From: Bradyrhizobium sp. 170
GTDB lineage: Bacteria > Pseudomonadota > Alphaproteobacteria > Rhizobiales > Xanthobacteraceae
Length of the DNA: 64,000 bases
Direction of reading: 5' to 3'
NCBI RefSeq assembly: GCF_023101085.1
Contig: NZ_CP064703.1
Span: 1,612,001 to 1,676,000 of the forward strand
The translations under genes were made by a program, and so were the position numbers. Every line of letters starts with the position of its first letter. Within the stretch, counting starts at the first letter, position 1. Under the pieces are notes generated by a model. It searched no databases. It saw nothing but the letters and a program-made list of their open reading frames with translations, and was not told the origin of the DNA. Positions 1 to 64,000 of the stretch are shown in pieces.

Positions 1-26
1 AGCTATACAACACCTGGAGGGTGAGC

Positions 27-302
27 ATGGATGAGGCCACTATTCTCCCTTATATGAGCCGATCACTGGTGCTTTTCATGACCTGGGTTCTGCCGCCGCT
101 CATTGCAGCGGCGGTCGCCGAAACCGTCATCGGCATCATCCAGGCGGCAACGCAGATCCAGGATCAGACATTGCCACTGACTGTGAAGCTTTTGGTCATT
201 GTTGGGATTATAGGTTTGTTTGCTCCGGTGCTGAGCGCCCCGCTCATCGAACAAGCTAAGCAGATCTTCACTGATTTTCCCGCGCTCACGACGGGCTACT
301 AG
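27..302 (+). CDS. rhcS: T3SS export apparatus protein RhcS (SctS/FliQ family)
   Basis: A small inner-membrane protein of the T3SS export gate, 91 residues, with two hydrophobic helices (about residues 16-40 and 50-72) as in SctS/FliQ proteins. The frame opens at a GTG at 21, but a GGAGG lies at 16-20, touching that GTG and six bases before the ATG at 27, so ATG 27 is the better start. It is followed after 12 bases by rhcT and then rhcU, the conserved S-T-U order. With SctR and SctT it forms the helical export pore. The upstream part of the operon is outside the window. Confidence 0.93.
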   Translation: MDEATILPYMSRSLVLFMTWVLPPLIAAAVAETVIGIIQAATQIQDQTLPLTVKLLVIVGIIGLFAPVLSAPLIEQAKQIFTDFPALTTGY

Positions 303-314
303 CAGCCGCCCGTC

Positions 315-1136
315 ATGTATGATCTGTCAACCACCAACACGCAAAGTCTGATCCAGGCAACCATCGAACTCGTCGTTGCTGCCGGCCTTGGTGCGGCCCG
401 CCCCGTGGGCATTATGCTGGTGCTTCCGGTATTTACGCGTCCGCAGATCGGCGGCCTGATCCGCGGTTGCCTGGCCGTTGCACTCGAACTACCATACTTG
501 GCGCACATCGCCGATGGCCTGAAGGAGCTAGATCCGGACACCCGTCTGCTCAAGATCCCGCTACTCGGTCTTAAGGAGACGTGTGTCGGCCTGCTGATCG
601 GCGCCCTGCTCAGTATTCCCCTCTGGAGTCTTCAGGCCGTCGGCGAGTTCATCGACGCGCAACGGGGCATCAGCAGCGTAGTCACTCCCGCCGATCCCGC
701 GACACGCAGTCAGGCTTCGGCGACGGGACTGCTTATCGGTACCACCGCGATCACGATCTTCGTCGTAACGGGGGGGCTGCAAACCATGATCAGCGGGCTT
801 TACGGCAGCTATCTGGTTTGGCCGGCTTATCAGCTTGGACCCACGCTGAGCATGCAAGGGACACTGGAGTTGTGGGGCGTGCTCGACAGCATCATACGTA
901 CCGCCGTCCTGGTCTCTGGACCTGTGGTAGCGTTCCTCTTGCTGGCCGACATATCCGCGCTCCTGCTCGGTCGCTTTGCGCCGCAATTCAACCCGCGGGA
1001 CCTATCTTTGACGATCAAGAATATAGGCTTTGCGATCGTCATGGTCACTTATACGATCTATCTCATCGAATACATGCAATCGGAAATCATGCAGTCGAGC
1101 CGAGAGCTGGAGAGGCTTGAAAGGAAACTGAAGTGA
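315..1136 (+). CDS. rhcT: T3SS export apparatus protein RhcT (SctT/FliR family)
   Basis: A polytopic inner-membrane protein of 273 residues, the usual length for SctT/FliR. Several long hydrophobic segments are visible, including about residues 15-45, 90-110, 140-165 and 205-230. The family-typical stretch around [16 protein letters not shown], near residues 215-235, is present. It is part of the export gate with RhcR and RhcS. Its last codons overlap the first codons of rhcU by four bases (ATGA type), indicating translational coupling. No lesion is seen. Confidence 0.93.
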
Positions 1137-2170
1137 GCGACACGAGCGAAGAGAAAACGCTCGCCCCCACTGAAAAGAAGCTAAGCGATTCGCGCAAGAA
1201 AGGCGTGGTTCCGCATAGCACGGATCTAGTCAGAGCCCTCAGCGCTTGCGCCGGTCTCGGCTATCTCTGGTTAGAAGCGAGTTCCATCTACGACAAATGT
1301 CGTGAAGCGCTCATGCTGACTGACAAGCTGCTTGATAAGCCGTTCAATATTGCGGTCGATCTTGCGCTCGGCGTCTTGCCCGAAGTTGCACTGAGAATTG
1401 TTGGCCCGCTTCTTGGGAGTATGGTCACCTGCGCAATTCTGACGACGGTCCTGGCCAATGGTGGATTAGTGTTCTCCTCGGAGCCGATGACGCCGAAATT
1501 CGAGAACATTGATCCCATCAACGGACTGAAGCGCATCGCCTCTTTGCGTTCCCTCATCGAGCTTGGCAAGACCTTGTTCAAGGTCTTCTGCCTCGGCGCG
1601 ATCTTTCTCCTCGTCGTTGTCGGCGCGTGGAAGACACTGGTCTATCTGCCGGTTTGCGGCACGGGCTGCTTCGAGTTCGTGTTCATTCAAGTGAAACTGT
1701 TGATCGGGATTGCAAGTGGTGCATTTCTGATCGGCGGATTGGTCGATCTCCTCGTCCAGCGCTGGTTGTTTTTGCGCGGCATGCGCATGACTAAGAGCGA
1801 TATGAAGCGCGAGGACAAGGAGCAGCAAGGCAGTCCGGAGGTGAAACGCGAACACCGACGCCTTCGGCGGGAGCAGGCGAGCGAGTCTCCACTCGGCGTG
1901 CGTCGCGCGACATTGATCTTGACTGGGCGCGAGCTGCTGGTCGGGGTACGCTACATCCGTGGCGAAACGGGCGTCCCGGTCCTGGTTTGCCGCGGCGATG
2001 GGGAGGCGGCTTCACGGCTCCTTGATGAAGCGAGGCGCCTTCGTCTCAGTATCGTCGATGATCACGTCCTGGTCCGTGAGCTAATCCGCAACACTAGCCT
2101 TGGCAATTCCATTCCTGTCCAGCATTTCGAGGCTGTCGCAAAAGCACTCTTTGCGGCCGGCCAAGTCTAG
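1133..2170 (+). CDS. rhcU: T3SS export switch protein RhcU (SctU/FlhB family) without NPTH motif
   Basis: A 345-residue SctU/FlhB protein: an N-terminal basic stretch, four membrane segments, then a charged cytoplasmic domain from about residue 210 ([19 protein letters not shown]). In this family the cytoplasmic domain normally cleaves itself at an Asn-Pro-Thr-His motif just before a conserved Arg-Tyr. Here the aligned four residues, 264-267, are T-G-R-E, while the following V-R-Y (272-274) is kept. Known family biology says NPTH cleavage supports the substrate-specificity switch, so this protein should be uncleaved or switch differently. It is the last gene of the rhcS-T-U run; the next gene converges on it 43 bases downstream. 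Confidence 0.92.
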
Positions 2171-2213
2171 TTCGTGTTGTGAATGAGGTCGCATCGAATG
2201 ACTGATGTTCTCG

Positions 2214-2876
2214 CTATCGAGACGGCTGCACGGTCTGGGTGCCGACAGACGTGGGATCTGATGGCGGCTTGTTGTTAGCTATACCCAAGTTGCTGTTATT
2301 GCCGGTCGCGAAGGCTTTGTATGTGGCAACGGGAATGGCCGCACGATTGCCATCACTCGGCACAACGGCCTGATTGTCAATCAAGTCGCGCGGATCGTTG
2401 ACCATGCCGGCCAAGTTGTTGCGGATCGAGCAGCCAAGCGTCGGATCGAAAGAATTGTCGTTCACTGAAGGGCCGACGATCGCAATCGACGGACAAACGG
2501 GAGGGCGCGCCTCGTACGTAATCGCCTCGATTCGGGCGGCAGAGCCATCACGCCTATCGATGAATGGACCGTACAGGCGGATGTTGAGAGCGTCGACGCC
2601 CACTGCGCGGGCCTCAGCTGCTATCTGCGCCCCGAGCCGACGTGAGCCGACGATATCAAGATGGAGCGCGTCATACCGACCGCGACTGGTACTCGCTATG
2701 AAATAACGCAGACGCTGCCGTTCGGGCCCTCCAAGGGTCTGTAACAGTAAGACGTTCTTCTCCTGTTCAACCAGGATCGCTTGCGCGGTCGGCTCGAGGT
2801 AAGTCGGCGCGGTGCTAGCGCAGCCACCTAGACTGGCCGTCAGACCGATGAGGGGGCGCACGAATCGTAATCTCAT
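2214..2876 (-). CDS. CpaD-like outer-membrane lipoprotein next to the T3SS secretin
   Basis: A 220-residue protein with a lipoprotein signal peptide (lipobox L-G-G-C, lipid-attachment Cys19). The C-terminal half carries CpaD-type features: PPVCPSIAIVGPS, then DPTLGCSIRNNLAGMVNDP near residues 145-165. CpaD proteins assist tight-adherence pilus assembly. Here the gene starts ten bases after the end of a CpaC-type secretin gene and is third in a ttsI-secretin-lipoprotein run, so an inferred role is pilotin or accessory for the T3SS secretin. A GAGGA ribosome site precedes ATG 2876. I recall an equivalent small gene beside rhcC2 in other rhizobial T3SS clusters. Confidence 0.75.
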   Translation of the reverse strand: MRLRFVRPLIGLTASLGGCASTAPTYLEPTAQAILVEQEKNVLLLQTLGGPERQRLRYFIASTSRGRYDALHLDIVGSRRLGAQIAAEARAVGVDALNIRLYGPFIDRRDGSAARIEAITYEARPPVCPSIAIVGPSVNDNSFDPTLGCSIRNNLAGMVNDPRDLIDNQAVVPSDGNRAAIPVATYKAFATGNNSNLGIANNKPPSDPTSVGTQTVQPSR

Positions 2877-2886
2877 TGGTCGATCC

Positions 2887-4371
2887 TCATTCGATGATGT
2901 GGCCGGTGCCCCTTGTCGCGCCTGGTACGCTTATCGGGGGAGCACTGCGAACAGGCGAGCGGGTTGCCAATGTGTTCGTCAGACTGCGCGCGAGGTCTGA
3001 GGGCGGAGCGATGCGGTCGGTGGGCGCACTCAATTGCTTCGAGTTCGATCTTGGCCGCACGACGTAAGGCGTGACGATGATCACGAGTTCCGTCTCCTCC
3101 TGTTGAAATGACGATGAGCGAAATAGCGCACCAAGAATCGGAACGTCGCCGAGCCAGGGGAAAGTCGTGATCTCTGTGCTGAAGTTGCGCCGGATAAGCC
3201 CACCAATTGCAAAGCTCTGGCCGCTGGCGAGCTCGACGACCGTGTTCGCACGCCGGGTGGAGAGAGCCGGCACGGAGATGCCGTTGATGTTGACAGCACC
3301 TTGTGACGATAGTTCGCTGACTTCAGGCTTCACGCGGATATTGATCTGATTGTTACTGAGAACGGTCGGCACAAACTCCAGGCTGATGCCGAAGTGACGG
3401 AACTCGACAGAGACCTGCCGATTGTCCTGCAACACCGGAATGGGAAATTCGCCGCCGGCGAGGAAGCTGGCGGATTCGCCTGACATTGCGGTGAGGTTCG
3501 GTTCAGCAAGTACGGAAGCGAGCCGCTCGTGAGCCAGTGCATCGAGCATAGCGCTGACGTTCACATGGCCAGTGTTGACTCCCATCTTCGCCGTACCGCC
3601 GCCCTGCGCCGCGCCGTATCCACCACCACTGCCACTGACCAAGCCGAGAGTGAAAGGGCCAGCTTGACCGGAAGCGGAGAGGTTGACGCCGAGCTCCTTC
3701 ATGGCGCTCCGGGAGACCTCCGCCACCCGCACGCTCAGATTCACCTGCAATGACCCAGCCACCTGAATCTTGTTGACGACGAGCGCACCAGACCCAAGAA
3801 ACTGCTCGGTCACTTTCATCGCTATGTCGACGATCTCCGCATTGGGCGCCGTACCGCTAAGGATGGCCCCGCGCGGGGTGTAGCTTACCTGGATGGGATA
3901 GTCGCCGACCTGGGCTTTCAGCGTGGCGCGCAGATCCTCGATCGGCTGTGTGACGACAACACGCAGTTCAGCGAGAGCCTCCCCGCCCTCGTTCAGTGCG
4001 AACAAGCTGGTCCGCCCAGATTTTTTGCCGAAAACGAAGATGGTCTTGTTCGAAGGTGCCTGATAGTCCGCGACCGTAGGATCTGCGATAAAGATGCTCG
4101 CAGCTGGCGCTGGCAGATGAATCGTCTTACCCAGCGAAGAGGAAAGGGTCAGCGTTCCGCTAATGCCGTCGGCAGCCATACGCTGCGGCCCACCTCCATC
4201 ATCCCGCTTGATCTGAGCTACGGCAGCAGCCGGGAATAGCAGGACGACCACGCACAAAAGCTGCGAAAGACAAGGAAGAAAGGTGGACGAAAGGCCGTTG
4301 GCGGCGATCGATCCTCGAGTGACGCCGGCATGCTTGTCAAGAATGATGCTCAAGATGGTCTTTTCTTTCAA
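2887..4371 (-). CDS. rhcC2: T3SS outer-membrane secretin RhcC2 (CpaC-like)
   Basis: A 494-residue secretin that forms the outer-membrane ring. Visible parts: a signal-peptide-like hydrophobic stretch (about residues 30-52, ending AAAVAQ); a pilus-formation N-terminal domain (about 70-145, with ADPTVADYQAPSNKTIFVFG); a BON-like segment; and a secretin domain from about 210 to 445 with LAEPNLTAMSGESASFLAGG and the closing FPWLGDVPILGALF motif. The architecture is that of CpaC-type pilus secretins rather than enteric SctC. In rhizobia the T3SS secretin is split into RhcC1 and RhcC2; RhcC1 is not seen in this window. The likely start is TTG at 4371, ten bases after the ttsI stop, as no ATG lies before the signal peptide. 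Confidence 0.85.
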   Translation of the reverse strand: MKEKTILSIILDKHAGVTRGSIAANGLSSTFLPCLSQLLCVVVLLFPAAAVAQIKRDDGGGPQRMAADGISGTLTLSSSLGKTIHLPAPAASIFIADPTVADYQAPSNKTIFVFGKKSGRTSLFALNEGGEALAELRVVVTQPIEDLRATLKAQVGDYPIQVSYTPRGAILSGTAPNAEIVDIAMKVTEQFLGSGALVVNKIQVAGSLQVNLSVRVAEVSRSAMKELGVNLSASGQAGPFTLGLVSGSGGGYGAAQGGGTAKMGVNTGHVNVSAMLDALAHERLASVLAEPNLTAMSGESASFLAGGEFPIPVLQDNRQVSVEFRHFGISLEFVPTVLSNNQINIRVKPEVSELSSQGAVNINGISVPALSTRRANTVVELASGQSFAIGGLIRRNFSTEITTFPWLGDVPILGALFRSSSFQQEETELVIIVTPYVVRPRSNSKQLSAPTDRIAPPSDLARSLTNTLATRSPVRSAPPISVPGATRGTGHIIE

Positions 4372-4381
4372 GTTCGATTGA

Positions 4382-5071
4382 CTACGCGGTCGATGCCGCG
4401 CATTTCAATTCAAGGACGTAGCCGATCCCGCGCGCGGTTTTGATCCGTAGCGTCGCATCGGACTGACTCAAATGACCGCGCAAACGATAGATTCCGACCT
4501 CAAGCGCATTGGTGGAGACCTCGTCGTCAAATGCATAGAGGCTATCCTGCAATGACGCGCGAGCCACGGTGCGGCCGGCGCGGCTGAGCAGATGTTCGAG
4601 AATGCACACCTCGCGGCGGGCAATCTTCAGCGGTCGACCATTGACCGACGCTTGCCGACCGATCGAATCGAATCGTAGATTGCCAAAGGTAACGATGGGG
4701 GCCGTCATTTGCGTTGATCGGCGCAGAGTAGCGCGCATCCGTGCGATGAGTTCATCAGTAGATACGGGCTTGGGCAGGAAGTCGTCCGCACCGCCATTAA
4801 ATAGCGCTATCCGCCTACCGAGCTCGTTGAAGTTACTCATCATCACGGCAGGCATCGAATGTCCGTCACGTCTCAACTGCTTCAGCCAATCCAAGCCGTC
4901 TCCATCCGGTAGAACCAACTCGAGCAAGAGAATGTCATAGCTGGCGCAACAAAAAGCGGCGGCCGCCTCGTCCAGGGTGCACGCTACGTCAACGGCAAAA
5001 CCGCAATCGGAGAGCGCATCTTGTACAACGCGCGCTGGGTCCGTCTCATGATCAACGAGTAGCGTTCGCAT
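4382..5071 (-). CDS. ttsI: T3SS transcriptional activator TtsI (OmpR-type response regulator)
   Basis: A 229-residue regulator: receiver domain (about 1-115) and OmpR-type winged-helix DNA-binding domain (about 130-225, with ARREVCILEHLLSRAGRTV and the closing RGIGYVLE). The position of the phosphorylated Asp is Glu51 (ILLLELVLPDGDG), which matches the known rhizobial TtsI, active without phosphorylation. TtsI binds tts boxes and switches on secretion and effector genes; several tts boxes lie in this window. The frame can be extended 11 codons upstream, but ATG 5071 is chosen because a GGAGG lies seven bases before it. It heads the ttsI-rhcC2-lipoprotein run and has a nod box about 350 bases upstream. 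Confidence 0.9.
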   Translation of the reverse strand: MRTLLVDHETDPARVVQDALSDCGFAVDVACTLDEAAAAFCCASYDILLLELVLPDGDGLDWLKQLRRDGHSMPAVMMSNFNELGRRIALFNGGADDFLPKPVSTDELIARMRATLRRSTQMTAPIVTFGNLRFDSIGRQASVNGRPLKIARREVCILEHLLSRAGRTVARASLQDSLYAFDDEVSTNALEVGIYRLRGHLSQSDATLRIKTARGIGYVLELKCAASTA

Positions 5072-5424
5072 TCCACGACCTCCTATCAAGTCACGCCAAG
5101 ACACCCACCACGTCAGGTTCGAGCATGCGCGGAATTGAACAGTCCGGCCTCCGCGTAAGCGTTGGAATCCGGAATAGACGAAGAGCAGCGGTGCTGGCGA
5201 CTCGCATACTGGATCGGGATTCCATGGTAAGCTCGACTGGCGTTGTTCACTGTCTTACGTGGCGCGCATGCATCTTGGTGACGTCGAAGGTGCTCTTGCC
5301 ACCGGGACATGGGCGGCAATCAATCAAATGCATCGATAGGCGGGCACCACCCCGCTCAGCGCCGGAACAATCCCGGTAGTTGTCGCCGACATCCTGAGGT
5401 CGAGATGATTGCCGAGAACACATT
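5072..5424. other. ttsI leader region, no gene
   Basis: The stretch between the nod box and the ttsI start holds only short frames without recognisable similarity. It probably is the untranslated leader of the nod-box transcript. No terminator or second promoter was recognised. Confidence 0.5.
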
Positions 5425-5471
5425 GATTGGTGAAATCCATGGTTTGGATCGATGCATTCACATGGCGGATC
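5425..5471 (-). promoter_or_regulatory. nod box (NodD binding site) upstream of ttsI
   Basis: Read on the minus strand, the site ends with ATCCAAACCATGGATTTC followed by ACCAATC, close to the nod-box 3' core consensus ATCNAAACAATCRATTTTACCAATC. Its outer half, GATCCGCCATGTGAATG, fits the YATCCAYNNYRYRGATG half with a few mismatches, at the right distance. It points toward ttsI, whose start is about 350 bases away. This fits the known flavonoid-NodD-TtsI cascade of rhizobia. Confidence 0.8.
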
Positions 5472-6587
5472 AGTGACAATGCCGTTCCATGGTCTGGATC
5501 TAAATCTCCTCATCACGATCGATGCTCCCGATGGCGAGCGCAGCCGCACGGCCGCGGGTTTGATGGAGGAGCAGCGATGATAGGCGATTTGCATCGCGGC
5601 CCTCAATTTGCAAAGCCTCACACGCCGGCAGACGTTCCGTGCTTGAGCAACGAACTCCTCATTCGGCCTGGAAGGTGAGCCTCCTTCGTGCTCCGATCAC
5701 CGGAGCGACAGTGATGGCCAAGCGCGGCTACGCTCAGCTGGAGAACGCCATAACGAGGCCGTCCTGCCGCGCCTTCCTTTTTCTAACTTTTATAAAATCA
5801 CCGAGACGCTGTGGAATGAACTGCTCAACGGCCGCACAATCCAAAGACGGGGGTGACATGAAGTTGGCTGCACCCGGCAAAACCGTGCCTACAATCCGAT
5901 CGCGGCGTCCATGATCAAGTACTCATCGCAGCTTTTCCGACAGTAAACCTACCATGTTGCGTGATGCACGACGCTTTCCCTACCCGGCAGCACATGAAGT
6001 GTGAAATCAATTCTTTGGATGGATTGCATTCGCATCCTGGATAGTGACAACACGTCTGAGGTCTGTGTCTCAGTCTCCTAGTCGCACCTGATGCTCTGAT
6101 GACCGAACGCAATCTGTCGCTGGCAGCTCTGGTGGGGCGAGCGATAATTTTGGTGATTTGCATGGCGGCGTCGTCCTGCAAGGCTCACATTGGGCGCCGA
6201 CTCTTCTGGACTAGCAAAACCCAGGTTATGGTCACTCGCCCAGCAATGTCGGTTCTGCTCCATCCGGACGTGGGAAAAAATGTTGTTGTGATCGACATTC
6301 TACGTCTGATCAGAATGGTGCATCATCTCGGAATCGGTGGGCGACTTGCTCCGGAATTCGCATGGTGCATGACCGCGCGTCAGCAAGTTGTTCCGTCTGA
6401 GCCGAAGCGCCCCGATCCTAGAGAGCTTGACGGCCAATAAGTCTTCCGCAGAGTGCTTGGCAGTCGCATCGGAGTGCGGACAGATGCTTTGGTCAGGTTG
6501 TGGTCAGCTAGGTTGTGTATCCTCCTCGGCAAAGCTTGTCGCGGCACGAGCTCAATCGCGTGCATCTTGCCGATCGGGAGCGATCTG
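5472..6587. other. Low-coding stretch between nod box and nopP relic
   Basis: No frame in this stretch resembles a known protein. The longest (6099-6440, plus strand) has no convincing ribosome site or domain. At 5489-5502 a near copy of the nod-box core (rc GATCCAGACCATGG versus GATCCAAACCATGG) suggests a duplicated or decayed second box. Weak GTCAGC-containing matches to a tts box near 6375 and 6498 may be remains of the promoter of the nopP-like relic. Confidence 0.4.
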
Positions 6588-7386
6588 ATGTATGGCAGAA
6601 TCGGTGGCTCCGTTTTGCGGAAGCGGTTGCCGGCCTGGAGCGAGGTGGGTCGTTGTCGGCGGGCGCGACGCCATACTTCCTGCGTTCCAATCCGCCCATT
6701 ATCAAGATCGTCGACTGAGAATCTTTCATGCGCAAAGTGAAGAGATTCTTGTCCAGTGAAATCATGCACATCGCCAGTAACCCGCAGGAGTACTCGGATT
6801 TTGTTCGGAGAAAGCCGAGCGGGCTGCAACTGTCGGTGGGTGGAGGCTATTCCAGTACTTACGATGATCCGGGTAAGCACGCGCGATTTTTCAGATATCA
6901 GGTTGGGTGACGAAACTATAGGGCTTTTAGGAGCCGGAGGCTCGGTCAGGATCAGGGGGAGACCATTTTCGCCAACAGTTCGGGCGTAACGATATCACGT
7001 CCGTGGTAGATCTACGCGTTACTTATCCGCTCGCCGAGAACGCGGGCGATATCCTGCTGGAGCATGAACTGCGAATGGACGGCGATCATCCGTTGGTCTT
7101 ATCACGTCCTGGCGTAGGAGGTATGGAACCCCGTCTAGCGGAAATGGATTTTGTTCACGTGGGTCGCAATAACTGGGTGCTTGATCCTCAACAGCATCCC
7201 AAAGTGTGGACGAAGAACGAGAACGACCAGTGGCACCGAGTAGTCAGGCCTACAAAGTATCTTTCCAAAGTCGAGGATAGCGATAGTCAAGAGAGCTGCG
7301 AGACGGATTCGTGTGACGATGATCCCTCGTATTACCTGGAGCGCGCTGTTCGAAGATTGGCTGGGGGACAAGACGATTCGGAATGA
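6588..7386 (+). pseudogene. Broken nopP-like effector gene (paralogue of nopP at 25.9-26.7 kb)
   Basis: Pieces in three frames match, in order, the intact nopP at 25897-26730. MYGRIGG at 6588 matches MYGRVNN. PYFLRSNPPIIKIVD, ending at a TGA at 6716-6718, matches YSLVRKPPVVEID. HIASNPQEYSDFV matches RIANNPHEYSEFV. RYQVG, then after a frame change DETIGLL, matches SYQLGNVSVGL. Finally VVDLRVTYPLAENAGDILLE (from 7003) matches IVDFQVAHPLVANAGDILLE, running to LSKVEDSD and an acidic tail ending at 7386. At least three frame changes plus an in-frame stop make it a pseudogene. The last 127 codons are still open and could be read separately, but have no convincing start signal. Confidence 0.75.
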
Positions 7387-7479
7387 TGAGAGCGGGCTGG
7401 GGCGGACTGGTATTTCGCTATTGCAGGGGCCGGTTCAGAAGTGAACTTGAAGGAAGCGCTCGCGCCGGATCGTGCTCCT

Positions 7480-8005
7480 CGCGCGTGACATATGCCCGGT
7501 TTCGAACGTCAAGTTTGACTTCCTCGGCTACTGCTTCGGGCCGCGACGGGCAAAGAACTCACAAAACGCCTCGGTGTTTTGCAGTTTTCTGCCTCGGCTC
7601 AGCGCTTCGGCGCTGAAGTTTATGCGGGCGGCAATCCGGGATTTGAACCTCCGAAAACGGACCCATGTGTCAATGGCTGACATCGCTCGGCAGCTCAATC
7701 CCCTCCTGCGGGGGGATTGTGTATTACGGTCGATTCAGGCCGGCGCCTCTGGGTCAATCCTTCGATACGTCAATCAGACAATCGAGGCTTGGATGGTGCG
7801 GAAGTTCAAACGCTTTATGGGGTCGCAAGGCCAAGACCGGCCGCGTTCTCGAACGACTATCTCGCGAACGTCCCGGGTTGTTCGCGCAATGGAAGATCGG
7901 CATACGCGGCTCGTTCGCCTGATGGGAGCCTAGTGACGCGAGAGTCTCACGCTGGGATCCTTGAGAGGCCGGCGGTGAGATTCCGCCGGCCTACTCGCCA
8001 AAGCC
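7480..8005 (+). mobile_element. 3' remnant of a group II intron (maturase C-terminus plus domain V)
   Basis: From about 7505 to 7720 one frame gives the end of a group II intron reverse transcriptase/maturase: FDFLGYCFGPRRAKNS, ALKFMRAAIRDLNLRKRTH and DIARQLNPLLRG. The match then moves to the frame of 7665-7922, which reads YYGRFRPAP and ends SRERPGLFAQWKIGIRGSFA, so a frameshift is present near 7720. Directly downstream, 7925-8005 looks like intron domains V/VI: GAGCCTAGTGACGCGAGAGT, a complementary strand, a short hairpin (GCCGGCGG/CCGCCGGC) and a terminal CCTACTCG. The 5' two thirds of the intron are missing, so it cannot be mobile on its own. Confidence 0.75.
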
Positions 8006-8100
8006 GTCTGCCCGGATCTGTGAGGGCAAAGCAAATGGCCGAGCTACTCGACCACGATCCACGGCGATGTGGGTTTCCTGTGCAACCGGAAAAACGCCCT

Positions 8101-8132
8101 TCGTCAGCTACTCGTCAGCCAGCCTGTCTATC
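8101..8132 (+). promoter_or_regulatory. tts box before the 801-residue effector
   Basis: The stretch starts TCGTCAGC and ends CTGTCTATC. Aligned without gaps to the box before nopP (reverse of 26766-26798) about 24 of 32 positions agree, including GTCAGC, CAGC and CTGTCTATC. It lies 40 bases before ATG 8173, within the 36-63 base range seen for the other tts boxes here. Confidence 0.75.
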
Positions 8133-8172
8133 CAGACAGGCTGCGCATTCTCGACTTGATTGGAGATGGAAT

Positions 8173-10578
8173 ATGACGGGCATTGGCCGATCTGGAAGAT
8201 CGCGCACTGGAGATGCTGGAGCCGGATCGAGCAGTTCACGCTCGCACTCAAGTCTAGCCCCTGGGGAAGGCAGTCAATCGTTCGATTCCGTCGTGGAGCG
8301 GATGCGCTCTGGGCCCCAAGATAGAGGGACGCCCTCCGCTAGCACGGCGCGCGGTGCCGACGATGCCCTTGGCGACAGGTCTTCCGGTCCCTCCGTTGGC
8401 CCAGATCGAATCCTAGGCGCTGCGGCACGTGCAGCCGCTGCGCCACGTGCAGTCACTGCGCGGCGGCGCGGCTTTCCCTCAGTGTCGGAGGGTGGAGACA
8501 CGGCGCCGGTCGCCAGCCAGCCGCCAACTTCCGGTGTGGCAGTCCCCATTTCCTCGTCAGAGGAAGAAATCAACGCAACAAGGCGACACATGGATCGCCT
8601 GGTTGAGGAACTTGACGCTTGCCGTAATGCGGCCATGCACGCCCAGAACTCGGAGGAGGCGCAAGAGCTGATCGATCGATTCGTCAAAGCAGGCTCGGCA
8701 GTTCTGGAGTACTACGCGAGCGTGCGCCCGGCCGTGGCGCGGAGCATTCTGTCCGACGCTGAGGCCCGTCAATACTGCTATGCCGTGCTCGATGCGGGGA
8801 ATCAAGGCAAGATTGTGGGCTCGGCGATTATCCTCGCCTTGGAAGAGCGCAGAAAGAAATCGGCAGACCTGTTCCAGCGGATTTTCGAATCCAACGCTAC
8901 CCCCGACCAGCTGAGCCGAGTGGCTTCCAGTATGGTGAAGGACCATGTGCCTGTCATCGAGTGGTGGGGAAAGAAGCTGTTGCGCTCGGAACGGATGCAG
9001 TCCGCCTGCGAGGCCACTGCCAACTTGCCAAGCACGACGCCCGAGATGCGGAAGGCCAACGAAGCCGCACTACGCCTGCATACCGGCTCGGCACTTTATG
9101 ATGGGTGCTTGTATCTGGAATCGCGGATCGCGCTCGCGAAGCTTCTGATTGAGTCTCAGGCGAGCACGTTTGAACCAGCCGTGAGGGACGCCCTCATGGA
9201 TGAGAACGGGCGGGTGCGTCTGCTCGGGACCTATATCCAGGATGCTTTTCCGGCATTCCTCTCGACGTACAAAGCCGTTCTGAACCAGGACGGAGAGCCC
9301 CTCGACGCAGAGCACTGCACCGTTCTGGAAGGAGTCATGGAACGGCATTCGGAATTGGCCTCAGGGGTGGAACGCATCGTTGCCAGGCTAAGGGATGCTG
9401 GAACGGATGCCGACCTTCCATTGGAACAGTTGGACCAGATCGTGGAAGGTGCATGGGTCACCGCGCATCAAGTCACGCGACTTTTGGCAGTGCAGCCAAA
9501 GAGGCAAGTGGAGCGGCCTGCCCAGACTGCGATATCGGAAAAGACCGACTTAGCGGCTGAGAGCCACGCGGCGCGCAGGAAGGGGAAAGGCAAGCGCGCA
9601 CCGGCCGCAGGCGAGGGGAGTTCAACGGCCGGGCTGCGCGAGCCGCAGCTCGCTAGGCCCGACGCTGCCACAGCCTCTACTGCCAAGGTTATCGTACTCT
9701 CGGATATGGGTACGAAGAAACTCGCGAGTGCGGAGGAGGCACGCGCGAGGGCGTCATCATCGGCGACCGGGCACCTGGCGATGTGGCAGGCTCCGCCCTC
9801 CAGGAACGCACTGACGGGATTACTCAAGCGATTGGACGAGCTGCTGCAGTTCGATCTGCCGGCTCAGCAAAGCGCCATCTCGCAAGCGCGCCAGATGAAG
9901 CCTGAGGACGCCGACCACGTCGTGGATCTCGTCCTTAAGCGCCTGCAGACGCAAGAAGTCGAGATTAAGGGCTGTGTAGCCGCGCTGGAGGAGCCCCTCC
10001 GCCATGGCCTACTCACGCATGCGCAAGTGCCTGAAGTGCACGGAAAAATAGTCCAGCTTAAGGCGATGTTATCCCAGGTTCAGGGACAGGCAAACTCATT
10101 GAACGCACGAAAGGCGGCGATCACGATCGATTGCATGAAGACATACGCGTTTCCGTCGCAGAAGTACCTTGAACAGTTGCAGGCGGCCGAAGAACTTGCG
10201 TCTGTGTATCCACCCCGCGCCTTGAAGAGCGAGCCAGCGACGCTGTTCGAGATCAAGCTGCAGCCCAAGGCGCTGCGCAGTGGTAGGATGCCAAATCCGA
10301 TGTGGGTGCACATCCATACCAAGCTGCCGGTACATGCCTGGCAGTTGGCCACGCTGGGCGGCGCCGACTTCGCCGCTTGCCACGTGAAGTCCAATGAACA
10401 GCGCGGCTACAATCGGCAATGGCAGAGCGCTCGAGCCGCCACGGGGCACGAGAACGTCGTGATCCACCGCGGCAAGCTCACGCCTGCGTTCTGTAAGTCG
10501 TTGTTGAGCATCGTCCCATGCTACTCCCTTCGCGAGGCGGAGCATGCGTCGATGCAGTTCGCGCGCCTCAGGATGTAG
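8173..10578 (+). CDS. Probable T3SS effector, 801 residues, possibly XopP/HLK-like
   Basis: The open frame begins at 7717 inside the intron remnant, but ATG 8173 follows the tts box by 40 bases and starts a Ser/Gly/Arg-rich stretch (MTGIGRSGRSRTGDAGAG) typical of type III export signals. The product is then about 801 residues: a disordered N-terminus to about 130, a long alpha-helical middle (about 130-490), a basic low-complexity linker (about 500-590) and a second helical and mixed domain (about 610-800) that includes HVKSNEQRGYNRQW and IHRGKLTPAFCKSL. There is no membrane segment or signal peptide. The C-terminus faintly recalls the XopP/HLK effector family of Xanthomonas and Ralstonia; this is from memory and unverified. 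Family assignment is uncertain; secretion by the T3SS is the firmer inference. Confidence 0.7.
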   Translation: MTGIGRSGRSRTGDAGAGSSSSRSHSSLAPGEGSQSFDSVVERMRSGPQDRGTPSASTARGADDALGDRSSGPSVGPDRILGAAARAAAAPRAVTARRRGFPSVSEGGDTAPVASQPPTSGVAVPISSSEEEINATRRHMDRLVEELDACRNAAMHAQNSEEAQELIDRFVKAGSAVLEYYASVRPAVARSILSDAEARQYCYAVLDAGNQGKIVGSAIILALEERRKKSADLFQRIFESNATPDQLSRVASSMVKDHVPVIEWWGKKLLRSERMQSACEATANLPSTTPEMRKANEAALRLHTGSALYDGCLYLESRIALAKLLIESQASTFEPAVRDALMDENGRVRLLGTYIQDAFPAFLSTYKAVLNQDGEPLDAEHCTVLEGVMERHSELASGVERIVARLRDAGTDADLPLEQLDQIVEGAWVTAHQVTRLLAVQPKRQVERPAQTAISEKTDLAAESHAARRKGKGKRAPAAGEGSSTAGLREPQLARPDAATASTAKVIVLSDMGTKKLASAEEARARASSSATGHLAMWQAPPSRNALTGLLKRLDELLQFDLPAQQSAISQARQMKPEDADHVVDLVLKRLQTQEVEIKGCVAALEEPLRHGLLTHAQVPEVHGKIVQLKAMLSQVQGQANSLNARKAAITIDCMKTYAFPSQKYLEQLQAAEELASVYPPRALKSEPATLFEIKLQPKALRSGRMPNPMWVHIHTKLPVHAWQLATLGGADFAACHVKSNEQRGYNRQWQSARAATGHENVVIHRGKLTPAFCKSLLSIVPCYSLREAEHASMQFARLRM

Positions 10579-11080
10579 TTACCTGAGTGTCTCACGCCAG
10601 AGCGTCGCTGTGGTGACACCATCAAGCAGACCGTTATCACCGAGAGGAAATCCTCGATGAACTCGAAGCCGGCGCGGGCTCCTCGAACAGATCGACAACG
10701 GGTCCGACTGAAATTCGATCGGGAGCGTCGAGACCACAACTTCCTTTGGCTTGAAAAACAGCATCGCGGCGCTTGTCGCCGCGCTTGCGATGGCCGGGTC
10801 CGATTAGCCTAGGACCAGCTATGCTTCAGATCGTGAATGAAGCAGTTTTGCGCGTTTGTGTTCGAGACCCCGTCGCCGACCGCTTCGGTAAGTGTCGGTG
10901 GCGCCGTGCGTAGCGCCCCACAAAGATAGGGCTTCCGGCCTGGAGCGCCAGAATCCGGTTTAAAGGGCCAAACGCGTCCGGGCCAGCCGCACCGGGCTCT
11001 CGTGCTGGGGGGAGTGGCCCTTTCCGCTACTCTGGGGGCAAGATGAGGGGGCGTCGCTGACCTCAAAGCAAGGAGACGCC
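10579..11080. other. No gene recognised; leader-like sequence of an IS110 remnant
   Basis: No supported frame. The part from about 10850 to 11080 directly precedes the IS110 start codons and probably is the non-coding end of that element (IS110 elements carry a structured non-coding end). Nothing else was recognised. Confidence 0.35.
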
Positions 11081-11165
11081 CGTGAGAACAATTGTTCGCA
11101 TCGGTTCGGATACGTGAAGAGTGTAGTGTTTCAGCTGCATGGCGTTGACAGGACGGAGCAGCCGA
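11081..11165 (+). pseudogene. IS110-family transposase, N-terminal remnant
   Basis: GTG 11081 begins MRTIVRIGSDT, then a TGA; the neighbouring frame continues VVFQLHGVDRTEQP. Together these match the start of IS110-family transposases (RTIVRIGxDTSKSVFQLHGV). Everything after about 11165 is lost, where IS6-type sequence begins. It is non-functional. Confidence 0.6.
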
Positions 11166-11199
11166 GGGTTGAGGGTGCGGAAGCCACGGTCAAGTTAAC

Positions 11200-11855
11200 G
11201 AATTGGAGCGGCCGAGCGGGCAGACGAGCGGCATGCCAACCGCCCGGGGTTCTTTCTCGCCGTCATGGTTTCCCACCGGAACTCTGCTATGCCGTTTGGA
11301 TGTATTTTCCCGTTTCCTTAAGCTTGCGCATGGTCGAGGAAATGCTGGCGGCGCGCGGCATCGTCCTGACCTATTAAACCGTGCGCCAGTGGGGAACCAA
11401 ATTCGGCAAAGGCGTTCTCCTTTTGGATCCGCCAGCGCGCTCCGCGCGCGGCGACAAATGGCATCTGAACGAAATCGCTATCTCGACGCGGCCGAACAAC
11501 ATTGGCTCTGGCGCGCTGTCGACCAGAATGGCCTCGTTCTCGAGGTCTCCAGCGCCGAAGAGACTCGCGCGCTGCGCAGCGGCTTGTCAAGAAGCCCTTG
11601 AAATTCGGCGGCACGCCGCCGCGCGTCATGATCACGTACAAACCCCGTTCGTACGGCGCTGCAAGGGCGAAGATGGGCTTTCACACCGACGGACCATCGC
11701 CACCACAAAGCTCTCAACCACCGCGCTGAGAATTCTCACCCGCCGACCCGGCGACGCGAGCGGATCATAAAGCGGCTTAAATCGTCCCGTCAGACTCAGC
11801 GGTTTCTGTCAGTTGTCGCGCGCCATGGAAAACTGCCCCCTCATATTGCCTCAGA
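11200..11855 (+). pseudogene. IS6-family (IS26-like) transposase remnant
   Basis: Fragments in shifting frames spell an IS6-type transposase. HGFPPELCYAVWMYF with SLSLRMVEEMLAARGIVLTY ends at a stop near 11377. TVRQWGTKFGKG and ARGDKWHLNEIAIS follow. HWLWRAVDQNGLVLEV lies in another frame, then PRVMIT and SYGAA; at about 11760-11820 a further frame reads RIIKRLKSSRQTQRFLSVVAR. Stops and frame changes throughout make it inactive. Confidence 0.75.
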
Positions 11856-11995
11856 TGACAATGTTACCGAAACGCACCCTACTGTCTCCCGAATCAGCTG
11901 CCGCGAGTCCGAGCAAGCCGCTCGCGAAGCGCGCCCTCCAGAGCGCCGTAGCGAGCGAGCGGCTTGCGGTGATTCGGCGAAAGAACCTGTCGGGA

Positions 11996-13528
11996 TTAGA
12001 TACTAAGACACGTAGGTTGAACCGATAGTGTGATTTCTGTGCTGCTGATGAGTTGTCGAGCGGCCTTTGATCGCCAATTCTTCACCAATCGCTGCACCGT
12101 ACGCCGCTGATGGCCGCTGAACCGACCGGGCGCATGCGCTTCGAGCCGGGAGAGAAGATCGACCGCGGACAAGTGCGGAGCCGCGGCGAGCCATTCCTCG
12201 ATGATGGGGATGTAGGGGTCGAGCATCGATGGCCGACGTGGCACAGGCTTGCGCCGCACATGACGGCGCCGATGAATGCCCCGCTGCTCACCCTCTTTCC
12301 AACCATCGCCGAGCTCTCGGGCAAAGGCCGCCAAGTCGCTTTGCACCGGCGCGATAGTCATCGCTGGCTTTCCAGCCCGCTGATCAACGCGCTTGCCCAG
12401 CTCATTTTGAGCGTCCCGCATCTGTGCCAGCAATGCCACCGGATCAAGCATGCGGTAAATCTCCCGCAGCCTACGTTTAAATGCATCATTGAGACTCGGG
12501 TGGACCAATGCTCTTTCGTACGGCGTAGCGGGAGGAAGATAGCGTTTGATCACCTTGGCACCTTCGCGGTGCTTCTCCTTCGGCTTAAACGATGGCTGGA
12601 AGAAATTGATGTGCAGCCGTGCCGCCGCAAACAGGCGAGCTAACGAGCGAGCGGCATCAAGGCCTTCAAACCGCCCGTAGCCCACCAGGCGGCGAACGAT
12701 AGCTCCGTTCTTTTGTTCAACGAATGCCTGATCGTTCTTCTTGTAGGCCCTGGAACGACTGACTTCAACATCGTGAGAGCGGCACGACACGACCGTGTCG
12801 TTCATGAAGGCGCTGTCGTTGTCAAAATCGAGCCCGGGAACGGGCCAGGGAAATAGGTTCTGCGCGCGCTCGAGAGCCTCGACCACAAGAGCTGCTTCAC
12901 GCACGACGAGCGGAAAGCATTCGGTCCACCCCGTTGCGATATCCACCATTGTTAGCGTCTGAATGAAGGCGCCGGATACGGACATGCCGCCGTGCGCAAC
13001 CAGATCCGCTTCGCAGTACCCCGGCGGAGGTGATCCCCAGTCATTGAATGTGCGCACCGGGACCTGCCGCCGTACGGCACTGGAAAAGCCCGCCCGCCGA
13101 CGGCGTCCTCCGGCTGCTGCGATTTTTACGTCGCTCAGCAGGCGGTCGATCGTCGCCGCGCTCACCCTCAAAACCTTCGACCGCTCATCGGCAGAAAGCT
13201 TCAATCTGCCGTGCCGTTCAAGTGCCGGGAGCAAGAACGGGATCATCGCGACGAGCCGCTTACTGCAGAGCCGGTCAGAGGCGTCCCATAGCACAATCAG
13301 TGCAATGCGAATGGAAGCTCCGTAGGTCCGGCCCCGCCGCCGCGGCACGGCCGATCCCGATGCCCCGTCCACTGACAGTGCTCGGATCGCGTGCTTGCGA
13401 TGCCATCCCGCAACGGCGCATAGCTCGTCCAGGATCCGGCCCTTCTCGAGCCGCCCGCTCGCCCGATAACGCTCGGCCAGCGCTGATGTGATCTCGCGCT
13501 TTGCGCGCATGCTGATCTTCCCTGCCAT
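11996..13528 (-). CDS. DDE transposase (integrase core), apparently intact
   Basis: A 510-residue transposase with a helix-turn-helix-like N-terminus (TSALAERYRASGRLEKGRIL, about 13-32), then an integrase-type catalytic core with EADLVAHGG (about 193), VDIATGWTE (about 211), DNDSAFMN (about 256) and FVEQKNGAIVRRLVGY (about 288), and a long C-terminal tail. Spacing and motifs suit an RNase H-fold DDE transposase of the ISNCY type seen in rhizobia; I am unsure of the formal family. No frameshift is seen. A second, broken relative lies on the plus strand at 22873-24307, and a short fragment abuts its 5' end. Confidence 0.8.
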   Translation of the reverse strand: MAGKISMRAKREITSALAERYRASGRLEKGRILDELCAVAGWHRKHAIRALSVDGASGSAVPRRRGRTYGASIRIALIVLWDASDRLCSKRLVAMIPFLLPALERHGRLKLSADERSKVLRVSAATIDRLLSDVKIAAAGGRRRRAGFSSAVRRQVPVRTFNDWGSPPPGYCEADLVAHGGMSVSGAFIQTLTMVDIATGWTECFPLVVREAALVVEALERAQNLFPWPVPGLDFDNDSAFMNDTVVSCRSHDVEVSRSRAYKKNDQAFVEQKNGAIVRRLVGYGRFEGLDAARSLARLFAAARLHINFFQPSFKPKEKHREGAKVIKRYLPPATPYERALVHPSLNDAFKRRLREIYRMLDPVALLAQMRDAQNELGKRVDQRAGKPAMTIAPVQSDLAAFARELGDGWKEGEQRGIHRRRHVRRKPVPRRPSMLDPYIPIIEEWLAAAPHLSAVDLLSRLEAHAPGRFSGHQRRTVQRLVKNWRSKAARQLISSTEITLSVQPTCLSI

Positions 13529-13529
13529 A

Positions 13530-13830
13530 GGGTGTCAAAGGAGCATGATAACGCTTGATCACCTTGGCCCCTTCTCGGCGCTTCTCTTTGAGCTTGAACG
13601 ACGGCTGAAAGAAATTGACGTAGAGTTGCCGCCGAATAGAGGCGGCCCATCACGTGCGCCGTGTCGAGGCCATCGAACGGCCGCAGCCCATCAAGCGACG
13701 CACAACGGCACCATTCTTCTGCTCGACGAACGCCTGACCGTTCTTCTTGTAGGCACGCGAGCGCGTCCCCCCGAGCTTCGGCTGGCGCACCGCGGCGCGA
13801 CGACCTCGTTCATGAACGTGCTGTCGTTGT
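13530..13830 (-). pseudogene. Fragment of a second copy of the same DDE transposase
   Basis: The minus strand carries SRAYKKNGQAFVEQKNGAVVRRLMG and, nearer 13560-13620, the FFQPSFKLKEKRREGAKVIK part of the same transposase family as 11996-13528, but from a slightly different copy. The intact element starts right where this fragment is cut (about 13529), suggesting the intact copy inserted into or recombined with an older one. Confidence 0.65.
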
Positions 13831-13854
13831 CGAAGTCCACACCGCGTAGAAGCC

Positions 13855-14170
13855 AGCGGATGTCGGAAGCGTCGTCGCCAATCGTAAATTTGCCAGCGCG
13901 TCGCTCCGTGCTTGCGCGCTACCTCCGTCACCTGAGCGCCGGACAGCAGACTTTCGCCCGCTGGAAACAGCAGCAGTTCAAGGCTCTCGTCGTCCAGGCC
14001 CTCCGGCAGCGGCCAGATCGGCCCGCAAGGCGGGCGCGACGCACATAACCGTGTACGACCCCATTGCTCACTCCCAACGTCCGCGCGATGACGCGCTCGG
14101 TCAGGCCCTGGTGCCTCAAACGTAGAACTTCTCTGATCCGGCGCATCGACAATCTCTCGGTAGGCATCAG
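13855..14170 (-). pseudogene. IS21 IstA N-terminus fused to an IS66-type orfA scrap
   Basis: From 14167 downward the minus strand reads MPTERLSMRRIREVLRLRHQ and ARTLGVSNGVVHGYVRRARL, the start of IS21 IstA; after a frame change it gives PLPEGLDDESLELLLFP. Then comes AQVTEVARKHGATRWQIYDW, which is the DNA-binding part of an IS66 TnpA-like protein. It is a mosaic of two broken transposition genes. Confidence 0.6.
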
Positions 14171-14246
14171 GCTTCCTCATTGGTTGAATGAGGAATCCGT
14201 AGCCCGGTTGAGTTTTCGGTCGAAGCGTCCGGCACCGCCAAACGTT

Positions 14247-14323
14247 GCTCACGATGCCTGAAATCGCTGCTCACGATCCTCTGAAATCGTTGCTCACGAT
14301 GCGCTGAAATCCGTGCTCACGAT
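14247..14323. repeat. Four direct repeats at an IS21-type end
   Basis: GCTCACGAT occurs at 14247, 14269, 14292 and 14315, with flanking TGAAATC, at 22-23 base spacing. Multiple terminal repeats of about this size are typical of IS21 ends and would be transposase binding sites; the IstA start lies just inside at 14167. Confidence 0.65.
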
Positions 14324-14407
14324 CCCGCGAACGCGCAATCCACTGTCCGCAGCTTATCTCGGATGGATACTCAACCAGCTGCACGCGCTATTCAGTTGAA
14401 GCCGACA

Positions 14408-17400
14408 TCACCCACTTAGCCGGTTTTGCAGTGCCTGCCGATCGACGACGAGGTAGAGGAGGCTCAGGTCTGCCCGTCGTCTTCCCGCGAGCCGTCTGAC
14501 CAGCGCCCGGGTACCGTCGACCACAAAGACTCCGCAATCATGGCCGTTGCTCTGCCTGCGTATGTTGGCATCTTGCAAATGGGCTCCCACCCGCGATGCG
14601 AGCATTGCTGCAGGTCCGGCATTGTATGGCTTGAAGGAGTCGTAATGATAGGCAACCGGCCTGTCGCGATCGCGGCGATCTACCAGCAGCAACGACCAAT
14701 GGGAGCCGCGGCGACGGAGGTCCGTAGCACTCGCATCACTCACCGGCAGGAACAGGAAGTCGGCCGTATCGTTGCCATTCCGATCGTTGACAATGCGATG
14801 GAATGCGTTCAGGGCGTCGCCGTCCGTACCATGGCCCACCTGAAAGGCGATGAGAGGATCGACGAACCGGGTCCGGGCGGCGAGGTTTGGATTGTTTTGC
14901 TGCAACTCCTGCGACAGCAGCTCGTAGTCCCGCTGGATATGCGCATCACCCAGCCATTCGTCGGCTCCGAGCACCCGTCCGCTGCGGTCGCCGGCAGAGA
15001 CACTCGCCCTTGAAGCGCCGATCCGGGCATCAGGAACTGAGGATGGGCCAGGGTGATGGATCAGTTGGGCGTCGCGGCGTCCTCGCGGCCCCAATGCGAT
15101 GGAGTAGGTCTCACCGTTGATAGAGACCGGCTGGGGAGCCATTTGCGAACTCGGCAACAGCATTTTATTGTCCAGTACATCGAGCAGGAACTCCGGCACC
15201 GCCTGTGAGCCATGCCGCCAATCCTCGCCGACGAGATATCCGATATCCTCGAGCTCTTGCGGCTTGCCTGATGGATCGATGAAGAACGGCGGTCTGCCGG
15301 CGGGGCTGAGCACGGGCCTTGACTGCGCATCGTCACGCATTTCCTGGGGTGTGGACGGCAGATCAGCGAAAGAAGTTAGATCGCGGTAGATGTCTGAGGA
15401 CCGAGCTGGCACGCCCTCCGGAGTTGGCCACTCGAAGTCGGACGGCACTCGTGGAGACCAGGTTAAGCTCGAACCGGCCAGGTCCTGCCAACCGGCCGGT
15501 CCAACCGGGCCTTGCGGCGCCGGCCACTGACTTGGATCAAAGTCGAACGGCACGCGCGGAGACCAGGTGGAGCTCGACCTAGTCGGTTCCTGCAAGCCGG
15601 CCTGCCCAAACGGACCTAGCAGCGGCGGCCACTCACTTTCGGACGGCGGAGTCGGCAAATCTCGCACCCAGGTTGAGGTTGAGTTCGAGCTAGCCCTCTG
15701 CTGAGGGACGGTCACACCCAGCGCTCGGTTTGCCTCAACGAGTTGCAGATACTGCCTGAGTTTCTTGAGACTCAGGCCAAGTTTTCCTTTGGCTTCCGTG
15801 AAAGCCCGGTGGTCTGCGTCCAGCGAGCGTCGCTGCTCACTATTGCCGTTGATTCGGCTCGCGATGCTCTCCCTACCCTGTGTGCGGAGCCAATCACTGA
15901 ACTTGCGTTGGGCCGAAGCAGTATTACGAATTGTTTTTCTTCTCGGTTCGGAAGCTGGGTCGAGGTTTCTCAGCTCTTCCTTGGCCAGCCTCTCGATCAG
16001 GCTGGCGTCATCGTCATAAGCACGAAGTCCTTGTTGGGGCTCCAGACCCAGGTATTGTCGAAGGAGATCGAGTGGGGCTGTCCGCTTTGTGGCTATGCTG
16101 AACGCCGCATAATCTGCGCTCAATGACGACTGCTGCTCAGCATTGCCGTTGATACGGTCCATGATGCTCGGCCTGCCCTCTCTTTGAAGCCAATCACTAA
16201 AGGAGCGTAGCCTGGAAACCATCGCCGAAGCGCCGCCTTTCTCCTTGCGAGTCGCGTCGGAGCCAAGCTTGGATAGAGCGTCCGTCAAAAAGTCATTGAT
16301 GATGGAGACGTCCCCCGGATGAGCCGACAATGTTTCGCGCCCCATCAGGCGGGGCCCGGCACCGACAGCTTGGAGCCCGTCAGCGCCGATCCTGCGGAGA
16401 TGAGACAATGCCGCGCTGAGGCGGTCACGATCATCGCCGCCAGCTACGAAGTACTGCTCGATGTCGTCGGCGAGCGACATTGGCTCGTTAAATGCCCGAG
16501 GAGCCAGGGGCTCCTTGTTCTGCGCTCGGAGCCAACGAGCAAACGCGTTGAGCGCCTGCACATTGCCCTTGATCGTAGCAAGCGGGACCTTACCAGTCCC
16601 GCGGCCTCTAGTACCATCGGGAGCAACTCTGTAGTCTTTGACGTTTTCCACGAACTGGCGGATCATCCGCTCGTCTTGGGGATGCATCGGCTGCTCTCGC
16701 GTACCCACCCCAGCTGGAGCGGATATGGGATTTCCAGCCTGGAAATTCTGGAGTGTATCCAAGGCTCCACCCACATAGTTCCTGCTATTGGCGCTCGCCA
16801 CCTTCTTAAATTCATCTTTATAGGCTGTCAGCAGATCAGCATTGCCAAGCAGGTCGTTCAGAGTGACGCCTTTGGGTTGGAGGAATTCGCTGAACATTCG
16901 AAGAGCCATCACATAATTCTCGATCGTCTTCGTCTTACGGTTCGCGCTGCCCAATGCCGTCTTGAACTCTTCAATCAGCTCCAGGTCTGCTTCGGACGGG
17001 CGACTGCGCTTTGCAAAGTCGATGCGAAGCTCCGAGTAGACGTCATCAGACGCTGGGCCGCCGGACCACTTCTCACGGTGGTTTCCTCCAAAGACTTTGC
17101 TTAACCCTGATTTGACCCGAGAGAACAGTCCACGCGGCTTGTTGTCCTTCGTCCGCGCCGTAGGTTGTTCCTTCGAGGGCGCTGCGTAACGCATGCTGCT
17201 GAATGGCCTGTCCCGCAAGTCAGACCGGTAATTATTTGCAGCCGAGCCAAGATCAGCGTGCGGAACATCGACACTGTGACGCGTGCTGCTGAACGAATTG
17301 TCCCGCAGGTTGGACCTTGGCCGCATTCGCATCGAACCACCAACGTCCGTACGCTGGATGTTTTCATGCGACCGTGCGGCTGGAGTGTCGGGGGAACTAA

Positions 17401-17551
17401 CCTCGGAACTCTCCTCAGGAGAGCGGAGTTGCAGCTCGCCCAATTGCTGCTCGAAGCCAGCTTGATCCGCAGGGTCAACGTCGGTCTGTTGCCGCTGCAG
17501 CTCGGCGTACCAGCGCATCCAATCGTCCGGATTGTTATAGACGGGTTCCAC
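14408..17551 (-). CDS. nopD: NopD-like T3SS effector with C48 SUMO-protease domain
   Basis: A 1047-residue protein ending in an Ulp1/C48 cysteine-protease domain. The catalytic triad is visible as His951 (HWSLLLVDRR), Asp971 (YHYDSF) and Cys1006 (NGHDCGVFVVD), with Gln1000 in place. Such domains remove SUMO from plant proteins (XopD, NopD). The middle (about 170-620) holds four divergent helical repeats of about 90 residues, each with an F/Y-x-x-W/F-L-L/R core (for example FSDWLQREGRPSIMDRINGN and FSDWLRTQGRESIASRINGN). They are followed by two short proline-rich repeats containing SSxTWSPRVPxDF (about 650-740). The N-terminus is hydrophilic and Ser-rich, suiting type III export. A probable tts box ends 36 bases before ATG 17551. 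The repeat architecture and size fit Bradyrhizobium NopD; the symbol is given on that basis. Confidence 0.8.
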   Translation of the reverse strand: MEPVYNNPDDWMRWYAELQRQQTDVDPADQAGFEQQLGELQLRSPEESSEVSSPDTPAARSHENIQRTDVGGSMRMRPRSNLRDNSFSSTRHSVDVPHADLGSAANNYRSDLRDRPFSSMRYAAPSKEQPTARTKDNKPRGLFSRVKSGLSKVFGGNHREKWSGGPASDDVYSELRIDFAKRSRPSEADLELIEEFKTALGSANRKTKTIENYVMALRMFSEFLQPKGVTLNDLLGNADLLTAYKDEFKKVASANSRNYVGGALDTLQNFQAGNPISAPAGVGTREQPMHPQDERMIRQFVENVKDYRVAPDGTRGRGTGKVPLATIKGNVQALNAFARWLRAQNKEPLAPRAFNEPMSLADDIEQYFVAGGDDRDRLSAALSHLRRIGADGLQAVGAGPRLMGRETLSAHPGDVSIINDFLTDALSKLGSDATRKEKGGASAMVSRLRSFSDWLQREGRPSIMDRINGNAEQQSSLSADYAAFSIATKRTAPLDLLRQYLGLEPQQGLRAYDDDASLIERLAKEELRNLDPASEPRRKTIRNTASAQRKFSDWLRTQGRESIASRINGNSEQRRSLDADHRAFTEAKGKLGLSLKKLRQYLQLVEANRALGVTVPQQRASSNSTSTWVRDLPTPPSESEWPPLLGPFGQAGLQEPTRSSSTWSPRVPFDFDPSQWPAPQGPVGPAGWQDLAGSSLTWSPRVPSDFEWPTPEGVPARSSDIYRDLTSFADLPSTPQEMRDDAQSRPVLSPAGRPPFFIDPSGKPQELEDIGYLVGEDWRHGSQAVPEFLLDVLDNKMLLPSSQMAPQPVSINGETYSIALGPRGRRDAQLIHHPGPSSVPDARIGASRASVSAGDRSGRVLGADEWLGDAHIQRDYELLSQELQQNNPNLAARTRFVDPLIAFQVGHGTDGDALNAFHRIVNDRNGNDTADFLFLPVSDASATDLRRRGSHWSLLLVDRRDRDRPVAYHYDSFKPYNAGPAAMLASRVGAHLQDANIRRQSNGHDCGVFVVDGTRALVRRLAGRRRADLSLLYLVVDRQALQNRLSG

Positions 17552-17581
17552 ACGACTCTCCCTAGATCAGATGACTCTTCA

Positions 17582-17617
17582 TAGCTGCCCCGCAGCCACA
17601 CTCCGGTGCGCTGACCA
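17582..17617 (-). promoter_or_regulatory. Probable tts box before nopD
   Basis: On the minus strand the site begins TGGTCAGCGCACCGG. It agrees with the nopX box at roughly half the positions, including GTCAGC, and with the nopP box if one base is gapped. Spacing to ATG 17551 matches that of other boxes here. The match is weaker than for the other four boxes. Confidence 0.45.
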
Positions 17618-18239
17618 CAGAGACTCCGGATTCAAAAAGCCGGATCGTCAAGATTGGCCAAATTGAACAAAAAGGGACCGTTAGCGCCGCTCCGAGCTCG
17701 TGCATTACTCACCCTGCCCAGCCTTGGCTGCTGCAGAAGAGCGCCCCGGCTCTCGGGCAACAGGTGACCGCTAGCCAAACCTCAAAACAATCCAGGAAAA
17801 ACGAAACCCAAATACTCGCACGATCCAAAAACCCACGGTGTTGCCGCCCTCCTTCAGGGCAAGATGGCATCAGGCCCATCGCGATCGAAATTGGGCCGCC
17901 CCATTGCTGTTGGAAGGCGTCCGGGTTTCGATACTTGCACTGCAGCTCTGCTTCCTCATCAGTTCTTCAGTTCAACGTCCTCACATTCGCTACAACCAAC
18001 CGAGCCTCTCCGAGGGATCATGAAGCTTCAGAGAAGGTCGCATGTATGATTCAGACTGTACAACCTGACGCTACGTAGACTTCAAGCCCCCATCGCTGTC
18101 GCGTCGAGCCTGATTGGCTTTCATACCCGTTTCACGATGCGGCAAATCCTCGCAGCTTGGTGATCTACCCCCGCTTTCAAGCACCTTAATTGAGCGAGGC
18201 GCCGCCGCCGATGAATACCAAAGACGTGTTGGCAGCGGC
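17618..18239. other. No gene recognised
   Basis: Only short frames without similarity or clear ribosome sites are present between the nopD promoter and an IS66 fragment. Confidence 0.4.
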
Positions 18240-18463
18240 GTAAGCGCGAAGTTTTGGCCGTTCAGGCTTGGAAGTTCCAGGGCATGAGAGCGTCGATCTG
18301 AGAGATCGGTCAGCGCCGCGCGATCCGTTCGAGAGTCTGCGTGAGCCGACAGTGCGGGTCGACGTCGTTCATCTTCGTTGATCTGCAGCAGCGTGGCGAT
18401 GGTGGCCCAGGTCCGGCCACCATGGCTGCCCGCGAAGAGCGCGTTTTTTCTCGTGATGGTCAT
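18240..18463 (-). pseudogene. IS66 TnpC C-terminal fragment
   Basis: The minus strand begins TRKNALFAGSHGGRTWATIATLLQ, the conserved part of IS66 TnpC before the C-terminus. It then loses frame near 18380; the other frame gives DVDPHCRLTQTLERIARRWP and DALMPWNFQA, ending near 18250. It is inactive. Confidence 0.65.
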
Positions 18464-18495
18464 CGCAAGGATATTCTACCCGTGTCGACCAGGAG

Positions 18496-18925
18496 GTGAC
18501 CATCTACTACCGGTGGCACGCTCTCTATGGTCATCCCGTCAGGCTATTCTATTCGGAGAAGCGCGGTGGGGCTGATGTCGTCCTCGTTGAGGGAGCATGG
18601 CGCCGGCATAGTCGTCGCGGCGTGGATGCTGGATCCCGCCGCGTGCGCGGCGCTGACCGTCGGTGAGCCCCAAGTCGCTGTCCCCGCTCTGTGTGATCTC
18701 GGCCGGCTTTTGTTGGAACATAGACTCAGGCGAGGGTCCTCCGATGACCAAGATGTCATCGCGGAGGCAAGCAATGAAGAACGCATTACTGCCGGTCACC
18801 GAGGTGAGGTTACCACGCCAACTGACCATAGCGCTGGAGGCTGTGCAGATGAACGGGCTCAGCGTTCCGGAGCGAAGCGCCGTGCTCTTGCCTGCTGATG
18901 GAAGCGGCCGGAGTCGAGGAGGGGC
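18496..18925 (+). pseudogene. Remnant of a small gene that precedes serine recombinases
   Basis: GTG 18496, after AGGAG, starts MTIYYRWHALYGHPVRLFYS, a sequence type I associate with the small gene in front of rhizobial serine-recombinase transposons. After about 35 codons the frame changes (continuing IVVAAWMLDPAACAALTVGEPQVAVPAL) and stops appear. Function unknown; position directly before the recombinase gene supports the link. Confidence 0.4.
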
Positions 18926-19956
18926 CGATGATGGACGGTGAGATCCTTCCCCCGGCGCTCCTGAAGAGAAAGGCCGTCGTCTACATCCGCCAGTCCACCC
19001 AGGTCCAAGTGCAGGTCAACCTCGAGAGCCAGCGGCGCCAGTACGAGCTTGTCGATGAGGCCCGACGACGTGGATTTCGGGATGTCGAGGTCATCGATGA
19101 CGACCCTGGCCGCTCGGCGAGCGGCGCAGTGGCCAGGCCGGGGTTTGAGAAGCTTGTCGCATGGCTGTGCGCCGGCGACGTGGGAGCCGTCTTCGGTTTC
19201 GACCCTCTCGCCTGGCCAGGAACGGTCGGGATTGGCACCACCTGCTCGAGCTCTGCGGGCTCGTAGAGGCCCGGGTCATCGATCTCGACGGCGTCTATAA
19301 TCCCTGTCGGCCCAATGACCGACTTCTTCTCGGCATGAAGGGCAGCATCAGCGAGTTCGAACTCGGCGTCCTGCGCGCGCGCATGCTCGACGCCGCCCGT
19401 TCGAAGGCCCCGGCGGGGCGAACGACGGATTTCAGTGCCCATCGGCTACATCTGGCATCGGGAGATCGGCTTGGGTCTCGATCCAGACGCCAGGGTCCAG
19501 GAAGCGACACAGCTGATCTTCAGCCGATTTCGCCAGCTCGGAAGCGCTCGGCAGGCGCACCTCTCACTTAAGGCCGAGGGCATCCATTTTCCGCGTCCGT
19601 CGGACGGCAAGAAGATGACGTCCTTTGAGTGGGTGCCGATCCGCTATCGCAACGTCATCTCGATCTTGAAGAACCCGTTCTACGCAGGCGCGTACGCCTA
19701 CGGTAAGAGCGAGCATCGCGCCGAGATCGTCGATGGCGGCGCCCGCAAGACCTATGGCCACTATCGCCGGCTGGAGGACTGCGAGATTCTCCTGAGAGGA
19801 CACCACGAGGGGTACATTGACTGGACGGAGTTTGAGCCCAACCAGAAGCAACTCGCCGCCAACGCCTATCGCTGCCGAGACGGCGCCAAGTCCGGTCGTG
19901 GCGGCCGAGCCCTTCTCGTCGGGCTTATCGTCTGTGGCCGTTGCGGCCGTCGGCTT

Positions 19957-19965
19957 ACGGTGAAC
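19957..19965. repeat. 9-base target duplication, left copy
   Basis: ACGGTGAAC, identical to 21543-21551 on the other side of the Tn5-type element. Joining the two flanks restores the recombinase zinc-ribbon reading frame. Confidence 0.9.
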
Positions 19966-21542
19966 CTTTCAATTACCCATAACTTTGACCACTCGGGCTG
20001 ATCCGCTGATCGGCGAAATCTTGAATCGAAAGAATCACTTGTGATTCCTTTCTGAGCACCTGATTCGCGAGGGGGTGCTCTATGGGGCTGACATTAAGGG
20101 ATCGATCGGCAAAAGGCTGTTTGCGGTCCTCGGAAGGTGAATGTTGGATTGATCGAGAGAGTAGTGGATGCGAGTTTAGGGACGCGCGGCTCGGCGACAG
20201 ATTCCGCAAACTGCTCACGCAGATTGGAAGCGCCATGGGACAAAGCATTCCGCTCGTCTGCCAGGATTGGACGAATACCAAGGCAGCCTACCGCTTCTTC
20301 TCTAATGACCGGGTCAGCGAAGCGGACATTCTGGCCGGCCATTTCCAATCGACACGTGATCGTGCCGCCGCCACTGAAGGTCTCGTTCTTGTGCTGCACG
20401 ATACAACCGAGTTCAGCTATCAACGCGAGAAGTCAGAAGCGATCGGCATCACCAAGAGCATAAACAGTGGACGGGATAAGGCGGGTCGCCTCAGATCGCA
20501 CACAGTTTGCGGCATCCTGATGCATTCGAGCCTCGCGGTTACAATCGAAGGGGTGCCGCTGGGGTTGGCGGCCGTTAAGTTCTGGACCCGGAAGAAATTC
20601 AAGGGGACGGCAGCGCTTAAAAAGAAGATCAATCCGACCCGGATTCCCATCGAGAAAAAGGAAAGCGTCCGGTGGTTGGAAAATCTCAAGCAGTCTACGC
20701 AGCTGTTGGATCATCCGGGACGATGCATCCATATTGGTGATCGCGAGAGTGACATTTACGAGCTTTTCTGCGCAGCACAGGAGATCGGAACTCATTTCCT
20801 GATCAGGACCTGCGTCGACCGCTTGGCTGGAGACGGGGATCACACGATCGCCGACGAAATGGACCAGGTCGCCGTCAAAGGGCTCCAGCGCATCGAAGTC
20901 AGAGACAGCAACGGCGATCCCGACCAGGCCGTTCTTGAGATCAGGTATCGCAAGATTCGCGTCCTGCCGCCGATCGGAAAGCAGAAGCGCTATCCCGCTC
21001 TGACCCTGACGGTGATCCATGCCGAAGAGCGCGGGACGCCGAAAAACAGAAAGAAGATCGATTGGAAGCTGATCACCGACCTGCCTGTTGGTTCCCGCAC
21101 CGACGCCATTGAGAAGCTCGAATGGTATGGTTTGAGATGGAAGATCGAGGTGTTCCACAAGATCCTCAAATCGGGCTGCAAGGCTGAGGAGTCGAAGCTG
21201 AGGACCGCCCAGCGTCTGACCAACCTGATCTCGCTCTTTTGCATCCTGAGTTGGCGGGTCTTCTGGATGACGATGCTCAACCGTTCCGCCCCAAACGCGC
21301 CACCAACCCTCGCGTTGACTGCGACTGAAATCGGCGTGCTCGATCGCCTCGTCAACGACAAACCAAAAGCAAGACAGAAAACGCTCTCGCACTATCTCAT
21401 CAAGATCGCCCGGCTCGGCGGTTATCTCGCCCGCGCCAGCGATCCGCCGCCCGGCAATACCGTTATGTGGCGCGGGCTGTCACGCCTCACCGACATCGCG
21501 CTGGGCGCCATGGTCGGAGGAGAATTTGTGGGTAATTGAAAG
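19966..21542 (+). mobile_element. Complete IS4-family (Tn5 type) insertion sequence
   Basis: The ends are CTTTCAATTACCCATAA (19966-19982) and, on the other strand, CTTTCAATTACCCACAA (21526-21542): 17-base inverted repeats with one mismatch. The 9-base sequence ACGGTGAAC is present on both sides (19957-19965 and 21543-21551) as a target duplication. The element is 1577 bases and holds a single transposase gene. It interrupts the serine recombinase gene. Confidence 0.93.
20082..21539 (+). CDS. IS4-family transposase, Tn5 type
   Basis: A 485-residue transposase with the Tn5-type N-terminus (FRDARLGDRFRKLL and DWTNTKAAYRFFSND) and the catalytic residues in order: first Asp in VLHDTTEFSY (about residue 109), second in HIGDRESDIYELF (about 218-222) and Glu in the YREK-type signature WYGLRWKIEVFHKILKSGCK (about 348-367). 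The frame is unbroken and reaches the right end of the IS, whose terminal repeat overlaps the stop. With intact ends and target duplication the element is probably recent and perhaps still active. Confidence 0.9.
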   Translation: MGLTLRDRSAKGCLRSSEGECWIDRESSGCEFRDARLGDRFRKLLTQIGSAMGQSIPLVCQDWTNTKAAYRFFSNDRVSEADILAGHFQSTRDRAAATEGLVLVLHDTTEFSYQREKSEAIGITKSINSGRDKAGRLRSHTVCGILMHSSLAVTIEGVPLGLAAVKFWTRKKFKGTAALKKKINPTRIPIEKKESVRWLENLKQSTQLLDHPGRCIHIGDRESDIYELFCAAQEIGTHFLIRTCVDRLAGDGDHTIADEMDQVAVKGLQRIEVRDSNGDPDQAVLEIRYRKIRVLPPIGKQKRYPALTLTVIHAEERGTPKNRKKIDWKLITDLPVGSRTDAIEKLEWYGLRWKIEVFHKILKSGCKAEESKLRTAQRLTNLISLFCILSWRVFWMTMLNRSAPNAPPTLALTATEIGVLDRLVNDKPKARQKTLSHYLIKIARLGGYLARASDPPPGNTVMWRGLSRLTDIALGAMVGGEFVGN

Positions 21543-22599
21543 ACGGTGAACTACACGTCGCATGCGTCCCGCCACACCTCCCAGCCTGTCTATCGCTGCG
21601 ACCGCGGCAGCATTATGCTGGGTCAGCGCCGGTGTATGATGTTCGGAGGACTTCGCGTCGATAAAGCCGTTGTTCGAGAGCTCATTCGCGCTGTTGAACC
21701 GATGGCGATCGAGGCGTCCATCGCGGCGGAACGGAAGCTTATGGAACGTCAAGCGGAACAGCGGCGGATTATCGAGCTCGAGCTGCACAGGCCCGGTACG
21801 ACGCTTCGCTCGCCGAACGCCGCTACGCCGCCTGCGACCCTGCTAACCGCCTCATCGCAGCGACCCTGGAGAAGAATTGGGAGGCGACCCTACGCCGCGT
21901 TCAGGACTGCGAGACGAGGTTGGCCGCAATGGCGGAGGCCATCGCCGCGACGCCAACCCCGGATTTTGCGGGCCTGGCTGAGGACCTCGACGCCGCGTGG
22001 AAGGCGCCCGGCGTCACGATGCGCACTCGCCAGCAGCTGCTGCGAACGCTGGTGAACGAGATCACCGCCGACGTCGATGATGAGGCGCGCGAGATTATTC
22101 TCGTCATCCACTGGAAGGGCGGCCAACATTCCGAACTCCGGCTCCACAAGCCACAGTCGGGCGGTCACGACTGTAAAACCCCTGACGATGCCCTGGCCGT
22201 CATCCGCAGCATGGCGGGCCGTTGGTCCGATGAGAACATCGCCGCCACCCTCAACCGCATGAGATTGCCCACCGGCCAGGACAAGACCTGGACCGCGCAC
22301 CGTCTCGGATCGATCCGGCGCGTGAGAGGTATCCACGCGTATCTTTCGGCTGAGAAGGATGGCGTTTGGCTGACGCTGCGAGAGGCCGCGCAGCAGTGCG
22401 GCGTCACGAGGCATCGAATCCGCAAGCTGATCAAGGCCGGTGTTCTGCCAGCAGAGCAAGTCGTCCGAGGCGCCCCCTACCAGATCCGAGCCGTCGACCT
22501 TCAAAGCGAGCGCGTTGTTCAAGCGATGGGGCGTAAAGGTGGCCCGTGTCACCTTGAATTGGAAAATCAAATTCCAATGTTTACAGATACTTGAAGAAA

Positions 22600-22790
22600 G
22601 GCCGCATAATGACTCGTTCGTCGTTGGTGGCCGGATTGCGCGCTCGACGATGTTGGAATCGAGCTTGATGCGACCGTCGCTTAGGAAGCGCTCGAGAGCG
22701 GTGCGCCTGGATGTGGCACACGGATCGGCCTCAAGCGTGCAGGGCATCATGGGCGATCGTCCCGGTCGGAAGCCATACGAGGATGGCAAG
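22600..22790 (-). pseudogene. IS66 TnpC fragment
   Basis: The minus strand reads RTALERFLSDGRIKLDSNIVERAIRPPTTNESLCGL, matching the IS66 TnpC segment (LxRFLDDGRIELDxNxVERAIRP). It is cut by the recombinase end on one side and by another transposase relic on the other. Confidence 0.65.
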
Positions 22791-22872
22791 AAGTCAGTTG
22801 AAATGTTCCTGAATGCTGTGCTGTGCCTGCCTCACGTAATTTGCTCCCCAGTGGGATGGGACCGCGGGCGCG

Positions 22873-24307
22873 ATAATAAGGCAACTGAGCATATTCGGAG
22901 AGAGCTGACGGCCGCTGTGGGGCAGCGCTACAGAGAGGCGAGCCGCGCTGAGAAGACGCGAATTCTGGACGAGTTTGTGGTTGTGACAGGCTTGCATCGA
23001 AAGCATGCGATGCGCCTGCTCCGAGGCGAGATGAGGCAATCCTCGGTTCGGCGCACCCGTCGCCGGATTTACGAGGAAGCTGAACGAAATGCGCTGGTAG
23101 TGCTTTGGCCGGATCTGCGGCAAGAGGCTGAAAGCGCTGCTGCCGCTCCTGATCGAGTCGATGGAACGGAACGGTCACATGGGCCTGGCGCCTGAAATCC
23201 GTGCGAAGCTGCTGGCGGGGAGCGCGTCGACGATCGATGGGGCGCTGGGCAAGATCCGAGAGGAAGGTGGACGCCAGCGGCGCCGCCCGGTGGCGAGCGC
23301 ATTACGACGGAATCCCGGTACGGACGTCCGCCGGCTGGAAGGATCCGGCGCCGGGCTTAGTCGAAGCCGATCTGGTCGCTCACAGTGGGCCCTCGGCGCG
23401 CGCCAGTTTTATACAGACGCTGGTGCTCACGGATATTGCGACCCTGTTGGACGAAGCGTGCGCCGTTGCTGGTGCGCGAGCAAACGCTCCTGAGCACCGT
23501 GATGACAGAAGTTCGCCGACAGCTGCCGCTCTCGCTGCAGGGCATGTGAGCAGACGAACATCGAATTCACGCGTTGCCGACCCTACCGCAAGAACGACCA
23601 GGCGTTTGTCGAACAGAAGAACGGAGCCGTGGTCCGACGGATCGTTGGTTATCGGCGGTTTGAAGTGCTCGAGGCGGCTGCGTTGCTCGCAGAACTCTAT
23701 CGCTCAGTGCGCCTGTTCGTGAACTTCTTGCAGCCGTCGTTCAAGCTGATCGGAAAACAGCGCGATGGCGCATAGTGCGCCGACGACGCCGCATCAGCGG
23801 CTGGCAGCCGATCCAGATACCCCCGATGCGGTTCGGGCCCGACTGCAGGAAATCTGCGTCAGCTTGGACCCGGTCGCGTTGCTGCGTGACATTCGGTCTG
23901 CCCAGCAACGTCTGGCCGACCTTGCCGACGCGAAGTCGGCGGGCGATTCGATTACTGCGGCCCCGCCGATCGACTTGTTCCTCGCCAGCTTGCGAACGGC
24001 TTGGAAAGAGGGCGCATCTCGACGGACGGACCGTCCGATCCTCAAAGCGAAGCGAGGTCGTCGTCCCCCTGATCCGCTCGTTCAGGCGACCCCACAGCTG
24101 CAGGAGTGGTTCAAGGCCGAGCCGTGACGAAAGGGCGCCGAGCTCCTGACAAGGCTACAGGCGGAATATCCGGGCGTGTATCCGGATAAGTTGCTGCGAA
24201 CGCTTCAGCGCCGCCTCAAATCCTGGCGCAACGAGCAGGCAAGCGCGCTGCTGTTTGGATCGGCAGATCATGCAGAGCGGTTCGACGAGGCACCGGTTGC
24301 GCGGTGA
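22873..24307 (+). pseudogene. Degenerate DDE transposase related to 11996-13528
   Basis: Pieces in several frames follow the order of the intact minus-strand transposase. VGQRYREASRAEKTRILDEF and VTGLHRKHAMRLL open the series, then VEADLVAHSGPSARASFIQT. NDQAFVEQKNGAVVRRIVGYR, then FVNFLQPSFKLIGKQR come before a stop. LQEICVSLDPVALLRDIRSA and RTAWKEGASR precede PLVQATPQLQEWF and LLTRLQAEYPGVYPDKLLRT, with a stop at 24125 between the last two. The many stops and shifts make it inactive. It is a diverged member, not a duplicate. Confidence 0.75.
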
Positions 24308-25147
24308 CAGCGCCCACGGTCGCTACGGGGAGGCCGGTCGTTGCGCAACCCCGGCCAGCTCCACGACCGGCCTCCGAGGTACCGACCGTCCGTCTTCTCG
24401 GGAGCAAAATAAATGAGGCAACGATCGCGTCTTCGGGAACATTCCTCCATGAGGCATACGGCATACCGCTTGATTGTCGCGCAGCGTCAATCAGCGCTTG
24501 CCAAGCCGGCGGCCAGCGTGAATTATCTCCTAACTCGGCCGCCTTGTCTCACGTTGATTGACGCGCCATAAACCGGACATCGGGCCTGGAGCGTTGTTAA
24601 AGCCGGTGCTCCGCGCGGGCTTTCCATGTGGACACCAACGGGATCTCTCAGGCTTCCTGGTGACCCATCCCGCACCTTTCCCCTGATCCGAGACCCCGGC
24701 GAAGTCGATGAGCCTGGCCTGCGCGGCTTTCCCGGTGCTGGCCCCAGACCCAACACGGCGAAGGCTTCAGCACGACCATTGATTTCGAGGCGTCCGGTCG
24801 AAATCCGGGCCAGACCGTGGATCGCATGCCGGCCGAGCTGCAGATAGAGGCGTTCCGTTGAGCCGCACCGGGCCAGGCTTCGGCCTCGCCCGATTTTTCG
24901 ATTCGCCGTTCAGGGGCCATCCCTCAGAGGACCGGCCTCTCGCGGTCGCGGCGAGCATCGAGTCGATCACATTCGAGCATGGCCGCGCGCCGCTTTACCC
25001 CGCCGGAAATCGAACAATGTCGTCATCGAGCGACAGGACGCGCTTGCCGAAGCGCTCCGCTAGCTTTGGTTCCTCAGGAGGTTGTCCATCTGGTCTGAAC
25101 CGAGGAGGCTGAGGTTGCGAAGCTTCAGTATTCCAAGGAGAGACCAG
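24308..25147. other. No gene recognised
   Basis: Frames up to about 90 codons are present on both strands but none shows a known motif or a plausible ribosome site. It lies between two transposase relics and is probably mobile-element debris. Confidence 0.35.
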
Positions 25148-25300
25148 ATGAACGTCCTCAAGAATGCGCCTTTGATGCCCAAAGGTCGAGAGGCGATGGT
25201 GCGAAGCGTGGTCGAGGGCGGAGCAAGGCCGACGCAGCCTGCGGGTTCAATATACGAGGCCCAAAACGATCGCCAAGTGCCCCCATCCCGCTGTTGGTCT
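25148..25300 (+). pseudogene. IS481-family transposase, N-terminal remnant
   Basis: ATG 25148 starts MNVLKNAPLMPKGREAMVRS then VVEGG, the conserved start of IS481 transposases (MNxHKNAPLTPKGREAMVRSVVEGG). It then loses similarity and is broken. Confidence 0.6.
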
Positions 25301-25440
25301 GCGGGGCCGGTGGCCGGCGCAGCGCGGCTTGGCCGCCCTTCATTTCGTTTCGGCCTAAGGATGCGCCGGCCCCCTGAATTCCCCGGCTTCGGAACCCGTG
25401 ACGGGCCGCGGCGGCCTCTCAAACGGAGGTTCAGAAAATG

Positions 25441-25665
25441 AGCAGGAAGAAAGAACGACGCCGTACTGACGTTGATGCGCGGATCGCAACAGCAGCGGCA
25501 GCGCAGGAAACTCTATTCCTTCCATGCGCCCGAGGTCGAGTACATCGCAAAGGCAAGGCGGCAGCGCCTTACGAGTTCGGCATCAAGGCCTCGGCCTCGA
25601 TCGTCACCACCAACGTATCCATCCGAGCTAGGCCGCGGACAGGTGCTCACCGATTCCACCCTTGA
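25441..25665 (+). pseudogene. IS5/IS1182-type transposase fragment
   Basis: Two frames together give RKLYSFHAPEVEYIAKGKA, then PYEFGIKASASIVTTN, as in IS5-type transposases (KVYSLHAPEVECIGKGKAxxPYEFGVKVS). It is short and frameshifted. Confidence 0.55.
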
Positions 25666-25896
25666 GGAGTTCGGGGTCTTCCTTGTGCATCCTGATGAGC
25701 TCCGTCAGGATCGAACGGCGAAACCACCTCGGAACGGCCTGATGGTGAACATTGGTGCCGTTGTTACAAAGCACCTCGCGGATCCAGTCGAATTGTCGGT
25801 TTCGGTCGGCTGAGGCTTGACCTTTGCCGCAGCTGTCGGTTGCCTGCGCTCCTTGCTCCACCGCCTGCCCAAACATGAATGCCTGCGGATCTCACA

Positions 25897-26730
25897 TTAC
25901 ATAAAGTCACCATCCTCTTCGGAATCTGCTGCAACCTCAGTATCACTGTCGACCTTGGAGAGATAAAGCTGAGATTTAGTCGCGCGCTGCCATTCACCAA
26001 GGCTGTTTTTTGTCCACTGGGCGGACTGAGTGGGGTCAAGTACCATGTCGTCCTCATCCACTTCAACGAAGCCCATTGTCTCTGCGCGGGCCTTCGCTTC
26101 TGCATTAGCAGGACGCCAGTTCACCAATGGTCGTTCGCCGTCTTGCCGAAGTTGATGTTCGAGCAGAATATCGCCGGCGTTTGCGACAAGCGGATGAGCA
26201 ACCTGAAAATCCACAATTGAGGTGACTTCACTTCGTCCAGGGAACTGTTCTCGCCACTTATCGCTTTCGAACTCAGTCATGTTGAATCCGGCCTCCGTTC
26301 TTTGGAGGCCGACGCTCACATTTCCTAATTGGTAGCTGTAATATCGGGCGTCTTCTGAATCTCTTCTGATACCGTATTCCTTAGCGACCTCTGCTGTGCG
26401 CTTAGCTCTTGCGGATACAAATTCCGAGTACTCGTGTGGATTGTTGGCGATGCGGTTGATTGCGTCGCCATGAAAGGTCCTCACTTCTGTCCTGAACGTA
26501 GCTCTGTCGATCTCGACCACAGGAGGTTTCCGAACGAGGGAATAACTCGGTTGCGAAGATGAGCTGCCAGCAGACTCCTGCAATCGCGTTCTAGCGAACG
26601 CATCGGCGAAGCCCTGGCTTTCGGCACCCGCTTCCTCAGCGTTGGCTGCCCGATGATATCGTTCTTCGGCCGGAATATCGGGCCAATTGTTAACTCGACC
26701 GTACATGACGACTGTACCTGGATCATACAT
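25897..26730 (-). CDS. nopP: T3SS effector NopP
   Basis: A 277-residue hydrophilic protein with no signal peptide. It begins MYDPGTVVMYGRVNNW, has a Ser-rich segment (ESAGSSSSQPSYS, about 52-64), a central alpha/beta region and a strongly acidic C-terminus (SKVDSDTEVAADSEEDGDFM). Size, N-terminus and C-terminal part (VNWRPANAEAKAR, MGFVEVDEDDMVLDP) fit the rhizobial effector NopP, which in soybean bradyrhizobia is recognised by the Rj2 resistance protein; identification is from memory of the family. The frame extends upstream to 27081, but a tts box at 26766-26798 rules that extension out. MYDPG at 26730 is 36 bases after the box; an alternative start is 26706. A broken paralogue lies at 6588-7386. 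Confidence 0.75.
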   Translation of the reverse strand: MYDPGTVVMYGRVNNWPDIPAEERYHRAANAEEAGAESQGFADAFARTRLQESAGSSSSQPSYSLVRKPPVVEIDRATFRTEVRTFHGDAINRIANNPHEYSEFVSARAKRTAEVAKEYGIRRDSEDARYYSYQLGNVSVGLQRTEAGFNMTEFESDKWREQFPGRSEVTSIVDFQVAHPLVANAGDILLEHQLRQDGERPLVNWRPANAEAKARAETMGFVEVDEDDMVLDPTQSAQWTKNSLGEWQRATKSQLYLSKVDSDTEVAADSEEDGDFM

Positions 26731-26765
26731 CTTGCATTGTTTCGGGTCGTTAGACCTTACCCGCT

Positions 26766-26798
26766 TGATAGACAGCTTAGCTGTCCGTAAGCTGACGC
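26766..26798 (-). promoter_or_regulatory. tts box before nopP
   Basis: Minus strand GCGTCAGCTTACGGACAGCT followed by AAGCTGTCTATC fits the tts consensus (TCGTCAGCTTNTCGAAAGCT...). It lies 36 bases before the chosen nopP start. Confidence 0.75.
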
Positions 26799-27359
26799 CA
26801 GCGCATAAAGGGAAAATCCCGCCACGCCTTTGGGCAGCTCGACCGCGTATCGTCGAGGCGTTGCGCGATGCAGGCTTCCACGTTATCCACCCAGAACGAG
26901 GCGAGGAGGTGCTGGACTGGTGCAAGCGGCGCGTCGCAAGGGGAACACGATGCGGGACACTCGGACCCGCCGAGGCGTCGAGCGCGCCGCGAGGAAAGCG
27001 ACTTCCACCACCCGAGCGTCTCGTGCGCTGGATGGCTTGCTCGACCTGGTGGCACTCCCAGTCCGAGGCAGCGAACTGCACGCAGTGTCGACCGGATATT
27101 CGGGTGGGCGCGTGGCGCGCAACGCGATCGCGAGAGTGACTCCGGATGACGTCACCTGCTACGTGGCACTGCCGTTCGACGAGCGCCTGATCGGCGGTTG
27201 GCGTAGGAAGGGGCGCGCCGTGCTCGAACTCATGGAAGCTCCGCCTTCCGAAGCCGAGTCGAGAAGACAGGCAGCCGGAGCTGAGCCATCGACTACCACG
27301 CCCGCGGCTCGTCTTCCGGTCTCGAGCCAGCTCTGCTGGATCAGTGGCGGACGACGGTC
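26799..27359. other. No gene recognised
   Basis: A long plus-strand frame (26830-27537) crosses this stretch but shows no motif, and its last part overlaps an IS110 tail in another frame. Treated as chance. Confidence 0.35.
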
Positions 27360-27548
27360 TGGCCGCCGGCGAAGTGGTAGATTACCTGAGCGCAAACGCA
27401 GCTCTTGTGCTCGCCGAAGCGCTCTCGCGGAAGCCGCGCACTGCTCGTGGCGATCGCCTTCGCGACCAAGATGGCTCGGACGATTTGGGCCATGGCCACC
27501 CGGAAGGTGGATTATCGGAACCCAGCGCAGGAGGTGACGGCATCATGA
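27360..27548 (+). pseudogene. IS110-family transposase C-terminal remnant
   Basis: One plus-strand frame ends RKPRTLLVAIAFATKMARTI, then WAMATRKVDYRNPAQEVTAS and TGA at about 27546, which is the characteristic end of IS110-family transposases. The rest of the gene is missing or unrecognisable. Confidence 0.5.
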
Positions 27549-27939
27549 TGAATGCAGCACGAAATAGCCTGACGTTGGTGAAGGGTGTGAGAAGGGGACG
27601 ACCCTAATGGGCGGAACGATCGAACAGATCTGGATCAGGAAAACCAGTTAGAGCTGAAGAGCCGAGGTGCTCGGAGATGAGAATTGGACTTGATCCGCGG
27701 ATCACCATACCGGCCAGCGGCTTCTGAGGACGCCGTAAAGGAAGGCCTGACAGAAGAGCGCATCGTCCACACGCCGAACGGGTCAGAAACTTCTTGCATC
27801 ACGGGCGGCAACGACAGAAGGCTCTACACGAAGTACCGTCAGCCCGCCAGTGGCCGCCGCCAAGGCGTCGTTTAGTCCGTCAACCGCGTATCGGACCCAG
27901 AACAACCCCGCCTACCATCGCAGAAGAAGGGTGGCGCGG

Positions 27940-28917
27940 CCCTCGCCGGCCGGACCGGTTGGCCGATGTGTTTTGAGTCAGAAGTGGTGCCGATGCTCGA
28001 GGCAGCCCGATATCACCGATGCGCAGTGGCTGCAGCGGCTCCATTCGTTTGGGCTGTCGCGAGCCAGCTTTCGGCCCAAAGGACAGATTGCGGAGCTGCG
28101 AGCCTACGTGCGCCAGCGCGAGCGTCTGATTGGGTACGCGGCCTCCCACATCAAGCATATGCACAAGGCCTTGACGGAGATAATCTTCAACTCCACCAGG
28201 TCTCGCCGACATCACCGGCGCCACCGGCTGCGCCTCATCCGCGCGATCCTGAGGCGCTGGCGTGCTTGCGCCATTACAGTTGCCACGCTAGCGCGGAGAC
28301 GATCGTGAACGCGCTCACCGGAAGCTATCGCGCCGAGCGTCTGTTTGCGCTCGAGCAGGCACTTGCGCTTTAGGACGCCTACCACGAGAAAGCATCTGTC
28401 TGCGACGCCCCGGATCGAAGCCGTGTTGAAGGCGCGTCGGAATCGAACCGATCAGGCGAACGCTCTAGCTTACGAACGTCCGCGTGGCGCTGTTCCGTTG
28501 CTCGGAAAGGACATCACCACGCTCGACGGCCTCGGTCCTTACCTCTCGCTGAAGCTGATCGCTGAATGGGGCGACGACCTCTCCTCGTGGCGAAGTGCAA
28601 AGCATTTTACCTCCTGGCTGGGACTGGCGCCGAACGACAAGGTCTCCGGCGGCAGAATGCTCTCGTCCCGAACGCGCGGATCCGGCGGTAGGGCGGCGGC
28701 AATTCTGCGCCTTGCTGCCGTAACCGTGGGCCGTACAGACACCGCGCTCGGCGGCTTTTACAGGCGACTTTCATCGCGCGTGGGGTGCGCCTCGAGTGCA
28801 GCGCGCGTTCTTCCGCCGCTCGCCGAGCGGCGGCTTCGCCCTGATGACGTGGCACATACCGACTTTCTCGAGGCCGTACTGTCGAGCGGCGCAGAAGTTG
28901 CAAGCGTCCGTCCCTGA
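27940..28917 (+). pseudogene. IS110-family transposase, frameshifted
   Basis: Pieces in three frames follow an IS110 transposase. ITDAQWLQRLHSFGLSRASF and AELRAYVRQRERLIGYAASH with IKHMHKAL come first. LRHYSCHASAETIVNALTGS with YRAERLFALEQALAL continues the order. DDLSSWRSAKHFTSWLGLAP and NDKVSGGRMLSS form the last part (the transposase_20 domain). Frame changes lie near 28200 and 28370. Inactive. It ends 40 bases before the nopX stop codon. Confidence 0.75.
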
Positions 28918-28957
28918 AAAGGTAGATACGAATCGCACCTTACCCGCAACTGGCCTT

Positions 28958-30892
28958 TCAGGCCACCTTCTGAGACGACGGCGGCGTAGCGACCTGACTC
29001 GGAACGCCTGCGGCCTGCATGGGCTCGGTAAGGCGTGCCTTCAGGTCGTCCAAATGGTCCTCGGCATAGGACTGCACTTTCGAGATCGCCGTATCGAGGC
29101 CGAACTGCACGGTCTGTTCGAGCATCTCCTTTGCGAGGCCCTCGCGCAGCGCGAATTTGACCTCGGGCCCAGCAACAAAGCTAATGGCCTGCCCCGCAAG
29201 ATTAAGGCCAACCTCTTTCAGAGCCTGTTTCATATCACCTCCGCTAATGCCCGTATGCAGAAGGCTCAATGCTTGCGACTCGAGCTCGAGCACCATCGAT
29301 ATGCCATCGGCCAACTCGCCCAGTCCCGGAATGACGCCGAGCAGGCCTACTGCCGTGGCCTCCCAGTCGAGCACCTTCGAGCCCACCTTGGCTACGTCAT
29401 CGACCGCATGCATGAGGACCCCGCCATTCTTCTTCGGAGACGCGACATCGGGTTGGTCGGATACCCCCATCAACATGTCTGTGACTGCATTTTGTTCAGC
29501 GGCGGTCTTGGGGACATCGGTCTTGATCTGCTGAACGGTATGGTTCGCAGGTGACATGTTGCTATAGAAGTGCCTGAAGTCGTTGTTGCTGATATTACCG
29601 GAGTCGACCGTATGCCCGCCGCCTAAATCGAAGAACTCCTGATGGGTCTTGTAGCCCGTAATCGAATTGTTTAGCAAACGGAACAAGATCGGGTCCGAGA
29701 GCAGTTGCGATGCCGCTTCTCGTATCTTCGGGTCGAGAGTCTTGTCCTCGACCATACTCGCCAACTTGTGTCGTGTCAGGTCACCGTCCCCGAAGAAGGC
29801 GTTCTGATTCTTGTTGATCGTGTCGAGCGTGTTCAGCTCGCTTTGCGTGGAATTCATCGACGAGGAGGCGACTTGCAAGAAGTCTTCCTTGTGGATTTTA
29901 TCAGTCGCACCACCGCACAACTGCTTCCAGGCGTCCGGGTGCTCGAGGAAGTGTTGAGCCGCCGCGATCAGCTGAGGCGGACACTTACCGATGTCGGCTT
30001 TGCCGTCGACGATCCGCTTGAAATCGTCCAGGCTCAAATTCTTGGGCAGGTAGTCAGAATACTTGTAAAGCTCGCGCAATGCATCATTCAACGTCATGAC
30101 CGATGCTTGTCCATTCGAGGTGCCGTCGGATGGAATATAGTTCTGCTCGTAGCTTTGCGCTTGCTGCTCCTGGAATGTAGCAACCTGCGAATGGCTGGCG
30201 GAAAACTCTGACAGATCCTTGGCCTTGATCTTGCCGCCGCAGCGGCCGTCCCCTTGGGAGCCAATCGCATAGAAGAGCTCTGGATCGCGTCGCAATCCTT
30301 CGATCGCCTCCTTCAGATCCGGGGGCGTCGATGGATCGCTGGCCTTGGCTGCCAGCGAGTCCCAGCTGAGTGGGCATTGGTCCTTGTGCCGGTTCAGCAC
30401 TGCCACGATCTGCAACTCGGCATTGGTGAGCGTGCCGCCGTTCCACGTGATCCTAGAGCTTGGCATTGGAGTGCTCGGTACGTCAGGCGATGGAGCAGCC
30501 GTCGACGATGCGTCTGCACCAGGGGTGTCGACCGAAGAGGAATCGACCGAAGAGGAATCGACCGAGGAGGAATCGACTGAGGAAGAAAAAACCGGATCCT
30601 TCATCACCGCCTCGATCGCCGCCTTCGAGTGCGCTGACAACTGGTCCAGCGAATCCTGCGGGATCTGTCGCTCTGATTGCAGCAGATCCGGTGGCGTGGA
30701 GGGAACGTCGGATTTCTCTTCCCGCGAGCAGATGGACACCATCGCCTCGAACATCGAAGGTTCGCCTTCCCGAATCTGGCCGGGGGTCTGCGCGGATGAT
30801 CCCAAGGCCGACGAAGCCCCCGGAACAAGCCCGAACAGAGCTGGATCTGCACTGGCGGGCAGCGAAACGCTGTTGAGCTGCATTAGGTTCAT
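28958..30892 (-). CDS. nopX: T3SS translocator-like secreted protein NopX (NolX)
   Basis: A large secreted protein related to HrpF and NolX, thought to help build the translocon in the plant membrane. The C-terminal part has two hydrophobic stretches (VGLLGVIPGLGELADGISMV and LNLAGQAISFVAGPEV), as expected for membrane insertion. The middle has repeated units around FFGDGDLTRHKLASMVED and GDGRCGGKIKAKDLSEF, resembling the internal repeats of HrpF. The N-terminal part carries a five-residue tandem repeat, SSSVD, four times. The frame opens at 30928 (656 residues), but the tts box ends only 17 bases before that. ATG 30892 (MNLMQLNSVSL, 644 residues) lies 53 bases after the box and has GGAA just upstream, so it is preferred. 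Confidence 0.85.
   Translation of the reverse strand: MNLMQLNSVSLPASADPALFGLVPGASSALGSSAQTPGQIREGEPSMFEAMVSICSREEKSDVPSTPPDLLQSERQIPQDSLDQLSAHSKAAIEAVMKDPVFSSSVDSSSVDSSSVDSSSVDTPGADASSTAAPSPDVPSTPMPSSRITWNGGTLTNAELQIVAVLNRHKDQCPLSWDSLAAKASDPSTPPDLKEAIEGLRRDPELFYAIGSQGDGRCGGKIKAKDLSEFSASHSQVATFQEQQAQSYEQNYIPSDGTSNGQASVMTLNDALRELYKYSDYLPKNLSLDDFKRIVDGKADIGKCPPQLIAAAQHFLEHPDAWKQLCGGATDKIHKEDFLQVASSSMNSTQSELNTLDTINKNQNAFFGDGDLTRHKLASMVEDKTLDPKIREAASQLLSDPILFRLLNNSITGYKTHQEFFDLGGGHTVDSGNISNNDFRHFYSNMSPANHTVQQIKTDVPKTAAEQNAVTDMLMGVSDQPDVASPKKNGGVLMHAVDDVAKVGSKVLDWEATAVGLLGVIPGLGELADGISMVLELESQALSLLHTGISGGDMKQALKEVGLNLAGQAISFVAGPEVKFALREGLAKEMLEQTVQFGLDTAISKVQSYAEDHLDDLKARLTEPMQAAGVPSQVATPPSSQKVA
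30518..30589. repeat. 15-base tandem repeat in nopX (SSSVD x4)
   Basis: The unit GAGGAATCGACCGAA is repeated about four times with few changes, encoding SSSVD repeats in the Ser-rich N-terminal part of NopX. Unit length is a multiple of three, so copy-number change keeps the frame. Confidence 0.8.
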
Positions 30893-30944
30893 TTCCATTC
30901 CATTGCGGTAAATACTTGGCATCGACATCGTAAGATCGAGGCTT

Positions 30945-30980
30945 TCACGTTAAGGGGGCGAGCTTTCGAGAAGCTGACGA
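30945..30980 (-). promoter_or_regulatory. tts box before nopX
   Basis: Minus strand TCGTCAGCTTCTCGAAAGCT followed by CGCCCCCTTAACGTGA: a near-perfect tts consensus. It aligns over 36 bases with the box at 31415 with about 28 identities. Confidence 0.9.
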
Positions 30981-31414
30981 CTTTTAGACGGAGCAGGACG
31001 AGCCAATGTCGGTCGTCTTAACATCCCGGAGAGGCGTCATCGTGCTCATGAAACTCATCTCCGGCTCAGAGCATGTGCAGGCACGACGCTGCTCTGACGC
31101 TTTCGCAAAGCAGGTGCCTGCGGTCGTCAGTCCCGAGTGACGATCGCTGTGGGGCCACGAAACAACATCACCACCGATTCCCGCGGTAGCATTTCCAACT
31201 GCGCGCGGTTTTGCCTCTGACTTGCCATCACACCATTGCTGATCGAGCAATGTGATGAGGTGCGTTGGGCCGGCGCCGCGATCTGGCGCTCGTCGGCATT
31301 ATGTAGAGATTGAAAGTGGGGCCGAGAAATTCGCGCGGTGGCAGTCGCGGCATGTACCTGCGAATGCGCGCTCTCAGCTGGGTTCACTTGACGATAGTGA
31401 GGTTGTTCTCATTC
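30981..31414. other. Divergent promoter region between nopX and nopA-like genes
   Basis: Short frames only. The two tts boxes face away from each other at its ends. Nothing else was recognised inside. Confidence 0.45.
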
Positions 31415-31450
31415 TCGTCAGCTTCTCGACAGCTAGTCCCAGTAGCGTGA
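31415..31450 (+). promoter_or_regulatory. tts box before the nopA-rhcV gene run
   Basis: TCGTCAGCTTCTCGACAGCT followed by AGTCCCAGTAGCGTGA, very close to the nopX box. It lies 63 bases before ATG 31513 and probably drives the whole run to 36443. Confidence 0.88.
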
Positions 31451-31512
31451 GCAATGTGAATCGCTCGGTGGTGATACCACCGTTTTGGCGGAACTGAAGT
31501 GAGAGGCACCAG

Positions 31513-31698
31513 ATGGCCGGGGCAATCGAAGGCGTGATCCATACCAATTCTGACACTGGCAGCTCGCAGTCGGTAGCTGATCGTCAGAAGTTCGAATCGG
31601 CGTTCGGTTCGGTTCTTGCCAACGTCGCGATGCAGGCGATGGAGCGAAACATGTCAAATCTTCGCGAAGCTATAGCTGAAACAGAAGAGGATACCTGA
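31513..31698 (+). CDS. nopA: Small secreted T3SS protein, probable NopA pilin
   Basis: A 61-residue protein, hydrophilic at the start (MAGAIEGVIHTNSDTGSSQS) and then helical (VADRQKFESAFGSVLANVAM). Size, first-gene position behind a tts box and helical make-up suit NopA, the rhizobial T3SS pilus subunit, but needle and pilin proteins are too short and variable for certainty by eye. The next small gene is the alternative candidate. No signal peptide, as expected for type III export. Confidence 0.5.
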   Translation: MAGAIEGVIHTNSDTGSSQSVADRQKFESAFGSVLANVAMQAMERNMSNLREAIAETEEDT

Positions 31699-31765
31699 CG
31701 CCGGTTCTTCGACGTCAGTGGAGTGTTGCCATTGATGGCAGCAAAAAAACGGAAGGTGAAGCGAT

Positions 31766-32050
31766 ATGACCAAAACAAGCTCTACTAGCCCTTCTACTGG
31801 TGGTGTCCACGACTCCCATGATAGCAAGACTGATGGCAAGACTGCTAGCAAGACTGATACCAAGTCCGCGGGTCCCGGCGTCGGTAACTCGGCGACCGAT
31901 AACGTTGGTGGGACGGGTACTTTCGAGAAACTGATCGACGAATTGAAGGCGGTTAACCAGCAGGCCATGGTGCAGGACATAAAGTTGCGTGCACTGACGA
32001 CCGAGCTCTCGAGTGAGAGGAAGGCGGCCAGCGAGCGCGTCAACGGATAA
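31766..32050 (+). CDS. Small T3SS-linked protein with Ser/Thr/Lys-rich N-terminus
   Basis: A 94-residue protein with a low-complexity start (MTKTSSTSPSTGGVHDSHDS, then KTDGKTASKTDTKSAG) and a helical C-terminal half (FEKLIDELKAVNQQAMVQDI). GGAAGGTGAAG precedes ATG 31766. The layout (disordered N-terminus, short helix) is that of an exported early substrate such as a pilin or inner-rod component. Not assigned to a named family. Confidence 0.6.
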   Translation: MTKTSSTSPSTGGVHDSHDSKTDGKTASKTDTKSAGPGVGNSATDNVGGTGTFEKLIDELKAVNQQAMVQDIKLRALTTELSSERKAASERVNG

Positions 32051-32176
32051 CGGTGAAAGGCGGGGCGAATCTCGCCCCGCCGTTCCCGTCGTCGGGGTGA
32101 TGTGAGTGGTGCGGCCTAGGAATGAGTCGTGCGACCAATCGCCCTGCCGTGCTCCTCATAGTTCGGAGAATTGTCC

Positions 32177-33067
32177 GTGAATGAGGCCGCCTCCTTACAT
32201 TTCGAGGTACTGTCGGGACCTTATGCTGGGCTAAGCGGGAAGGCGGCTGTCGGAACGAGTCTTATCGGTAGCGGCCTCGACGCGGATATGGTTTTCGTCG
32301 AACAAGGGCTTGAGCCGCATCACCTACGTATCACCCTCGTTGGCAATTCAATCGAGCTTGAGGCTCTTGCGACCGTAAGCACCCCAGAGGGCGAAGGGGA
32401 TATCGCCGCAGGTGAGCGTGTTGTTCTTTTTCTTCCCGCCGTCATTCGTGCGGGCGCCATGTCTATTCGCTGGTCGATGCAGAATGCGATTGAGGCTCGG
32501 TCGATCAGCCTCTCGCGCGTTTGGATCTCAGCTCTCGCCCTCGTGCTCCTCAGCTTTCTTGGCGTAGGCAGTCTCTCGACGATTTTCTTCAAAGCCAGCG
32601 GAAGTGCACCGACCGGCATTGCTCCGCCTGCCGCAGAGCTTGTACCCAAGCTGGGTATGAACCGGCCTGACGATCGGCGAGCTCAGGCTGCGGCCGAAGT
32701 GCTGAAACAGGAAATTGATAAGGCGGGCCTGCTCGATATCAGGGTTGGTTCGGGGCCGGGTTTTGTTAGCGCTGAGGGAAAAGTCACGCCTGCAACCGCT
32801 GCGAAATGGCAGGAGCTCCAGCAATGGTTCGATGGTCGTACATACGGCGCGGTGACACTTGTGAACGGAGTGATCGTCAAGGAGGAAAAGCAGCCATCCT
32901 CAATCGCGATCGAAGCTGTTTCGCGCGGACCCCAGCCCTATCTGCTTGTCGGTGGGCAGAAGTATTTCGTCGGCGCTCTCTTGACCGACGGATGGGCGGT
33001 CACTCGAATCGAGGATGGGCGTGTGTTGCTAAGCCGCAATGGCCGCGTTGTTGCCGTTCCGTATTAG
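32177..33067 (+). CDS. T3SS inner-membrane ring protein, SctD-like
   Basis: A 296-residue protein with SctD architecture. An FHA-like cytoplasmic domain (about 1-110, LHFEVLSGPYAGLSGKAAVG and GLEPHHLRITLVGNSIELEA) is followed by one membrane helix (about 117-140, VWISALALVLLSFLGVG). The rest is a periplasmic part with BON-like elements (LDIRVGSGPGFVSAEGKVTP and the closing YFVGALLTDGWAVTRIEDGR). The frame opens at a TTG (32171), but GGAGA at 32165-32169 fits the GTG at 32177 better. It sits between small secreted genes and rhcV. In the T3SS this protein surrounds the export gate. Confidence 0.75.
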   Translation: MNEAASLHFEVLSGPYAGLSGKAAVGTSLIGSGLDADMVFVEQGLEPHHLRITLVGNSIELEALATVSTPEGEGDIAAGERVVLFLPAVIRAGAMSIRWSMQNAIEARSISLSRVWISALALVLLSFLGVGSLSTIFFKASGSAPTGIAPPAAELVPKLGMNRPDDRRAQAAAEVLKQEIDKAGLLDIRVGSGPGFVSAEGKVTPATAAKWQELQQWFDGRTYGAVTLVNGVIVKEEKQPSSIAIEAVSRGPQPYLLVGGQKYFVGALLTDGWAVTRIEDGRVLLSRNGRVVAVPY

Positions 33068-33103
33068 GCTTTCCGGGCCCGAAGGAAGGATAAGGAGATC
33101 GTC

Positions 33104-33640
33104 ATGTCAAAGGTGTCCCGCTACGATGTCGGGCCTGGCGCTGCTTTGCAGAGACTCAGCGAGCACCATCATCAACCAGCGATAGGGCCGACCATCCAAC
33201 CCAATAAAGGTGAGGCGGACGGTGCTCGTGCAAACGGCGAGAAGGAGCTGGCGTCGATCTGGGGCGAGCTGAACACGCGTTATATGCCGCTGGATGTAGC
33301 GATCGAAGCCGCATCGGGGGCCAAAGATATTGATGCAGTCGGGCGTGTCAGTCTCAACGAGATGCGCACTCGCATTTATGAGCTCGAGCAACGCGCTGGG
33401 GTGGCATCGCTCTACGGGCGCGATATCGCGCACGATCTACTCTCCTTCGTCATGCCAAGCCTTCGTCATCCAGACATGCTGCGGGCAGAGCGGTATAGCA
33501 TTGTTCTGGAAGGTCTCGTCCATAAGCTGGCGGCAGCGCCTGCGGATCCAATAGCTGGGGACGGTATCGTGGTCCTACGGCAGGGACTGCACTGGCTAGC
33601 GCTGCTCCGCCAGAATCGGAATAGCTTGATCGAAGCCTAA
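33104..33640 (+). CDS. T3SS-linked protein of unknown function
   Basis: A 178-residue soluble protein: a polar N-terminus to about residue 45, then alpha-helical with DAVGRVSLNEMRTRIYELEQ and HDLLSFVMPSLRHPDMLRAE. AAGGATAAGGAGA precedes ATG 33104. It stands between the SctD-like gene and a TPR chaperone-like gene, two bases before the latter, so a role as secretion-associated cytoplasmic protein is likely. I do not recognise the family. Confidence 0.6.
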   Translation: MSKVSRYDVGPGAALQRLSEHHHQPAIGPTIQPNKGEADGARANGEKELASIWGELNTRYMPLDVAIEAASGAKDIDAVGRVSLNEMRTRIYELEQRAGVASLYGRDIAHDLLSFVMPSLRHPDMLRAERYSIVLEGLVHKLAAAPADPIAGDGIVVLRQGLHWLALLRQNRNSLIEA

Positions 33641-33642
33641 CA

Positions 33643-34086
33643 ATGTTCAACTCCGATAGAGCGCAACGGACGACCAACGTTTCCGAATCCGATAACGTCT
33701 CACTGCGTTCAGGGCAGGAGCGCGATTTGCTCTGTACACTTTCCTATCTTCACCTTGCATGTGGGCAGAGCGCAGAATGCGTTGCTCTCTTGCGACTCAT
33801 CGTCGGCAAGGACTCGCGAGATGTCGATCTATTACGGATTCTCGCCTATGCCCTCATCTTGGAAGGTCTCGGAGGTGAGGCGTTGCAGGTCATAGATAGA
33901 CTGAGCACACTTGATGACGAACCCTCGGCGCGTATCTCTTTGATGCTGTTGCGTAGCCACGCCCTGCGGCGGGCCGGCCTCATAGACGAGGCGCTCGCCG
34001 CATTCCAACGCTATGTCTCGTTGCGTGACGGCACTGGCCTGATCAATCAACGATCGGAAGGTCCCCATGACCAGCGTCCTGCGTAA
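33643..34086 (+). CDS. TPR protein, probable T3SS chaperone (YscG/CesD-like)
   Basis: A 147-residue helical protein with about three tetratricopeptide-type helix pairs: LLCTLSYLHLACGQSAECVA, LLRILAYALILEGLGGEALQ and LLRSHALRRAGLIDEALAAF. Small TPR proteins next to sctV often act as chaperones for needle or translocator subunits. It overlaps the start of rhcV by 20 bases, showing coupled translation. Confidence 0.65.
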   Translation: MFNSDRAQRTTNVSESDNVSLRSGQERDLLCTLSYLHLACGQSAECVALLRLIVGKDSRDVDLLRILAYALILEGLGGEALQVIDRLSTLDDEPSARISLMLLRSHALRRAGLIDEALAAFQRYVSLRDGTGLINQRSEGPHDQRPA

Positions 34087-36190
34087 GATCATTGCGCGCG
34101 CGTCGGCCAGCTCCGATTTGATGGTCGCGTTGATGCTGCTTCTGACGGTCGGCATGATGATCATGCCGATCCCGATAGTGGCGATCGATACGCTCGTCGG
34201 CTTCAATCTGGGCTTCGCCATATTGCTGCTGATGGTCGCTCTCTATATTAGCACTCCACTTGATTTCTCGTCCTTGCCAGGCGTCATTCTGATTTCCACG
34301 GTATTCCGTCTGGCGCTCACCGTATCAACGACGCGGCTGATCTTGGCTGAGGGGGATGCGGGCAGCATCATTCGCACGTTCGGTGATTTCGTCATATCGG
34401 GGAATATCGTCGTCGGCATTGTCATATTTTTAGTCGTGACCATGGTGCAGTTCATCGTCGTTGCCAAGGGGGCTGAACGCGTGGCGGAGGTGGCGGCGCG
34501 GTTCACGCTCGATGCTCTGCCAGGCAAGCAGATGGGAATCGATGCGGAATTGCGCAATGGCCATATCGATCAGAACGAAGCCCGCAGCCGGCGCGCTACA
34601 TTGGAGAAAGAAAGCCAGCTTTACGGGGCTATGGATGGCGCCATGAAATTCGTGAAGGGCGACGCCATCGCAGGATTGGTGGTTATCTGCGTCAACATGC
34701 TGGGCGGGATCACCATCGGCCTGCTCTCCAAGGGCATGTCTTTCCAGGCGGCGCTGCATCAATATACCCTGCTGACCATAGGTGATGCGTTAATCTCACA
34801 AATTCCCTCGCTGCTGCTCTCGATTACAGCTGCGACAATCATCACTCGTGTAAATGGGGTCGTAAGGCTCAATCTTGGGACCGACATCGTTAACCAGCTC
34901 ACAGCAAACTCGCACGCATTGCGGCTGTCTGCCTGCGTCCTCATTGTAATGGGGGCTATTCCGGGTTTTCCGCTCCCTGTCTTTCTCGTCTTGGCTGCAG
35001 TCTTTGCGGCAGCGAGCTTTGCCGACGGTGGGACCCAAAGCGGCAAGAAAAGCGCTGATGTCTCTCGCCCGGCTCCCACACAGTCTAACAAGGAAATCGT
35101 GCCTGCGGAGGCGCTTCCCATCGCGTTGTTCCTTGCGTCAAGTCTGACACGGGCGATCGACAAAGAAGAATTGCAACAGCACATTGCACGCGTTTCGGGA
35201 CTGATCTCGTCTGATCTCGGCATCACAATTCCGCGCATCCCCATCGAGGTCGACGAGCGCTTGCCAGACTTGCAGTACAGGGTGGATGTCGAGGGCGTGC
35301 CCGTCGAGCAGGAGTTAATTGATCCAACCCAGCTCGCACTCCACGACGATCCGGCCAACATTGAATTGAGTGGCATCCCGTTTCGGCATGACCGGGAGAC
35401 GGATCAAATCTGGATTGAACAGAGCAATGCACCGGCTCTCAAAGCAGCCGGCATCGGGCACCACCGTCCCATTGAAATCCTGGCCTTGCGCGTCCATTCG
35501 GCGTTGACCCGCTATGCACAGTGCTTGGTGGGTATCCAGGAGACGCGCCAGTTGCTGGCCCGCATGGAGACGGAATATTCCGATCTGGTCAAGGAGGTGT
35601 TGCGTACGACGCCGATCCCTAAAGTAGCCGACGTCTTGCGGCGCCTCCTGGAGGAGGGTATTCCGATCCGGAACACACGACTGGTCTTGGAAGCATTGGC
35701 CGAATGGAGCGGACGTGAACAAAACGTCGTCTTGCTCACGGAACATGTTCGCTCCGGTCTGAGACGGCAAATCTGCCACCGGTATGCCAACGCACACCGC
35801 GTCGTGCCCGTCTTTATCATCGAACGTCAAACCGAGGATATCGTGCGCAGCGCGGTTCGAGAGACTGCCAAAGGACCCTACCTGGTTTTGAGCGACGAGC
35901 AAAGCGAGGCGCTGCTCTCAAAAATGCGTCAGATACATTCGAACGTAGTTCGGGGGCAGATCAAGCCCGTTATCCTTGCTTCGATGGATATACGACGCTT
36001 TGTCCGCGGCTTTCTCACCCGTAATGGGATCGATCTTGCTGTTCTATCCTATCAGGACCTTGCCTCGGACTTCACAATCCAGCCTGTTGGATCCATTACA
36101 CTCGCAGCTGCAAAGGACGACAACGCCCCGTCCGAGGAACTCCGCAACACGCGCCTTGCAGCCGATTCACAGTCGCAACAGTCAATCTAA
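34067..36190 (+). CDS. rhcV: T3SS export gate protein RhcV (SctV/FlhA family)
   Basis: A 707-residue SctV/FlhA protein. The first about 320 residues hold the membrane segments and the signature PGKQMGIDAELRNGHIDQNE (about 150-169), with the export-linked loop RRATLEKESQLYGAMDGAMK. The remainder is the cytoplasmic domain that forms the nonameric ring (IPRIPIEVDERLPDLQYRVD; EVLRTTPIPKVADVLRRLLE). No lesion is seen. It is the main export gate for NopA, NopX and effectors. Confidence 0.95.
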   Translation: MTSVLRKIIARASASSDLMVALMLLLTVGMMIMPIPIVAIDTLVGFNLGFAILLLMVALYISTPLDFSSLPGVILISTVFRLALTVSTTRLILAEGDAGSIIRTFGDFVISGNIVVGIVIFLVVTMVQFIVVAKGAERVAEVAARFTLDALPGKQMGIDAELRNGHIDQNEARSRRATLEKESQLYGAMDGAMKFVKGDAIAGLVVICVNMLGGITIGLLSKGMSFQAALHQYTLLTIGDALISQIPSLLLSITAATIITRVNGVVRLNLGTDIVNQLTANSHALRLSACVLIVMGAIPGFPLPVFLVLAAVFAAASFADGGTQSGKKSADVSRPAPTQSNKEIVPAEALPIALFLASSLTRAIDKEELQQHIARVSGLISSDLGITIPRIPIEVDERLPDLQYRVDVEGVPVEQELIDPTQLALHDDPANIELSGIPFRHDRETDQIWIEQSNAPALKAAGIGHHRPIEILALRVHSALTRYAQCLVGIQETRQLLARMETEYSDLVKEVLRTTPIPKVADVLRRLLEEGIPIRNTRLVLEALAEWSGREQNVVLLTEHVRSGLRRQICHRYANAHRVVPVFIIERQTEDIVRSAVRETAKGPYLVLSDEQSEALLSKMRQIHSNVVRGQIKPVILASMDIRRFVRGFLTRNGIDLAVLSYQDLASDFTIQPVGSITLAAAKDDNAPSEELRNTRLAADSQSQQSI

Positions 36191-36200
36191 GAAGGACCGC

Positions 36201-36443
36201 ATGAATTCACGTCGGAAGGCAGCGCGGTGGCGCTTGGGTTCATTTTGTCTGCTTTCGTGCTCGGCTCTCTTCGCCACTCTGGGGCTCTGCAGTTGCGCTA
36301 GCTGGGATAAACCAGCTCTTCAAATGCAGGAGACGCCGGCGCCAAAGTTGCTCGGTGCCAAAGATATCGATCCAGCTATGCGCGAACGCATTGAGTGCGC
36401 GATTGGCCGGACTCCTGACCAGGAGCTTTGCACGACGCGCTGA
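36201..36443 (+). CDS. Small lipoprotein at the end of the rhcV run
   Basis: An 80-residue protein with a basic start (MNSRRKAARWR), a hydrophobic stretch and a lipobox L-C-S-C (Cys32), then a short polar mature part (PAPKLLGAKDIDPAMRERIE) with two further cysteines. It follows the rhcV stop by ten bases. HrpT/pilotin-type small lipoproteins are common in T3SS operons; a secretin-assisting role is an inference only. Confidence 0.65.
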   Translation: MNSRRKAARWRLGSFCLLSCSALFATLGLCSCASWDKPALQMQETPAPKLLGAKDIDPAMRERIECAIGRTPDQELCTTR

Positions 36444-36619
36444 AGCAGAAAAGAAGATGAATGCAGCGGATCGGTCTTGCGTGTCGATGCGAAAGCGCTC
36501 GCATTGAGGTGCTCGTCAACGTCTGCCTGAACCTGTGACCTATATGCGAAGACAAATGCGTTAACCTCAACAACGTGGGACGCTTGGTGAGCCACAACCG
36601 CAATACAAGCAATCGCGAC

Positions 36620-37390
36620 AGCGCGGGGTATATCCCGATCTCGCGTGACCAAATCACGTTGTCCGCGATATGGCGCAAGGTCGTGTCCCCGATGGTGGTG
36701 TAGCTCGGTAGAGCAAAGCTCCCCGGACGCGCGCTGACCTGATCGACGAACCACATCCGCGCCGTCGCAACGGTATGATCGACATTGCAGTGGGCGCTGC
36801 CATGATCGGCTGCAATGTCAAAGATCACCGGAGCTTGATCTGCCCCCGTGCCGCGCCGCCACAGCCGCACCGTGCGCGCATAGCCAGATGTCGCCGCCAT
36901 ATCCCGCCCATAAGAGCTCGACAGCACCAGCGTATCGGGATCAATCCATTCAGTGTCGCGCTTGGCTTCCGCAACACGAAGCTATCGCGAGCAAACGCTT
37001 TCGCGTCGATGTCGAACTCACGCAAGGTGACAGCATCGCTGCCGCGCCGCGAGAGGCTCAGCATCGTGCGTCCATGAGCCCCGGGCAGCGAGGCCGTCGC
37101 ATTCAGAAGCCAGTCTTCACCCTCGCTGATAGCGAGCTGGTCGATGTCGAGCAGAACTTCCCACAACGCGGCGTTCGAAATTCGTCCAGAGTGGTTCGTC
37201 GCCAGAGGCCGCGTGGATTGTTGGCGTCCTTCCAGAAATTGTAGAGATAGCCGCCACGGCGGCTAATATATACTGTCTGATCGATCGTAAATCGAGGCCA
37301 GCGCGTCCCGCTCCCGCTCGAATGCCGCTCCGCCAAACGTCTGCAAGGTCTTGTAATTCTGCCGCTTGATAAATCTCAGCGCCCGCGCGC
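36620..37390 (-). pseudogene. Prolyl oligopeptidase (S9A) N-terminal relic
   Basis: Minus-strand pieces in several frames match the beta-propeller half of prolyl oligopeptidases: TLQTFGGAAFERERDALASI, YISRRGGYLYNFWKDANNPR and GLWRRTTLDEFRT open it. WEVLLDIDQLAISEGEDW and RGSDAVTLREFDIDAKAFAR continue it. SGYARTVRLWRRGTGADQAP and ARMWFVDQVS close it. The catalytic alpha/beta-hydrolase part is absent. It is out of frame in several places and is not functional. Confidence 0.7.
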
Positions 37391-39488
37391 TTTCGATCTG
37401 TTCCAATCACCAATATGGATCATCGTCTGGAGCCGAGAGCGAGGGCTTTCCAGCCCGCCACTTTGTCTTCGCTCTTGCTGTGATTGCAGTTCACTACCTC
37501 CAGTCCTGGCATTTAGGCGCACCGTGGGTATGGCATCCGCGGTGAAGCGCCGTCTCTCGTAAGTTTCTACAACCTGACGCGACGTGAGATGCAAGGCTAG
37601 TCCTTCGACGCGGATGTCGCACGGCATCACAGTTTTAGTGGTAATGACAATACGCGCGCGGTTGGAGCGATCCCAGCGGAGCTCGACTGAAGGATTGCGG
37701 CGATGGCCCTCGCGGGTCCATCTCTGCGACGCAGCCCATTTACACCGACGCGAGCGCCATTGTGCGGGATGCTGCGGATCTTCGCGGATATCACGTCGCA
37801 GAACCAGCCGACGTTTCGAGCGAACAGTACTTAGGTTCTTGGTAGTATTCGCCTGCGTGATCAAGGCAATCGTTTCCGTCATCAAAGTCTGGTCCTCCCT
37901 GCATGTGCATTCCGGTATTCGGCAAATGTGTGTTGTGTTCGATTCCGACGCGGTCGTGTTTCAATGCACGCTTGTGTGTCGCGAAAACGACATTCCCGAA
38001 GCGAGGCAGTGGCGGCGGTTTACAGATCGAAGGAAGTTCTGTCCTATTTTATATGCGATAAGTTTGGCCTCGGCGTGGGTGGTCACGCGGACGCCATGAC
38101 ATAGTGAACGAATCTCCATCACGTCAGCGAAAAGCTATCGCCAACCGTGCTACTGTGACGCCAGAAAGCCCGACCTTCCAGTTCAAATTAATCAATTCGC
38201 GCTTCGCGGGCTCCTCCGTGCGACTACCACCTTTCACATCCGTAACAGCCATGACAGGATTTCTGCACTGTCAGCACGGCGAGACGAGTTAGGATCGTTG
38301 GATTGCTCTCACCCCGCGCGGCCAGAGTTAGAACCTTCTCGGCGAGGCAAGCCTTCAATGAAGACGTCCGCTTTGCTTCAGGCACCATCCGGACAGCATC
38401 CTCCAGAGCACCTCTCAGCACAGCATGCAGCTTGGTTTGAGGGGGTGGATATGACATGGCGCAAAATCCTGAAAACTTAGAATCTAACGATGAGGGCCCA
38501 GCATGTCCCAGCCTCCTGATGGTCCATCAAAACGTTTGATAACGATGTTTCGTTTTGAGGTGGCAGTCAGTGGCTCAGCTGTGCCCAAAACGAATACAAT
38601 GACTAGGACCCGTTGAATGTGACAGTGGAGCTTCACAGACAGCTAAATTTTGTTCTGATCATTGCTGGGCGATCTCGACATTGACGCGACCGGAAAGTCG
38701 TGCGGCTTCGGCATTGCCGAAGGCATTCTGCCGTGGTGACGTCCAGATCAAGCTGAAGTGACGCCTGTGCTACGCGGCTTCGTCTTCGAGCCGGACGTGC
38801 AGTTGGTGTGTCCCGCGATTGAAGAGGAGTTCGGATCAGCCGAGGCCCGAACGGTCTCTACTGATGGGGCAAGCCACGTCTGTGCATACTATACTCTGGG
38901 CCAAGCCGCCGGCGATATGTGCCGGCCAAGGGCGCGTTGAGGGTGCGCTAGACACTGCCCGGTGGCGACATAGATGCGTCGGTTCGCGAGGACCTTGCCG
39001 ATGAAGCGGCTGCCGCAGATCACAAGATCTAGGCCGATCCCGCTGAGGCCCAAGGCCGCGTTCCAACTTCTTATGAGCTTAAGGTGCCGCCCCTTTGCCT
39101 GTTTATTCGTTAGCGTCCGCTCGAAAACGGCTCGCCGCCTCTCGTGTGTAGAGCATAGCCGCCGCGCTCTGTTCGATCACTGAGGCGTCGGGGCAGGGCT
39201 TGCGGACGGCAGCACGGGCGTGGCGTGCGAACCGGAAACGAATCGCGCCGGCGGCCACCGCTGCTTGGAATTCATCCAGGTGGTCGATGAGCCATTCCAA
39301 CGTTTGTCCACGTGTCTGTTCGGAGTCGCCGTCGCTTTGCGCTGTTGGAATTCAGGCGTGCTCGCCAGCGAGGCGAAAACTGCACATATCGGGCCGATAA
39401 GCCAGCCCGGTCACGTGGCTCCCTTGAAGATGATCTGTCGCGCCGAGGGAGGTCGCGCGGGAGCAAGTCGCTTCGCGTTTCACTGTGA
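37391..39488. other. Decayed stretch before the hup relics; no supported gene
   Basis: Two minus-strand frames (37391-37885 and 38224-38457) are the longest plausible ones. The second gives a 77-residue charged helical peptide (ALEDAVRMVPEAKRTSSLKA) that might be a genuine small gene. Neither has a clear ribosome site or known family. The rest shows nothing recognisable. Confidence 0.35.
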
Positions 39489-39671
39489 AGAGAGACATCC
39501 GCAAAGCTTGCCGGCATTCCCGTCGGACTTCCGACCGACATGCCCAAGACCTGGTTCGTGGCGCTCGCGGCCCTGTCGAAGTCGGCGACGCTGCGGCGGG
39601 TGCGGCTGAATGCGACCGCGGACCGCGTGGTCGTGCCGCCCGGCCGTCCGACGGCCAAGCGCACGCCATGA
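39489..39671 (+). pseudogene. hupU: hupU relic (regulatory hydrogenase small subunit, C-terminus only)
   Basis: The frame reads AKLAGIPVGLPTDMPKTWFV, then ALAALSKSATLRRVRLNATA and ends at TGA 39669-39671. This is the extreme C-terminus of the HupU/HoxB small subunit of H2-sensing hydrogenases. The remaining five sixths of the gene, including the iron-sulfur ligands, are gone. It overlaps the start of the hupV relic by four bases, the normal hupU-hupV arrangement. Confidence 0.6.
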
Positions 39672-40305
39672 CGCGCATCACGATCGGTCCGCTCAACGCG
39701 TCGAGGACGATCTCGAAGTTGGCCTCGATGTCGAGAGTGGGCGGGTCATGCGCGCGGAGGTGACGGCGCCGCTGTATCGCGGCTTCGAGCAGATCCTGGT
39801 GGGGCGTCCGCCCCTCGAGGCGCTGGCGCTGGCGCCGCGGATCTGCGGCATCTGCTCGGTCTCGCAGTCGGTCGCCGCGGCAGCCGCTCTTCGCGATGCG
39901 ATGGCGGCCGAGGTCGCGCCGAACGGGATTCTCGCCACCAATCTCGCGCATGCGGCGGAGAATGCCGCAGATCATCTCACGCACTTCTACATCTTCTTCA
40001 TGCCGGACTTCGCTCGCGAGGCCGTGCCGCGCACGCCTGGCATGAGAGAGGCACGGGACCGTTTCGCAGCGACGCGCGGCACTGCGGCACGCGATGTCTT
40101 GCCGGCGCGGGCGCGGCTGCTCGAACCCATGGGTATCTTCGCCGGGAAATGGCCGCTTAGTCTGGCCTTCCAACCGGCGGATGTCGGCGGCCCGCTGGAG
40201 CAGGCGCTGATCGGCACCGACGTCCGCGACGCCGGCGCACGCTCGGTCGCCATCCAGCACGTCGTGCGCTCGTTCGATCCCTGGATGGTGTGCACCGCGC
40301 ATTGA
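39668..40305 (+). pseudogene. hupV: hupV relic (regulatory hydrogenase large subunit)
   Basis: ATG 39668 begins MTRITIGPLN; one base is missing after 39696, and the next frame resumes VEDDLEVGLDVESGRVMRAE. The L1 metal motif RICGIC is present. After about residue 170 (KWPLSLAFQPADVGG) the sequence jumps to the C-terminus (RSVAIQHVVRSFDPWMVCTA), so roughly 260 codons are missing. In the L2 motif the first metal-binding Cys is Trp (DPWMVC instead of DPCMVC). Frame break, deletion and ligand loss make it a dead gene. HupUV normally senses H2 and controls HoxA-dependent hup expression. Confidence 0.85.
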
Positions 40306-40461
40306 GTGGTCTGTCGCGCGGGGGGGGGGGGGAAACTTCGTTGTCGCCTGAAATCGAATTGTTTCCGCTTTTCTCGGTCGGGGCATGCGCGCACCGCAAT
40401 TCGAGCAATTCAAATCTGCAACAATTTGGTATCACTCTACTTTCCTTACGCTCCCAGTGCT

Positions 40462-40477
40462 TGGCCTGCTTCTTGCT
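40462..40477 (+). promoter_or_regulatory. Sigma-54 -24/-12 promoter of hupSLCDF
   Basis: TGGCCTGCTTCTTGCT has the invariant GG and GC at the correct ten-base spacing of RpoN promoters (consensus TGGCACG-N4-TTGCT). It lies 45 bases before ATG 40522 of hupS. Known hupS promoters of Bradyrhizobium and Rhizobium are of this type. Confidence 0.75.
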
Positions 40478-40521
40478 TTCCTTGGCGTCATAGACAAGTC
40501 CAAGCCGAGGCGGGAGGATTC

Positions 40522-41613
40522 ATGGGCGCGGCGACGGAAACGTTTTACAGCGTGATCAGGCGTCAAGGTATCACGCGTCGGAGCTTTCACAAATTTTGCA
40601 GCCTGACTGCGACGAGTCTCGGCCTCGGGCCGCTGGCGGCGAGCCGCATCGCGAACGCGCTCGAGACCAAGCCCCGCGTGCCGGTGATCTGGATGCACGG
40701 CCTCGAATGCACCTGCTGTTCCGAGAGCTTCATTCGTTCCGCGCACCCGCTGGTGAAGGATGCCGTGCTCTCGATGATCTCGCTCGACTATGACGACACC
40801 ATCATGGCGGCCGCAGGCCACCAGGCGGAGGCGATCCTCGAAGAGACCCGCGCCAAGCACAAAGGGCAATACATTCTCGCGGTGGAAGGCAATCCGCCGC
40901 TGAACGAAGGCGGCATGTTCTGCATCGACGGCGGCAAGCCGTTCGTCGAGAAGCTGAAGATGATGGCGGAGGATGCGATGGCGATCATCGCCTGGGGCGC
41001 TTGCGCCTCGTGGGGCTGCGTGCAGGCGGCCAAGCCCAATCCGACGCAGGCGACGCCCATCGACAAGGTCATCGCCAACAAGCCGATCATCAAAGTGCCG
41101 GGATGCCCCCCGATCGCCGAAGTGATGACCGGCGTCGTCACCTTCATCATCACTTTCGGCAAATTGCCCGAGCTCGACCGTCAGGGCCGGCCGAAGATGT
41201 TTTACTCGCAGCGCATCCACGACAAGTGCTACCGGCGGCCGCATTTCGACGCCGGCCAATTCGTCGAGGAGTGGGACGACGAGGCGGCGCGCAAGGGCTA
41301 TTGTCTCTACAAGATGGGCTGCAAGGGCCCGACCACCTACAACGCCTGCTCAACCGTGCGCTGGAATGGCGGCGTCTCCTTCCCGATCCAGTCGGGTCAT
41401 GGCTGCATCGGCTGCTCGGAAGACGGATTCTGGGACAAGGGTTCGTTCTACGACCGTCTCACCAACATCAAGCAGTTCGGCATCGAGAAGAACGCCGACC
41501 AGATCGGCATGGTGGCGGCCGGAGCCGTCGGTGCGGCAGTCGCCGCGCATGCAGCGGTGACCGCGGTGAAGCGGCTCGCCGGCAAGCGCGAAGACGCGCA
41601 CCACACCAGCTAA
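40522..41613 (+). CDS. hupS: Uptake [NiFe] hydrogenase small subunit HupS
   Basis: A 363-residue small subunit of the membrane-bound uptake hydrogenase, carrying three Fe-S clusters that pass electrons from the active site to the cytochrome b. A Tat signal RRSFHKF is at 19-25. The cluster ligands appear in [49 protein letters not shown] and [14 protein letters not shown] membrane-anchoring hydrophobic helix lies near the C-terminus (about 320-345). The frame can be extended far upstream, but ATG 40522 follows GGGAGGA and fits the family's length. It heads the hup run behind a sigma-54 promoter. Confidence 0.96.
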
Positions 41614-41643
41614 GCGCCAAAGAGATCCAAGGGTAAGAAAATC

Positions 41644-43434
41644 ATGGGTATCCAGGCTCCCAACGGCTTCAATCTCGACAATTCCGGCAAGCGCATCGTC
41701 GTCGATCCGGTGACCCGTATCGAAGGTCACATGCGGGTCGAGGTCAATGTCGACGCCGACAACGTCATCCGAAACGCAGTCTCCACCGGCACGATGTGGC
41801 GCGGGATCGAGGTGATCCTGAAGAACCGCGATCCCCGCGACGCCTGGGCGTTCACGGAACGGATCTGCGGCGTCTGCACCGGCACGCACGCGCTGACGTC
41901 GGTGCGCGCGGTCGAGAACGCGCTCGGGATCACCATTCCGGAGAACGCCAATTCGATCCGCAATCTGATGCAGCTTGCCTTGCAGGTGCACGACCACGTC
42001 GTTCACTTCTATCACCTGCACGCGCTGGATTGGGTCGATTTGGTCTCCGCGCTTTCGGCCGACCCGCGGGCAACCTCGACGCTCGCGCAGTCGATCTCGA
42101 GCTGGCCGCTGTCGTCGCCAGGTTACTTCAAGGACCTGCAAACCCGTCTCAAGAAGTTCTTCGAGTCGGGGCAGTTGGGGCCCTTCAAAAACGGCTATTG
42201 GGGCAGCAAGGCCTACAAGCTGCCGCCTGAGGCCAATCTGATGGCGGTCGCGCACTATCTGGAGGCGCTCGATTTCCAGAAGGAGATCGTCAAGATCCAC
42301 ACCATCTTCGGCGGCAAGAATCCGCATCCGAACTGGCTCGTGGGCGGCGTGCCCTGTCCGATCAACGTCGACGGCACGGGCGCGGTCGGTGCCATCAACA
42401 TCGAGCGCCTGAACCTGATCTCGTCGATCATCGATCGCCTGATCGAGTTCAACGAGCAGGTCTACCTGCCCGACGTGGCGGCGATCGGTTCGTTCTACAA
42501 GGACTGGCTCTACGGCGGCGGTCTTTCCGGCAAGAGCGTACTCTCTTATGGCGACGTGCCGGAACACGCCAACGACTACTCCTCCAAGAGCCTGAAGCTG
42601 CCGCGGGGCGCCATCATAAACGGCAATCTCTCGGAGGTGCTTCCCGTCGATCATGCCAACCCCGATGAGATCCAGGAGTTCGTGGTTCACTCCTGGTACA
42701 AATATCCCGACGAAACCAAGGGACTGCATCCCTGGGACGGCGTGACCGAGCCGAACTACGTGCTGGGGCCCAATGCGAAAGGCACCAAGACCGCGATCGA
42801 GCAGCTCGATGAGGGCGGAAAATATTCATGGATCAAGGCGCCGCGCTGGCGGGGTCACGCCATGGAGGTCGGCCCGCTGGCGCGTTGGGTGGTGGGCTAT
42901 GCGCAGAACAAGGCCGAGTTCAAGGATCCTGTCGACAAGTTCCTGAAGGATATGAACCTTCCGCTGTCGGCGCTATTCTCGACGCTCGGTCGCACGACGG
43001 CGCGCGCGCTGGAGTCGGTCTGGGCCGGACGACAAATGCGCTACTTCCAGGACAAGCTCGTCGCCAACATCAAGGCCGGCGACAGCTCGACCGCGAACGT
43101 CGACAAGTGGAAGCCGGAGAGCTGGCCGAAGGAGGCCAAGGGGTTTGGCTTCACCGAGGCGCCGCGCGGCGCGCTCGCGCACTGGATCAAGATCAAGGAA
43201 ACCAAGATCGACAACTACCAGTGCGTGGTGCCGACCACCTGGAACGGCTCACCGCGCGATCGGCAAGGGAACATCGGTGCATTCGAGGCCTCGCTGATGA
43301 ACACCCCGATGGTCAATCCCGAGCAGCCTTTGGAGATCCTGCGCACGATCCATTCCTTCGATCCGTGCCTGGCCTGCTCCACGCATGTCATGAGTCCGGA
43401 CGGCCAGGAAATGGCCAGCGTCAAGATCAGGTGA
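41644..43434 (+). CDS. hupL: Uptake [NiFe] hydrogenase large subunit HupL
   Basis: A 596-residue catalytic subunit that splits H2 in the periplasm. The Ni-Fe ligands are Cys75 and Cys78 ([11 protein letters not shown]) and Cys575 and Cys578 (DPCLACSTH). The 15 residues after His581 ([15 protein letters not shown]) are the tail removed by HupD after metal insertion. Length and motifs are complete, so this copy should be active. AAGAAAATC precedes the start; the gap to hupS is 30 bases. Confidence 0.97.
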
Positions 43435-43450
43435 AGCAGGGGGAAACGCC

Positions 43451-44206
43451 ATGATGGATGTAGCTGCACGTCCGGCGGAAGCCGAGCCGGACCTCTCCGC
43501 GATAGCGGCCGATGCGGCCGGCGAACACGGGGTCGGCCGTCCCGCCGTCTATGTCTACGAAGCGCCGGTGCGGATCTGCCATTGGGTGAACGCGTTCTCG
43601 ATCATCGTGCTGATGGTGACCGGTTATCTGATCGGAACGCCATTGCCGTCGGTCCAGGGCGAGGCCTCGGCGAACTTCGTGATGGGCTATATCCGCTTTG
43701 CCCATTTCGCGGCGGGGCAGGTGCTGGCGGTGTTCTTCCTTGCCCGCATTCTGTGGGCCTTCGTCGGAAATCAGCATTCCCGGCAGATTTTCTATCTGCC
43801 GGTGCATCGCAAGCACTTCTGGAAGGAAGTGCTGCATGAAATCCGCTGGTATGCGTTCCTGGAGCACGAGCCGAAGATGTATGTCGGCCACAACCCGCTG
43901 GCGCGGACCGCGATGTTCACGGGCTTCACGCTGTTCGTGGCGTTCATGATTGTTACCGGCTTTGCGCTCTATTCGGAAGGTGCGGGCATCGACAGTTGGC
44001 AGCACAAGCTGTTCGGCTGGGTGTTCGCGATCTGGCCGAACAGCCAGGACGTTCACACCTGGCATCATCTCGGCATGTGGGCGCTGGTCGCGTTCGTGAT
44101 GGTGCACATCTACGCCGCGGTCCGTGAGGACATCATGTCGCGCCAGAGCATCATCTCCTCGATGATCTCCGGCGAGCGGCATTCCGCGACTGAGAAACTG
44201 GAATGA
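43451..44206 (+). CDS. hupC: Hydrogenase cytochrome b subunit HupC
   Basis: A 251-residue di-haem cytochrome b that anchors HupSL and sends electrons to the quinone pool. Four membrane helices are visible (about 45-70, 85-110, 150-175 and 195-225), with haem-ligand histidines in VRICHWVNAF, GYIRFAHFAAGQ and TWHHLGMWALVAFVMVHIYA. GGGGGAA precedes ATG 43451. Its stop overlaps the hupD start (ATGA). Confidence 0.94.
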   Translation: MMDVAARPAEAEPDLSAIAADAAGEHGVGRPAVYVYEAPVRICHWVNAFSIIVLMVTGYLIGTPLPSVQGEASANFVMGYIRFAHFAAGQVLAVFFLARILWAFVGNQHSRQIFYLPVHRKHFWKEVLHEIRWYAFLEHEPKMYVGHNPLARTAMFTGFTLFVAFMIVTGFALYSEGAGIDSWQHKLFGWVFAIWPNSQDVHTWHHLGMWALVAFVMVHIYAAVREDIMSRQSIISSMISGERHSATEKLE

Positions 44207-44796
44207 TACCGATGCCGACATCTTCGCAAGCAAACCGCATCCTGGTGCTCGGCATCGGCAACATCCTGTGGGCCGACGAAGGCTTTGGCGTGCGCGCGGT
44301 GGAGGAATTCCACCGCCGCTACGCCGTGCCCGACAACGTCACCATTCTCGACGGCGGCACGCAGGGGCTCTACCTCGTGAACTACCTGGAGGATGCGGAT
44401 CGTTTGATCGTGTTCGACGCGATCGACTATGGGCTCGAGCCCGGGCAGTTGAAGCTCGTTCGCGACGACGAGGTGCCGCGTTTCACCGGCGCCAAGAAGA
44501 TGAGCTTGCACCAGACCGGCTTCCAGGAGGTCATCAGCGCGGCCGACCTGCTTGGCCGTTGTCCGCGACATCTCGTATTGATCGGCTGCCAGCCGCTCGA
44601 CCTCGAGGATTGGGGTGGGCCGCTGACGAAGCCGGTGCGCGATCAGATCGCGCCGGCGCTCGAGCTTGGTTGCGAGATCCTGGCCGAATGGGGCGCCGAG
44701 GTGATGCCGCGCACCGCGCCGTTGACAGAATCGGAGCGGCTGCTCGCCAACGACATCGATCATCAGCATTACGAGGTGAGGGGGCGGCCGGCCTGA
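44203..44796 (+). CDS. hupD: Hydrogenase maturation endopeptidase HupD
   Basis: A 197-residue HybD-type nickel-dependent protease that cuts the HupL C-terminal tail after nickel insertion. The start motif VLGIGNILWADEGFGVRAVE carries the conserved Asp/Glu that binds nickel; the second Asp is in IVFDAIDYG and the His in LHQTGFQEV. It begins at ATG 44203, overlapping hupC. Confidence 0.93.
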   Translation: MIPMPTSSQANRILVLGIGNILWADEGFGVRAVEEFHRRYAVPDNVTILDGGTQGLYLVNYLEDADRLIVFDAIDYGLEPGQLKLVRDDEVPRFTGAKKMSLHQTGFQEVISAADLLGRCPRHLVLIGCQPLDLEDWGGPLTKPVRDQIAPALELGCEILAEWGAEVMPRTAPLTESERLLANDIDHQHYEVRGRPA

Positions 44797-44821
44797 CCGG
44801 CTGCACCGTCGGAGATCCGCC

Positions 44822-45118
44822 ATGTGCCTCGGCTTGCCGATGACGATCGTTGAGACTGACGGGATATCGGCGCTGTGCGAGTTCCGAGGCGAGCAGCGGC
44901 GCGTTTCGATGCTGCTGCTCTCGAACCCGCCGGCCGGTGCCAGGGTGCTGGTCTTTATCGACACCGCGGTTCGGCTTCTGCATGAGGCCGAGGCGCGCCT
45001 GATCGGCGCCGCGATCGACGGTCTGGGCGCAGCGATCAATGGCGAGGATTGCGATCGCTTCTTCGCCGACCTCATTGACCGCGAGCCGCAACTGCCCGAG
45101 CATCTCCGGCTTGATTAG
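44822..45118 (+). CDS. hupF: Hydrogenase chaperone HupF (HypC-like)
   Basis: A 98-residue HypC/HupF-family protein with the essential N-terminal Met-Cys (MCLGLPMTIVE). HupF has a HypC-like core plus a C-terminal extension and protects HupL during maturation under oxygen. It is distinct from hypC at 51944. Confidence 0.92.
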   Translation: MCLGLPMTIVETDGISALCEFRGEQRRVSMLLLSNPPAGARVLVFIDTAVRLLHEAEARLIGAAIDGLGAAINGEDCDRFFADLIDREPQLPEHLRLD

Positions 45119-45249
45119 GGCGGCAGCCCGCTCCGCGAGAGCCCGCGTCCTCGCTGGAGGATAAATTTCTATCTGCTAAGTTCATTTTCATCCGATATGG
45201 AAATTAGCTTTCCGTCTTGGGATTGATGCATCTCCTGTCGTGGAAATAT

Positions 45250-45263
45250 ATGATTCAAATCAA
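45250..45263 (+). promoter_or_regulatory. Candidate FixK/FNR box upstream of hupG
   Basis: ATGATTCAAATCAA differs from the FixK/FNR pattern TTGAT-N4-ATCAA at one position. It lies 32 bases before a sigma-54 -24 element and about 95 before hupG. FixK2 is known to drive symbiotic hydrogenase genes in Bradyrhizobium. Confidence 0.45.
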
Positions 45264-45294
45264 CTGGATAAATCAGGAAGGTGATAACCGTCCT

Positions 45295-45310
45295 TGGCAC
45301 GTACCTTGCT
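45295..45310 (+). promoter_or_regulatory. Sigma-54 -24/-12 promoter before hupG
   Basis: TGGCACGTACCTTGCT is a perfect RpoN consensus (GG and GC spaced by ten). It lies in the only sizeable gap of the hup run, 46 bases before ATG 45356 of hupG. Confidence 0.85.
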
Positions 45311-45355
45311 GATCCCTATTCCCAGCAGAATCATAAGCTTGTCAGGGGAGGTCTG

Positions 45356-45799
45356 ATGAAATTCCAGCAGGGAAGGCAGGATCTGGCCCGGCGTGGCTTG
45401 CCGGAGGTGGATGCTGCGACGGTCGATCGTTTTCTGAATACGACCGACGAGGCCGACGCCATCGCCGTGTTGCTGTCGGCGGGAGACCCCGCGCGTTTTC
45501 CGGAGGCGATCGACGTCGCGGTCGTGCTGCCGGAGCTGATCGAGGCATTCAAGGGTCGGTTGCGTGCCGCGGTGATCGCCCGCGGTGCCGAGAGCGAACT
45601 CGGCCAGCGTTTTGGCGTGCGCGTGCAGCCGACGCTGATCTTCGTCGCCAAGGGCGAGACACTCGGGCTGATCGCGAAGATCCAGGACTGGTCGATCTAT
45701 GTCGACCGCATCACCAAGCTGATCGACCGTCCGCGCGGCACGAGCGCCGTTGTCATGACAACCATCGTTCCCCAGCACCGCCAAGGTGTCGAACTATGA
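45356..45799 (+). CDS. hupG: Hydrogenase accessory protein HupG (HyaE-like)
   Basis: A 147-residue thioredoxin-fold protein of the HyaE/HupG family, thought to shield the HupS precursor before Tat export. The core includes [20 protein letters not shown] and [20 protein letters not shown]; the redox CXXC of true thioredoxins is absent, as is normal for HupG. The frame could start at GTG 45281, but that would overlap the sigma-54 promoter. ATG 45356 follows GGGGAGG. Confidence 0.88.
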
Positions 45800-46659
45800 A
45801 AGCGGGTTTCTGGACTGCGCCCGAGGGCGCGGAGCAGCCGATCAAAGTGTTTCCGATCGGCGATGAGAGCCTGAACGCGACGAGCGGCAGCCTGACCGCG
45901 GCCGGTGCCTTGGCCAAGCTTGCCACGCTCGACAGCGCGGAACTCGCCAGGATCTGCCCGAACGCCATCGAGCTGTTGTCGAAGGTGGCCGCAGCGATCG
46001 CGAGCCAGAAGGCCGGCATGCCAACGCAACTGTTCCGGCTTGGCAATCTCAACGATCTCGAGCGCAAGCTGATTGTCGACGTGATGGGCGAGGGCGAAGT
46101 GGCCGCCGTCGTTGCGCTGCCCGATGGATCGTTCGCGCAGATCCAGGAATCTGTGCTGGCCGGGATCTGGCGCGTGCGGCTCGAGAGCGACGCCAATCAC
46201 GAATATCTTGAGGTCGGGCCGATCCCGGAGATCGTGAAGCGCGCCGCTGCCGATCTCACGGCTGCGGATTTCGAGATCGGGCAGGCCCCCGAAGGTGCCA
46301 TGAACGTGCTGCCGGTGCTTGCGGAAATCCGCGAGCGGGCGCTCGCATGGCGGCCGGGCATCCGCTCGCAGATCATCAATTTCACGCTGCTGCCGATGAG
46401 CCCGGTCGACATGAGCTTTCTCCAGGACACGATCAAGAACGGGCCGATCCAACTGGTTTCTCGCGGCTATGGTACCTGCCGGGTGCTCTCCACGGGCATC
46501 CGCAATGTCTGGTCGGTGCAGTTCTTCAACGCCATGGACACCATCATCCTCGATACGCTGGAGGTCGGCGGCGTGCCGACGGTGGCGATTGCGGCTGACG
46601 AGGACTTCGACGACTCGGCTGAGCGGCTTCAGGAGATCATCGAGGCCTATTTCAAATGA
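45796..46659 (+). CDS. hupH: Hydrogenase accessory protein HupH (HyaF-like)
   Basis: A 287-residue HyaF/HupH protein, needed for maturation of the hydrogenase under oxygen. Recognisable segments are [31 protein letters not shown] and [20 protein letters not shown], then [20 protein letters not shown]. It overlaps hupG by four bases and hupI by four bases. Confidence 0.9.
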
Positions 46660-46865
46660 GCGGGTTCGAGAATTTTGGCGTGCGCCAGGACGTCGCCGAT
46701 GTCACGCGGCTGGAATGCAGCATCTGCTGGACGGTCTATGATCCCACCGATGGCGACGGGGTGGCACAGATCGCGCCCGGCACTTCGTTCGCGGCGTTGC
46801 CGGAAGACTGGCGCTGCCCGAACTGCGACTCTCCAAAATCCAAGTTCACGGCGATCGAGTCATGA
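46656..46865 (+). CDS. hupI: Rubredoxin HupI
   Basis: A 69-residue rubredoxin with the two iron knuckles C-S-I-C ([12 protein letters not shown]) and C-P-N-C ([14 protein letters not shown]). In hup clusters this one-iron protein helps assembly of HupS and hydrogenase activity in air. It overlaps both neighbours by four bases. Confidence 0.94.
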
Positions 46866-47377
46866 CGGCTGATGCGCAAATTCCTGCCAGCGACGCCGAC
46901 GCCGAAGCGTGGGGCGAGCTCTTGGCAGGAAGCCATCGGGAGATCGGCGAGCGCGCGATGCGCGATCTGCCGATCTACAACGACGCGCTCGGCGTCGAAG
47001 CGGTCGGTTTCCGCTGGTTCAACGGCACGACCATCGGCATCATGGTCACGCCCTGGTTCATGAACGTGGTGATGCCGGCGAGCGCGATCGCGCGGGATAC
47101 GTCGGGCTCGAGCCTGCGAATCCGCTTCCCTGCGGGCGATATCGAATTCACCCTCAGCGAGGTCGGACAAATGGGCCTGATCGCGAGCTGCTCGCTGTTC
47201 TCGCCGATGTTCCAGTTCGCGGACATGGTCGCCGCGCGGGCGACGGCCGAAGCGACCCTCGCCGAGCTGATGCTGCCGGCCGACAGCGAGGAGGCGGTCC
47301 GTCGTCGCGAGCCCGCAACAAGCCCGATCGATCGGCGTAACTTCCTGCGCGGTGTTCTAACGGAGCGGTGCGGATGA
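46862..47377 (+). CDS. hupJ: Hydrogenase assembly chaperone HupJ (HybE family)
   Basis: A 171-residue HybE-type chaperone, which holds the hydrogenase precursor during assembly and before Tat export. Typical segments: FRWFNGTTIGIMVTPWFMNV, then FPAGDIEFTLSEVGQMGLIA and SLFSPMFQFADMVAARATAE. The C-terminus includes SPIDRRNFLRGV. Starts and stops overlap with hupI and hupK. Confidence 0.9.
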   Translation: MTADAQIPASDADAEAWGELLAGSHREIGERAMRDLPIYNDALGVEAVGFRWFNGTTIGIMVTPWFMNVVMPASAIARDTSGSSLRIRFPAGDIEFTLSEVGQMGLIASCSLFSPMFQFADMVAARATAEATLAELMLPADSEEAVRRREPATSPIDRRNFLRGVLTERCG

Positions 47378-48468
47378 GCCTGGCCTTCCGCAACGAGATC
47401 GACATCACGGTGTGGCTCGCCGGCGGCACGATCGCCGACGTCGCGATCCGGCCGCGCAGCCGGCCGCCGTTGACGCGCTTGTTCGCGGGAAAGCCGGCCT
47501 CGTCACTGCCGTCGGTGCTGCCGCGTCTGTTCTCCCTGTGCTCGATGGCGCATCAGGTAGCTTTCCTGTCCGCGGTCGAGGCGGCGCGGGGCGAGGATGC
47601 CAGTCTCGAGATCGAGCACGGTCGCGTCGTCGCTGTCGTCGCCGAACGCCTGACCGAATTGTTACGCGGCCTGTTCGTTGGCCGTCTCACGCTTGACGGC
47701 GCCGGCGCCGCAGCCGTTCGTGCCATGATGGAGGCCACGGCCGTTCTGGGTGGCAGCATCCCCGAGCGCGGGGAGGCGGTCTCGCGCCGCGAGGCGGTGG
47801 CGAAGATCAGGGCATCGCTCGCCGCGCTCGGGATCGCGAGCGAGGAGCAAACCCCCGGGGCCGGCAGCGCGCTGGCGGTACATCTTGCGAATTTCGATGG
47901 CGATGCCTTGCTGCCGCCGGTGGTCGAACAGTCATTCCTGTCGGCAGCCGACGATCTCGAAATCGTCATGCGGCTGCTTGCCGATGGCGCGATATTCTCC
48001 GATGCGCCTGATCTCCATGGCCGGATTCCGGAGACCGGCGTCTGGGCGCGGCGGGTTGGGCGTGAGCCGATCCTGCCGCCGGGCGCGGGACCCGCCGAGC
48101 GTCTGAAGGCGCGAATCGCGGAAGTGGCGCGGCTCTGCGCCTTCCTCGAGGCGGACGATGGGACAGTCGAGGACGGTGTCCTCCAGAGCTACCGGGTGGG
48201 GACCGGCAGAGGCGCGGGTGCCGTCGAATGCGCGCGGGGCCGGCTCTATCATGCCGTCGAGCTCGACGATGAAGACCGCATCGTCCGCTTCGAATTCTTG
48301 GCGCCGACGGAGTGGAATTTCCATGCCCGCGGGCCGTTGGTTCGCAGCCTCCAGGGCTCCGTTCTCGCCGGGGGCCGGCAGGGGCTGGATGCGGTCCGCA
48401 CGCTCGTCGGCTCGTTCGATCCGTGCGTCGGCTTCAGCCTCAGCTTCCGCGAGATCGGCCATGCATGA
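47374..48468 (+). CDS. hupK: Hydrogenase accessory protein HupK
   Basis: A 364-residue HupK, a scaffold-like relative of hydrogenase large subunits used in cofactor assembly. A large-subunit-like C-terminus is visible (TEWNFHARGPLVRSLQGSVL, then TLVGSFDPCVGFSLSFREIG), in which the metal motif keeps DPC but not the second Cys. The ATG at 47374 overlaps the hupJ stop; a GTG six bases earlier is less likely. Confidence 0.88.
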   Translation: MSLAFRNEIDITVWLAGGTIADVAIRPRSRPPLTRLFAGKPASSLPSVLPRLFSLCSMAHQVAFLSAVEAARGEDASLEIEHGRVVAVVAERLTELLRGLFVGRLTLDGAGAAAVRAMMEATAVLGGSIPERGEAVSRREAVAKIRASLAALGIASEEQTPGAGSALAVHLANFDGDALLPPVVEQSFLSAADDLEIVMRLLADGAIFSDAPDLHGRIPETGVWARRVGREPILPPGAGPAERLKARIAEVARLCAFLEADDGTVEDGVLQSYRVGTGRGAGAVECARGRLYHAVELDDEDRIVRFEFLAPTEWNFHARGPLVRSLQGSVLAGGRQGLDAVRTLVGSFDPCVGFSLSFREIGHA

Positions 48469-48802
48469 GATGGCGCTGTGCGAGGGAATCATCGAGATTA
48501 TCCAGGAGGAGTCGCGCAAGCACGCCTTCGCTAGGGTGAACGTCGTGTGCCTGGAGATCGGTGCGCTCAGCCATGTTGCGCCTGAGGCGATGAAGTTCTG
48601 CTTCGAGGCCGTCGCCGCGCGCACCATTGCGCAAGGAGCAAGGCTCGAGATCGTCGAGACGCCGGGAGCGGCCTGGTGCATGGCCTGCTCCAAAGGCGTC
48701 GAGATCAAGCAGCGCTATGAGCCGTGTCCGTCCTGCGGCAGCTATCAATTGCAGGTGACCGGCGGCGAAGAGATGCGCGTGAGGGAGCTGGAGGTCGACT
48801 GA
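48461..48802 (+). CDS. hypA: Hydrogenase nickel chaperone HypA
   Basis: A 113-residue HypA with the nickel-binding N-terminus [10 protein letters not shown] and the zinc site C-M-A-C / C-P-S-C ([11 protein letters not shown] and PCPSCGSYQ). It works with HypB to insert nickel into HupL. Overlaps hupK by eight bases and ends on the first base of hypB. Confidence 0.95.
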
Positions 48803-49692
48803 TGTGCACGGTATGCGGTTGCAGCGATGCCAAAGCGTCCATCGAACACACCCATGATCATTCCCATGATCATTCCCATGGGCACGATCATTCGCATCAT
48901 CATGGGCACAGCCACGACCATCACCATCATCATGATCACGCGCCCGGCGATGGCGGGCTGGTCGATTGCAGCGCCAACCCGGCAGGCCAGCAGATCGCCG
49001 GCATGAGCAGCGACCGCATCATCCAGGTCGAGCGCGACATTCTCGGCAAGAATAATCGGCTTGCCGCCGACAACCGCGCGCGCTTCCGCACCGACGACGT
49101 GCTCGTCTTCAACCTGGTCTCGAGCCCCGGCGCCGGAAAAACCTCGCTTCTGGTTCGCGCCGTGTCCGAGCTGAAGGACAGCTTTCCGATTGGCGTGATC
49201 GAAGGCGATCAACAGACCTCCAACGATGCCGAACGGATCCGCTCGACCGGCGTGCCGGCGATCCAGGTCAATACCGGCAAGGGCTGCCATCTCGATGCCG
49301 CCATGGTCGGCGAAGCCTATGACCGCTTGTCCTGGCTTAACGGCGGCATCCTCTTCATCGAGAACGTCGGTAATCTCGTCTGTCCCGCGGCGTTCGATCT
49401 CGGCGAGGCCTGCAAGATCGTGGTGTTCTCGACCACGGAAGGCGAGGACAAGCCGCTGAAATATCCGGACATGTTCGCAGCCTCCTCTCTGATGCTGATC
49501 AACAAGATCGATCTTGCGCCCGTACTCGACTTCGATCTTGCAAGGACGATCGAATATGCGCGCCGGGTCAGTCCGAAGATTGAGGTTTTGACGGTGTCGG
49601 CGTGCACCGGTGAGGGTTTTGCGGCATTCTATGCCTGGATTCGCAAGCGGGTTGCACAGATGAAGCCGACCGAGATGGCCGTGTCGGGATGA
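48802..49692 (+). CDS. hypB: Hydrogenase nickel GTPase HypB with His-rich nickel store
   Basis: A 296-residue GTPase that delivers nickel. It begins [10 protein letters not shown], has a histidine-rich stretch at about 16-50 (about 19 His in 35 residues) for nickel storage, then the GTPase: P-loop [11 protein letters not shown], switch EGDQQTSND, metal site [10 protein letters not shown] and specificity motif NKIDLAP. Start at ATG 48802 overlaps the hypA stop. Confidence 0.96.
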
Positions 49693-51944
49693 GCATGAGA
49701 GGCGAGGCCATGGCGCGAGACCGAAGACGGCTGCGCCTGCATGTGCGCGGCGCCGTGCAGGGCGTGGGCTTTCGTCCCTACGTCTACGGCCTCGCCGCGC
49801 GCTATCGGCTCGGCGGCTTCGTTGCCAATGATCCCGATGGCGTGGTGATCGAGGTCGAGGGCGACCGCGCCGCCGATTTTGTCGATGCGCTGCCGCTGGA
49901 AAAACCGCCACTGGCTCGGATAGACGAGATTTCCGTGCAACCGGTCGGCATCACCGAAAGCGACGAGTTCCACATCCGCGCCAGTGAGCAGGGCAAGGTC
50001 TCGACCCGGATCGCCGCCGATGCCGCGACCTGTCCGCAGTGTCTGAGCGAGCTGTTTGATCCGGCGAGCCGCTTCCATCTCTATCCTTTCGTCAACTGCA
50101 CCCATTGCGGCCCGCGCTACACCATCGCCGAGCGGCTGCCCTATGACCGCCGTACCACCGCGATGAGGCGCTTCGCGATGTGCACGGCCTGCGCAGCAGA
50201 CTATGCCGATCCGGCGAGCCGTCGCTTCCACGCCGAAGCAATTGCCTGCCCGCGATGTGGGCCAAGGATCAGTCATGGTACCAAGCAGATCGCCACTGCG
50301 ATCGCCGACGGAAGGATCGTCGCGATCAAGGGGCTCGGCGGATATCAATTGCTGTGCAATGCCCGTGAAGATGCGGCCGTGTGGCGTCTGCGGCACCGGA
50401 AGCATCGCAATCAGAAGCCGTTCGCCGTGATGGTCGGCTCGACGGATGTGGTCGGCGAGATCGCTGAAATCGATGCGGTCGGGCTCGCGCTGCTGGAATC
50501 CTCGCCGCGGCCCATCGTGCTGATGAGATCCCGCGATATGCTCCCGCCCGCGATTGCGCCGGAGCTGTCGCGGATCGGCGTCATGCTGCCCGTCGCGCCG
50601 CTGCATCATCTGGTGCTGAAGGCGCTCAATTCGGCGCATCCGCGAGCGGACGGCGCAAGTTGGGCGATCGTGGCAACCAGCGCCAATCCTGGCGGCGAGC
50701 CGCTGGTGATCGTCAATGCCGAAGCCAAACGGCGGCTTGCCGGCATCGCCGACCTGATCGTCACGCATGACCGCGACATCGTCACCCGCGCGGACGACTC
50801 TGTCGTGTCGGTGGTCGCGGGCCGGGCGCAGTTCATCCGCCGCGCCCGCGGCTATATTCCCGAGCCGATTAGGCTCGCGAAGTCCGTCCCGTCGGTGCTT
50901 GCGGTCGGCGGCGCGCTGAAGTCGACGGTCACCGTCATCCGCGGCAACGAAGCCTTCGTCTCCCAGCACATCGGCGATCTCGACACCGCGGAAGGCATTC
51001 GCTTTTTCGAGGAGACGGTGGATCACCTGCTCTCGACGCTGGACATCGAGCCGGTCGTCATCGCCCACGACCTGCATCCGAACATGGCCTCGACCCGTTT
51101 CGCCGAAGCCAGCGGGAGGCGGCTGATCGCGGTCCAGCATCACCATGCCCATGCGGCATCCGTGATGGCGGAACATGGCGTCGCAGGGCCAGCGTTGGCG
51201 CTGGTGCTCGACGGCTTCGGCTATGGCAGCGACGGTGGCAATTGGGGCGGCGAGTTGCTCTCGTGCGATGGTGCACGCTTCCGGCGGCTCGGACATCTGG
51301 CGCCGATGAAGATGCCGGGTGGCGATCGCGCGACGCGCGAGCCGTGGCGCATGGCCGCGAGCGTGCTGCACGCCTTGCGGCGCGGCGACGCGATTGCGAA
51401 GCGCTTTGCGATGCAGCCGCAGGCTGCGCGTCTCTGCGCTATGCTCGACCAGCCCGGCGTGGCGACGACGACCAGCGCCGGCCGGCTGTTTGACGCGGCG
51501 GCGGGGCTGCTTGGTCTCTGTCCGGTGCAGAGTTACGAGGGCGAAGCCGCAATGAAGCTGGAAGCGCGTGTCCGCACACCGCGCCTCGCGGAGGACGGCT
51601 GGACGATCGAGAATGGCGTGCTGTCTCTTTTCCCCTTGCTCGAGCGCCTTGCGGTCGATCCGGTCGATGGGGCCGAGCTCTTCCATGGCACCTTCGCCGC
51701 CGCCTGCATCGACTGGATCGCGCGCGCGGCACTGGAGACCAGCGTCACGACCGTCATCCTGAGCGGTGGCTGCTTCCTCAACGCGATCCTCGCAGACGAG
51801 ATCGGGCGCGGCTGCATCGCCAGCGGGCTCTCGCCGTTGCTGCCTCGCCAGGTGCCGTCCAATGACGGCGGCCTCAGCCTCGGGCAGGCCTGGGTCGCCG
51901 CGCTCCAACTCCTCGAACAGCAAGGCCCGGAAGGAAACGCCTGA
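49689..51944 (+). CDS. hypF: Carbamoyltransferase HypF
   Basis: A 751-residue HypF, which makes the thiocarbamate from which the CN ligands of the NiFe site derive. Domain order: acylphosphatase-like ([16 protein letters not shown], about 20-100), zinc fingers ([33 protein letters not shown], about 115-195), YrdC-like (about 200-385; [25 protein letters not shown]) and Kae1-like (about 400-745; [33 protein letters not shown]). Complete and uninterrupted. Confidence 0.95.
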
Positions 51945-52180
51945 TGTGTCTCGCGATACCTGCTGAGGTCACAAAGCTCCTGCCCGACGACATGGCCGTC
52001 GTCTCGATCGATGGCGTCAGCAAGGAGATCTCGGTGGCGCTGATCGAAAACCTCGCCGTCGGCGACTACGTGATCATCCATGTGGGCTACGCCCTGACCA
52101 AGATCGATCCCGAGGAGGCGCAGCGGACGCTGGAGCTGTTGCGTGAAATCGGCGCCGAAAGCCGGGAGGCCGCGCAATGA
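51944..52180 (+). CDS. hypC: Hydrogenase chaperone HypC
   Basis: A 78-residue HypC with N-terminal MCLAIPAEV; the Cys2 binds the Fe(CN)2CO unit together with HypD. Starts on the last base of hypF and overlaps hypD by four bases. Confidence 0.94.
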   Translation: MCLAIPAEVTKLLPDDMAVVSIDGVSKEISVALIENLAVGDYVIIHVGYALTKIDPEEAQRTLELLREIGAESREAAQ

Positions 52181-53319
52181 AATATGCCGACGAGTTTCGC
52201 GACAAGGAGATCGCACTGGGATTGGCGAAGGCGATTCGCTCGGAGGCCGATCCGGAAAAATCCTATCGTTTCATGGAATTTTGCGGCGGCCACACGCATG
52301 CAATCTCCCGCTACGGGCTGGAGGACATGCTGCCGAAGAACGTGCGGATGATCCACGGCCCCGGCTGCCCTGTCTGCGTCTTGCCAGCGGGACGCATCGA
52401 CATGGCGATCCGGCTCGCCGAGCGGCCGGACGTGATCCTTTGCGTCTACGGCGACCTGATGCGGGTGCCGGGCTCGCAGAGTGCCTCGCTGCTGAAGGCG
52501 AAGGCGCGCGGCGCCGACGTCCGTATGGTTTATTCCACGATTGATGCAATCCGTGTTGCGGAAGAAATTCCCGGCCGCGCGGTCGTGTTCTTCGCCATCG
52601 GCTTCGAGACCACGACGCCGCCGACCGCCGTGATGATCCGGCTCGCCGAGAAGAAGCAGCTCAAGAACTTCAGCGTGTTCTGCAATCATGTGCTGACGCC
52701 GCCGGCGATGCAGAACATCCTGGAAAGCCCCGATATCCGCAATATCGGCCGCGTCGAGATCGACGGCTTCGTCGGGCCGGCCCATGTCTCGACCATCATC
52801 GGCACCGAGCCTTACGAGTTCTTTGCCGAAGAATTCGGCAAGCCGGTGGTGATCGCGGGCTTCGAGCCGCTCGACATGATGCAGGCGATCCTGATGCTGG
52901 TGCGGCAGGTCAACGAGCACCGACATGAGGTGGAGAACCAGTATAGCCGCGCAGTGACCCGTGACGGCAATCTGCGCGCCAAGGAGGAGGTCTCCGACAT
53001 CTTCGAGCTGCGCGACCAGTTCGAGTGGCGCGGTCTCGGCCTAGTGCCTTATAGCGGGCTCAAGCTGAAGCGGGCCTACGCCAAATACGACGCCGAGGTC
53101 CGCTTCGACATGAACGAGCTTCGCGTTGCCGACAATCCGGCCTGTGAATGCGGCGCCATCCTGCGCGGCGTGAAGAAGCCGGTTGACTGCAAGCTGTTCG
53201 GCACGGTGTGCACGCCGGAGACGCCGATGGGGTCCTGCATGGTCTCGTCCGAGGGTGCATGTGCGGCACACTGGACTTACGGCCGCTTCCGCGATCATCA
53301 GCAACGGCGGGCGTCATGA
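52177..53319 (+). CDS. hypD: Hydrogenase Fe-ligand scaffold HypD
   Basis: A 380-residue Fe-S protein on which the Fe(CN)2CO unit is built with HypC. The conserved motifs are FCGGHTHAISRYG, IHGPGCPVCVLP and FETTTPPTAV, then NHVLTPPAM and FVGPAHVSTIIG, and the C-terminal cluster cysteines (NPACECGAILRGVKKPVDCK, LFGTVCTPETPMGSCMVSSE). Confidence 0.95.
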   Translation: MKYADEFRDKEIALGLAKAIRSEADPEKSYRFMEFCGGHTHAISRYGLEDMLPKNVRMIHGPGCPVCVLPAGRIDMAIRLAERPDVILCVYGDLMRVPGSQSASLLKAKARGADVRMVYSTIDAIRVAEEIPGRAVVFFAIGFETTTPPTAVMIRLAEKKQLKNFSVFCNHVLTPPAMQNILESPDIRNIGRVEIDGFVGPAHVSTIIGTEPYEFFAEEFGKPVVIAGFEPLDMMQAILMLVRQVNEHRHEVENQYSRAVTRDGNLRAKEEVSDIFELRDQFEWRGLGLVPYSGLKLKRAYAKYDAEVRFDMNELRVADNPACECGAILRGVKKPVDCKLFGTVCTPETPMGSCMVSSEGACAAHWTYGRFRDHQQRRAS

Positions 53320-54356
53320 AAGCCCATCAGCGCAAGCTCGACATAAGGAACGGCTGCGTCGACCTGTCCCACGGATCCGGTGGCCGCGCGATGTCGCAAC
53401 TGATCTCGGGCCTGTTCCACGAGGCCTTCGGCAATGAATGGCTGGCGTGCGGCAACGACCAGTCTGCGTTCGATGTCGGCGCCGGGCGCATGGTGATGAC
53501 GACCGACGGCTATGTGGTCTCGCCGCTGTTCTTTCCGGGCGGCAATATCGGCTCGCTCGCCGTGCATGGCACGGTCAACGACATCGCCATGGCCGGCGCG
53601 CGGCCCCTCTATCTCTCGGCGAGCTTCATCATCGAGGAAGGTTTTCGTTTCTCCGACCTGAAGATGATTGCGGATTCCATGGGCGAGGCCGCGCGAGCCG
53701 CGGGCGTCTACATCATCACCGGTGACACGAAGGTCGTCGAGCGCGGCAAGGCCGACGGCCTGTTCATCTCGACAGCCGGGGTCGGTGTCGTGCCTGCCGG
53801 GCTCGACCTCTCTGCCGGGAATGCCCGCGTCGGCGATCGTGTCCTGATCTCTGGAACGCTCGGTGACCATGGCGTCGCCATCATGTCCAAACGCCAGAAC
53901 CTCGCTTTTGAGACCGAGATCGTCTCGGATTCCGCGTCGTTGCATGATTTCGTGGCGAGCATGCTGGCGGCCGGCGGCAAGGGCATCCGTTTGATGCGCG
54001 ATCCCACCCGCGGTGGGCTCGCCGCGACGCTGAACGAGATCGCCCAGCAGTCCGGCCTCGGCTTCCGACTTCAGGAGGCGGCGATCCCGGTGAAGCCCGG
54101 TGTTGCTGCGGCCTGCGAACTGCTCGGGCTCGATCCGCTCTACGTCGCCAACGAAGGCAAGCTGGCAGCGATCGTGGCGCCCGAGGTTGCAGCAGCCGTG
54201 CTTGCGGCGATGTGGATGCATCCGCTCGGCCGTGATGCCGCCGAGATCGGCGAGGCCGTGGCGGACGACCACCATTTCGTGCAGATGGCGACGAGCTTTG
54301 GCGGCGGACGGATCGTCGACTGGCTGTCGGGCGAACAATTACCCCGGATCTGTTGA
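53316..54356 (+). CDS. hypE: Hydrogenase maturation protein HypE
   Basis: A 346-residue PurM-like ATPase that dehydrates the thiocarbamate on its C-terminal Cys to thiocyanate. It begins after hypD overlap at ATG 53316 (MKAHQRKLDIRNG), has DLSHGSGGRAMSQLISGLFH and the ATP-binding GDTKVVERGKADGLFI, and ends PRIC with the required terminal cysteine. A longer frame from 53208 would overlap hypD by more than 100 bases and is rejected. Confidence 0.95.
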   Translation: MKAHQRKLDIRNGCVDLSHGSGGRAMSQLISGLFHEAFGNEWLACGNDQSAFDVGAGRMVMTTDGYVVSPLFFPGGNIGSLAVHGTVNDIAMAGARPLYLSASFIIEEGFRFSDLKMIADSMGEAARAAGVYIITGDTKVVERGKADGLFISTAGVGVVPAGLDLSAGNARVGDRVLISGTLGDHGVAIMSKRQNLAFETEIVSDSASLHDFVASMLAAGGKGIRLMRDPTRGGLAATLNEIAQQSGLGFRLQEAAIPVKPGVAAACELLGLDPLYVANEGKLAAIVAPEVAAAVLAAMWMHPLGRDAAEIGEAVADDHHFVQMATSFGGGRIVDWLSGEQLPRIC

Positions 54357-54364
54357 GGCTCAGG

Positions 54365-56065
54365 ATGCGCATTCTGCTTTTGTCGCATTCCTTCAACAAC
54401 CTGACGCAGCGGCTGCATGTCGAACTCTGCGAGCGTAGCCATGAGATCTCGGTCGAGCTCGATATCCATCCCGACGTGACCCGCGAAAGTGTTGCGCTGT
54501 ATCGGCCCGACCTCGTTATCGCGCCGTTCTTGAAACGGGCGATCCCCGACGATGTCTGGCGTGACGTGCGTTGCCTCGTCGTGCACCCCGGCCCGCCCGG
54601 TGACCGCGGTCCTGCGGCTCTCGACTGGGCCATTCTCGAGGGCGTCGCGGAGTGGGGTGTCACGGTGCTGCAGGCGGATGGCGAGTTCGACGCCGGTCCG
54701 ATCTGGGTCCATCGCACGTTCCCGATGCGGCGTGCCGCGAAGTCCAGCATCTACCGCAACGAGGTCACCTCCTGCGCGGTGGAGGCGGTGCTCGAGGCCA
54801 TTGCCGCGATCGAGGCCGGGCACGAGGCGCCCGCGTCAATGGCGAGCGACGATCCGCGCATTCGCGTGCGGGGGCCCTGCCGGCAAGCGGATCGCGCGAT
54901 CGACTGGCACCACGACACAACCGTCGAGGTGCTTCGCAAGATCGACAGCGCCGACGGCGTGCCCGGCCTGACCGACAGTCTGTTCTGGCAGGACGTCCGG
55001 CTGTTCGATGCGCATGAGGCCCATGGCATTTCCGGCGTACCCGGCACCGTGGTGGCGCAGTGCGACGGTGCGCTGGCCCGGGCGACCGTCGACGGCGCGG
55101 TCTGGATCGGCCACGTCCGGAGTGTCGGGCCGAAGAGCTTGAAGCTTCCGGCGACGAAGATCTTCGCGTCGGAAGCCGCGCATCTGCCGCACAGGCCAGG
55201 ATGCGGCTACGGTCCGATCGAATATCGCGAGCATTGCGAGGTTGGCGAGTTGCAATTCAACTTCTACAACGGCGCCATGAGCTCCGACGACTGCAATGCA
55301 CTGCTCAGCGCCTATCGAACCGCGCTTGCGCGCGCAACCAAGGTGCTGCTGCTGACCGGCGGCCGTGATTATTGGTCGAACGGCATTCATCTTGGCGAGA
55401 TCGAGGCCGCCGACAGCGCGGCGGATGAGTCCTGGCGCAACATCAACGCGATCGACGATCTCGCGCGGGCCATCATCGAGACCACCGATCGGCTGGTGGT
55501 TTCCGTCGTTCGCGGCAATGCCGGCGCAGGCGGCGTGTTCCTCAGCCTCGCCGCCGACGAGGTCTGGGCCAGCGATCGGATCGTGCTCAATCCGCATTAC
55601 AAGGACATGGGCAATCTCTACGGTTCGGAATACTGGACCTATCTTCTGCCGCGGCGCGCGGGTGCCGCGAATGCGGCCATGATCACTCAATGCCGGCTGC
55701 CGATGGGCGTGGCTGAGGCCGGACGCCTCGGCATCGTCGATCGCGTGCTGACGGCCAGGGGCGCGGCAACGGACGATCTCGTGAAGCTCGCCGCCGCGCT
55801 TGCATCGGATCCCGACTATGCCGCGCGCCTTGTCGACAAGCAAAGGCGCCGCGCCGCCGACGAAGCCGAGAAGCCACTCGACGCGTACCGCAACGAGGAG
55901 CTGCGCCGCATGCGGCTCAACTTCTACGGCTTCGATCCGAGCTACCACGTGGCACGTTACAATTTCATTCACAAGGTCCCGAAGTCGCGTACGCCGCTGA
56001 CCATCGCTAATTACCGGTCGCGGCGTGAGCGCGCACGACCTACCTGCATGGCGGTGCGATCATGA
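54365..56065 (+). CDS. hoxX: HoxX, CO-ligand synthesis protein
   Basis: A 566-residue two-domain protein: an N-terminal formyltransferase-like domain (about 1-270, with HPGPPGDRGPAALDWAI) and a C-terminal enoyl-CoA hydratase/isomerase-like domain (about 275-545, with LTGGRDYWSNGIHLGEIEAA, VVRGNAGAGGVFLSLAADEV and RIVLNPHYKDMGNLYGSEYW). HoxX makes the CO ligand of the NiFe centre from a formyl group in air. The frame opens at a TTG (54353), but ATG 54365 after AGGCTCAGG is the family start. Downstream hoxA is broken. Confidence 0.92.
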   Translation: MRILLLSHSFNNLTQRLHVELCERSHEISVELDIHPDVTRESVALYRPDLVIAPFLKRAIPDDVWRDVRCLVVHPGPPGDRGPAALDWAILEGVAEWGVTVLQADGEFDAGPIWVHRTFPMRRAAKSSIYRNEVTSCAVEAVLEAIAAIEAGHEAPASMASDDPRIRVRGPCRQADRAIDWHHDTTVEVLRKIDSADGVPGLTDSLFWQDVRLFDAHEAHGISGVPGTVVAQCDGALARATVDGAVWIGHVRSVGPKSLKLPATKIFASEAAHLPHRPGCGYGPIEYREHCEVGELQFNFYNGAMSSDDCNALLSAYRTALARATKVLLLTGGRDYWSNGIHLGEIEAADSAADESWRNINAIDDLARAIIETTDRLVVSVVRGNAGAGGVFLSLAADEVWASDRIVLNPHYKDMGNLYGSEYWTYLLPRRAGAANAAMITQCRLPMGVAEAGRLGIVDRVLTARGAATDDLVKLAAALASDPDYAARLVDKQRRRAADEAEKPLDAYRNEELRRMRLNFYGFDPSYHVARYNFIHKVPKSRTPLTIANYRSRRERARPTCMAVRS

Positions 56066-56735
56066 GCATGCCAGGAAACTTGCAGGAAACGTGCCAGGAA
56101 ACGTCCAAGGAACCATTCTCGTCGTCGACGACGAGATTCGCTCGCAGGAGGCTCTGCGGCGCGTCCTCGACCAGGATTCGAGGTATTGTGCGCCGGCAAT
56201 GCGGCCGATGCGGAGAAGCTCCTGGAAGGCGATATCGTCCACGCCATTCTCTGCGACCAGCGGATGCCGCACGAATCGGGCGTCAGCTTCCTGAAGCGGG
56301 TCCGCGACATATGGCCGGATCCGGTGCGGATGATCATCTCCGGCTATTCTGACTGCGAAGACATCATCGCCGGCCTCAACGAGGTCGGCATCTATCAATA
56401 CATCACGAAGCCATGGCAGCCGGACCGGTTGGTCGACATCGTGAAGAAAGCAGTTCAGCTCTACCGGCTTCAGAAGGAAACGGAAACGGCGGGGGTCGAC
56501 GTCAAGGCGACGCCCGGGCACGTCAAGAAGGTCGTGTCGGTCAAGCGCGGCGCCGCAAAGCAGCTTTACGACTTCAACCGTGTCGTGCATTCGCCCCATA
56601 GTCCGATGCATGACGTGATCGAGCTCGGCAGACGCGCCGCCGACTACGATATCTCCGTGCTGATCACCGGGGGGCCGGCACCGGCAAGGAGCTGCTCGCC
56701 CGCGCCATTCATTATGGCTCGGCCCGCGCGTCGGA
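56062..56735 (+). pseudogene. hoxA: hoxA relic (NtrC-type hydrogenase activator)
   Basis: ATG 56062 starts MSMPGN, then frame is lost through a repeated CAGGAAAC (see finding). The receiver domain continues in another frame (VQGTILVVDDEIRSQEALRR), loses one T near 56173, and resumes CAGNAADAEKLLEGDIVHAI up to KPWQPDRLVDIVKKAVQLYR. At 56673 the Walker A segment (expected GESGTGKELLARA) is one base short and the frame breaks again. Near 56735 the match stops and recombinase sequence starts. The AAA+ core and DNA-binding domain are absent. HoxA would normally activate sigma-54 promoters of hup genes. Confidence 0.88.
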
Positions 56736-57106
56736 TGCCCGACAGCACCATCGCCGCGGTTCTCAACCGCGCCAGTAAGTCGACGGGGCGGGGCAACAGT
56801 TGGACCCGTGTCCGCGTTCGCAGCCTGCGCAACCAACACGCCATCGCGGCCTACCGAGAGGGCGAGCGCGCCGAGCGTGGAGATGTCACTTTGGACGAAG
56901 CTGCAACTGCGTTGAAAGTCAGTCCTTCGACGGTTCGCCGTCTGATCGAAGAACAGAGCTTGCCTGCGCAGCAGCTGTGCAAAGGCGCACCGTGGATGAT
57001 CAAAGCGGTTGATCTGGAACATCCCGATGTCAAGCGCGCGGCGCATGCGCGCCGGTTCCGGCGGCCATCGTCTGGCGATCCGGGTCAAAAAGAGCTTCAA
57101 CTCTAA
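56736..57106 (+). pseudogene. Serine recombinase C-terminal fragment joined to hoxA
   Basis: The frame reads PDSTIAAVLNRASKSTGRGN, then VTLDEAATALKVSPSTVRRL and IEEQSLPAQQLCKGAPWMIK and ends at 57106. This matches in layout the recombinase end at 22220-22594 (ENIAATLNRM, LTLREAAQQCGVTRHRIRKL, VRGAPYQIRAVDLQS). Only the last about 120 codons are present; it truncates hoxA. Confidence 0.7.
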
Positions 57107-57109
57107 GGG

Positions 57110-57293
57110 CGTAGCGAGATGGGCAGTATGAATCTGACTCGGGCGGCCCAAGCAGTAACACGTTCTCGCCATTAGCGATCCAGCGGGCGCTCGCAAGCTC
57201 GCGTATCTGCTTGGGATCCAGCGAGGGCTGGACCGAGAAGTCGAAGCCCGACAGATCGCGAACGAACGGGAAGCGAGCAAGTTTGAGCGCCAT
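57110..57293 (-). pseudogene. IS21 IstB N-terminal fragment
   Basis: The minus strand reads MALKLARFPFVRDLSGFDFS and LDPKQIRELASARWIANGEN with VLLLGPP, the start of the IstB ATPase just before its P-loop, then breaks. Truncated. Confidence 0.65.
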
Positions 57294-57311
57294 CTCGATA
57301 CGGGGTGATCC

Positions 57312-58020
57312 TTGCGCGTGCCGGTCCTGACCAAAGGCAAGAGCTCAACCGGCCGAATCTGGGTCTATGTGCGCGACGATAAGCGTTTTGGCAGGCAGGC
57401 CGAACCGGGGACAGTGTTTTATTACTCACGCGATCGTGCCGGCGAGCATCCCCAGGCCCGTCTGGCCGGCTACAGCGGCATCTTCCAGGCCCACGCCTAT
57501 GGCGGCTATGGCAAGCTCTGCAACCCGGGCCGCAACGCGGGTCCGATCCTGGAAGCCGCATGCTGGGTCCATGCCAGACGGCTGTTCTTCGTGATGGCTG
57601 ATCTGGCGGAGAATGCGCGCCGCAAAATGCAGGGCAAAAAGCCCGCGGTGATGTCGCCTCTGGCTCTGGAAGCAGTCCGCCGGATCGACGCCTTGTTCGA
57701 GATCGAGCGAGGCATTAACGGCGATACGCCCGAACAGCGCCGGGCCGGCCGCCAGGAGCTCAGCGCGCCCCTGGTTCGCCGGTTTGGAAACCTGAATGCG
57801 TGATCAACGCGCCAGGCTCTCGCGGCGCAACGATGTCGCCAAGGCGATGGACTATATGCTCAAGCGCTGGAGTGCGTTCACCCGCTTCCTCGACGACGGC
57901 CGCATCTGCCTGTCGAACAACGCCGAACGAGCCCTATGCGGCATCGCCCTGGGTCGGAAGTCGTGGCTGTTCTGCCGCTCCGACCGTGCCGCGACGATGT
58001 ACAGCCTGATCGTCACCGCC
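57312..58020 (+). pseudogene. IS66 transposase TnpC, part 1 (split by nested insertion)
   Basis: VPVLTKGKSSTGRIWVYVRD and FYYSRDRAGEHPQARLAGYS with CWVHARRLFFVMADLAENAR belong to IS66 TnpC. After a frame change near 57785 it continues MRDQRARLSRRNDVAKAMDY and LKRWSAFTRFLDDGRICLSN, stopping inside MYSLIVTA at 58020. The missing C-terminus is found at 61153-61293. Confidence 0.8.
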
Positions 58021-58040
58021 TTATGCCGCGCGCGGCATAA
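58021..58040. repeat. 20-base perfect palindrome at the left end of the insertion
   Basis: TTATGCCGCGCGCGGCATAA is its own reverse complement. It sits exactly where the IS66 match stops, so it is probably the terminus or recombination site of the nested element. Confidence 0.75.
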
Positions 58041-58042
58041 GA

Positions 58043-58118
58043 GCGTTTTTAGATTGGCGGCGCGGTACCGAAGCTTCAAAGTGCGCCGCTGTGATTGCGC
58101 CGGTAATCTAAAAACGTG
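58043..58118. repeat. Imperfect inverted repeat (hairpin), arms of about 20 bases
   Basis: CGTTTTTAGATT (from 58044) pairs with AATCTAAAAACG (ending about 58117); further inward GGCGGCGC and GCGCCGGT pair partly. The loop is about 30 bases. It could be a terminator-like or transposase-recognised end structure. Confidence 0.55.
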
Positions 58119-58330
58119 TTGGACGAAGCCGCCTAGCGCGCCGGTGCCGCTATGGAAATTGGATGCTGCATCCCAGCGCACAGGGCCGTCGCTGAGCTTC
58201 GGGAACATGCTGGATGCGGTCTTGATGGCGAAACATTCTAATCGAGATATGTTCTCCCGATCGGAAAGACCGGCGACGCCTGCGCTTGGAGGGCTTGATG
58301 TCGGAAGCGCGACAATAGGATTCCTGCTGT

Positions 58331-59599
58331 CTACCTTGGCAGATAGAAAGAACGATGATCAATGATTGGCAAATCCCGACCGTCATGAAGTGTCCAGAAA
58401 AGGTGGGCCTTGGATGCGACGGGCGCGAGCAGCTCGATGCACACCATCTGCCCTTGACGGCAAAAGGGACATTCCCGCAGGGAAACGCCGGTCAGCTCCT
58501 CAACCTTGTCACGATAATCGCGCCCTTCCTTCGGTTTTAGCGGCGTATCGGACTGCTGCATTCCGAGCAGTTCGCGGCAGCGGGCGAGCTTTTGCTTGCG
58601 GTAGCGGTTGCCCATGAAACCATAATAACGGATGCGCTGAAATCTCTCGGGCAAGACATGGACGAGGAAACGCCGGATGAACTCCCCGGCGTCGAGCGTC
58701 ATTACCTTTTGCCGGTTCGCGTTGCGATAGTCCTTCCACCGGAAGCGTACCTTGCCATCCTCGATATCGACGATCCGGTTGTTGGCGATTGCCACCCGGT
58801 GTGTGTAGCGTCCGACATATTCCAGAACCCGCTCAGCGCCCGCGAAGGGTGGCTTGGCATAGACCACCCAGTTGAGCTGGCGGGCGGGATCCAGATAGCG
58901 CCGGAATGCGACGGGATCGTGCAGCCGTTCCAATGACGAAAAGAATCGCAACTCGCGCCATCGAATGCCTTTTGCAGGCCTTCGAGAAACAATCGCCGGA
59001 ACAGTCGGGAGAGCACGGCGACTGTTAGGAAGAAGCCGGGACAGCACGCGATCCAACGGCTCCCGTACGGCGATAGCCCGCCGCCGGGCACGACGCAGTG
59101 GAGATGGGGGTGATGGCTGAGATTCTGACCCCAGGTGTGAAGCACCGCGAAAAATCCGATCTCCGCGCCGAGATGTCTCCGATCGGCAGCGATGGTGCGC
59201 AACGTCTCGGGCGGCTGCGTGGAACAGGATCTTGTAGACCGTGCTGGCATTCTGGAAGGCAATCGCGGCGACCTTGTCGGGAACGGTGAAGACGACATGG
59301 AAATACTGCGTATCGAGAAGCTTTTCCCGCCGAGCCTCGATCCATTCCGCTCGGGCGAGCCACTGGCACTTGGGGCAACTGCGGGAACGGCAGCTGTTGT
59401 ATATCCGTCGTTCGCCACAGCGGTCGCACTGTTCGACATGGCCGCCGAGCGCCGACGTTCGGCAGCGCTCGATGGCAATCATCGCTGCGCGTCGTTCGGT
59501 CGATAGCGAGGCCCAGTGCTGCTCTCGCCAGGCAGCACCGTAGCGACGGAATATAACCGCCACCTCCGGACCCGAGCGGCCCATGAGGCTGGCCGTCAA
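58331..59599 (-). pseudogene. IS91-type transposase with two compensating frameshifts
   Basis: The frame is open for 422 residues with the zinc-binding N-terminus (HVEQCDRCGERRIYNSCRSR, SCPKCQ) and the correct C-terminus (YVGRYTHRVAIANNRIVDIE, then CPFCRQGQM). Between about 59209 and 58952 the family sequence is in another frame: ETLRTIAADRRHLGAEIGFF, then HTWGQNLSHHPHLHCVVPGG. One extra C near 59209 and one missing base near 58952 explain it. The shifted part contains the HUH-type metal motif HPHLH, so the apparent full-length product lacks its catalytic centre. Confidence 0.8.
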
Positions 59600-60473
59600 A
59601 AATGTTCGAGCGCTGGCGGCGAGGAAGCCTTGGGGATCGGACGCGGCAGCAGTTCAAGCGGGCTCGTCGCTGCGCAGATCTTGTTGGTAGCGATCCGCAG
59701 ATATTGAGCGGTCGTAGACAGGCTGCGATGGCCGAGCAGGAGCTGGATGGTGCGGAGATCGGTTCCGGCTTCGAGCAGGTGCACCGCAAATGCGTGCCGC
59801 AGCGAATGCGGCGTCACCGGCTTGGTGAGTTTCGACACCCGATGTGCCTGGCGGCAGGTGGCATCCACGGCGCTTGTCGATATCGGTTCTCCAGCAACGG
59901 CGCCGGGAAACATCCATGCTCCGGTGGGTCGCACGGCGCGCCAATAGGCCGTCAGCACCTCCAGCAACCTGGCCGACAGCATGACGTAGCGGTCTTTCTG
60001 TCCCTTGCCCTGCTGCAGCACCATGCGCTGGCGGTCGATAGCCTCAGGCTTCAGGCGGGTCGCCTCGGAAATACGCAGGCCGGCGGCATAGCATGTCGTC
60101 AGGATCGCGTGGTGTTTGAAGCTCTCGATGCAGCCAAGGAAGTGCCGCACCTCCTCAGGGCTGAGAATGACGGCCAGTGTCTTTGGCGCCTTTGGGCACG
60201 GAATGATCCGGTCGAAATCCCAATCGAGGCCGAGCGTGACGCGGTAGAGAAAACGAAGCGCTCTGACGGTCACGTGCACCGAACGTGGCGCCAGTTTCTT
60301 CTCGTTCGTCAAATAGACCTGGTAGGCGTGGATATCCTCCAGGCCGAGCAAAGCCGGCGATTTAGCGAAATGCCGGCGAACTGCGAAACCTGCAGCAAAT
60401 ATGAATCCTGCGTGTGTCGCGACAGGTTGCGGACCTGCATGTCTTCCATCATGCGTAACCGAAGCGAGGTCAT
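59596..60473 (-). pseudogene. XerD-like tyrosine recombinase, one-base frameshift
   Basis: ATG 60473 begins MTSLRLRMMEDMQVRNLSRH with TQDSYLLQVSQFA; one C is missing near 60375 and the family sequence continues in another frame (HFAKSPALLGLEDIHAYQVY) to the end. The catalytic residues are present: RISEATRL (Arg), HSLRHAFAVHLL (His-x-x-Arg), LLGHRSLSTTAQYLRI (His and Tyr). The 3' part is open alone from 60351 (251 codons) but lacks the full core-binding domain. Overlaps the IS91-type gene by four bases. Confidence 0.78.
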
Positions 60474-60666
60474 AGCGATCTCCTTGACAAGAGGGACGCT
60501 GCGCGCGGGCAGCAACACCATCTTGCCAGGGGCAAGCGCTTCCGGTTTGGGGTGGATTGCGTCGCTGTGCGGGTGGTGCCGGGGGTCAGAGACACGGGCT
60601 GACTTCAAGGGGATACGCCGTGCTCAACAAGGATACCCTCCCGCGGAGCGGGTTCGTCCAAAGCTG

Positions 60667-61152
60667 TTTATGCCGACTGCCGAACTATGCCGAAGGGTTT
60701 TGGGAAGAGCCCGTTGTCTGCGCGTAATTGCGGGTAGTCGAGCGGTCGTGGTTCCGGTTCCATTCGGCATAGTCTGGCGTCTTACAGCGCCTCAAGGAAG
60801 GTGAGCGGCGGTCACTCGGCTGGAAGCGGGTCGCATGTGGTGCTCGTAGACGCCAGATCTTTTAATCCAGCTGAAGAGACCGCAGACCAAGTTCAGGCAT
60901 CGCCATGTGCCGTGGCCAGCGAGTTCGTCTTCACGAGAAGCGCCGCGTAGAGTTCGACGAGCCGTCCGTGGGGTCCACTCTTCAGGCGCCGAAATAGTGG
61001 CTGCCGCGCAAATACTCTTCTGCAATCATATGCTGGCCTCCGCATTTGAAAGCGGAGGCACAAGACAAACTATGCCGAGCCAATTACACGCCGCTCACAG
61101 TGAATCTCGGGGAAAACAAGCTCGTTCGGCATAGTTCGGCAGTCGGCATAAA
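60667..61152. mobile_element. 486-bp segment bounded by 28-base perfect inverted repeats
   Basis: The left arm is 60667-60694, starting TTTATGCCGACTGCCGAACT; the right arm 61125-61152 is its exact reverse complement. Inside there is no supported gene, only partial copies of the motif CGGCATAGT/ACTATGCCGA (about 60765 and 61071). It looks like a deletion derivative or miniature element; its right end is also the right end of the 3.1-kb insertion. Confidence 0.7.
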
Positions 61153-61293
61153 CCTCGAAGATGAAGGACGTAGACCCTCAAGCCTGGCTCGCCGACGTCC
61201 TGGCGCGCATCGCCGCACATCCAGCCCAAAAGCTCGACGAACTGCTTCCGTGGAATTGGCGTGACCGAAACAAGCGAGCCGAAAAAGCTGCCT
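61153..61293 (+). pseudogene. IS66 transposase TnpC, part 2 (C-terminus)
   Basis: KMKDVDPQAWLADVLARIAA, then HPAQKLDELLPWNWRDRNKR and EKAA-stop is the normal end of IS66 TnpC and continues the protein broken at 58020. Confidence 0.8.
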
Positions 61294-61597
61294 GAGTGAC
61301 CGCTACGCGGTCTTCACCGGCTTGACCGGACGCTTGAGAGTGGCGAGGCACATGGATTAACTCCTGTCCAGTTTTTCGAGCGAAGATCAGGTCCCCGGAA
61401 CGTACCCGGGGCAGGTCAGTACCACCCAAGTCACTCTTGTCGATCCCCAGCACTTTTGCCTGGGTTATTTGTAGATGGTCGTAATTGTGAACCTCGATGC
61501 GAGATCGTAGTGCTTGCTCATCTTAATCAGAGTTCGATGTTGATTTAAATGTGGGGCTTCGACCTCTCTATGCAGGTCACAGATGGATACGCATCGA
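61294..61597. other. No gene; flank between IS66 end and nif promoter
   Basis: Probably the 3' non-coding end of the IS66 element followed by the upstream part of a nif regulatory region. No frame with recognisable content. Confidence 0.4.
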
Positions 61598-61613
61598 TGT
61601 CGCGAACCTGACA
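61598..61613 (+). promoter_or_regulatory. NifA upstream activator site
   Basis: TGTCGCGAACCTGACA is an exact TGT-N10-ACA. It lies 82 bases before a perfect -24/-12 promoter, the usual distance for NifA sites. Confidence 0.8.
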
Positions 61614-61695
61614 AAATGTTGCGACCATTCCAGCGGACATGTTGGCGCGCATGCGTGTTTCAGTCTCGCTATGCGGGCGAGCACGGTATTCGACG

Positions 61696-61711
61696 TGGCA
61701 CGCGGATTGCT
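61696..61711 (+). promoter_or_regulatory. Sigma-54 -24/-12 promoter (nif type)
   Basis: TGGCACGCGGATTGCT matches the RpoN consensus at every defining base. It lies about 100 bases before the nifH relic start (61814), as in real rhizobial nifH leaders. With the relic broken, it points at the P450 genes from 62158. Confidence 0.88.
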
Positions 61712-61813
61712 GGGATGATGAGCAAAGAACCTAGCGGCAAAAGCGGCTGTAGCAACTGCATCCTCATTTCGTGGATGACACCGCGATCGATGGAACGAAG
61801 AAAGAAAAGCAAA

Positions 61814-62012
61814 ATGTCAAATCCGCATCAGATAGCATTCTATGGGAAGGGGCCTCGGCGAAACCGCCCCCTACCAAACAGGCTCGCCGCCCTTGTCGAC
61901 CCTTGCGCAGGAAATCTTGATGGCCGGCTGCGACTCAAAGGCCCACCACACTCGCCTTATCCTGAACAAGGCGCAGGATAAAGTTCTGCATCTCGCCGCG
62001 CGGTATGCCTAG
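61814..62012 (+). pseudogene. nifH: nifH relic (first about 65 codons)
   Basis: ATG 61814 gives MSNPHQIAFYGKG, the start of nitrogenase iron protein (RQIAFYGKGGIGKST). The P-loop is then destroyed by small indels; in another frame the match resumes: ILMAGCDSKAHHTRLILN and KAQDKVLHLAARYA-stop (compare ILIVGCDPKADSTRLILN and KAQDTVLHLAA). Nothing after the VLHLAA region remains. The Walker A is lost and the gene is dead, but its promoter is preserved. Confidence 0.85.
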
Positions 62013-62141
62013 ACAGTTACACGTTGGCCGATCTTGATAATCGAGTCGGGCTACGCCGCGGAGGACGTCGTCTACATGCCGTCTTACGTCATTCGCTGCC
62101 CGCAGCGCCTGCCGGTCACCTTCCGCCCTTCCATCGCTTAG
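62013..62141 (+). pseudogene. P450 C-terminal tail, probable cyp115 relic
   Basis: An open stretch ends DVVYMPSYVIRCPQRLPVTF, then RPSIA and TAG at 62139, 16 bases before cyp112. This looks like the tail of a cytochrome P450. In rhizobial gibberellin operons a truncated cyp115 is known to remain just upstream of cyp112, so this is the natural reading. The haem-binding part is absent; similarity is short. Confidence 0.5.
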
Positions 62142-62157
62142 AGAGTGAAGTGCCACG

Positions 62158-63360
62158 ATGTCCGAACAACCCTTGCCGACGCTGCCGATGTGGCGCGTCG
62201 ATCACATCGAGCCCTCGCCCGAGATGTTGGCGCTACGCGCCAACGGTCCGATCCACCGCGTGCGCTTCCCGTCCGGGCACGAAGGCTGGTGGGTGACAGG
62301 CTACGACGAGGCCAAGGCGGCGCTGTCCGACGCGGCGTTCCGGCCCGCGGGAATGCCGCCGACGGCATTCACCCCGGATTCGGTGATTCTCGGTTCGCCG
62401 GGGTGGCTGGTCTCGCACGAGGGGGGCGAGCATGCCCGGTTACGCACGATCGTGGCGGCGGCCTTCAGCAACCGCAGGATGAAGCTGCTCGCGCAGCAGG
62501 TCGAGGCGATCGCCGCGCAGTTGTTCGAGACGCTGGCGGCCCAGCCCCAGCCCGCCGACCTGCGGCGCCACCTCTCCTTTCCGCTTCCGGCCATGGTCAT
62601 CAGCGCGCTGCTGGGCGTGCTCTACGAGGATCACGCCTTTTTCGCCGGGCTGTCCGACGAGGTGATGACGCACCAGCATGAAAGCGGCCCGCGCAGCGCG
62701 TCGCGCCTGGCCTGGGAAGAACTGCGCGCCTACATTCGCGGCAAGATGCGGGACAAGCGCCAGGATCCGGGCGACAACCTGCTGACGGATCTGCTCGCGG
62801 CGGTCGACCAGGGCAAGGCGACCGAGGAAGAGGCGATCGGCCTGGCGGCGGGCATGCTGGTGGCGGGGCACGAGAGCACCGTCGCGCAGATCGAATTCGG
62901 CCTGCTGGCCATGTTCCGCCATCCGCAACAGCGCGAACGCCTGGTCGGCGATCCATCCCTGGCGGACAAGGCGGTGGAGGAAATCCTGCGCATGTACTCG
63001 CCGGGCGCGGGCTGGGACGGCATCATGCGCTATCCGAGGACCGACGTGACCATCGCGGGAGTGCATATTCCCGCGGAGAGCAAGGTGCTGGTCGGCCTGC
63101 CGGCGACGTCGTTCGATCCGCGCCATTTCGACGACCCGGAAATCTTCGACATCGGACGCGACGAAAATCCGCACCTGGCGTTCTCCTACGGGCCGCACTA
63201 CTGCATCGGCGTGGCGCTGGCCAGGCTGGAACTCAAGGTGGTGTTCGGTTCGATCTTCCAGCGCTTTCCCGCGCTGCGCCTGGCCGTGGCGCCCGAAGAA
63301 CTGAAGTTGCGCAAGGAGATCATCACTGGCGGGTTCGAGGAGTTCCCAGTGCTCTGGTGA
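62158..63360 (+). CDS. cyp112: Cytochrome P450 CYP112 (gibberellin operon, BJ-1 type)
   Basis: A 400-residue soluble bacterial P450 with all hallmarks: I-helix oxygen site AGHEST (about 239-244), E-x-x-R in VEEILRM (about 272-278) and haem ligand in FSYGPHYCIGVALARLEL (Cys about 349). It is the first intact gene of what is known in Bradyrhizobium as the cyp112-cyp114-ferredoxin-SDR-cyp117-GGPS-CPS-KS operon, which makes gibberellin precursors in nodules; CYP112 oxidises ent-kaurene-derived gibberellins. A GAG(A)GTGAAG precedes ATG 62158. The next P450 starts 93 bases downstream. No lesion is seen. Confidence 0.85.
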   Translation: MSEQPLPTLPMWRVDHIEPSPEMLALRANGPIHRVRFPSGHEGWWVTGYDEAKAALSDAAFRPAGMPPTAFTPDSVILGSPGWLVSHEGGEHARLRTIVAAAFSNRRMKLLAQQVEAIAAQLFETLAAQPQPADLRRHLSFPLPAMVISALLGVLYEDHAFFAGLSDEVMTHQHESGPRSASRLAWEELRAYIRGKMRDKRQDPGDNLLTDLLAAVDQGKATEEEAIGLAAGMLVAGHESTVAQIEFGLLAMFRHPQQRERLVGDPSLADKAVEEILRMYSPGAGWDGIMRYPRTDVTIAGVHIPAESKVLVGLPATSFDPRHFDDPEIFDIGRDENPHLAFSYGPHYCIGVALARLELKVVFGSIFQRFPALRLAVAPEELKLRKEIITGGFEEFPVLW

Positions 63361-63453
63361 TGCTCGGACGCCGCCGGGAATCGCGATGTTCTCCGCAGTT
63401 TGCCGGCGCGCCTGGCGCGCGCCGGTCAGATCAGCCAGCCAACAGGTAACCAG

Positions 63454-64000
63454 ATGGACGTGCAAGAAACCACGGCAGCATGCCGGGACGCCTTCGCCGA
63501 ACTGGCGTCGCCAGCGTGCATCCACGACCCGTATCCGTTCATGCGGTGGTTGCGCGAGCACGATCCGGTGCATCGCGCGGCGTCGGGCCTCTTTCTGTTG
63601 AGCCGCCACGCCGACATCTACTGGGCGCTCAAGGCCACGGGCGATGCGTTTCGGGGACCGGCGCCGGGCGAACTGGCGCGCTATTTCCCGCGTGCGGCGA
63701 CCAGCCTGTCACTCAATCTGCTGGCGTCCACGCTAGCGATGAAGGAACCACCGACGCATACGCGTCTGCGCCGGCTGATCTCGCGCGATTTCACCATGCG
63801 CCAGATCGACAACCTGCGGCCGAGCATCGCGCGCATCGTCGCAGCGCGCCTGGACGGCATGGCGCCCGCGCTGGAGCGCGGGGATCCGGTGGACCTGCAT
63901 CGGGAATTCGCGCTGGCCTTGCCCATGCTGGTTTTCGCCGAACTGTTCGGCATGCCCCAGGACGACATGTTCGGGCTCGCCGCCGGCATCGGCGCCATTC
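63454..64000 (+). CDS. cyp114: Cytochrome P450 CYP114, N-terminal part (runs off the window)
   Basis: The frame from ATG 63454 is open to the end of the window (182 codons) and reads [40 protein letters not shown] and [14 protein letters not shown]; the C-helix W/H-x-x-x-R region is [20 protein letters not shown]. This is a P450 N-terminal half; position after cyp112 identifies it as CYP114, which with its ferredoxin performs ring contraction in gibberellin synthesis. The haem region lies beyond the window. Confidence 0.82.

Follow-up and report, generated by a model that had tools for sequence, protein, structure and literature searches.

A probable replacement of one NifA-type promoter by another before the gibberellin operon of Bradyrhizobium sp. 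170

The gibberellin operon of Bradyrhizobium sp. 170 begins behind the remains of a nitrogen-fixation gene, which raises the question of which promoter serves this hormone pathway and where that promoter came from. The window, i.e., the whole stretch of 64,000 nucleotides analyzed here, comprises bases 1612001-1676000 of a single 9,195,219-base contig. An earlier note on this DNA described a captured nifH promoter with a perfect NifA site and a perfect -24/-12 element, followed by a nifH leader, about 65 broken nifH codons and cyp112 as the next intact gene. The two motifs, the extent of nifH decay and the position of cyp112 are confirmed, and the features of the region are as follows:

61335-61763, + strand: segment B, a putative modA-type NifA/sigma-54 promoter region with its leader, common to four Bradyrhizobium gibberellin loci
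61598-61613, + strand: NifA upstream activator site (UAS), TGT-N10-ACA, TGTCGCGAACCTGACA, a motif match forming a strict pair with the -24/-12 element
61696-61711, + strand: sigma-54 -24/-12 promoter, TGGCACGCGGATTGCT, with C at -12, a consensus match close to TGGCACG-N4-TTGCW
61764-61813, + strand: remaining nifH leader, from alignment with nifH leaders
61814 to about 62008 (3' limit approximate), + strand: nifH 5' relic of about 65 codons with several frameshifts, ATG at 61814, from alignment
62054-62140, + strand: C-terminal stub of cyp115 (p-cyp115) with a stop codon at its end, from comparison with the Xanthomonas bromi locus
62158-63360, + strand: cyp112, one open frame of 400 aa, first gene of the gibberellin operon
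63400-64000, + strand: start of cyp114, an open frame that continues past the end of the window

Two parts of the original description need to be narrowed. The nifH leader is kept from 61764 onwards, while its first part, like the promoter, is other DNA; and the relic stretch before cyp112 is nifH only as far as about 62008, positions 62054-62140 being the cyp115 stub. The DNA from 61764 matches the leader and start of a functional nifH of Microvirga lotononidis at 77-78%, the nifH leader and 5' end of M. loti 582 at 78%, and the genome's own two nifH genes at 64-65%. Remnants of p-cyp115 at the 5' end of rhizobial gibberellin operons are described in the available part of PMC7273348, and the stub in the window is such a remnant; a word search of that paper returned no occurrence of nifH, and "NIFA" only as the name of a funding agency. 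A gibberellin operon was defined by the genes cyp112, cyp114, fd, sdr, cyp117, ggps, cps and ks in that order. The frames found in order are of the P450, P450, SDR, P450, polyprenyl synthetase, cyclase and terpene-synthase types, those from the SDR onwards lying past cyp114 in L146 together with an FMN-dependent idi-like frame; cps and ks are recognizable only through weak Pfam matches, the frames concerned being longer than the genes, and ferredoxin is annotated beyond cyp114 in relatives. Among the loci listed, the closest cyp112 protein is that of Bradyrhizobium sp. 190 (100%). Just upstream of the region, positions 58020-60693 are 91-94% identical to Bradyrhizobium plasmid stretches annotated as IS91-family transposase and site-specific integrase.

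The UAS and the -24/-12 element are separated by 82 bases, and the position of the -12 motif predicts a transcript start at about 61722. Within the 64-kb window the UAS yields 8 matches against 5.74 expected and was rejected as a significant signal when taken alone; the -24/-12 pattern is likewise not above chance by itself (3 matches with at most one mismatch, 2 of them exact, versus 1.94 expected). The second exact TGGCAC-N5-TTGCW match, at 45295-45310 on the + strand, has no paired UAS. The ordered pair before cyp112 is the only match in the window, and no such pair occurs there on the opposite strand or with the pattern reversed. Across the 9.2-Mb genome, strict pairs with a gap of 60-89 bases occur 6 times versus 0 in the backwards control, and all 6 fall between 1.67 and 2.11 Mb. 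One of these (at 1688167) lies just before nifH at 1688435, and the other four, as read from the downstream frames, appear to belong to nifB, a glutamine-amidotransferase-like gene and two modA-type relic loci, one of which stands before a radical SAM gene (Pfam). Profile searches of the genome recovered one rpoN (433 bits) and one nifA that scores over the cut-off in an open frame (752 bits, at 2161144). A second nifA, at G000:C1:1742014-1743677, gives two overlapping matches (273.6 and 425.8 bits, in frames of 406 and 331 aa), which suggests a broken copy.

Comparison with other strains locates the origin of the promoter more precisely. Similarity to nifH-type DNA ends at 61764 in the window and in three further loci, L011 (= G183), L013 (= G186) and L122 (= G193), and the DNA 5' of this position shows no resemblance to the nifH promoter that other strains carry ahead of this relic. 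The junction at about 61763/61764, with GCATCC on its 5' side and TCATTTCGTGG on its 3' side, is identical in all four of these swapped loci. When 265 genomes were searched as the genus (the strain's own included), long matches 5' of 61764 were found, among the matches listed, in G000, G183, G186 and G193. Amongst the GTDB gibberellin loci examined (the best 80 of 128), the nifH relic stands before cyp112 in 19, of which 17 have a true nifH promoter before the relic; the swapped type accounts for 2 of the 80. The relic also precedes cyp112 in S. terangae, M. amorphae, Mesorhizobium sp. 131-3-5, S. fredii NXT3 and S. americanum, and L034 (M. loti DSM 2626) combines the relic with an exact UAS and the same -24/-12 core. 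In G192 the stretch from relic to cyp112 is 97% identical to the window over 598 bases and the nifH promoter is retained. Since the nifH promoter region also precedes the functional nifH of Microvirga, the nifH-type form is ancestral. The reading of the entire unit as a captured nifH 5' region, with the promoter as part of it, has in its favor that the relic and the leader from 61764 are nifH and that relatives carry exactly that arrangement. It is nevertheless hardly tenable at this locus: the promoter as nifH's own is ruled out by homology to nifH that begins only at about 61764, and the DNA 5' of that point matches a modA/FkbM promoter family instead.

Several relatives depart from this arrangement further downstream. 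Six Bradyrhizobium loci, L122 and L128-L132 (G193, G188, G184, G190, G189 and G187), have lost cyp112 or retain only a C-terminal stub of it, so that the promoter and relic leader now adjoin cyp114, and L133 is a locus of cyp115/cyp112 fragments. CYP112 makes GA9, and its loss should alter the end product of the pathway in these six loci.

The preferred reading, a modA-type promoter in place of the nifH promoter, draws part of its support from the relatives of segment B. Positions 61335-61733 match a second place in G193 at 88%, before a gene for an FkbM methyltransferase (Pfam 48.1 bits with a cut-off of 22.7; NCBIfam 35.2, just below the cut-off of 37.7). More distant relatives, 12 loci picked out of a longer list of matches, show 66-72% identity over the UAS, spacer, -24/-12 element and leader. 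By reading, their next frames are modA-like in 6, a CmcI-type methyltransferase in 4, FkbM-like in 1 and unassigned in 1, and a modA-like remnant intervenes in two of the four CmcI-type loci. The two modA frames tested against TIGR01256 scored 113.6 and 99.1 bits (cut-off 62.5) with only 136 of 217 positions covered, and the one CmcI frame tested scored 41.7 bits (Pfam cut-off 23.2); modA frames behind this promoter family are mostly shortened or damaged. The strain's own genome carries, at about 1.9015 Mb, a modA/modB-like locus with the same promoter type (67%), in which a shortened modA frame is followed by a frame of 228 aa (assigned by DNA similarity, not by profile). The nif-linked modA promoters of Bradyrhizobium are thus homologous to segment B in promoter, spacing and leader, with the difference that they precede modA whereas the copy in the window precedes the gibberellin operon; no modA coding sequence was seen in the window behind segment B. 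Because similarity to the modA leader extends further at 61712-61763 of the window than it does in the FkbM leader, a modA-type source is the most likely one for segment B, as judged from these alignments. A close copy elsewhere in the genome was rejected as a candidate, the best other match of 61560-61745 being 24 bases at the -24/-12 element of a modA relic at 2.11 Mb. Among 391 genomes of the family (taken from a larger group) 10 matched segment B, the strain's own and G186 over the full length and the other eight over 30-119 bases, and none offered a better donor. The modA-type NifA promoter also stands before several unrelated accessory genes (L134, L136, L144, L145, L121, L138 and L165), and in some Bradyrhizobium loci a modA-like remnant lies between promoter and accessory gene.

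The replacement bears on how conservation can be interpreted. Free drift inside nifH next to intact promoter elements had been taken as a sign of selection for the promoter; as promoter and relic have different histories, this comparison is no test of selection here, and the argument does not hold at this locus. The alignment across rhizobia that the earlier note suggested gives a divided answer. It comprises 29 relic loci with the nifH promoter (27 of them distinct; L056 was omitted as a duplicate of L005), and the functional nifH loci L009 and L010 were aligned and excluded from the counts. In this alignment the -24/-12 element ranks first of 298 windows of 16 columns for conservation (98.7% modal), and the UAS, at rank 165 of 298 (91.2%), is average. 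In the modA family (15 rows; L011, L013 and L122 omitted as near-copies of the window), the corresponding ranks are 3 and 86 of 216. These ranks support constraint on the sigma-54 element in both promoter families, and the same is not supported for the UAS. The exact TGT-N10-ACA is present in 14 of the 29 nifH-promoter relic loci; of the other 15, 13 are one base short, G187 is short and substituted, and L047 is substituted. The one-base-short form occurs in G192, G184, G188-G190, S. fredii, S. americanum, several Mesorhizobium and R. calliandrae, and since it is also found outside Bradyrhizobium, the loss may predate that genus. The Bradyrhizobium loci G121 and G122 retain the nifH promoter with an exact UAS.

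The order of events was followed on a tree of 93 cyp114 sequences with a midpoint root (L056 omitted as the same record as L005). G192, which has kept the nifH promoter, falls with the window, L011 and L013 in a supported group (99/91), and within this group L013 pairs with G192 (92/80, not starred), so that a single clean swap does not fit. The other swapped locus, G193, groups with G189 and G190 (100/97), both of which have kept the nifH promoter. Over the whole tree the swapped label changes 3 times, 2 of these changes being forced by starred branches, so that vertical inheritance alone after one swap does not account for the tree; two swaps do, and so does one swap accompanied by transfer or recombination. 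At both swap sites an exact UAS arrives with the swap where the nearest relatives carry a damaged one, an association based on two cases.

This association is relevant to the cause of the swap. It is possible, at odds clearly below even, that the swap was neutral, a chance recombination of nif-type promoters on symbiosis islands with no selection for NifA control; this alternative is compatible with the preferred reading of a replaced promoter and differs from it only on the cause of the swap. The presence of the modA-type promoter before several unrelated genes, which indicates that such DNA moves, and the poor conservation of the UAS in both promoter families are in its favor. However, the incoming piece has an exact UAS and a C at -12 while the closest relatives have neither, and an unrelated NifA-type promoter is also found at the operon in Ensifer, observations that are suggestive and not proof.

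The survey of other gibberellin loci shows a variety of promoter types. Among the best 80 of 128 loci, 17 are of nifH type, 2 swapped, 3 of Ensifer type and 25 of CGGCACG type; as the remaining 33 of the 80 have none of these four classes, NifA control is not universal by sequence. The Ensifer type (L042, L046 and L052), which bears no similarity to the nifH-type or modA-type promoter, consists in Ensifer sp. IC4062, IC3342 and E. sesbaniae of a UAS and -24/-12 pair with the -24/-12 element 76-80 bases before cyp112. DNA like the E. sesbaniae promoter ends 26 bases before cyp112 in NGR234 (L207; 88%) and is found in six Sinorhizobium records over 80% or more of the query length; the gene behind distant relatives of this promoter was not identifiable from the two loci inspected. 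In 25 of the 80 loci (L040, L041, L045, L048, L053, L054, L057-L059, L062 and 15 others), a near-invariant sigma-54-like element, CGGCACGCGATTTGCT or a close variant, lies upstream of cyp112. An exact UAS starts 60 bases before this element in 3 loci, and many of the 25 carry TGCCAGAAACCTGACA or a similar sequence starting at that distance upstream; the element is perhaps an older NifA promoter of the operon. Under a relaxed rule (within 800 bases; L084 has only 91 bases upstream), a joint UAS/-24/-12 was found in 7 of the 61 GTDB loci outside the relic classes, compared with 7 of 3050 letter-shuffled copies, a shuffle that keeps base composition only.

These counts also bear on whether the motifs are used at all. 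With 54 of the 61 loci lacking the joint motif within 800 bases, other promoters must exist, and the leader in the window is long and contains stops; the motifs could accordingly be silent and cyp112 transcription start elsewhere, as is perhaps the case in loci without these promoters. This alternative is improbable, as the strict pair is highly unexpected by chance in the genome (6 versus 0) and a related operon with a nifH-type promoter depends on NifA in M. loti. In the available part of PMC3538637, an msi071::lacZ fusion in M. loti R7A gives 618 Miller units in the wild type, 646 when nifA1 is deleted and 6.3 when nifA2 is deleted. The genes msi071-msi064, called "diterpenoid synthesis" in that part of the paper, appear to be the same gibberellin operon; for such a rhizobial operon, control by NifA is already known (PMC3538637). 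As in the window, the R7A operon is under a NifA/RpoN promoter, with dependence on NifA2 established by experiment. Its -24/-12 element, TTGGCACGAGTTTTGAA, is the sequence printed for nifH in the same table (PMC3538637); the R7A promoter is therefore nifH-type with A at -12, whereas that of the window is modA-type with C at -12 and different flanking DNA before the relic. The accessible portion of PMC4910070 also reports that M. loti expresses the operon specifically in symbiosis. The proposal that hormone synthesis is under nitrogen-fixation control is probably right and is partly known already, with its support coming from the motifs and from the NifA2-dependent msi071 of R7A; taken together, the sequence and the M. 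loti relative make NifA/sigma-54 control of the gibberellin operon well supported.

Comparable arrangements have been described in R7A, where "nifH frag, msi321-320" (a methyltransferase) and "nifQ frag, msi332-331" (a P450) each place a nif promoter and a broken nif start before an accessory gene, and where, unlike in the window, the available text describes no replacement of promoter by promoter (PMC3538637). The same text does not name a nifH relic before the msi071 operon, though the shared -24/-12 element can be read from its table. Apart from that paper, the open-licence PMC literature yielded nothing on promoter replacement or a nifH relic at the operon, and neither the replacement nor a nifH relic shared across genera was found there. 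The base at -12 may itself be of consequence. According to the portion of PMC3538637 available, an A is found at -12 in the R. etli, R. leguminosarum and M. loti nifH promoters, the M. loti form is possibly read by RpoN2 only, and the fdxN promoter of B. japonicum is active with A at -12. With a single rpoN here, a C in place of A at -12 might make a difference; the active fdxN promoter speaks against this idea.

The explanation favored as a whole, at a probability of roughly three in four, is that of a mosaic 5' region in which a modA-type promoter has taken the place of the nifH promoter before a NifA-driven operon. The order of the mosaic would be a modA-type NifA/sigma-54 promoter, the nifH leader and 5' relic, the cyp115 stub and cyp112. 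Comparison between strains indicates that an operon ancestral to several lineages of rhizobia became fused to an upstream nifH promoter and nifH 5' end, and that a promoter of the modA family then took the place of the nifH promoter in Bradyrhizobium, with the junction at about 61763/61764, i.e., that one NifA-type promoter has replaced another. From the motifs and the M. loti relative, NifA would bind at 61598-61613 in nodules and activate sigma-54 RNA polymerase at 61696-61711. A transcript with a leader of about 436 bases would then read through the relics into cyp112, cyp114 and onward, and the gibberellin precursor would be made at the same time as nitrogenase. Several observations weigh against this explanation: the broken but translatable nifH start, with stops before cyp112, could cause polarity; conservation of the UAS is unremarkable in both promoter families; 33 of the 80 loci belong to none of the four promoter classes; G121 and G122 have the nifH promoter with its UAS exact; and the modA frames behind the family promoter are for the most part shortened or damaged.

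A further step, offered tentatively and at slightly less than even odds, is that the operon, spread horizontally, keeps its tie to nitrogen fixation through serial promoter replacement, a nifH-type promoter with a short UAS and A at -12 having given way to a consensus modA-type promoter that restores control in a genome with one RpoN. In this scheme the nifH promoter would be of the Rhizobium/Mesorhizobium type and the base of the UAS would have been lost in several lineages, before or after the operon reached Bradyrhizobium. The three forms of the promoter (intact nifH-type, one base short, and swapped) constitute natural material on selection for the timing of gibberellin relative to nitrogenase. 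If serial replacement is true, the locus would provide, together with the Ensifer promoter, a natural example of regulation that persists while the regulatory DNA changes, in which a mobile hormone pathway stays in step with nitrogen fixation across genera by recruiting whichever NifA promoter is available.
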